Below are positions 1 through 28,086 of a stretch of 28,086 bases of DNA, in pieces; position 1 is the first letter of the stretch; every line of letters begins with the position of its first letter. Where the stretch lies: positions 1 to 28,086 of IMG/VR virus record IMGVR_UViG_3300021964_000390. One strand, 5' to 3'. The stretch comes from a virus. A program made the position numbers and the translations under genes. The notes below the pieces were generated by a model that saw only the letters and a program-made list of their open reading frames with translations, did not search any database and was not told the origin of the DNA.

Positions 1-585
1 AACGATACACAAGAACAATTAGACAAATGGCAAAAAGATACTATAGATACAGGTAGGTTCTTTGCCTTTGACCACTTCGGTTCTATTAGTAATGACGAGA
101 TACTTGCTAGGGTTAGGTACATGGCACAAGCATTAGAATGTAAGTGGATATTTATAGACCATTTATCTATACTTGTATCAGGTCAGGAAGAAGGAGACGA
201 AAGAAAATCTATTGATGTCTTAATGACTAAGCTGCGTTCTCTTGTAGAACAAACAGGCATAGGTTTACTACTTGTATCACACTTACGTAGACCTGCAGGT
301 GACTCTGGTCATGAGAATGGTAAGGAGATTACGTTGTCACATCTCAGAGGTTCTGCGTCTATTGCTCACTTATCTGATAGTGTAATAGGACTAGAAAGAA
401 ATCAACAAGCAGAAGGAGATGAAGCTAATACTACAGTCATACGTATCTTAAAGAATAGATACACAGGTGAGACAGGTGTAACATCTCACTTACATTATAA
501 TAAAGATACAGGTAGATTAACAGAGGTTGACAATCCTTTTGAAGCAGAGTATAATGATAGTAATAATGAGGAGGTACCATTCTAA
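1..585 (+). CDS. T7 gp4-like replicative DNA helicase, C-terminal part (5' end outside window)
   Basis: The reading frame is open from base 1, so only the last 194 codons are present. It matches the helicase domain of T7 gp4 / DnaB-family ring helicases, which unwind duplex DNA at the fork using NTP. Visible motifs are the Walker B segment WIFIDHLSILVSG (about codons 49-61), the strand LLLVSHLRRP, the DNA-binding loop region ITLSHLRGSASIAHLSDSVIGLERN, and RILKNRYTGETG, which in this family carries the arginine finger. The Walker A part and any primase domain lie upstream. The acidic tail (EAEYNDSNNEEVPF) resembles the acidic C-terminus with which T7 gp4 contacts polymerase; that role is inferred. 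The stop codon overlaps the next start (TAATG). Confidence 0.93.
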   Translation, partial: NDTQEQLDKWQKDTIDTGRFFAFDHFGSISNDEILARVRYMAQALECKWIFIDHLSILVSGQEEGDERKSIDVLMTKLRSLVEQTGIGLLLVSHLRRPAGDSGHENGKEITLSHLRGSASIAHLSDSVIGLERNQQAEGDEANTTVIRILKNRYTGETGVTSHLHYNKDTGRLTEVDNPFEAEYNDSNNEEVPF

Positions 586-914
586 TGAACTGTATGTATT
601 GTGAAACAAAATTAATACATGGTGGTGACCATGATGGAGAACAAGAAGATGACTATAATATAGTTAGTAATTTAAGTTGTCCTAAATGTGATACCCATGT
701 ATATGTATATCATACATTTCCTGATGATGATAAAGAGAGTTGGGCAGATGGTTATGAAGAATGGGTGAATAAACAACAAGGTCTTATTATAGATAATAAA
801 GAACCAGAAATGTGGAAACATTTTTGTGAAGTAGAAGAAAGTGAAATGGAAATAGGTAAAGGTGAGCCTTGTAATTGGTGTGGAGAGGAGGAAGACTGTG
901 AAAGTTGTGCTTGA
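585..914 (+). CDS. Small acidic zinc-ribbon-like protein of unknown function
   Basis: A 109-residue, strongly acidic protein. The N-terminus has MNCMYC (CxxC) and, about 30 residues later, CPKC, together a plausible four-cysteine zinc ribbon. The C-terminus adds a second cysteine group, CNWCGEEEDCESC. The start overlaps the helicase stop (TAATG) with GAGGAGG upstream, and the end overlaps the DNA polymerase start by 17 bases, so it is translated as part of the replication operon. Position between helicase and polymerase suggests a replication accessory role, but no specific function can be read from the sequence. I do not recognise a named family. Confidence 0.8.
   Translation: MNCMYCETKLIHGGDHDGEQEDDYNIVSNLSCPKCDTHVYVYHTFPDDDKESWADGYEEWVNKQQGLIIDNKEPEMWKHFCEVEESEMEIGKGEPCNWCGEEEDCESCA
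886..891 (+). promoter_or_regulatory. Shine-Dalgarno site that fixes the DNA polymerase start
   Basis: Perfect AGGAGG, six bases before a GTG at 898. The frame is open further upstream to a GTG at 862, but that codon has no comparable site and the extra residues precede the first exonuclease motif, so 898 is preferred. Confidence 0.7.
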
Positions 915-2535
915 TATAGAAACAGACCAAATAGATGCTAAAGTAGTAAACTGTATTGTTGCTAAAGATATTGATACAAATATATCTACAGTATTTGACC
1001 CAAGTAATATGCATGTGTTTAAGAATTGGTCTAAAGATATTGACCAATACATTATGCACAATGGTTTATCATTTGATGCACCTGTAATGAATAGACTATT
1101 AGGAACAGATATTAAACCATCACAAGTATTAGATACATTAATACTATCACAATTATTTAATCCAATAAGAGATGGTGGTCATGGATTACGTGCTTGGGGA
1201 GACAGGTTTAAGTTTCCTAAAGGTGATATAGAATCGTTTGGAAAGTATACAGAAGAATTAAAAAGATACTGTATGCAAGATGTAGATATAACACATAAGC
1301 TATATGACTATCTTAAGAAAGAAGGCAAAGGTTTTTCCAGGTCTTCTATTGATTTAGAACATCAGGTTAGAGTTATCATTGACCAACAAGAAAAGAATGG
1401 CTTTGCATTAGATATAGAAAAAGCTATGTTATTACTTGGTCAACTATCAGACGAAGCTCAAGAGTTAGAAGCTTGGTCATTAAAAGAATTTGAACCTACA
1501 AAAGTAGAACTAAAAACAAAGACTAAACACATACCTTTTAATATAGGTTCACGACAGCAGATAGCTGATAGACTTATGAATATTGGTTGGAAGCCTAAGA
1601 AATATACAGATAAAGGTAATGTAATTATTAATGAAGAAGTATTAGCTACTATAGATATGCCACAAGCTAAAAAGTTTTTAAGATTTTTCTTATTACAAAA
1701 ACGTGTTGCACAAATTAAGTCATGGATAAAATTATTTAACGATAAGACTGGTCGAGTGCATGGTAGAGTAATGACATTAAAAACTGTAACAGGTAGAATG
1801 GCACACAACAGTCCTAATATGGCTCAGATACCTGCTGTAAGGTCTCCTTATGGTAAGGAATGTAGAGACTGTTGGACAGTAGGTAATACAACAACTCATT
1901 CTATAGTGGGTACAGATGCTAGTGGACTAGAACTAAGATGTCTTGCTCATTTAATGAATGATAATAAGTTTACCGAGACCCTACTAAATGGCGACATACA
2001 TACACATAATATGAAGATGGCAGGTCTTACAGATAGAGACCAAGCTAAGACATTTATATATGCTTTTATGTATGGTGCAGGTCCTGCTAAGATAGGACAA
2101 GTAGTTGGAGGAGGTTCAAAAGAAGGGAAGGTACTAATAGATAGATTTCTTAAAAGTATGCCTTCACTTAAACGTGTACGTGATATTGTAACTAGCACTG
2201 CTGAAAAACATGGTATCATAAAAGGCATTGATGGGAGGTTATTGCGTACACGTAGTCCACACTCAGCTCTTAATACATTAATACAAGGAGCAGGAGCTGT
2301 AGTGTGCAAGTTATGGTTGGTAAACATTATGAAAAGAACTAATGCATCTAAATTAGATGTGAAGTTAGTAGCTAGTGTACATGATGAATATCAATTTGAA
2401 GTTGTAAATAAAGATGTACAATCATTTTGTAACATAACTAAGTATGCTATGAAAGATACTGAGAAGCAATTACAAATGCGTTGTCCATTAGATAACGAAT
2501 ATAAGGTAGGAAAAACATGGGCAGAAACTCACTAG
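898..2535 (+). CDS. Family A (T7-like) DNA polymerase with 3'-5' exonuclease domain
   Basis: Replicative DNA polymerase of 545 residues. The N-terminal DnaQ-like proofreading domain shows Exo I (LDIETD, residues 5-10, D and E metal ligands), Exo II (HNGLSFDAPV, near 54-63) and Exo III (YCMQDVDITHK, near 124-134). The polymerase domain shows motif A (TDASGLELRCLAHL, near 338-352), motif B (RDQAKTFIYAFMYGA, near 380-394; the O-helix K and Y are present) and motif C (SVHDEYQ, near 493-499; catalytic H-D-E). It ends in W-A-E-T-H, like the T7 polymerase C-terminus. It is about 160 residues shorter than T7 gp5 (704), so the thioredoxin-binding insertion is probably missing (inference). The GTG start at 898 follows AGGAGG; the end overlaps the nuclease gene by 19 bases. 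Confidence 0.95.
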   Translation: MKVVLDIETDQIDAKVVNCIVAKDIDTNISTVFDPSNMHVFKNWSKDIDQYIMHNGLSFDAPVMNRLLGTDIKPSQVLDTLILSQLFNPIRDGGHGLRAWGDRFKFPKGDIESFGKYTEELKRYCMQDVDITHKLYDYLKKEGKGFSRSSIDLEHQVRVIIDQQEKNGFALDIEKAMLLLGQLSDEAQELEAWSLKEFEPTKVELKTKTKHIPFNIGSRQQIADRLMNIGWKPKKYTDKGNVIINEEVLATIDMPQAKKFLRFFLLQKRVAQIKSWIKLFNDKTGRVHGRVMTLKTVTGRMAHNSPNMAQIPAVRSPYGKECRDCWTVGNTTTHSIVGTDASGLELRCLAHLMNDNKFTETLLNGDIHTHNMKMAGLTDRDQAKTFIYAFMYGAGPAKIGQVVGGGSKEGKVLIDRFLKSMPSLKRVRDIVTSTAEKHGIIKGIDGRLLRTRSPHSALNTLIQGAGAVVCKLWLVNIMKRTNASKLDVKLVASVHDEYQFEVVNKDVQSFCNITKYAMKDTEKQLQMRCPLDNEYKVGKTWAETH

Positions 2536-2939
2536 AACCTAGTATTGATAATCGAAAAAAGTTTGACATTGATTTACAGTATGGTAAGGTAAGAGAAAAA
2601 GATGTAGCTGATATGTTACAAGATAAAAAGATTGAAGTTAAATCAGAAAGAGATATGTGGCAGAGAACAGGTAACATAGCAATAGAATATCAAAGCTATG
2701 GTAAACCTAGTGGAATAGATGCTACAACATCTGACTATTGGTTTCATAATCTTTGTATTGGTGAAGAAACATTTGCAACATTAGTTTTTAACACAGATAA
2801 TTTAAGGAGGATAATAAAAAACTTAGATAAAAAGAAGTCGGTATCAGGGGGAGATAATAATGCATCAAGGATGTACTTATTAAATTTACAAAAGCTTTTT
2901 TCTTCAGACGTTATAAAAGCTTTTAAACAAAAGACTTGA
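2517..2939 (+). CDS. Putative PD-(D/E)XK-fold endonuclease (position of T7 gp3 endonuclease I)
   Basis: A 140-residue protein starting inside the last codons of DNA polymerase. Residues 20-75 have the layout of a PD-(D/E)XK nuclease: E27, then I39-E-V-K42 (the E-x-K core), then E57 in GNIAIEYQ, followed by the loop YGKPSGIDATTSDYW, a common ending of small phage nucleases of this kind. In T7-like phages the equivalent slot holds endonuclease I, which resolves branched DNA and helps degrade host DNA. It is not obviously homologous to T7 gp3, so resolvase activity is inferred from fold and position. Other options are a nicking or repair-type nuclease. Confidence 0.65.
   Translation: MGRNSLEPSIDNRKKFDIDLQYGKVREKDVADMLQDKKIEVKSERDMWQRTGNIAIEYQSYGKPSGIDATTSDYWFHNLCIGEETFATLVFNTDNLRRIIKNLDKKKSVSGGDNNASRMYLLNLQKLFSSDVIKAFKQKT
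2890..2924. repeat. Two identical palindromes (AAAAGCTTTT) 25 bp apart just upstream of a promoter
   Basis: Perfect 10-bp palindromes at 2890-2899 and 2915-2924, the second ending 11 bp before the -35 box at 2936. Both lie in the last codons of the nuclease gene. Because each is self-complementary, the two can also pair with each other to form a hairpin with a 15-base loop. They could be an operator or a weak terminator for the upstream operon, or a coincidence of AT-rich coding sequence. Confidence 0.4.
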
Positions 2940-2965
2940 CATACATTATAGATGTATGCTATAAT
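2936..2965 (+). promoter_or_regulatory. Consensus sigma70 promoter upstream of the single-strand binding protein
   Basis: TTGACA (2936-2941), 18-base spacer, TATAAT (2960-2965): both boxes match the bacterial housekeeping consensus exactly. Initiation would fall near 2972, giving a leader of about 20 bases with AAAGGAG before the ATG at 2995. It implies use of host RNA polymerase for the genes from 2995 on. Confidence 0.8.
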
Positions 2966-2994
2966 TATATTTTTAACAATGAAAGGAGACTTAT

Positions 2995-3459
2995 ATGTCC
3001 GTAATACAGGGAAAAGCCTATTGGGCTTCAATAGTAAATCCAAACACTACATTTGATAGTGATGGAGTATACAGTATAGATGTTAGTTTAGATGCTAAGA
3101 ATAAAAAGATAGCTGAGACTGATGGTCTAACTATTAAAAATAAAGGTGATGACAGAGGAGACTTTGTTAGCATTAAAAGAAACGTAAGAAGAAAGAATGG
3201 TGACTTTAATACCAAACCTACTCTTATGGATTCTCAAAAGAGAAACATGAAGGATACATTAATAGGTAATGGTTCTGAAGTTAGTGTGTTATACTCTACT
3301 TATCAGTGGGAGTTCAAAGGAAGGTCTGGTACTAATGCAGACTTAAGAGCTGTACAGGTAACTAACTTGATACCTTATCAAAATGATATGGAAGATGCCT
3401 TTGATGTAGTTCCTGATGGCTTTGTGGCTAAGGAAGATTCTGAAGTATCATTTGCTTAA
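2995..3459 (+). CDS. Single-stranded DNA-binding protein, T7 gp2.5-like
   Basis: A 154-residue protein with the pattern of phage gp2.5-type proteins: an N-terminal segment GKAYWASIVNPNTTF, short beta strands (YSIDVSLD, DFVSIKRNV), a central NGSEVSVLYSTYQWEF strand pair, LRAVQVTNLIPY, and an acidic C-terminal tail (NDMEDAFDVVPDG onward) ending in an aromatic residue (SFA). In T7 the acidic tail with a terminal Phe binds polymerase and helicase; here the Phe is next to last. It would coat ssDNA at the fork and help recombination. The gene has its own perfect sigma70 promoter and a strong ribosome site, so high expression is likely, as expected for a stoichiometric ssDNA binder. Confidence 0.85.
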   Translation: MSVIQGKAYWASIVNPNTTFDSDGVYSIDVSLDAKNKKIAETDGLTIKNKGDDRGDFVSIKRNVRRKNGDFNTKPTLMDSQKRNMKDTLIGNGSEVSVLYSTYQWEFKGRSGTNADLRAVQVTNLIPYQNDMEDAFDVVPDGFVAKEDSEVSFA

Positions 3460-3475
3460 CAATTAAATAAAGGAC

Positions 3476-3529
3476 TATGGGGAGTTCTGGCTAAAACCAA
3501 CGTACAGTAATCAGCTTGGTCTCCCCATA
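3476..3529 (+). promoter_or_regulatory. Structured RNA element (two-part stem) covering the exonuclease leader; terminator or translational regulator
   Basis: A perfect 9-bp outer stem pairs TATGGGGAG (3476-3484) with CTCCCCATA (3521-3529). Directly inside its 3' arm a second stem pairs ACCAA (3496-3500) with TTGGT (3516-3520), with an 11-base one-sided bulge (3485-3495) and a 15-base apical loop. The bulge segment GGCT (3489-3492) can alternatively pair with AGCT (3513-3516), allowing a pseudoknot-like or switching fold. The downstream sequence is AT-rich but not a clean T-tract, so it is not a classical intrinsic terminator. The stem ends eight bases before the next start codon, which has no Shine-Dalgarno site. 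I do not recognise a known riboswitch class. Confidence 0.6.
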
Positions 3530-3537
3530 TTTATTAT

Positions 3538-4398
3538 ATGAAAAAAAATATAGATACTTTAGTAGATGATATATATTCTTTGTTTGATTTAAACACAGAA
3601 AATAATATAGATGAAAAAAATTTAGATAAACATTTAAATTCTTTTACTGAAGGTGTTGTAGAAACAATAAAGATTTTATTAAAAGAAAAACATAATAGTA
3701 AAAGAAGCTTAAGACTATCAGCTATAGGTAAACCAGATAGGCAACTATGGTATGATAATAATTTAGAAGTTAAGAAAACAACTTTAAGTCCTTCACTTAG
3801 AATTAAATTTTTCTATGGTCATTTACTAGAAGAAGTATTAATTTTATTTTCTAGATTAGCAGGACATAAAGTTACAGGTCAACAAAAAGAAATAGACATT
3901 GAAGGAGTTAAAGGACATCAAGATTGTTTTATAGATGATGTTCTTGTTGATTGTAAGAGTGCTTCTGGTAAAAGTTTTTTAAAGTTTAAAGAAAATAGAC
4001 TATCTACTGATGACCCTTTTGGTTACATACCTCAAATATCAGCTTATGCTGAAGGTAATGGTGTAGATGAAGCTGCTTTTCTTGCTATTGATAAACAAAA
4101 TGGTGAGATTTGTTTAACTAAAGTACATTCTGTGGAGATGATTAATGCAAAAGATAGGGTCAAACATCTTAAAAATGTTATGCGAGATGGTAAACCACCT
4201 GTTAAATGTTACAGTGACATTGCTGATGGTATGTCTGGTAATAGGAAGCTTGCTATTGGGTGTGTTTACTGTAGCCATAAAAGAAAATGTTGGGAAGATG
4301 CTAATGGTGGTCAAGGGTTACGTGTTTTTAAGTATGCAAATCATAATAGATTTCTTACGCAAGTTGCAAGAACTCCTGACGTTCAAGAAATAACTTAA
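3538..4398 (+). CDS. Cas4/RecB-like PD-(D/E)XK exonuclease
   Basis: A 286-residue nuclease that probably plays the role of the T7 gp6 exonuclease (host DNA degradation, recombination, end processing). Motifs: GHLLEE (94-99), HQDCFIDD (127-134, D129), the catalytic VDCKS (D138, K140), then GYIPQISAY (162-170, with Q166 and Y170), as in RecB/Cas4 nucleases. The C-terminus has CVYCSHKRKC (C242, C245, C251; C-x2-C-x5-C), the three-cysteine half of a Cas4-type iron-sulphur site. The fourth, N-terminal cysteine expected in the SAIG-K-x-DRQLWY segment is Pro66 here, so a standard 4Fe-4S cluster may be absent. The first ATG is used because no other in-frame start precedes the domain; it has no ribosome site and lies just behind an RNA stem. 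Confidence 0.82.
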   Translation: MKKNIDTLVDDIYSLFDLNTENNIDEKNLDKHLNSFTEGVVETIKILLKEKHNSKRSLRLSAIGKPDRQLWYDNNLEVKKTTLSPSLRIKFFYGHLLEEVLILFSRLAGHKVTGQQKEIDIEGVKGHQDCFIDDVLVDCKSASGKSFLKFKENRLSTDDPFGYIPQISAYAEGNGVDEAAFLAIDKQNGEICLTKVHSVEMINAKDRVKHLKNVMRDGKPPVKCYSDIADGMSGNRKLAIGCVYCSHKRKCWEDANGGQGLRVFKYANHNRFLTQVARTPDVQEIT

Positions 4399-4414
4399 TT
4401 TATATAGGTAACAA

Positions 4415-4627
4415 ATGAAAAAATTTATTTATAATGCAGTACATGGACATTATGTTTCAGAAAGAGATAAGGCAATAGCTAATATTAAATTACATACAGG
4501 CAATCCTGTAGGTGTAGGCGAACATCCTAAAATTGTAGAAGATATTATTGAGCTAGTACATAAAGCATCTGAAGCACAAGATTCAATAGAGATGTTAGAT
4601 AAGATAATGGAAAATGAAAAGCAATAA
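4415..4627 (+). CDS. Small protein of unknown function (70 residues)
   Basis: Begins 16 bases after the exonuclease with AGGT upstream and overlaps the next gene by 14 bases. It has an N-terminal basic/aromatic segment (MKKFIYNAVHGHYVSERDKAIANI), a glycine-rich turn (NPVGVGEHP) and a predicted C-terminal helix rich in Glu, Lys and Asp (VEDIIELVHKASEAQDSIEML). No family is recognised. The overlap and consistent spacing support it as a real gene of the replication operon. Confidence 0.65.
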   Translation: MKKFIYNAVHGHYVSERDKAIANIKLHTGNPVGVGEHPKIVEDIIELVHKASEAQDSIEMLDKIMENEKQ

Positions 4628-4949
4628 ATTTAATATAAGAACTTCTTGTATGAATATCAAGCAAGAAAGTTCAGAGAAGAATCTTTTTTTAGCTGTTGTC
4701 TTTCAAGCTTTGTTAGATGCAACTAAACCTAAAGTTAAGAATGAATCTTCTATATCTATTATGGATAGGGATAAAGCTATTGCTTGGTTCTTTTGTAGTG
4801 CAGGAGTTACCTGTGATAATTTTGAATTTATTTGTGAACAAGCAGGATTAAGTTCTAATTATACTAGACAGTTTGCTTATAAAGTGATACACTCTAAAGA
4901 AATTAAATTTGTAAGACAAAAAATAAATGCAGTACTAAATAATAAATAG
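4614..4949 (+). CDS. Small phage protein with a helical DRDKAIAWFF / FEFICEQAGL pattern
   Basis: 111 residues. The second half, DRDKAIAWFFCSAGVTCDNFEFICEQAGLSSNYTRQFAYKVI, resembles a widespread small phage protein pattern in which a conserved Trp helix is followed by F-x-x-I/V-C-x-x-L/A-G-L-x-x-x-Y-x-R, with a helix-turn-helix-like look. Families of that type are sometimes suspected to be DNA-binding regulators, but I cannot demonstrate this here. The N-terminal 45 residues are variable and lysine-rich. It overlaps the 70-residue gene; its ribosome site is weak, so translation is probably coupled. Confidence 0.65.
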   Translation: MKSNKFNIRTSCMNIKQESSEKNLFLAVVFQALLDATKPKVKNESSISIMDRDKAIAWFFCSAGVTCDNFEFICEQAGLSSNYTRQFAYKVIHSKEIKFVRQKINAVLNNK

Positions 4950-4959
4950 GGGAATAAAT

Positions 4960-5256
4960 ATGGGAATGATGGATGATGCAATAAGAGAAACAGTTAAAGA
5001 TAAAAAATATTTTAAGAAAACAAATATAAAGAAAGAAGCTATTATAGCTACAAGTAGACAGGTAGGTGGTGACCATTACAAAACATGTAAGATACAACCT
5101 GTTGATTATATTGTAGAAAATAACCTTACATTTCTTGAGGGTAATGTAGTAAAGTATATTACAAGACACAGAAGAAAGGGCGAAGGTGCAAGAGACATTG
5201 AGAAAGTAATACATTATTGTGAATTAATATTGGAGAAAGATTATGGCAGGGAATAA
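4960..5256 (+). CDS. DUF3310 family protein (SaV-like, predicted nucleotide-metabolism protein)
   Basis: 98 residues. The core VGGDHYKTCKIQPVDYIVENNLTFLEGNVVKYITRHRRKGEGARDIEKVIHYCELILE matches the DUF3310 signature (GGDHY, I-Q-P-x-D-Y-I, EGNVVKYI-R, DIEK-x-x-HY), ubiquitous in phages and often annotated as nucleotide kinase-like without firm biochemistry. The N-terminal 30 residues are an added lysine-rich leader. A GGGGA ribosome site precedes the ATG, and the end overlaps the ribonucleotide reductase start by 14 bases, consistent with a link to nucleotide metabolism. Confidence 0.85.
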   Translation: MGMMDDAIRETVKDKKYFKKTNIKKEAIIATSRQVGGDHYKTCKIQPVDYIVENNLTFLEGNVVKYITRHRRKGEGARDIEKVIHYCELILEKDYGRE

Positions 5257-7168
5257 TTATTTACCTACAGAGTATCAGACGTTTATACATGCGTCTAGAT
5301 ATGCACGTTGGTTACAAGAAGATAACAGAAGAGAAAGTTGGATTGAAACAGTATCTAGGTTTAGTAACTTTTTTCAAGGACATTTAGATAAGAATTTAGG
5401 TGTTGTCTTACCAGATGAAATATGGAGAAGAATAGAAGATAGTATTATAGGACTACAAGTTATGCCCTCTATGAGAGCATTAATGACAGCAGGTCCTGCA
5501 TTAGAAAGAGAAAACATATCAGGATATAATTGTTCTTATACTCCTATAGACAGTCCTCGTTCTTTTGATGAGATACTTTACATACTTATGAATGGTACAG
5601 GTGTAGGTTTCTCTGTTGAAAGAGAAGGTGTTAATCAATTACCTACTATACCTGATAGAGAGTTTGAACAAACAGAAGATGTTATATCTGTAGCTGATTC
5701 TAAAGAAGGATGGGCTAGAGCATTTAGAGACTTAGTGTCTTACTTGTATACATGTAGAATACCTAAGATAGATATTAATAAAGTAAGACCTGCAGGTGCT
5801 AGGTTAACTACCTTTGGTGGTAGAGCTAGTGGACCTCAACCTTTAGTTAATCTATTTGATTTTACTATTAATAAATTTAAAGAAGCTAAAGGTAGAAAGT
5901 TATCTTCTATGGAGTGTCACGATATTGTCTGTAAGACAGGTGAAGTTGTGGTTGTTGGTGGTGTGCGTAGGTCAGCTCTTATATCTCTGTCTAATTTATC
6001 AGACCAGAGATTAAGAGTTGCTAAGTCTGGTGCTTGGTGGGAGACAAACCCTGAAAGAGCATTAGCTAATAACTCAGTAGCATACACAGAGAAACCTGAT
6101 GCAGGTATCTTTATGAAAGAATGGTTAGCATTATATGAAAGTAAGTCAGGTGAACGTGGTATCTTTAGTAGAGTATCTGCTCAAGCAAAAGCTAAAGAGA
6201 ATGGTAGACGTAAAGCAGACTATGCTTTTGGTACTAATCCTTGTAGTGAGATTATACTTAGACCTAATCAGTTCTGTAACTTAACTGAAGTAGTATGTAG
6301 ACCTGCTGATACAGTAGAAACATTAAAGAATAAAATAGAAGTAGCTACTATACTAGGTACAATACAAGCTACACTTACTAACTTTGGTTATCTAAGAAAA
6401 AGATGGAAGGATAATACAGAAGAAGAAAGATTACTTGGTGTATCCTTAACAGGTATTATGGATAATAGTATATTATCTAGAAGAAGAAGTACATTACCAG
6501 AAACATTACAAGACATGAGACAGAAAGCTGTATCAGTAAACAAAGAGTGGTCAGAGAAGTTAGGTATACCACAATCAACAGCAATCACTTGTGTTAAACC
6601 TTCAGGTACAGTTAGTCAGTTAGTAGATAGTGCTAGTGGTATTCATGCTAGACATAATCCTTATTACATTAGAACAGTAAGAGGAGATAAGAAAGACCCT
6701 CTAACAGAATTTATGAAAGACCAGGGTATACCTTGTGAAGATGATGTTATGAATCCACATAATTCTGTGTTTTCTTTTCCTATGAAAGCAGATTCTAATG
6801 CTGTATTCAGAGATGATATGACAGCTATAGAACAACTAGAGATATGGAAGTGTTATGCAGAACATTGGTGTGAACATAAACCATCTGTTACTATATCAGT
6901 TAAAGAACATGAATGGATTAACGTAGGTAACTGGTGTTGGGATAACTTTGATTCACTATCTGGTATATCATTCTTACCTTTCTCTGACCATACATATCAA
7001 CAAGCACCTTATCAAGACATAGATAAAGCTACATATGAAGAGCTTGCAGCTAAGATGCCTAAGAATATTAATTGGTCTGAGCTTAGTAAGTTTGAGAAAG
7101 AAGATACAACAAAAGGAGCACAGGAGTTAGCATGTACAGCAGGTTCTTGCGAATTAGTAGATATTTAA
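5243..7168 (+). CDS. nrdJ: Class II (adenosylcobalamin-dependent) monomeric ribonucleotide reductase
   Basis: 641 residues; converts ribonucleotides to deoxyribonucleotides using coenzyme B12 to start radical chemistry. The key residues of the monomeric Lactobacillus leichmannii-type enzyme are visible: C97 (GYNCSY), NPCSE with C334 and E336, C345 (QFCNLTEV), and the C-terminal redox pair C631 and C636 (ACTAGSC). The spacing from C334 to C345 (11) and C631 to C636 (5) equals that of the reference enzyme (C408/C419 and C731/C736). Other motifs: NGTGVGFSVE, RPAGARLTTFGGRASGP, GGVRRSA, CVKPSGTVSQL. No class I beta subunit or class III activase is nearby, which fits class II. It implies host cells with access to cobalamin. 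It overlaps DUF3310 upstream and a small membrane ORF downstream. Confidence 0.95.
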   Translation: MAGNNYLPTEYQTFIHASRYARWLQEDNRRESWIETVSRFSNFFQGHLDKNLGVVLPDEIWRRIEDSIIGLQVMPSMRALMTAGPALERENISGYNCSYTPIDSPRSFDEILYILMNGTGVGFSVEREGVNQLPTIPDREFEQTEDVISVADSKEGWARAFRDLVSYLYTCRIPKIDINKVRPAGARLTTFGGRASGPQPLVNLFDFTINKFKEAKGRKLSSMECHDIVCKTGEVVVVGGVRRSALISLSNLSDQRLRVAKSGAWWETNPERALANNSVAYTEKPDAGIFMKEWLALYESKSGERGIFSRVSAQAKAKENGRRKADYAFGTNPCSEIILRPNQFCNLTEVVCRPADTVETLKNKIEVATILGTIQATLTNFGYLRKRWKDNTEEERLLGVSLTGIMDNSILSRRRSTLPETLQDMRQKAVSVNKEWSEKLGIPQSTAITCVKPSGTVSQLVDSASGIHARHNPYYIRTVRGDKKDPLTEFMKDQGIPCEDDVMNPHNSVFSFPMKADSNAVFRDDMTAIEQLEIWKCYAEHWCEHKPSVTISVKEHEWINVGNWCWDNFDSLSGISFLPFSDHTYQQAPYQDIDKATYEELAAKMPKNINWSELSKFEKEDTTKGAQELACTAGSCELVDI

Positions 7169-7251
7169 TTAATTTTTTAATTAGTATTGTAGCTATGTGG
7201 GTATTATACGTAATAGCTATGGCAATATTTTATACGTTTTATTCTATGTAA
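7132..7251 (+). CDS. Small single-span membrane peptide overlapping the end of the reductase gene
   Basis: A 39-codon ORF in another frame, beginning 37 bases before the reductase stop. GGAG (7123-7126) lies five bases before the ATG. The product starts with a basic segment (MYSRFLRISRYL) followed by a long hydrophobic stretch (INFLISIVAMWVLYVIAMAIF), a typical N-in single transmembrane helix. It ends eight bases before the hsp20 promoter. Function unknown; small phage membrane peptides of this kind can act in lysis control or host membrane modulation. The hydrophobicity and ribosome site argue for a real gene, the small size against certainty. Confidence 0.5.
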   Translation: MYSRFLRISRYLINFLISIVAMWVLYVIAMAIFYTFYSM

Positions 7252-7258
7252 ATAGTTC

Positions 7259-7287
7259 TTGACTTTTATATTTAGGTAGTGTATAAT
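7259..7287 (+). promoter_or_regulatory. Near-consensus sigma70 promoter for hsp20
   Basis: TTGACT (7259-7264), optimal 17-base spacer, TATAAT (7282-7287). Only the last base of the -35 box departs from consensus. It lies in the short gap between the reductase/small peptide and hsp20, and with the terminator at 7776 frames hsp20 as its own transcription unit. Confidence 0.8.
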
Positions 7288-7333
7288 TACATTATGAGTG
7301 CTAGAAATGGACTCGTTTTTTAACTTGCTTAAC

Positions 7334-7339
7334 AAGGAG
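7334..7339 (+). promoter_or_regulatory. Shine-Dalgarno site that fixes the hsp20 start
   Basis: AAGGAG, six bases before the ATG at 7346. The frame is open to a GTG at 7298, but that codon would sit only about ten bases past the -10 box, at or next to the transcription start, so 7346 is chosen. Confidence 0.7.
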
Positions 7340-7345
7340 ATAAAT

Positions 7346-7762
7346 ATGGTTAATTTTGAAGTAGATACATTTGCACGACAAGCTATTGGATTTGATAGAT
7401 TGTTTGATGTAATGAATAACATAAGAGGGTCAGATGTAAACTATCCACCTTATGATATTATTAAAGAAGATGAAGAAACTTTCCTGATTGAATTTGCTTT
7501 ATCAGGATTTAGTAAAAGTGATTTAAATATTGTAGTTAAAGAAAATAATTTAACTATAGAAGGTACTTATGGTAAAGATATTAAAGAAGATGTTCTACAA
7601 TATTTACATAAGGGTATAGCGAAGAGGTCTTTTACTAGAGATTTTGTTCTAGCAGATACGTTACACGTTGAAGACGTTACATTCAGCGAAGGTATATTAA
7701 GATTAACTCTTAAACAAAGTATACCTGAAGAACAAAAACCTAAAAAGATAAAAATTAATTAA
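7346..7762 (+). CDS. hsp20: Small heat shock protein, Hsp20/alpha-crystallin (IbpA-like)
   Basis: 138 residues. An N-terminal segment (ARQAIGFDRLFDVM) is followed by YPPYDI and an alpha-crystallin domain of about residues 35-125 with IEFALSGFSKSDLNI, NNLTIEG, LHKGIAKRSFTRDFVLAD, and EGILRLTL; the C-terminal tail has the I-x-I motif (IKI) used in oligomer assembly. This is an ATP-independent holdase that binds unfolding proteins. In T4-like cyanophages a related Hsp20 is a known auxiliary gene, suspected to aid scaffolding or virion assembly; the same role is inferred here. It has its own promoter and terminator, so expression is probably independent and strong. Confidence 0.93.
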   Translation: MVNFEVDTFARQAIGFDRLFDVMNNIRGSDVNYPPYDIIKEDEETFLIEFALSGFSKSDLNIVVKENNLTIEGTYGKDIKEDVLQYLHKGIAKRSFTRDFVLADTLHVEDVTFSEGILRLTLKQSIPEEQKPKKIKIN

Positions 7763-7775
7763 GTTGTTATAAGCA

Positions 7776-7803
7776 GGGGGTTGAAATATACCCCCATTTT
7801 TTT
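7776..7803 (+). terminator. Intrinsic (Rho-independent) terminator after hsp20
   Basis: GGGGGT (7776-7781) pairs with ACCCCC (7790-7795) around an eight-base loop, followed by A and seven T (7797-7803). It is the clearest terminator in the window and the only GC-pure stem in an AT-rich stretch. The next gene starts 27 bases later without an obvious promoter, so read-through must supply the downstream genes. Confidence 0.85.
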
Positions 7804-7830
7804 AAGGAATATAAGTTTTAAGGATAGTGA

Positions 7831-8616
7831 ATGAGACATAAAAAAGAAATGGTAAACACAGTTTATATAGGTTATGATGAAAAAGAAGATACTGCATATG
7901 AAGTATTAAAATTTTCATTAGAACGTATTGCTACTAAACCTATACGTGTTGTACCTATTAAGAAAAATTTAGTAGAACGTATGGGTATCTATACTAGAAA
8001 ATCTAATATGATACATGGTCAACAATATGACGAGATAGATGGTAGACCTTTCTCTACTGAGTTTAGTTTTAGTAGGTTCTTAGTACCTGCTTTAAACATG
8101 TATCAAGGATATGCTTTGTATATGGATTGTGATATGTATATACGAGCAGATGTTAATGAGTTGTTTGAATTATGTAAAGATTCTTACTATCCTTTATGGT
8201 GTGTTAAACATAAGTATGAACCAAAAAAAGGAATTAAAATGGATGGTAAAGAACAACAACCATACCCTAGAAAGAATTGGTCTAGCCTTATGATGTTTAA
8301 TTGTGGTCACGAAGTAAATGAAAAGCTTACACCTCAAGCAGTTAATACTAAATCAGGTAGATGGTTACATACATTTCAATGGTTACCAGATAAAGAAGCA
8401 GACATAGGTACTATACCTGAAGAATGGAATTGGTTAGACAATCACTCTAATGAAGATATAGAAGCAAAGAATGTACACTTTACTACAGGTGGTCCTTGGT
8501 TTAATAAGTGGGGTTCTGCTAGAGAAAAAGATACAAAGTATGCTGTTGAATGGTCTAATGATGCTGACTGGTTACAGATTAGAGGATTAATTGATAACAA
8601 GGATTACATGATATGA
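7831..8616 (+). CDS. Glycosyltransferase, GT8-like (GT-A fold)
   Basis: 261 residues. The N-terminus VNTVYIGYDEKEDTAYEVLKFSL is the nucleotide-sugar-binding first strand and helix of GT-A enzymes. FSRFLVPAL and the strand YALYMDCDMYI (D99-x-D101) form the DxD metal site that binds the sugar nucleotide phosphate. SSLMMFNCGH and the late VHFTTGGPWF segment (a His close to the C-terminus) are typical of GT8-like phage glycosyltransferases. AAGGAT precedes the ATG. The stop overlaps the next gene (ATGA), so it is coupled to the three-domain protein that follows. Acceptor unknown: virion protein, host surface glycan or DNA base. Confidence 0.8.
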   Translation: MRHKKEMVNTVYIGYDEKEDTAYEVLKFSLERIATKPIRVVPIKKNLVERMGIYTRKSNMIHGQQYDEIDGRPFSTEFSFSRFLVPALNMYQGYALYMDCDMYIRADVNELFELCKDSYYPLWCVKHKYEPKKGIKMDGKEQQPYPRKNWSSLMMFNCGHEVNEKLTPQAVNTKSGRWLHTFQWLPDKEADIGTIPEEWNWLDNHSNEDIEAKNVHFTTGGPWFNKWGSAREKDTKYAVEWSNDADWLQIRGLIDNKDYMI

Positions 8617-10913
8617 ACATAAACTTTGTAACTTCTTTTAATGAAAACTTATATAATAGATTTGGTAATGTATTTTTTAAATCTATACAAGAGAATTGGG
8701 AACCTAGTTTAAAAGTAAAAGCTTATTACCATGACTTTCCTATTTCTAAATACTCATTAGATAAAAATATTGAGTATGTTAATCTTGAAGATAATAAAAA
8801 GTATAAAAAGTTTAAGGAAGATAATGCTAATCATAATGGTACTGAGAATGGTCAGATACCTTACAATGAAAAGCTTGATATTATTAAATGGTGTCATAAA
8901 GTATTTGCTTTAACAGACTATGCTTTTACTTTAACTAAAGATAATAAAGAAGCAGGTTGGTTAGTGTGGGTTGATGTTGATTCTTATGCTAATAAAAGAT
9001 TAACTAAACAAGACATAGAAAAATTACTGCCTGATAATGCTGATATAGTATATGTAGGTAATGCTTCATTCATGGCTTTCAATTTAAATAAAAAACCACC
9101 TTTAGATTTACTATGGGATTTACGTAAAGCTTATATGAATGGAGAGGTTACTAACTACAGAGAATGGCATGATGGTTTTATTTTACAAAGATTATTAAAC
9201 TTATATAAATCACATGGACTAAAAATTGTAGACATTGAAAATGAAATACAAGAATATATTATACATATGAATGGTATTAATAATTCTAGTGTCTTACCTT
9301 TAAGAGATACTAAAGGTAATCGTGTATTTGAATTATCAAAAGATACTGTATCACAAGATATATTACCATCAAGGTATCAAAAAAATGCTGAACTAATTAG
9401 ACATTTTAAACCTAGTACTATTTTAGAAACAGGTACTTGGAATGGTGGTCGTGCTATTGAAATGGCATTAGCTGCTTTTGAAAATACAGATAGAGTTATT
9501 TATTATGGTTTTGATTTGTTTGAAGATGCTACTATAGAAACAGATAAAGAAGAGTTTAATGTTAAAGCTCACAATACTTTAGAAGCTGTAGAAAAAAGAT
9601 TAGAAGAATTTAAAGTTAAGATGAAAGAAAAAAATAAAATATTTAATTATGTTTTAACAAAAGGTAATACAAGAAAAACATTAAAAGCTGAAAATTTATT
9701 TACATTTTTACCTGATATAGACTATGCTTTTATAGGTGGTGGTGATAGTATACAAACAAAACAAAGTGATTATGATTGTTTAAAACATGTACCTGTAGTT
9801 GTAATAGATAATTACTTTTCTAAAGATGAAGAAGGTAATGAAGTTGAAGATAAATTTAAAGGAGCTAATAAAGTAAAAGAAATGTTAGGTAAGAAAGTAA
9901 AAAATAATATATTACCTAGTGAAGATAAAGTAAGAGAAGGTGGACATACTCATTTACTATTTGTATTACATGATGATAAGTTACCTGCTCCTCCTAAACA
10001 TTTATTTAGTGTACCTATTAAAGTTAATCCTAGAGACTGTGTACCTAAAGATGATATAAGAGGTAACATAAGAACTAATTTTAAAAAGATTAATAAATGG
10101 TTAGGTAAGTTTCCTCTACATGATTACAAATGTATATTAGTATCAGGTGGACCTTATATTAATTTTGATAAATTAAAAAAATTAATTAAAGATAATCCTA
10201 ACAGTAAAGTTGTTACTGTCAAGCATTCTTATCCTAGATTATTAAAGCATGGTATTAAACCTTGGGCATGTGTTGTGTTAGACCCTAGACCTATTACAGG
10301 TACAAGTACTCATGGTGTAGTAAGAAAAGATTTATTTAAAACAATAGACCCTAGCACAAAGTTCTTTGTTGCTTCTATGACAGACCCTTCTGTTACTGAC
10401 TATCTAATAGAAAAGAAAGCAAACATATGGGGATGGCACGCATTTACAGAATCATTACGTGACCCTGATGAACAAAAGAAAGGTATACAAAACAATGTAG
10501 TTACTCTTAATAAAGACTTAGGATTACCAGAAGGCACTACATTAATAACAGGTGGTACGTGTGCAGCTATGAGAGCTATAGGTATTTTACATACTATGGG
10601 TTTTCGTTTCTTTGATTTGTTTGGTTTTGATTCTAACATGGAAGAGCCTACTGCTGAACAAAAGAAAGAAACAACAGGTGCTAAAGATGAACAACCAAGA
10701 CCTAAGTATTTTAAAGTATCTGTTAATAAACAAGAGTTCTGGACAACAGGTGAGTTACTTGCATTAGCACAAGATTGTGAAAAATATTTTAACGAATCAC
10801 CTATGGAAATGGATATTAATTTTCATGGAGATAATACATTAGTATCTGCATTATGGAAACTATCTGCTAGATATACACAAAAGCAACAAGCTTTTAAAGG
10901 AGATTTAGTATGA
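8613..10913 (+). CDS. Three-domain glycan protein: glycosyltransferase-like, methyltransferase-like, MptE-like
   Basis: 766 residues with three domains. Residues 1 to about 240 look like a second GT-A glycosyltransferase, with the D-x-D strand GWLVWVDVDSY (near 115-124) and WHDGFILQRLL. Residues about 260-430 are a Rossmann domain like class I SAM-dependent methyltransferases of the Methyltransf_24 type (ILETGTWNGGRAIEM near 270); the usual FIDGxHS acidic/His motif reads FIGGGDS (near 373), so activity is doubtful. Residues about 460-760 resemble the MptE-like/DUF115 family found in motility-associated glycan genes: ILVSGGP (near 507), a HGIKPWACVVLDPRP segment, and GGTCAAMRAIGILHTMGFRFFDLFGFD (near 647-673). 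ATGA overlaps join it to both neighbours. Likely role: building or attaching a modified sugar; substrate unknown. Confidence 0.75.
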   Translation: MNINFVTSFNENLYNRFGNVFFKSIQENWEPSLKVKAYYHDFPISKYSLDKNIEYVNLEDNKKYKKFKEDNANHNGTENGQIPYNEKLDIIKWCHKVFALTDYAFTLTKDNKEAGWLVWVDVDSYANKRLTKQDIEKLLPDNADIVYVGNASFMAFNLNKKPPLDLLWDLRKAYMNGEVTNYREWHDGFILQRLLNLYKSHGLKIVDIENEIQEYIIHMNGINNSSVLPLRDTKGNRVFELSKDTVSQDILPSRYQKNAELIRHFKPSTILETGTWNGGRAIEMALAAFENTDRVIYYGFDLFEDATIETDKEEFNVKAHNTLEAVEKRLEEFKVKMKEKNKIFNYVLTKGNTRKTLKAENLFTFLPDIDYAFIGGGDSIQTKQSDYDCLKHVPVVVIDNYFSKDEEGNEVEDKFKGANKVKEMLGKKVKNNILPSEDKVREGGHTHLLFVLHDDKLPAPPKHLFSVPIKVNPRDCVPKDDIRGNIRTNFKKINKWLGKFPLHDYKCILVSGGPYINFDKLKKLIKDNPNSKVVTVKHSYPRLLKHGIKPWACVVLDPRPITGTSTHGVVRKDLFKTIDPSTKFFVASMTDPSVTDYLIEKKANIWGWHAFTESLRDPDEQKKGIQNNVVTLNKDLGLPEGTTLITGGTCAAMRAIGILHTMGFRFFDLFGFDSNMEEPTAEQKKETTGAKDEQPRPKYFKVSVNKQEFWTTGELLALAQDCEKYFNESPMEMDINFHGDNTLVSALWKLSARYTQKQQAFKGDLV

Positions 10914-11521
10914 AGTTAAAACCATCAGAAGATTATTATAACCTACTAGATTCTTATAAAGAATTACATAAAGAAGAAGGTAAGTTTAGAGGTATAAGTT
11001 TAGTACCTCTTGTTCCTACCTTAATGAATATTACAAAAGAAAATAATTGTAAAACATTACTTGATTATGGATGTGGTAAAGCAATACCTTATTCAAAAAA
11101 AGAATGTAAAAGTATAGGATTAAAAAAACCTGTGCAAGAGTTATGTAACTTAGACTCATTTGATTTATATGACCCTGCATATCCTAAGTATAATAAATTA
11201 TCTAAAAAGAAATATGATATTGTAGTATGCACAGATGTTATGGAGCATATAGCAGAGCAGGATATAGACTATGTATTAAAAGATATATTATCTCATAGTA
11301 AAAAGACAGTATTCTTAAACATCTCTTGTCAACCTGCACTTAAACATTTTAAGGAAGGTAAATTTAAAGGACAGAATGTACATATATCTGTATTTCATGG
11401 TACATGGTGGTCAGATAAAGTAAAAAATATTTGGAATAAATTTAAACATTTAAAAATATATATGGTATGTGTGGGTAAAGATTATACTCATACTGATTGT
11501 ATAAAAAAGGAGAAAGTATAA
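10910..11521 (+). CDS. SAM-dependent methyltransferase (class I)
   Basis: 203 residues with motif I LLDYGCGKA (near 51-59) and the post-II/motif IV segment YDIVVCTDVMEHI (near 102-113), the signature of Methyltransf_11/23-type enzymes acting on small molecules or sugars. TVFLNISCQPA follows as the next strand. The start overlaps the previous stop (ATGA) with AAAGGAG upstream; the stop overlaps the holin start (TAATG). Position after two glycosyltransferase genes suggests O-methylation of a transferred sugar, as in capped glycans, but another substrate is possible. Confidence 0.78.
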   Translation: MKLKPSEDYYNLLDSYKELHKEEGKFRGISLVPLVPTLMNITKENNCKTLLDYGCGKAIPYSKKECKSIGLKKPVQELCNLDSFDLYDPAYPKYNKLSKKKYDIVVCTDVMEHIAEQDIDYVLKDILSHSKKTVFLNISCQPALKHFKEGKFKGQNVHISVFHGTWWSDKVKNIWNKFKHLKIYMVCVGKDYTHTDCIKKEKV

Positions 11522-11928
11522 TGGCTTTAACAGCTTTAATAGGTCCTGCTACTAAACTTCTAGGTAAGTTTATAGAGGACAAAGATAAGAAGAATGAGTT
11601 AGCACACTCTATTGCTACTATGGCAGAGAAACATGCACAAGAATTATCTAAAGGACAGATAGATGTTAACAAAGAACAAGCTAAACATCCTAGCTTATTT
11701 GTTTCTGGAGCTCGCCCTGCAATAATGTGGGTCTGTTGCCTAGGACTTTTATGGCAATTCTTTGTAGGACCAATTTTAACTTGGGCTACAGGTATATGGT
11801 TTCCTGATATGATACCACCACAGCTAGAAGTAGAAGGATTAATTACATTAGTAATGTCACTTCTAGGACTTGGAGCTATGAGGTCTTTTGAGAAGTCAAA
11901 GAATGTAGCAAGGGATAATCTTAAATAA
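11521..11928 (+). CDS. Holin, 3-TM type (GTA_holin_3TM-like)
   Basis: 135 residues starting at the ATG in TAATG; an upstream in-frame start at 11497 is less likely because AAGGAG precedes 11521. The N-terminal half is helical and charged (KLLGKFIEDKDKKNELAHSI). Then HPSLFVSGARPAIMWVCCLGLLWQFF matches the conserved region of the 3TM holin family, followed by hydrophobic helices (GPILTWATGIWF; ITLVMSLLGLGAMRSF) and a basic tail. It would form the inner-membrane hole that lets the endolysin out. Unusually, the M15 endolysin is encoded about 1.2 kb away on the opposite strand. Confidence 0.85.
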   Translation: MALTALIGPATKLLGKFIEDKDKKNELAHSIATMAEKHAQELSKGQIDVNKEQAKHPSLFVSGARPAIMWVCCLGLLWQFFVGPILTWATGIWFPDMIPPQLEVEGLITLVMSLLGLGAMRSFEKSKNVARDNLK

Positions 11929-12134
11929 TGACTACTGTATTTCTATTAGTAATTTATTTAGGTGATGCTGTGCAACAAAGTGATATGCATTTTCGTGACA
12001 TTAATAGATGTAGATATTTTGCTAATAGAATAAGTAAGCAACCTGCAGTTCCAGGTATTAAGAAAAGATATACTGGTATATGTAAACCAGTAAGTGTAGA
12101 TATTACAAACCCTAACATAAGGTTATATCAATGA
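11928..12134 (+). CDS. Small protein with hydrophobic N-terminus and two cysteines
   Basis: 68 residues, linked to the holin by TAATG. The N-terminus TTVFLLVIYLGDAV is hydrophobic, and the core SDMHFRDINRCRYFANRISKQP with the later GICKPV resembles a small protein family common in marine phages next to holin or terminase genes. C28 and C52 could form a disulphide outside the cytoplasm. No function is established; the place beside the holin hints at lysis or envelope activity. Confidence 0.7.
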   Translation: MTTVFLLVIYLGDAVQQSDMHFRDINRCRYFANRISKQPAVPGIKKRYTGICKPVSVDITNPNIRLYQ

Positions 12135-12259
12135 ATATATTAGAATATATATACTATAAATTAAAGAATGTAGATTCTATGTATTATGAAGTTTTTGCTT
12201 ATGCTATATTAACAGGATTAGTATGTGGTGGATTTCATTATATAATAGGATTACTTTAA
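12131..12259 (+). CDS. Small membrane protein (42 residues)
   Basis: This short ORF starts in an ATGA overlap with the preceding gene and ends exactly one base before the terminase start, so it fills the gap with no wasted bases. The product has a polar aromatic N-terminal half (MNILEYIYYKLKNVDSMYY) and one hydrophobic segment near the C-terminus (VFAYAILTGLVCGGFHYIIGLL). Function unknown. The end-to-end fit with both neighbours is the main support. Confidence 0.6.
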   Translation: MNILEYIYYKLKNVDSMYYEVFAYAILTGLVCGGFHYIIGLL

Positions 12260-12679
12260 ATGGCTCTTAACGACAAACAAGAAAAGTTTGCACAAAACTA
12301 TGTCTTACATAGAAATGCAACTGAAGCTGCAAAAGCTGCAGGATATGCTTCAGACTCTGCGTACAATCAAGGGTATCGCTTATCACAGAATGAAGAAGTT
12401 CAAGAAAGAATAAATGAACTAGAGAAAAGTCTTGAAACTAATGTAGATGTTATTACTGAGATAGAAAAACAATATGAATATGCTAAAGCAAATGGGCACA
12501 CTAATAGTGCTATTAAAGCTTTAGAGTTATTGTCTAGAGTTAGAGGTTCTAAGAGTGATAAGGAAATAGATATGTCACCTGAAGGTATTAAACAACATAT
12601 TATTGAGTGTCATAAAATATTAGGTAAGAAATTTTGGGAGGATGTTGGTAAGGAATGTGAGTTTACCTTACAGAAATAA
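12260..12679 (+). CDS. Terminase small subunit (Terminase_2-like)
   Basis: 139 residues. The N-terminus LNDKQEKFAQNYVLHRNATEAAKAAGYASDSAYNQGYRLSQNEEVQERI is the characteristic helix-turn-helix region of phage terminase small subunits (T-E-A-A-x-x-A-G-Y, then N-x-x-V), which recognises viral DNA and recruits the large subunit. The middle (EIEKQYEYAKANGHTNSAIKALELLSRVRG) fits the oligomerisation region. It is the last gene of the plus-strand operon, its end overlaps the opposite-strand gene by 17 bases, and no large terminase follows, so the two subunits are separated in this genome. Confidence 0.85.
   Translation: MALNDKQEKFAQNYVLHRNATEAAKAAGYASDSAYNQGYRLSQNEEVQERINELEKSLETNVDVITEIEKQYEYAKANGHTNSAIKALELLSRVRGSKSDKEIDMSPEGIKQHIIECHKILGKKFWEDVGKECEFTLQK
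12648..12671. terminator. Weak hairpin at the convergence of the two transcription units
   Basis: GTAAGG (12648-12653) pairs with CCTTAC (12666-12671); an overlapping alternative pairs GGTAA (12647-12651) with TTACC (12663-12667). The element lies inside the end of the terminase gene and the end of the opposite gene and has no T-tract on either side. It is the only candidate for a bidirectional terminator here, and a weak one. Confidence 0.25.
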
Positions 12680-13112
12680 TCATATAAAAGATAAAACCTA
12701 TTACACCTAAGAATACCATAAGACATACACCTATAATAAAGTTTTCTATTTTTTTTCTTTGTAATTTTTTAGCTTCTGCTATTGCTTCTTTTTTCTTTAA
12801 TCTTATATCTGCTTGTATACGTATTACTTCATTCCAAGCACTAGGACCATGAGACAAGTTAACAAAATTACGTAATTCCCTTTCCATTTGCTCTGCTTTC
12901 TTCTTTGCAGCAAACGTCTCCAAAGCTTCTTCCTCAACAGAACCAAACGACCTACCTTTACTTTTCTTATGTCCATCTTTAACGTCTTGTATTGCACCCA
13001 TCCATCTGCCTAAATCCTTAGACATACTTTCTACATCACGACCTACAGAAAATCCTTTCTTTATAGCATTGAAAGCAGTCGTTGCTGCTGCAATCGCTGT
13101 GATTGGGTCCAT
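12663..13112 (-). CDS. C-terminally membrane-anchored protein of unknown function
   Basis: 149 residues. The N-terminus (MDPITAIAAATTAFNAIKKGF) is alanine-rich and helical, the middle is highly charged and probably coiled coil (EEEALETFAAKKKAEQMERELRNF; ADIRLKKKEAIAEAKKLQRKK), and the last 25 residues form one transmembrane helix (NFIIGVCLMVFLGVIGFIFYMII). TAGGAG precedes the ATG. It is the last gene of the minus-strand unit, next to the endolysin, so a spanin-like or other lysis role is possible but unproven; similar N-termini occur in uncharacterised marine phage proteins. Confidence 0.75.
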   Translation of the reverse strand: MDPITAIAAATTAFNAIKKGFSVGRDVESMSKDLGRWMGAIQDVKDGHKKSKGRSFGSVEEEALETFAAKKKAEQMERELRNFVNLSHGPSAWNEVIRIQADIRLKKKEAIAEAKKLQRKKIENFIIGVCLMVFLGVIGFIFYMIISVR

Positions 13113-13121
13113 ATATTACTC

Positions 13122-13511
13122 CTATTTGTAAGACCATATCCAAGGTCTTGGGCTTGTTACAGAACTCTTAGGCATAGTATCTAGATGTATAAATCTTTTC
13201 TCATGTACACCATTTTGTTTAACACCTATACCTGTAAAGCCTAGCTCTAATGCTATACGTACTATCTCAAATGCTTTATGTCCAGAACAAACAACATCTA
13301 CAGCACAACCTTTTAAGTGTGCAGACCTAGGACTACCACCTATAGCTATGTTATGTGATTCACTTCTATAACCAGAGCTAATAGACATAGGTTGTTTTAA
13401 TCTTTCTCTAAGGGATACAAGCATATCCATGAATAATTCATCCATGTTTACTTCACCTGTACCTTTACATCTCAATTCATCTTCTGAGAAAAACTTCCAT
13501 CTAGTAACCAA
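13122..13511 (-). CDS. M15-family (Peptidase_M15_3) cell-wall peptidase, probable endolysin
   Basis: 129 residues. It has the zinc peptidase signature: SGYRS (46-50), S-A-H-L-K-G-C-A-V-D (H65 and D72 as zinc ligands) and RFIHLDT (H109 as third ligand). The family cleaves peptide cross-links of peptidoglycan (D-Ala-D-Ala carboxypeptidase / L-Ala-D-Glu endopeptidase type), serving as endolysin. No signal peptide is seen, so release needs the holin at 11521-11928. The start is a TTG at 13511; there is no in-frame ATG before residue 23, within the domain. It overlaps the upstream lysine-rich gene by 11 bases. Confidence 0.9.
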   Translation of the reverse strand: MVTRWKFFSEDELRCKGTGEVNMDELFMDMLVSLRERLKQPMSISSGYRSESHNIAIGGSPRSAHLKGCAVDVVCSGHKAFEIVRIALELGFTGIGVKQNGVHEKRFIHLDTMPKSSVTSPRPWIWSYK

Positions 13512-14865
13512 TCTTTCCTCCTCTTTTTCTCATAACAGCTCCTTGTCCACGTAATGCTTTACCTGCTCCCAAGAATCCACCTGTATTTTTTTTAACAACA
13601 CCACCTCTTTTAGCAAAGCCCATCTTATTTCTTACAGGTGTAGGTAGTTTACGTAAACCTTTATTACCTGCAGGTATATTTTTTAACACAGTTCCTCCTA
13701 TATTTTTTTTAATTAGCCCACCTTTTCTTAAAACTTTCATTGGATTTAATCCTGCTCCTTCTTTTATAGCAAAATCAAGAGAGGAGCCTGGATTTCTTTT
13801 TTGAAAATTAATTGTATCTTGTAACGCACTAATTAATGAGTTTTTATTACTTCGGTCCATATCAGAGTTCATTATTTTTTTAATAATATCTTTATCATTA
13901 TTTTTAAAATTTCTTATTAATTTACGAGTTAATAGTATACCAGTATCTTTAGATACTATAGGTTTTTTATCTACCTTAACAGGTTTTTTATCTACCTTAA
14001 CAGGTTTTTTATCTACCTTAACAGGTTTTTTATCTACCTTAACAGGTTTTTTATCTACCTTAACAGGTTTAACTTTATCAACTTTAGGTTTATTTATAAC
14101 AGATTTAGCTTGTTTTCTAGCTTCTTTAACAGATTCTTTACCTACTAATTTACTATTCTTTTTTCTTAACACTTGAGTAAAAGCAGTAGCTAATGTTTTA
14201 TTATTACCTTTAGACATCTCTTGTATAATTTTTTTCTTATCATCAAAAGACAAATTTAAATTTTTAATTTGTTTACTATTATTAACTTTTTGTTTTGCTA
14301 GTTTAAGTTTATCTACACCACTTCTTTGTATAGGTGGTATTTTCTTTTTAACTATTTTATCTACTCCACTTTTTTGTATAGGTGGTGTTTGTTTATCAGT
14401 CTTTTTAACTATTTTATCTACTCCACTTTTTTGTATAGGTGGTGTTTGTTTATCAGTCTTTTTAACTGTTTTAGATATAACAGATTCTTTTTTTGGTACT
14501 TTAAAATCTGGAGCCATTTTTTTTGCAAAGGTATCTTTAACTTTATCTGCAGCTTTGGAACCATATTTTTTAGTTAAAAAAGTACCTGCTTTTGATGCTA
14601 ATCTAAAACCAACTGCTCCAGGAACAACTAATAATGCAGCTTGAACAGGATTTTTTTTAGCCCAATTAATAAGACCACCACCTGTTTTAGTCATATTATC
14701 TGCAGCTTTCTCGACTTTAGTTTTTGGTTTAACAGATGTATCTTCTAATAATCTACCTCTTATCCAATCTTTAGTTTTTGGACTTAAACTAGATAATCTT
14801 CTACCTTCCTTCATAGCTGTTTTTAACTCAGAAGAAGTTAAATCTTTTTGAAATTGCTTTGTCAT
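13501..14865 (-). CDS. Very lysine-rich repeat protein of unknown function, possibly virion-associated
   Basis: 454 residues, extremely basic. In order: an N-terminal helical part; a short hydrophobic patch (PVQAALLVVPGAVGF, near 90); two perfect 19-residue repeats with core TPPIQKSGVDKIVKK plus a degenerate third; a lysine-rich helical middle; five perfect seven-residue repeats (KVDKKPV type); an acidic/helical part; and a Gly/Lys-rich tail with GGLIKKNIGG, KRGGVVKKNTGG and MRKRGGKIGY. The K-P-rich repeats resemble histone H1-like tails, so DNA or polyanion binding is a reasonable inference. KKGG-type tails are shared with the neighbouring 173-residue protein. TAAGGA precedes the ATG. The position among virion genes suggests a structural protein or one packaged with DNA. 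Confidence 0.7.
   Translation of the reverse strand: MTKQFQKDLTSSELKTAMKEGRRLSSLSPKTKDWIRGRLLEDTSVKPKTKVEKAADNMTKTGGGLINWAKKNPVQAALLVVPGAVGFRLASKAGTFLTKKYGSKAADKVKDTFAKKMAPDFKVPKKESVISKTVKKTDKQTPPIQKSGVDKIVKKTDKQTPPIQKSGVDKIVKKKIPPIQRSGVDKLKLAKQKVNNSKQIKNLNLSFDDKKKIIQEMSKGNNKTLATAFTQVLRKKNSKLVGKESVKEARKQAKSVINKPKVDKVKPVKVDKKPVKVDKKPVKVDKKPVKVDKKPVKVDKKPIVSKDTGILLTRKLIRNFKNNDKDIIKKIMNSDMDRSNKNSLISALQDTINFQKRNPGSSLDFAIKEGAGLNPMKVLRKGGLIKKNIGGTVLKNIPAGNKGLRKLPTPVRNKMGFAKRGGVVKKNTGGFLGAGKALRGQGAVMRKRGGKIGY
13517..13523 (-). promoter_or_regulatory. Shine-Dalgarno site that supports the TTG start of the M15 peptidase
   Basis: On the minus strand GAGGAGG lies five bases before the TTG at 13511. A seven-base site at ideal distance compensates for the rare start codon and decides this start. 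Confidence 0.65.
13960..14064 (-). repeat. Five perfect tandem copies of a 21-bp unit
   Basis: Units at 13960, 13981, 14002, 14023 and 14044, each AGGTTTTTTATCTACCTTAAC plus-strand sequence, identical in all positions, with a partial sixth (AGGTTT) following. They encode in-frame seven-residue repeats of the KVDKKPV kind. Perfect identity at the DNA level, including silent positions, points to recent expansion by slippage or recombination. Confidence 0.95.
14345..14458 (-). repeat. Two perfect tandem copies of a 57-bp unit
   Basis: Units at 14345-14401 and 14402-14458 are identical and encode 19-residue repeats containing TPPIQKSGVDKIVKK. A diverged, shortened third copy lies at about 14306-14344 (core PPIQRSGVDKLK). 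It is a second independent tandem duplication inside the same lysine-rich gene. Confidence 0.9.
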
Positions 14866-14874
14866 AGTAGTTCC

Positions 14875-15396
14875 TTATATTATTTTTCCACCATACTGTT
14901 TAGCCACAAAAACATTTCCTCCACCTTTCTTATAACTCATAGCATTAGCATTTGGTTTTTTATTATAACTAGAAGTAATTACACTTTGTTTTTTCTTTGG
15001 TTTTTTTGCAGCATCTATTTGTCTTTTAATATTATCTTCTGCAGTCATTTTTTGTTGTGCCATTCTTTGTAGCTGTTTACCTCTTTTATCTATTGTGCTT
15101 TTAGGTTTTTTTAAAAATTTAGCAAGAGGACCTTTACCTTTATCAGACCTAATAATTTTTACAGTAGAAGTTTTTTTACTTTTAGTTTTAGAATCTTCTT
15201 TTTTCTTTTTATCAGTTGCTAATTCTGTAGTATATTTACTACCATTCCACATAAAAGTTTTTTTGTTATCAGCTCTAGCTTCTCTAAAAGCATTTTTAAA
15301 TGTACCTGGTTTACTAGGACTATACTGTGTATTAGTTTTCTTTTTTTGACCACTTGGGTTTTTCATCATTAATTTTTTACTACTAAAATTTGCCAT
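14875..15396 (-). CDS. Basic lysine-rich protein, probably virion-associated
   Basis: 173 residues, very basic. The segment GTFKNAFREARADNKKTFMWNGSKYTTEL (near 31-59) is a compact, conserved-looking pattern (F-K-x-A-F-x-x-A-R, then K-x-F-x-W-x-G-x-x-Y-T-T-E) found in marine podophage proteins of unknown role. The rest is low-complexity Lys/Ser/Thr and ends in a glycine/lysine tail (KKGGGNVFVAKQYGG). AAGGAA precedes the ATG. It sits between the internal virion protein block and the repeat protein, and its composition suggests binding to DNA or another polyanion. Confidence 0.7.
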   Translation of the reverse strand: MANFSSKKLMMKNPSGQKKKTNTQYSPSKPGTFKNAFREARADNKKTFMWNGSKYTTELATDKKKKEDSKTKSKKTSTVKIIRSDKGKGPLAKFLKKPKSTIDKRGKQLQRMAQQKMTAEDNIKRQIDAAKKPKKKQSVITSSYNKKPNANAMSYKKGGGNVFVAKQYGGKII

Positions 15397-15415
15397 TGTT
15401 TTATTTCCTTATTAG

Positions 15416-15658
15416 TTATTTGTGTCTTCTTATCATATCGTCTATTTTGCTTTCGAGTCTATCAAATCTCTGCAGCAGTTGTTTTAAATCGTCTTTAACA
15501 TCTTCTTTAGAAGCATAGGTCACAGCTATGTTCTCTCTTGTTTCTGATAGTTCATCTTTAACTTTACTAATAGCAGCAGATGTAGAACGTATCCACCATA
15601 AAAATCCACCTATTGCCATAGTTAATACTGCGTTCCATATCATATTCATATCTGCCAT
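15416..15658 (-). CDS. Small membrane-anchored coiled-coil protein (holin/spanin-like or XhlA-like)
   Basis: 80 residues. One N-terminal transmembrane helix (IWNAVLTMAIGGFLWWI) is followed by SAAISKVKDELSETRENIAVTYASKEDVKDDLKQLLQRFDRLESKIDDMI, a heptad-bearing coiled coil. Proteins of this plan (W-N-A-V helix, then YVTKxDV and a RFDRLExKID coil) are frequent in podophages near lysis genes and resemble hemolysin XhlA-like proteins. It may assist lysis or stabilise the holin; it could also be a structural factor. Confidence 0.72.
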   Translation of the reverse strand: MADMNMIWNAVLTMAIGGFLWWIRSTSAAISKVKDELSETRENIAVTYASKEDVKDDLKQLLQRFDRLESKIDDMIRRHK

Positions 15659-15667
15659 TATTTAATC

Positions 15668-18600
15668 CTAACTATAATATTGTAATAAAAATTCTTCAAT
15701 AACATCACTAATTTCAGAAACCTTAGTTGGGTCTAAAGCAGCTACACCAGGTATAGAACGTGCTATATGAGTAGATAAAGCTCTTGGGTTAGCTTGTGTT
15801 AATGGATTAGCTTGTGATATAGCTTGTACTAATTTAGAAAAATGTATAGCACCTGGTCCTAATATAGATTCTATAGGTGATACTCCATACTTTGAAGAAC
15901 CTAGTGCATCATATAAACCTGTAACTCCTCCTAAAACATTAGTAGAAATTATAGCTGATATTAATCTTTCAGCACCTGTAGCATCTTTCCAATTACTGTC
16001 TTCATCTCCATAACGTATTTCATCTTTCATTTCTTTAATTGCCATACTTGCAGCTATAATTAAAACTAAAGATGTACCATACTTTACAGTTTCATTAACA
16101 GGTACTCTACCTTTAAATAAAGGTTTAACAACTTCAGTTAAAATTCTACCACCTACTTTTAAACCAAAGGTATACATAAAACCTTTAAGCTGTGCAAATA
16201 AAGCAAGATGAGGATTAGACATCCATAATGGTCTATTAACTACATTAGGAGCCATAATAATATCATCTACTCCTTTTGATAAAGCTTTACGAATAATAGT
16301 AGGAGTTTGTGCAGCAGGTATTTGTCCTTCTGCCCACTTAACTGCATCTGATGCATTAGGATTTTTAGTTCTTAAATTATTTTCTATTAATCCTAATTCA
16401 GATAATCTTTTTCTAGCATTAAGTAACTTTGTACTTTCTTTTTTAGTTACTCCTTTTTGATTAGCAACAGCTAATATTTTAATATCATCAGCTATTTGTC
16501 TAGACATAGCTTGAAAAGCAATATCTCTACTAAACTGTGTTATTTGTGTAAGCATAGTTAGTTTAAAAAATTTATCTGTTACTTTTCTAACAACATCTAC
16601 ACCTGCAATATCTCCTAATCTTTCAGCAAGAGTACCATCAAAACCTTGTAGTATACCCATAAAAGCTTCTTCTGATTCAGCTTTTTTAAATTTAGGAAGA
16701 ACACTTCTAACTGCTTGTCTATATGTATTAGTTAAAGCTTTTATAGTAGCAGGTATAAGATGTTTACCTTCTACTCTAGATAAAACAATAAGAGGTTCTG
16801 ATAATGCAGTTAATGCAGCAAGAGGTAGTGTTAAAATATATTGATATGTTAAATAAAATCTCATTGCTTTTTTAAACTTTTCATCTTGAATACTTTTATA
16901 TCTATTTTGTACTGCTTGATATATATCTTTAATTCTATCTACTTCACCTATGTCTATATTTTTTCCTTGTTGTAGTTCTTTTAAAGCAGGGTCTATAATT
17001 TGTTTTAATTTACGAACTTCATTTCTTTGATTAGCTTGTAATATATATTTATCTAATATTTTTTTAACATCTGTTTCAACAAGTCCTGCTTTCTCTAACT
17101 TCTTAAATGTTTCAGGTGTAATCTCTCTTCTTTTTTCTATAGATGCTTTACTTTCTTGTGTTGTTTTTGTATTATCTCTAGCATCTAGTAATATATCTAA
17201 TTGTGATACATCAGTTTCAGGAACATATACACCATCATTACCTCTAACATTATCTAAGAATCCATTAATATCTTGTTCTGCCATACCTTGTTGTCTTAAT
17301 ATTTTTTTAGCTTTAGCTATCTTACCCATTCCTAACTTATTACCTATTACACTAAACAATCCAAAGTTATATACTCTAGGAAAATAATTTTGTGTAAAAG
17401 CTAAACTTAAATCTGATTCATTTAATGCACCATATAAACCAGTAGATTCTGCTTTAGCAACTACTGTATTATCTAAATCTGTAAATGTTTCATCATTTAA
17501 AAAATCTTTATTATTAATAAGTTTTTCTTGTTCTTGTTTAATAGCTTCTTGTTTATTTTCAGGAGCAATAGTTAATTTATTATTAATATTTTTTTCAATA
17601 GCTAATTTCATTCCTTCATATTTTTCTTTTAAAAGATTAAATTTAGTATTTATATTTTGCTCTGTTTGAGCATCTAATTTATTTAACTCTCTTGCTTTAG
17701 TTACTTCTTCTAGTTCTGTTCTATTTTCTAATAAACTTTTACGTAAAGAATCTTTTGTAATTTTTACTTCAGGAGATAAAGCATTACCTAATATATCCTG
17801 TCTAATTATTTGAGCAGCTTTTAATACTCCAGGGTCTTTAGAGTTTGTTCCATATTGTAATAAATTATATAGTTCTTTATTTTTTCTTTTATTTAAACTA
17901 CCTTGTATAAGAGGAGCTTTAATATTTCTTCTAATATTTTGTAAAGCTTCATCTAAAGGTTTAGCATATTGTCCTACACTTGCACTTACATTATCATTAT
18001 AACTTGCTAAAGCATTATATACTTCATATCCTGCTTTGTTTCTACCTGCTAAAGGAACTAATGGAGCAAGAGCTGTATTAAAAACATTTTGTAAATAACT
18101 AGGCTTATATTCTTTCTTTTTTAATTTAACATAATTTCTTATCTGGTCATCAGACATACCTTTGGTAGCTTCTTCTAAATCAGCTACTTCTTTTAATCTT
18201 TGTTCTGTTCTATTAATAACATCTTTATGTTGTAGATTAGTGACAACACCTGCACCTGTACCTACTGTAGCACCTCCAACAGCTCCTAGTGCTATACCAT
18301 CTATTATTCTATTAGTATATTCAGCATTATCATAAGGGTTAATTCCTTTATCAGCAGCTAATCCTGCACTTGCTATTTGTATAGCTTCTTGTGCTCCTTC
18401 TGTAAGACCTTCTGTAGCACCTGCTCTAACAGCAGACTTAGCAGCTTCTAATCCTAAATTTCTTTTTATAAATAAACTAGGGTCTTTCATTATATCATCA
18501 GCTTGTTTTCTAGCTTCTTTAACAGAAGCTTTACCTACTAAGTTACCTAAAGCATTATCTACATATTTTACACCTACATCATCTACTAAACCTTTTAATG

Positions 18601-19312
18601 TCCTAGCAGCACCTAGTCTTTCTAATAAAGAAATACCTACACCACCTATAACAGCTAACTTTTGTGCATCTCCTTCTTTAGCTTTTAAACTTTTAGCTTC
18701 TTCATATGTTTCACCACTACCCATTAAATATCCTGGAACTAAAGGAGCAACTAATCTTGTAGCTAGTGAAAGAGTACCACCAACTAAAGGAGCAGCACCA
18801 AGAGCAGAGCCAACAATAGGAGCAGCTACTGCAGCACCAAGAGTAGGTAACATAGAAGGTAAGGCTTGAGCACTCATATCTTTAACTAATAGTAATCCTC
18901 TTTCTATAGCACCAAAGAAATCATCTTCTGTTAACTCTTGTTTAATTTCTTTAGATGCTTCTGTAAATGAAGCAGTTCTTGTAGGTTGTGGTTTAGATGC
19001 AGCTTCTTGTTGATTCTTTATAATACCTTCTTGTGCATAATTTTTTAAACCTTCAGACTCTGTTATATCTGCTATTAAATCTAAACCTTTAAATAAAGAA
19101 GCTTGTGTATTATCAACACCAATAGCAAAACGATTACCCCATGAGTTAGCATACTCTTCATCAAATACAGGTTCTAATGCATCTGTTAATGTTGATGGAA
19201 CAACACCTAAATTACCATACTGTAATAAATTTTCAGTTTTTATACTTGTATTATTATCTGTAGGAATAGAATTAGTAGAAGTTCCTCTTCCATATTGTAA
19301 TAAATTTTCCAT
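15668..19312 (-). CDS. Large internal virion / DNA-ejection protein
   Basis: 1214 residues, the largest gene in the window. The N-terminus carries two ENLLQYG motifs (2-8, 27-33), followed by helical charged stretches and hydrophobic Ala/Gly-rich segments (PTLGAAVAAPIVGSALGAAPLVGG near 155-180; IALGAVGGATVGTGAGVV near 340), long coiled-coil regions, then two further hydrophobic parts (LTYQYILTLPLAALTALSEPLIVL near 820-845; SLVLIIAASMAI near 1100). This plan, with length, matches T7 gp16-type ejection proteins that leave the head and cross the cell envelope. I see no lytic transglycosylase motif. A further NLLQYG occurs inside and the protein ends FLLQYYS. The function is inferred from size, architecture and neighbours. 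Confidence 0.78.
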   Translation of the reverse strand: MENLLQYGRGTSTNSIPTDNNTSIKTENLLQYGNLGVVPSTLTDALEPVFDEEYANSWGNRFAIGVDNTQASLFKGLDLIADITESEGLKNYAQEGIIKNQQEAASKPQPTRTASFTEASKEIKQELTEDDFFGAIERGLLLVKDMSAQALPSMLPTLGAAVAAPIVGSALGAAPLVGGTLSLATRLVAPLVPGYLMGSGETYEEAKSLKAKEGDAQKLAVIGGVGISLLERLGAARTLKGLVDDVGVKYVDNALGNLVGKASVKEARKQADDIMKDPSLFIKRNLGLEAAKSAVRAGATEGLTEGAQEAIQIASAGLAADKGINPYDNAEYTNRIIDGIALGAVGGATVGTGAGVVTNLQHKDVINRTEQRLKEVADLEEATKGMSDDQIRNYVKLKKKEYKPSYLQNVFNTALAPLVPLAGRNKAGYEVYNALASYNDNVSASVGQYAKPLDEALQNIRRNIKAPLIQGSLNKRKNKELYNLLQYGTNSKDPGVLKAAQIIRQDILGNALSPEVKITKDSLRKSLLENRTELEEVTKARELNKLDAQTEQNINTKFNLLKEKYEGMKLAIEKNINNKLTIAPENKQEAIKQEQEKLINNKDFLNDETFTDLDNTVVAKAESTGLYGALNESDLSLAFTQNYFPRVYNFGLFSVIGNKLGMGKIAKAKKILRQQGMAEQDINGFLDNVRGNDGVYVPETDVSQLDILLDARDNTKTTQESKASIEKRREITPETFKKLEKAGLVETDVKKILDKYILQANQRNEVRKLKQIIDPALKELQQGKNIDIGEVDRIKDIYQAVQNRYKSIQDEKFKKAMRFYLTYQYILTLPLAALTALSEPLIVLSRVEGKHLIPATIKALTNTYRQAVRSVLPKFKKAESEEAFMGILQGFDGTLAERLGDIAGVDVVRKVTDKFFKLTMLTQITQFSRDIAFQAMSRQIADDIKILAVANQKGVTKKESTKLLNARKRLSELGLIENNLRTKNPNASDAVKWAEGQIPAAQTPTIIRKALSKGVDDIIMAPNVVNRPLWMSNPHLALFAQLKGFMYTFGLKVGGRILTEVVKPLFKGRVPVNETVKYGTSLVLIIAASMAIKEMKDEIRYGDEDSNWKDATGAERLISAIISTNVLGGVTGLYDALGSSKYGVSPIESILGPGAIHFSKLVQAISQANPLTQANPRALSTHIARSIPGVAALDPTKVSEISDVIEEFLLQYYS

Positions 19313-19316
19313 TTAA

Positions 19317-21692
19317 TTATCCAAATAATCCAAAGTTAGGTACATAATCTTTTTTTCTTGAGTTAGGGTCTTGTTCTACAACTTGTTTAATATATGTAGA
19401 TATAAACTGAGTAGCTCCCATACCACCTTTTGGATTTGCTTCTTGATATTCTTTATATGCTTGAGATACTTGCATCATAAATTTATTATTACGTGTTAAT
19501 TTATTTACAGTTTTTAATTTATCAGCTTCATCCATACCTTTAACATTAATTGATTTAGAAATATCATCTTTAAACTCTTTAGCAATATTTGTATTGTTTG
19601 ATAATTCTGTTTTATTAAAACTAACTGTTTTAGGTATTGATTTACCTTCTGCTGTAATTTTATCAGCATCTGCTTTAATTCTATTAGATTTTGCGTTCAT
19701 AAAGTTAGCTTCAGCAGTAGATATTGTAGCACCTGCTTTTATCTTATTAATTATTCTTTGAGCTTTCTTTGCTTCAGCATCAGTTTTCATACTTAGTATA
19801 AACTGTTGTTCAGCTACTTTATCATTTGCTATTTCTAATGTAATTGCTTCTGCTTTTTCTTTATTAGCTTTCTTTTTAGACCTAGCAGTATCTGTAGCTT
19901 TTTTACCTTCAAATCCTGCTGCTGCCATTCCATCTGTAATAGCTGCAACAATATTAGGAGCTTTCATAATAGCTTGTCCTGCTTTTATAGCAGCTTGTCC
20001 AAATCCACTTAGCTCTTCATTTCTTATATCTTGTTCTTCTTTTCCTAATCTAGAAATAACATCTTGTTTTACTTTTCTTGCATCACCCATAGCTGATGTA
20101 ACTCCTGAATAATCAGGTGCTTTATATTCTCCTATCTTACTATAAGCTTCTTTTAGTTGTGCTATTTGATTTTTTATAGCTGATTCTTCAGGAGTATTTT
20201 TTTGTACTTGTTCTAATTGTTTTTGTAAAGCTGCTTCTCTTTCTAATGCATCTTGAATACCTGTTTTTATTACATCTTGGTCTATTCTAATTCTTGCATC
20301 TTCTGCTTGTTTATCAGTAATAGGGTCCATACTTATTCCTTTTCTACGTTCCCCTCCAGTTTCATAAAGCACACCTTGCTCTCTTACTTTTTTATTAGCT
20401 TCTTCTGCTTCTTTATCAAAAGCTTCATCTTCTACTCTTTCTTTTTGTTGTTCTTTTGTTTCTGTAAAAGCTCTAGGTGGTTTACTTTTTAATAAATCTT
20501 CTAAACTAAAATCTACACCTCCTACTGTAGGTTTAGATTCTTTATCTCCATATAAATAACGACCAGGTAATGTTGCAGTATCTAATAAACCTTGACCTAT
20601 ACCACCTATATCTCTAACAGTACCTCCTATTACTCTACCTGCAGCAGTTGATTTATCAGGGTCACCAAAACCAAAATAATCTCTAATTTGTTGTCCTATA
20701 CCTTTTCCTTCTTTTGCTTGTACAACAGGTAATCCTGCAATACCACCACCAGTCTCTGCTTGTTTCATACCCATAAATCCACCAGGACTAAACCCACCAA
20801 AGGCACCATATGTACCTAAAGCAGTAGTACCTAATCCTAACAATGATTGTGCAAGACCAGGTTGTTGTGGTTCAGGAGTTCTAGTTATTTGTGTAGCTAT
20901 ATTCGGAAATGATTGTACATAAGATTGATATTCTTTTAATGACTCACTAGGAAATTGTTGTTCTTGTATATATTGTTTATAAGCTTCATCTAATGCTAAT
21001 TGTTGTTGCTGTTGTTTTACATCACCAACTTTACCTATTGCACCTAACTCTTGAGCCTGTGCTGAAAATCCTGCAGGTGCTAATTGTGCTAGTTGTCCTG
21101 CAGCAGCACCTTCTCTTTGTCTTTGTTGATTAATAAGAGACATAGCATCTTGATAAGCTTGAGCACTACCTTTAGCTTGTATATCAGCTTGTAATCTTTG
21201 ATTAGCTTCTGATGCCATACCTTCTAGTATACCTTGTCTACTACCACCAAAAGAACCTGCAGCAGCAGCTTGTGCAGCTAACTGAGGAACAACAGTAGAT
21301 TGATATTGTTTTTCTGCTTCTCTTTTTTCTATGTCAACAACTGCTTGTTGATAAGGATTCATATATTCTTGTACTTCATCAGGAGTAACTCTAGCAGCAG
21401 TACCTCTAGTTAATGCTTCTGCTTCTGCAAACTTAGGAGCTTGTGTTCCTTGTAATCCTGCTATACCTGAAAATAATTGTTCTTGTTCTGGAGTATACCC
21501 TGCAATAGTTTTACCTTCATATATAGGAGCTCCTGCTTCCATCTTCTGTTTATATAAAGCTTCAGCTTCTTTTAAAAGCTTTTCATAATAAGGTGCTATT
21601 TGTTTTGGTAACTCTTGTGTAGTTACTGCAGCAGCTTGAGGTTGTTGTTGTTTTTGAGTTCCTATTCCAAATAAAGATGATAAACTAGCCAT
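19317..21692 (-). CDS. Internal virion protein, coiled-coil and glutamine/alanine rich
   Basis: 791 residues. The N-terminus is Gln/Ala-rich and then follows a pattern common in marine phage virion proteins: APYYEKLLKEAEALYKQ, GAPIYEGKTIAGYTPEQEQLF, MNPYQQAVVDIEKREAE, AAAAGSFGGSRQGILEG. A glycine-rich hydrophobic stretch (LGLGTTALGTYGAFGG) comes near residue 290 and long coiled coil occupies about 440-660 (EDEAFDKEAEEANKKVREQ; KEQLEQVQKN-like). It lies between two other presumed ejection proteins, so it is probably part of the ejected complex. TAATG couples it to the upstream gene, with AAAGGAG before the ATG. Confidence 0.72.
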   Translation of the reverse strand: MASLSSLFGIGTQKQQQPQAAAVTTQELPKQIAPYYEKLLKEAEALYKQKMEAGAPIYEGKTIAGYTPEQEQLFSGIAGLQGTQAPKFAEAEALTRGTAARVTPDEVQEYMNPYQQAVVDIEKREAEKQYQSTVVPQLAAQAAAAGSFGGSRQGILEGMASEANQRLQADIQAKGSAQAYQDAMSLINQQRQREGAAAGQLAQLAPAGFSAQAQELGAIGKVGDVKQQQQQLALDEAYKQYIQEQQFPSESLKEYQSYVQSFPNIATQITRTPEPQQPGLAQSLLGLGTTALGTYGAFGGFSPGGFMGMKQAETGGGIAGLPVVQAKEGKGIGQQIRDYFGFGDPDKSTAAGRVIGGTVRDIGGIGQGLLDTATLPGRYLYGDKESKPTVGGVDFSLEDLLKSKPPRAFTETKEQQKERVEDEAFDKEAEEANKKVREQGVLYETGGERRKGISMDPITDKQAEDARIRIDQDVIKTGIQDALEREAALQKQLEQVQKNTPEESAIKNQIAQLKEAYSKIGEYKAPDYSGVTSAMGDARKVKQDVISRLGKEEQDIRNEELSGFGQAAIKAGQAIMKAPNIVAAITDGMAAAGFEGKKATDTARSKKKANKEKAEAITLEIANDKVAEQQFILSMKTDAEAKKAQRIINKIKAGATISTAEANFMNAKSNRIKADADKITAEGKSIPKTVSFNKTELSNNTNIAKEFKDDISKSINVKGMDEADKLKTVNKLTRNNKFMMQVSQAYKEYQEANPKGGMGATQFISTYIKQVVEQDPNSRKKDYVPNFGLFG

Positions 21693-23344
21693 TATGCAAT
21701 ACTCCTTTGTAATGGTACTAAGCTTCTTATCCCATCTATTTCATTAGGTTGCTCTGGTGTACCATATGCTTTTTCTCTAATTTGTTCTATTGTTTTATCC
21801 ATTACCTTTGCTCCTTCTTCAGCATTACCACCACCTAATGCTGCCATTGTATAACTATCAACTACATACTCACTAGGACTAACAGCTAATGTTCCTACTT
21901 GTTCTCTTCCTTTTCTAATAGGCATATATACATTATCTTCCATACCTCCACCATTACCAGGAACTCTACCACTAAATTCACCACCTGCTGCTGTTTGCAT
22001 AGGTCTTCCACCACCTGAAGCAACAAATCTATTTACTGCACTTTGTTCATTTGCATATTGTGTTGGTTGTAATTTTTTAAAATAATTAGCTGTATAAGAT
22101 TGGTAATCAGGAAAGTAATCTTTATAAGGTGAGTTTAAAAAATCTTCTTCACTTTCAAGAAACTTTTCTTGTTCTCTAGCCATTGCTGAAGCATCTGCTG
22201 CCATCTCACCAATCTGTGTAGGTGCTATAGCTTTACCAAATTTACCTGCAGTTCCTAATAAATTAATTGTACCATCAGGTTTTCTTTTAATAAAATCAGT
22301 TGCCATTTCTTTATACATTTCTGGACTTGTAACTCTATCACCTATAGCTTTATAAGTATCTGCACTTGTTACTTTATCTCCTATACCTTGATAAAATTCT
22401 TTACTACCTAATTTATTTAATAAACTTTTATCTGCAGAAATAACATTTGCAGGTTTATCTACTTGTCCTGCAAAATTAAATGTTGTATCTTTTATACCAC
22501 TACCAATACTTGCACTTTTTCCTCCTACATCTGCAACACCTTGTCCTGTATAACTAGGAGAACTTATAAAACTTGGGTCTGTTATACCTTTTACTTGTCC
22601 TGTATTAAAAGAACCTCCTGCTAATTTATTACCTATACCTTTTCCAACACCTGCTGTTACACCTGCAAATAATGCTGACTTTAAAGCATCCTTAGGTTTT
22701 TGTCCTGCTAATAAACTACCAAGTCCTGTACCTAATGCTGTTGAAGCACCAAAACCAAAAGCAGTTCCTGTCATTCCTAAAGCATATGGTGCAGCAATAC
22801 CTAATACTATAGGTGCTAATACTTTAAATGCTTTAGATTTAGCAACACTTTTAACACCTCTAACTATTGCTCTAGGTATACTTGTAACTTTTTTAAATAT
22901 TTTACCTAAACTAAAAGCTTCTGGTAAACCAGTAACAGGATTGTAAGTTAATTGACCCATTGAATGTAAACCACTTAATTCCTCAGCAGTCATATGTACT
23001 AATTCAGTATCACCCATACGACCCATACCTGCTAAACCTCTAGCTGCTTCTTTTAATTCAGCAACATCTCCTGCATATTCTTCTTGCATTTCTGGTGGTA
23101 CTTGCTCTGCTATTTGCATACCTTGTTCAGCTCCTTGCATTGCAGCTTCTTCTGGATTCATAGGTTGTTCCATAGGCATATCTTCAGGCATCATACTTGC
23201 TAGTCCACCTTCTTCTCTTTGAATTACAGGTCGTTGCATCATACTTTGATAACCCCTTAAACGTCTTAAAGCATCAGGACTATTTATCATTGCTAATTGA
23301 TTATCTAGTGTTTCTACTCTAGACATAGGAGATGGTACCATCAT
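21692..23344 (-). CDS. Virion protein with glycine/alanine-rich hydrophobic core, probably internal
   Basis: 550 residues. The N-terminal 100 residues are Met/Gln/Glu-rich (PEDMPMEQPMNPEEAAMQG). GDTELVHMTAEELSGLHSMGQLTYNPVTGLPEAF (near 110-145) is a recurrent pattern in marine phage proteins. A hydrophobic Gly/Ala region (VLAPIVLGIAAPYALGMTGTAFGFG and following, near 175-240) could insert into a membrane. The C-terminus has a GRVPGNGGGMEDNVYMPI segment followed by LAVSPSEYVVDSYTMAALGGGN, again typical of such proteins. The ATGA overlap upstream and TAATG downstream place it in the ejection-protein operon. Exact function unknown. Confidence 0.68.
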   Translation of the reverse strand: MMVPSPMSRVETLDNQLAMINSPDALRRLRGYQSMMQRPVIQREEGGLASMMPEDMPMEQPMNPEEAAMQGAEQGMQIAEQVPPEMQEEYAGDVAELKEAARGLAGMGRMGDTELVHMTAEELSGLHSMGQLTYNPVTGLPEAFSLGKIFKKVTSIPRAIVRGVKSVAKSKAFKVLAPIVLGIAAPYALGMTGTAFGFGASTALGTGLGSLLAGQKPKDALKSALFAGVTAGVGKGIGNKLAGGSFNTGQVKGITDPSFISSPSYTGQGVADVGGKSASIGSGIKDTTFNFAGQVDKPANVISADKSLLNKLGSKEFYQGIGDKVTSADTYKAIGDRVTSPEMYKEMATDFIKRKPDGTINLLGTAGKFGKAIAPTQIGEMAADASAMAREQEKFLESEEDFLNSPYKDYFPDYQSYTANYFKKLQPTQYANEQSAVNRFVASGGGRPMQTAAGGEFSGRVPGNGGGMEDNVYMPIRKGREQVGTLAVSPSEYVVDSYTMAALGGGNAEEGAKVMDKTIEQIREKAYGTPEQPNEIDGIRSLVPLQRSIA

Positions 23345-23544
23345 TTTACACCTCTATTATTTATATTCATATTTTTATTTGTGAAATTATTATTATTACT
23401 ATTATACACCATTTTGTTTGAGTTCACCATAGGTTGCACAGGTTTTTGTAACGTATACATATTAGGTGGTATTACTTGACCAGTATTTATATTACCTATA
23501 TATGTACTATTATTTACAAAGTTAAAATAATCTTTTGTATTCAT
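23341..23544 (-). CDS. Small asparagine-rich protein of unknown function
   Basis: 67 residues if started at the ATG in TAATG at 23544, preferred over an in-frame ATG at 23562 inside the preceding gene because the overlap pattern matches the other junctions and GGGAG lies 11 bases upstream. The C-terminal half is Asn-rich and low in complexity, reflecting TTA/ATT-type triplets of the AT-rich genome. Its stop overlaps the next start (ATGA). No family is recognised; a small virion assembly factor is possible. Confidence 0.6.
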   Translation of the reverse strand: MNTKDYFNFVNNSTYIGNINTGQVIPPNMYTLQKPVQPMVNSNKMVYNSNNNNFTNKNMNINNRGVK

Positions 23545-23822
23545 TAGTTTAAATTCTCCCATGCTTGTGTTGCTGTGGTACTAACGTACCCTTTAAATTT
23601 TCCTGCTGATGCTGCATATGCTATATCACCTCTTTGTGGATTACCTATTTCTGTTATTGTTACAACAGCATAAATATTACTTGAAGGACTAGCCTCTACT
23701 TGTATATCTCTTGTGTCTAATTCATTAATTAAAGCTGCACCCCATTGTTGTACATACTCATAAAATTCTTTTGCTTCTGCTTCTGTGTTTACAAACTTTG
23801 GTAGCTCTGGGTATCGTGCCAT
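23544..23822 (-). CDS. Small structural-region protein (92 residues)
   Basis: Begins in a TAATG overlap with the gp10-like gene. The first part is helical and acidic (ELPKFVNTEAEAKEFYEYVQQWGAALINELDTRD) and the second contains beta strands (NIYAVVTITEIGNPQRGDIAYAASAGKFKGYVS). Its place directly after the tail stabilisation protein suggests a tail or neck accessory, and similar small proteins recur at this place in marine podophages, but no named family can be claimed from the sequence. Confidence 0.68.
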   Translation of the reverse strand: MARYPELPKFVNTEAEAKEFYEYVQQWGAALINELDTRDIQVEASPSSNIYAVVTITEIGNPQRGDIAYAASAGKFKGYVSTTATQAWENLN

Positions 23823-25687
23823 TATCTTTTACCATCTGGTTGTATAGCTAAACGAATGGACCCCCATCTCCAACTCGTTCCTGCTGAATTACATGATACC
23901 CTTACTCTTCCCTGTCTTCCTCTTGCTCGCATATCTATCTTAGCTGTATTGTTTGTTACTGTATGTGGTGGACTAGGTTTCTCTCTTGATGTATCACTTT
24001 CAGGAAAGTCTTTTGTTTTAATTGAAAAAGTTAATGCACCATCATTAATTGTAAAGTCAGGTATTACTCTAGATAAAAACATAATATCATTTCCATCTAC
24101 CATATCAAAATCTGCTGATTCTATAAATGAAGACATTGGTTGACCATCTTCTGTATACATTCCATCAGGTTCATTGTTATATAAATTATTATTATTATTT
24201 TTTGTTCCTGTTGTTATTGTATTTCCAAACACATGTTTATCTGCAAAGGTTGTAAATATACTAGAACCATATGTCCAATAGTTTTCATCAGGAGACCATA
24301 TAACATAACTATCACATTCAGTAGAATTAGTTGAAGGATATAACCATATAATTTCTTTAAACTCAGAATTAATACCACAAAATATTTTATCTTTTTGGTC
24401 TACATTTAATCTATCAAATATATGTCTTCGTACAGTACAATCTAAATTTCTAACCTGTCCATCAAAAGCATAAAAATTATCATAACCCATCCATACACTT
24501 CTACCATCATAATCAACTGCAGCATGTGGTGCTATTAATCCACAGTTACTTCCTAATTGATTAAACTTAAATATAAAAGGTGGACCAGTAAATTGCATAG
24601 CCCATAAAGAACTATCTGTCCATATATTAATAGCATTTCTACTACGTACTCCACCAACTATCTCTGTACCATCTGTTAATAAAGTTTCTCCTGATGTAGA
24701 ATTAATAGAAGGAACCCAATTAGTAAAGTCTTCTTGATTAGACCATTTAACTAGCATAGGTTCAAATGTTCCATTAGGGTTTGCTGTTGTATTAAACTGA
24801 TTTGTACCTAGACAAACTAAGTGTCTATCATTAGGTGATACGACTATAGAATTAACTGTAGTAGGTGTTGAATTAGTAGCACCTGAAACTAATGTAGCTC
24901 TTGTAGGACTTGTTGATGCATCTGTATCAAAAAAGTATATTGAACTACCTCTTCTATTTGCAACTACATCTTCACCCCAGTTATCTAAACTCCATTGTGT
25001 TATTTGACTAGAAAAATCACTAGCTCCTATAGATGTCGGACTATTCCATCCTCTAGCTCCTCCAATACTTACACCTGCATTATAAGAAGCAGCACCATAA
25101 CCTAAACCTGTTGCTGCAGCATCTACACCATTACTTAATAAATAATGTATTGTTCCACCACCTGCAGATGATTGAGCAGCACTAGATGTAGTAGCTACTG
25201 ATAAAGCAAATGTATTTGAATTAATAACACTAACAGGATAGGTTGTTGTTCCTAATAATATATTACCACCAATAGTAGTAGAGCTTGTAAAGAAAACAAA
25301 ATCACCTGTTGTTCTACCATGAGCTGTTGCAGATACTGTTACTGTATTAGAACTAATAGCACAAGTAAAAGAATTAGTTAATGTAGTACTTGCAGATACA
25401 GGAGTAATATCAAATATTTGGTCACCATTATGTTCATATAACATTTGAGATGTACCAAAAGCTGCTCTTTTAAATTGGTCATTATCAGACCATGTAATTA
25501 AATCTCTTGCTGCACCATTAAATGTAGCAGATACTTTTGTTTCATAACCACCTATATTCTCTGGTTTACCTGCTCTGAAACGTACCTTATCAACATCATA
25601 CCATGCACCTTTTTCTGCATACTGTGTTGATTCTCTGTAGATTCCAGGCTTGAAATCCATCTTTACTAATTTAGAACTTGTTGACAT
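23822..25687 (-). CDS. Tail/neck stabilisation protein, P22 gp10-like
   Basis: 621 residues, largely beta. The N-terminus FKPGIYRESTQYAEKGAWYDVDKVRFRAGKPENIGGYE is the strongly conserved start of the phage stabilisation family (packaged-DNA stabilisation, P22 gp10): P-G-I, then W-Y-D-x-D-K-V-R-F-R-x-G-x-P-E-x-I-G-G. Later segments SLWAMQFTGPPFIFKFNQLG and VDYDGRSVWMGYDNFYAFDG are beta-propeller-like blades. A Ser/Thr-rich insert (about 95-190) contains a typical viral beta domain (ATAHGRTTGDFVFF). It would sit at the neck, plugging the portal and joining head to tail. AGGA precedes the ATG. Confidence 0.82.
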   Translation of the reverse strand: MSTSSKLVKMDFKPGIYRESTQYAEKGAWYDVDKVRFRAGKPENIGGYETKVSATFNGAARDLITWSDNDQFKRAAFGTSQMLYEHNGDQIFDITPVSASTTLTNSFTCAISSNTVTVSATAHGRTTGDFVFFTSSTTIGGNILLGTTTYPVSVINSNTFALSVATTSSAAQSSAGGGTIHYLLSNGVDAAATGLGYGAASYNAGVSIGGARGWNSPTSIGASDFSSQITQWSLDNWGEDVVANRRGSSIYFFDTDASTSPTRATLVSGATNSTPTTVNSIVVSPNDRHLVCLGTNQFNTTANPNGTFEPMLVKWSNQEDFTNWVPSINSTSGETLLTDGTEIVGGVRSRNAINIWTDSSLWAMQFTGPPFIFKFNQLGSNCGLIAPHAAVDYDGRSVWMGYDNFYAFDGQVRNLDCTVRRHIFDRLNVDQKDKIFCGINSEFKEIIWLYPSTNSTECDSYVIWSPDENYWTYGSSIFTTFADKHVFGNTITTGTKNNNNNLYNNEPDGMYTEDGQPMSSFIESADFDMVDGNDIMFLSRVIPDFTINDGALTFSIKTKDFPESDTSREKPSPPHTVTNNTAKIDMRARGRQGRVRVSCNSAGTSWRWGSIRLAIQPDGKR

Positions 25688-25694
25688 TTAAATC

Positions 25695-26615
25695 CTAATC
25701 AAAGTTTTTTAATAATGCTGCGTCTATTGTTGTTGCACTTCTTGTGCTATATAATAATATATCTACATCTGCTGCACCTGTACTTAATGTTGGTGCTGCT
25801 CCAGATACAAATTGATAAGCAGAGTTATAAGATAATGTTCTACTACCTGTTCCATCTTGTATAACATATATCTGTCCTGTTTGTCCTGCTACTGCATTAG
25901 TAGGTGCTGCTAATGTTCTATTACCACCTATAGTAACTAAGAAGTTATTACCTAATGCAAAGTCTACTGCTATACTTGCAGCATCTGTTAATGTTGTTAT
26001 TGGGTTATATGCTCTAGCAGATGTTCCTACTTTTAATGAACCTGCTTCTACTACAAAGTCTCCACGTACAGTTGTATTAGCTGTTACTGAACTTCTTACA
26101 TATCTTGCATCAGCTATAGATACATCAGGTACATCTGTTGTTCCTGTTCCTACATCTGCAGAAGCTGCTGTACCAAATCCTTGTCCTTTTGTATTAGTTG
26201 CAAAGACACTTGTACCATCACAAATAACTAAACCTATTGCACCAAAAGGAACTGTATATCCTGTACCACTTGCTGTTTTAATTTTAACTATATCTGATGC
26301 TGTTGTATTTGCAGATACTTTATTATTAATAACATAACCTTTAGATTGAGCAGGTATTATCATTGATATAGTATTATGACTACCACCTACTGAACCTTTT
26401 AATTCTATAAAAGCATTACGTGGTACATCACTTGCACCATCTACTGCTGATAATGTTACTGTAGCTGCTGCTCCTAGTTCTACTGTTGTATAACCTGCAA
26501 TAGCATCATCTACTAAACTTATCATACCATCATTTAATACAGTACCCCAAGTATTTGGATTATCTCCATCTCCTTGTTTTACTAGTCTTAACCTGCTTGT
26601 ATATGATGCTGTCAT
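25695..26615 (-). CDS. Tail fibre / appendage protein
   Basis: 306 residues. The N-terminus MTASYTSRLRLVKQGDGDNPNTWGTVLNDGMISLVDDAIAG is the typical start of many marine phage tail fibre proteins (S-x-L-x-L-x-K-x-x-G-D-N-P-x-T-W-G, then N-x-x-x-x-L-x-D-x-A-I), likely the virion-attachment part. The rest is Thr/Ala/Gly-rich beta sequence with a trimer-like repeat in the middle (ADARYVRSS, KVGTSARAYNP) and a C-terminal domain (NFLVTIGGNRTLAAPTNAVAGQTGQIYV). It probably contributes to host recognition. A good AGGAG precedes the ATG. Confidence 0.8.
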   Translation of the reverse strand: MTASYTSRLRLVKQGDGDNPNTWGTVLNDGMISLVDDAIAGYTTVELGAAATVTLSAVDGASDVPRNAFIELKGSVGGSHNTISMIIPAQSKGYVINNKVSANTTASDIVKIKTASGTGYTVPFGAIGLVICDGTSVFATNTKGQGFGTAASADVGTGTTDVPDVSIADARYVRSSVTANTTVRGDFVVEAGSLKVGTSARAYNPITTLTDAASIAVDFALGNNFLVTIGGNRTLAAPTNAVAGQTGQIYVIQDGTGSRTLSYNSAYQFVSGAAPTLSTGAADVDILLYSTRSATTIDAALLKNFD

Positions 26616-26624
26616 TTATTTCTC

Positions 26625-26915
26625 CTATTCAAATATAAATTCTTGTTGACCACCTATGAGACCACAAGTGATTTTGTCTGTTCCTGTTATCATAATTAAC
26701 CAATTACCTTTATTCTTATTAGTATATACTTCTAAAATATTATTATTAGAGGTTACTGCAAAAGCTGTTCTAGTGAGAGCTAATCTATTTTCTAAATCAT
26801 TAACTGCAAAGTCTCTGTCTGCACATACATAAGTTGTTGTAAGTTTTCTATTTATAATATTATTACTAAAAGATATACTAGTAATAAAAAATAATAATAT
26901 TACTAGATACTTCAT
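26625..26915 (-). CDS. Small exported protein with signal peptide, unknown function
   Basis: 96 residues. A clear N-terminal signal sequence (MKYLVILLFFITSISFS) with probable cleavage near residue 17-18 is followed by a mixed domain with two cysteines (YVCADRD near 31; KITCGLIGG near 84), perhaps a disulphide in the periplasm. It has no lipobox. It starts in a TAATG overlap with a 25-codon ORF. Exported small proteins inside tail-gene clusters sometimes act in superinfection exclusion or receptor masking; that is speculation here. Confidence 0.7.
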   Translation of the reverse strand: MKYLVILLFFITSISFSNNIINRKLTTTYVCADRDFAVNDLENRLALTRTAFAVTSNNNILEVYTNKNKGNWLIMITGTDKITCGLIGGQQEFIFE

Positions 26916-26992
26916 TAGTTATCACACTCACAAAGTTTACCAAATAATCTTTTTTTAAACTTTTTATAAAACTTTTTAATTCTATCTAACAT
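26915..26992 (-). CDS. Possible very small basic peptide (25 residues)
   Basis: A short ORF starts inside the last codons of the 212-residue gene (ATG overlapping its stop region) and ends in TAATG on the exported-protein gene, exactly filling the interval. The product is MLDRIKKFYKKFKKRL followed by FGKLCECDN: a lysine/arginine-rich amphipathic helix with a C-x-C tail. The ribosome site is weak. It may be a real peptide or just a translational bridge that couples its neighbours. Confidence 0.4.
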   Translation of the reverse strand: MLDRIKKFYKKFKKRLFGKLCECDN

Positions 26993-27620
26993 ACTGCTTA
27001 ACATCATAATCATCACTCCATCTGTTTACTCTTGCTACTTCTGTTACATTACCATCACTATCTCTAGTGTCTTCATATAATGCTTTAAATGCTGCCATAT
27101 CACTTGCACCATCTATAGCTGCTTCAATAGCTGCACAATCTGTCTTAATGTCTCCTACATATGTTCCAACAGCACTTGGTATAGTTGCACTACTATCATA
27201 TGCTAATCGTTCTACAAGCCAATTAAATCTCTTTATAAGACCATTAGCTTGTTGTTTAGCTTTTTCTTTAGCTATAGATTTTAAACCTAATGTTACTCTT
27301 TGATTGCCTTTGTAATCTGTTATTGCATTACCATCTTCATCCACATCATTAGTATCTGTTAATACTTTATCAGTTATAGTATAAGCAGTTGTTACTCTAT
27401 TATTACTAGAATCAAATGTATAGGTAGCTTGTGAAGTATATTGAAATCTATCGTCTCCTTTAGTACCTATATCTTCTACAGGATATATTCCTATAGCAGC
27501 TTTCTCTGCATCTGTATATTTTGTAAACATATTAGATGGATAACGAACCTTACCTATAACAAGAGACTTAGGTCTCTGATATATTTGTTGTATTGTTCCA
27601 TCTGTTACTAAAGCCCACAT
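26982..27620 (-). CDS. Tail-appendage region protein, unknown function
   Basis: 212 residues. The N-terminus MWALVTDGTIQQIYQRPKSLVIGKVRYPSNMFTKYTDAEKAAIGIYPVED is a recurrent pattern in phages (W-A-L-V, D-G-x-I, P-K-x-x-x-I-x-x-x-x-Y-P, then W/Y-T-x-x-E-x-x-x-I-G-I), usually between tail fibre genes and likened to tail-fibre assembly or DUF4376-like proteins. The C-terminal half is helical (SIAKEKAKQQANGLIKRFNWLVERLA; AAIEAAIDGASDMAAFKALYED). GGAG lies seven bases before the ATG. The role is inferred: chaperone or baseplate/fibre joint. Confidence 0.7.
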   Translation of the reverse strand: MWALVTDGTIQQIYQRPKSLVIGKVRYPSNMFTKYTDAEKAAIGIYPVEDIGTKGDDRFQYTSQATYTFDSSNNRVTTAYTITDKVLTDTNDVDEDGNAITDYKGNQRVTLGLKSIAKEKAKQQANGLIKRFNWLVERLAYDSSATIPSAVGTYVGDIKTDCAAIEAAIDGASDMAAFKALYEDTRDSDGNVTEVARVNRWSDDYDVKQYVR

Positions 27621-27631
27621 ATTATTATCTC

Positions 27632-28086
27632 CTAAAAAGTATTGTTATATTTGAATGGCACATCTGCCCAAGCTAAGTAAGCATAAGCCTGACCAGAAGA
27701 ACTGTTTAAATCTACACCACTTGACCTTATTTTAAAACCATTTGATAAAAAATCTATATCTATAGCACCTGCTGTACTTTCTGCTAAATTTCTTTGACCA
27801 TATAAATATAAATCTATTACATTATGTGTTGACCTAGCTGTATCAAAAAAGAACCATGTTTGTCCTGATTCTAATGCTTTAATAATTATTAAACGAGGTC
27901 TAAATCCTAGATATGTAAAAGGTCCATCAGTATTTGCATTTGCAATATATTGTCCAAATTTACTAAATCCTTCTATTGATTTTAAAACATAGGCAAAATA
28001 TGTTCTTCCACTTGTATCAGCTGAACCTGTGACTGTAAAGTTGCTTGAAGTAGTTGCAGATACATAAGTTGTATTTTGTCTAGCAT
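27632..28086 (-). CDS. DUF7483-type tail protein, C-terminal part (5' end outside window)
   Basis: The minus-strand frame is open to the end of the window, giving the last 150 residues. The pattern FAYVLKSIEGFSKFGQYI, NANTDGPFTYLGFRPRLIIIKA, WFFFDTAR, IDFLSNGFKIR and the end YAYLAWADVPFKYNN matches the DUF7483 domain that is frequent in marine phage tail or fibre proteins. It likely ends a larger appendage protein whose N-terminus lies beyond 28086. The stop is followed by GGAG and the 212-residue gene, so both are in one operon. Confidence 0.82.
   Translation of the reverse strand, partial: ARQNTTYVSATTSSNFTVTGSADTSGRTYFAYVLKSIEGFSKFGQYIANANTDGPFTYLGFRPRLIIIKALESGQTWFFFDTARSTHNVIDLYLYGQRNLAESTAGAIDIDFLSNGFKIRSSGVDLNSSSGQAYAYLAWADVPFKYNNTF

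Follow-up and report, generated by a model that had tools for sequence, protein, structure and literature searches.

Genes and signals around the ssb-exo junction

The window analyzed here, the whole 28,086-nucleotide stretch of viral DNA, carries on its plus strand a gene for a gp2.5-like single-stranded DNA-binding protein (ssb; 2995 to 3459), identified by tblastn with 39 to 49% identity to pelagiphage genes annotated as encoding ssDNA-binding proteins. It is followed on the same strand by a Cas4-like exonuclease gene (exo; 3538 to 4398), which matches the phrog_1990 Cas4-domain exonuclease family (E = 4e-43) and whose homologues carry the annotation Cas4-domain exonuclease. Directly 5' of ssb, and overlapping the end of the preceding gene, is a plus-strand sigma-70-type promoter sequence with an extended -10 (TTGACA-18-TATAAT; 2936 to 2965); by its match to the consensus at 12 of 12 positions, this promoter is the likely source of the ssb-exo transcript.

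The plus strand between the two genes can fold into a hairpin spanning 3476 to 3529. Its outer stem, P1, pairs TATGGGGAG (3476 to 3484) with CUCCCCAUA (DNA CTCCCCATA; 3521 to 3529) over 9 bp with no mismatches, and both the sequence and covariation support these arms. Inside P1, an 11-nt bulge, UUCUGGCUAAA (3485 to 3495), precedes a second stem of 5 bp, P2, formed by ACCAA (3496 to 3500) and UUGGU (DNA TTGGT; 3516 to 3520), which encloses a 15-nt loop, CGUACAGUAAUCAGC (3501 to 3515). The CUG of the bulge (DNA CTG; 3487 to 3489) can pair through 3 bp with the CAG of the loop (3505 to 3507), these being the 5' and 3' strands of a pseudoknot. An 8-nt spacer composed only of A and U (3530 to 3537) separates the hairpin from the exo start codon; the corresponding spacer is 7 to 12 nt long in the measured ssb-exo relatives.

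A first-pass annotation made from the letters of the window had drawn this same fold, with P1, P2, bulge-loop pairing, and a stem ending 8 nt before the ATG at 3538, all of which recur in our reading of the sequence and in the comparison of 61 sequences described below. The window alone did not prove that fold, since its folding z score of -1.8, with 7 of 200 shuffles equally good, is only moderately above chance and P1 is the only one of the three pairings present in its computed minimum-energy fold; it was the comparative data that settled the fold. The annotation had also stated that exo lacks a Shine-Dalgarno site. This is correct for a site at normal linear distance, which 22 of the 27 window genes possess and exo does not, but AAAGGA (3469 to 3474, plus strand) lies one base 5' of P1 and was missed because only the interval between the stem and the ATG had been considered. 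An upstream mini-ORF starting in P1 (ATG 3477 to 3479, MGSSG and a stop codon) was rejected: its frame and length are not conserved in relatives, and AAAGGA is too near its ATG for usable spacing.

The element is a conserved and covarying pseudoknot

With DNA patterns derived from the core, we found at least 61 distinct copies of the element in public viral contigs, and the family is larger than the copies listed. When 61 distinct sequences were aligned (alignment A1) and the structure was scored with the pseudoknot included, 98.4% of pair cells were kept, compared with 79.0% after shuffling, the covariation score was 0.542 compared with 0.165, and two-sided changes numbered 178 compared with 47.3. 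Controls in which the pairing partners were slid reached at most 51% paired and a score of 0.108, about a fifth of the real one. Ten of the 15 pairs vary on both sides among these sequences, which are related to one another, were selected for a P1 of at least 5 bp, and have some core letters fixed by the patterns; in one pattern search, P2 and the pseudoknot partners C and R were unconstrained. The first-pass annotation had proposed a cis-acting RNA element and suggested a covariance check on homologous junctions; the proposal is borne out by these compensatory changes.

P2 takes the form of 11 different helices in the 61 sequences, each perfectly paired with Watson-Crick pairs only. In the pseudoknot, 24 sequences have CUG/CAG and 37 have CCG/CGG, with its two strands concordant in 61 of 61 and no exceptions. 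Each type is represented in the ssb-exo group as well as in the gp32-uvsX group (L382), indicating that the change between them probably happened more than once. G-U pairs are absent from all 488 cells of P2 and the pseudoknot and occupy 7 of the 427 cells of P1. The core consensus is GUUCYGGCNAAAA-P2-CNNNCRGUANYCAGC-P2'-C, in which UUC, GG, and AAAA of the bulge are invariant in the 61 sequences, partly as set by the search patterns. The pseudoknot and its loops hold the invariant core letters, a pattern also seen in small aptamers, and the core is aptamer-like in being both conserved and covarying. In copies that overlap a DUF3310 gene, changes in P2 alter amino acids yet preserve pairing. 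Judged from this alignment, the RNA structure at 3476 to 3529 is almost certainly real, and the element is, on the same comparative grounds, an H-type pseudoknot whose core is closed by the variable stem P1.

The element occurs once per record at diverse phage gene junctions

No Rfam 15 covariance model (riboswitch, ribozyme, STAXI, manA, wcaG, and others) matched the element in searches that included short regions with permissive thresholds, and only far sub-threshold chance matches fell on it. A known RNA family was thereby ruled out, and the first-pass suggestion that the element is an unrecognized one holds; measured against Rfam 15 and the open literature searched, the family appears to be new. 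With our covariance model, R1, each of 22 records of up to 160 kb, some of which may be incomplete, yielded a single significant copy, and nothing rose above noise in 22 further records from plain-hairpin relatives and cultured phages. As R1 gave no second site above noise in the plain-hairpin relatives, we discarded the idea that the core had moved elsewhere in these genomes. Searching cultured phages by blastn with two cores returned only chance hits of 18 to 26 nt. A weak R1 match of 18 bits in HTVC103P, the only one among 10 cultured records, lies within a gene on the antisense strand of that gene and was taken as chance. A bacterial origin was also rejected: a pattern that demanded AAAAYC, and so would miss some variants, gave 18 hits in bacterial genome contigs, but no element with P2 inside a proper closing stem. 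Some of the hits resemble P-loop-type coding sequence, and R1 found nothing in three of the genomes concerned. An association with tRNA genes was dismissed, as tRNA-Trp adjoins the copy in L317 only.

The element is found at the ssb-exo junction and at the gp32-uvsX junction of T4-like phages (with UvsX identified by phrog_97 and the upstream gene annotated in a cultured relative as single-stranded DNA-binding protein). It also lies in leaders, one of hsp20 and one of an SSB-like gene (L385), at the junction of DUF3310 with DNA polymerase, and at several junctions where the genes are unknown, one such context being inside a reading frame (L340 and L388). The element is on the sense strand in every context with identified flanking genes. 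Copies often start 2 to 17 nt after the upstream stop codon (after ssb and gp32 and in L277, L317, L344, L383, and L385) and many are at most about 35 nt from the downstream start codon, making the upstream and the downstream neighbor both candidates for the gene concerned. On the evidence of these contexts, the family is common to unrelated phages and situated at gene junctions.

The hsp20-leader copy lies a few tens of bases 3' of a promoter-like sequence. In the hsp20 leader of the window itself (7259 to 7349), a strong promoter-like site is followed by a short hairpin, GAGT...ACTC and then G and six T residues, which occupies the place where other phages have the pseudoknot element; a clear intrinsic terminator (GGGGG...CCCCC followed by T7; 7776 to 7795) lies 3' of the same hsp20. 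In the DUF3310-DNA polymerase copies, the element is translated as the DUF3310 C terminus (ESSGKNPQAVTSGVSQ). It is in frame in the 3' end of DUF3310 in L288, L303, L320, and L327, producing an extra C-terminal tail, and DUF3310 of the cultured phage 023Pt_psg01 is without the element segment.

A hairpin joining the halves of a likely split ribosome-binding site

Scans of viral contigs recovered 39 loci by the exonuclease and 71 by the SSB. Among the close and middle relatives that possess an ssb-exo junction, almost every one has a hairpin between the ssb stop and the exo start, with an interior that is the 50-nt core, a plain short loop, or an unrelated long loop. Plain hairpins thus stand in for the core in close relatives. 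In the near-identical pair L015 and L013 (99.4% nucleotide identity in ssb and 98.2% in exo), L015 has the core and L013 a 5-nt loop; the swap leaves the outer stem in place, together with AAAGGAC and the 8-nt spacer.

We screened 50 ssb-exo junctions, two of which (L035 and L065) had no Shine-Dalgarno site by the rule of our script. In the remaining 48 distinct junctions, the site and the AUG are separated by 10.4 ± 1.8 nt (SD) outside the hairpin; the linear distance ranges from 37 to 66 nt, and the hairpins, some with unrelated interiors, are 24 to 59 nt long. A purine-rich site adjoining the stem is retained in nearly all ssb-exo relatives. The junctions thus combine two features of a split ribosome-binding site, a Shine-Dalgarno sequence directly 5' of a hairpin with the start codon a few nucleotides 3' (1 nt from AAAGGA and 8 nt to the AUG in the window) and a folded spacing that stays constant despite variable hairpin length. 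Since the outside distance is constant and the hairpin and linear lengths vary, the most likely role of the hairpin is to bring together the halves of a split ribosome-binding site, and this geometry leads us to consider such a site likely in the ssb-exo lineage. Folding of the element would take about 54 nt out of the spacer in the ssb-exo mRNA, so that the distance from the Shine-Dalgarno sequence to the start codon would shrink from 63 nt in the linear sequence to about 9 nt. An intervening hairpin in T4 genes 38 and 25 likewise cuts the spacing from 22 to 5 nt and from 27 to 11 nt, respectively (PMC3014915).

The retention of the AAAGGA-hairpin-AUG geometry across ssb-exo relatives upholds the link to exonuclease translation initiation made in the first-pass annotation. 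The regulator of a toxic nuclease that it had proposed is unsupported in that form, as a split site joined by the hairpin explains the missing Shine-Dalgarno site; for this reason, the basic effect of the hairpin would probably be to permit translation of the exonuclease and not to hold it down. AU-rich leaders can at times initiate without a Shine-Dalgarno site, a point against the split-site reading. The spacer role does not extend to the family as a general function, since a normal Shine-Dalgarno site lies downstream of the element in the gp32-uvsX and hsp20 contexts.

Of the alternatives, a transcription terminator or attenuator in the ssb-exo interval, whose partial stop would leave SSB in excess over the nuclease, fares best, even if we consider it unlikely. 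There is a consensus promoter upstream of ssb, and the distant relatives L065 and L078 to L082 have a true terminator at this junction (a stem and a T-run of at least 6), which in most of them is immediately preceded by a purine-rich GGAG. The first-pass annotation had raised an attenuator, an idea that survives as this rival, and had at the same time denied the stem a T-tract. That denial was too strong, as the tail of the window, TTTATTAT, has 6 T residues in 8 nt; yet T-richness is not conserved (GACACATT in L039). The hairpin and its spacing are still there in lineages that have no T-rich tail (GACACAUU and AACACAUC) and in the L039/L119 lineage, which has lost the T-run; this favors initiation geometry over termination. 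Many gp32-uvsX hairpins also lack a T-run, and termination leaves the conserved core unexplained.

Other arrangements were seen at these junctions. The junction hairpin is absent from the L067 to L077 group; in L067, L069, L071, L072, and L077, exo apparently starts at TTG, and pairing is possible between its GGATTGGGAG site and CTCCCATTCC, which lies in the coding sequence about 75 nt farther downstream; this suggests a sequestered ribosome-binding site. Of the 69 gp32-uvsX junctions with a recognized gp32, 57 carry a hairpin. A second, different hairpin follows gp32 in L200, L216, L247, and L256, with a conserved core of approximately GATTCA...TGTCAA (alignment A2), and may represent a further family of RNAs. 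Two diverged phages with gp32-uvsX, L187 and L202, have in common a third hairpin of complex form, CCCCCCAGGCTT...AGCTCAATACCGGGGGG.

Possible functions of the pseudoknot core

Since a plain loop can take its place, the core is not needed for the spacer role and represents an exchangeable extra. As a less certain step, the pseudoknot core could be recognized by a small molecule or a protein that tunes exo initiation. Alternatively, it could act on the mRNA junction in general, which we consider because the same core occurs at other gene junctions without a spacer role. Regulatory recognition by the core is plausible, with a chance slightly short of even. No switch platform, that is, an alternative pairing with a terminator or Shine-Dalgarno sequence, was seen by eye in the exo or uvsX leaders, P1 being stable alone and having no evident alternative pairing with AAAGGA. 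Taken together, the comparisons lead us to favor, with somewhat better than an even chance, a folding spacer of a split site with a pseudoknot core that serves as a recognition site, tuning initiation or acting on the mRNA junction. A cis function in initiation ranks first among the roles considered.

An intercistronic stability or processing element, which would protect the 3' end of an abundant ssb mRNA or provide an RNase site that separates the exo or uvsX mRNA, seems slightly less probable than a terminator. In each of the two unrelated phage groups, the SSB stop codon is directly followed by a hairpin, and other copies start 2 to 12 nt after a stop codon (L277, L317, L344, L383, and L385). 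For this purpose, however, a plain hairpin would suffice, the invariant loop letters would have no reason, and an element useful at many junctions would not be expected in one copy per record.

Nearly as probable, and still unlikely, is a once-per-genome RNA that acts in trans or on RNA polymerase, as a decoy against host RNA-targeting defense or a put-like signal, placed where the early transcript tolerates it. A trans-acting or decoy role is also allowed by the single significant copy in each record, the diverse and unrelated neighbor genes and positions, including within coding sequence, and the rapid gain and loss between near-identical phages. Against it, many copies lie close to a start codon and no host partner is known. 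Type III antitoxins are tandem pseudoknot repeats without a closing stem, whereas the element has one and occurs once per record. A broader possibility that we hold tentatively is that the element belongs to a one-per-genome class of phage RNAs that spread between unrelated lineages into junction hairpins and coding ends, with a core that senses an infection molecule or neutralizes host defense and that was recruited here as the spacer of a split site.

More doubtful is a protein operator, in which the phage SSB or another phage protein would bind the pseudoknot and repress the next cistron, as at the T4 gp32 leader. T4 gp32 nucleates on its leader pseudoknot (PMC535899), two unrelated SSB genes lie directly 5' of the element, and the L385 copy is in the leader of an SSB-like gene. 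The first-pass annotation had named the upstream SSB product as a possible binder, which it may be, though the evidence does not point to it specifically; the same core does follow the unrelated gp32. Nevertheless, gp2.5-like proteins and gp32 are unrelated in sequence and the core is nearly identical, the hsp20 and DUF3310-polymerase copies have no adjacent ssb, and near-identical ssb genes exist with and without the core. An element acting as folded single-stranded DNA at a replication or recombination site is highly improbable: the lack of G-U pairs in P2 and the pseudoknot, the single copy, and the nearby replication genes would fit, but the element keeps to the sense strand wherever flanking genes are identified, uses some G-U pairs in P1, and replaces transcribed hairpins.

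Comparison with known systems and significance

The closest parallel to the favored split site, the split sites of T4 genes 25 and 38 (Nivinskas et al. 1999; Malys and Nivinskas 2009; reviewed in PMC3014915), also lies at phage intercistronic junctions, with a hairpin between the Shine-Dalgarno sequence and the AUG that shortens an over-long spacer to about 5 to 11 nt. The T4 spacers are 22 to 27 nt long with simple hairpins, whereas those described here are 37 to 66 nt long, have a conserved pseudoknotted core, and belong to unrelated genes. The T4 gene 32 operator (PMC535899) shares a leader pseudoknot associated with the gene of a phage SSB and with AU-rich RNA downstream, but it is upstream of ssb itself and a closing stem is not described; our element is between ssb and the next gene and has a highly conserved core. 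The HMP-PP (thiS) riboswitch (PMC6478431) is similar in having an aptamer-like conserved core in a terminator-type stem, whereas our element has no Rfam match, metabolic gene, or evident switching partner.

Among other structured RNAs, the STAXI motif (RF01728; PMC2864571) is a pseudoknot near ssb and DNA-handling genes that possibly functions as single-stranded DNA, but it occurs in tandem copies, and its covariance model does not match our single-copy element. The manA and wcaG motifs (PMC2864571) are structured leaders in marine T4-like phages, with manA also found 5' of ibpA-type (hsp20) genes; the element has no match to RF01745 or RF01761. The HK022 put RNA (PMC9378689) is likewise a small phage RNA in cis within early transcripts, but it suppresses pausing and termination through RNA polymerase binding, and the element has no sign of such action.

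A covarying, sequence-conserved 50-nt RNA that is absent from Rfam 15 and from the cultured phages searched, and that is common to podovirus-like and T4-like marine phages, points to an RNA-level function in ocean viruses. The ssb-exo junctions, with the same flanks around either a plain hairpin or the knotted core, provide a natural series in which to test what length of spacer a hairpin can bridge within a ribosome-binding site and what the core contributes.
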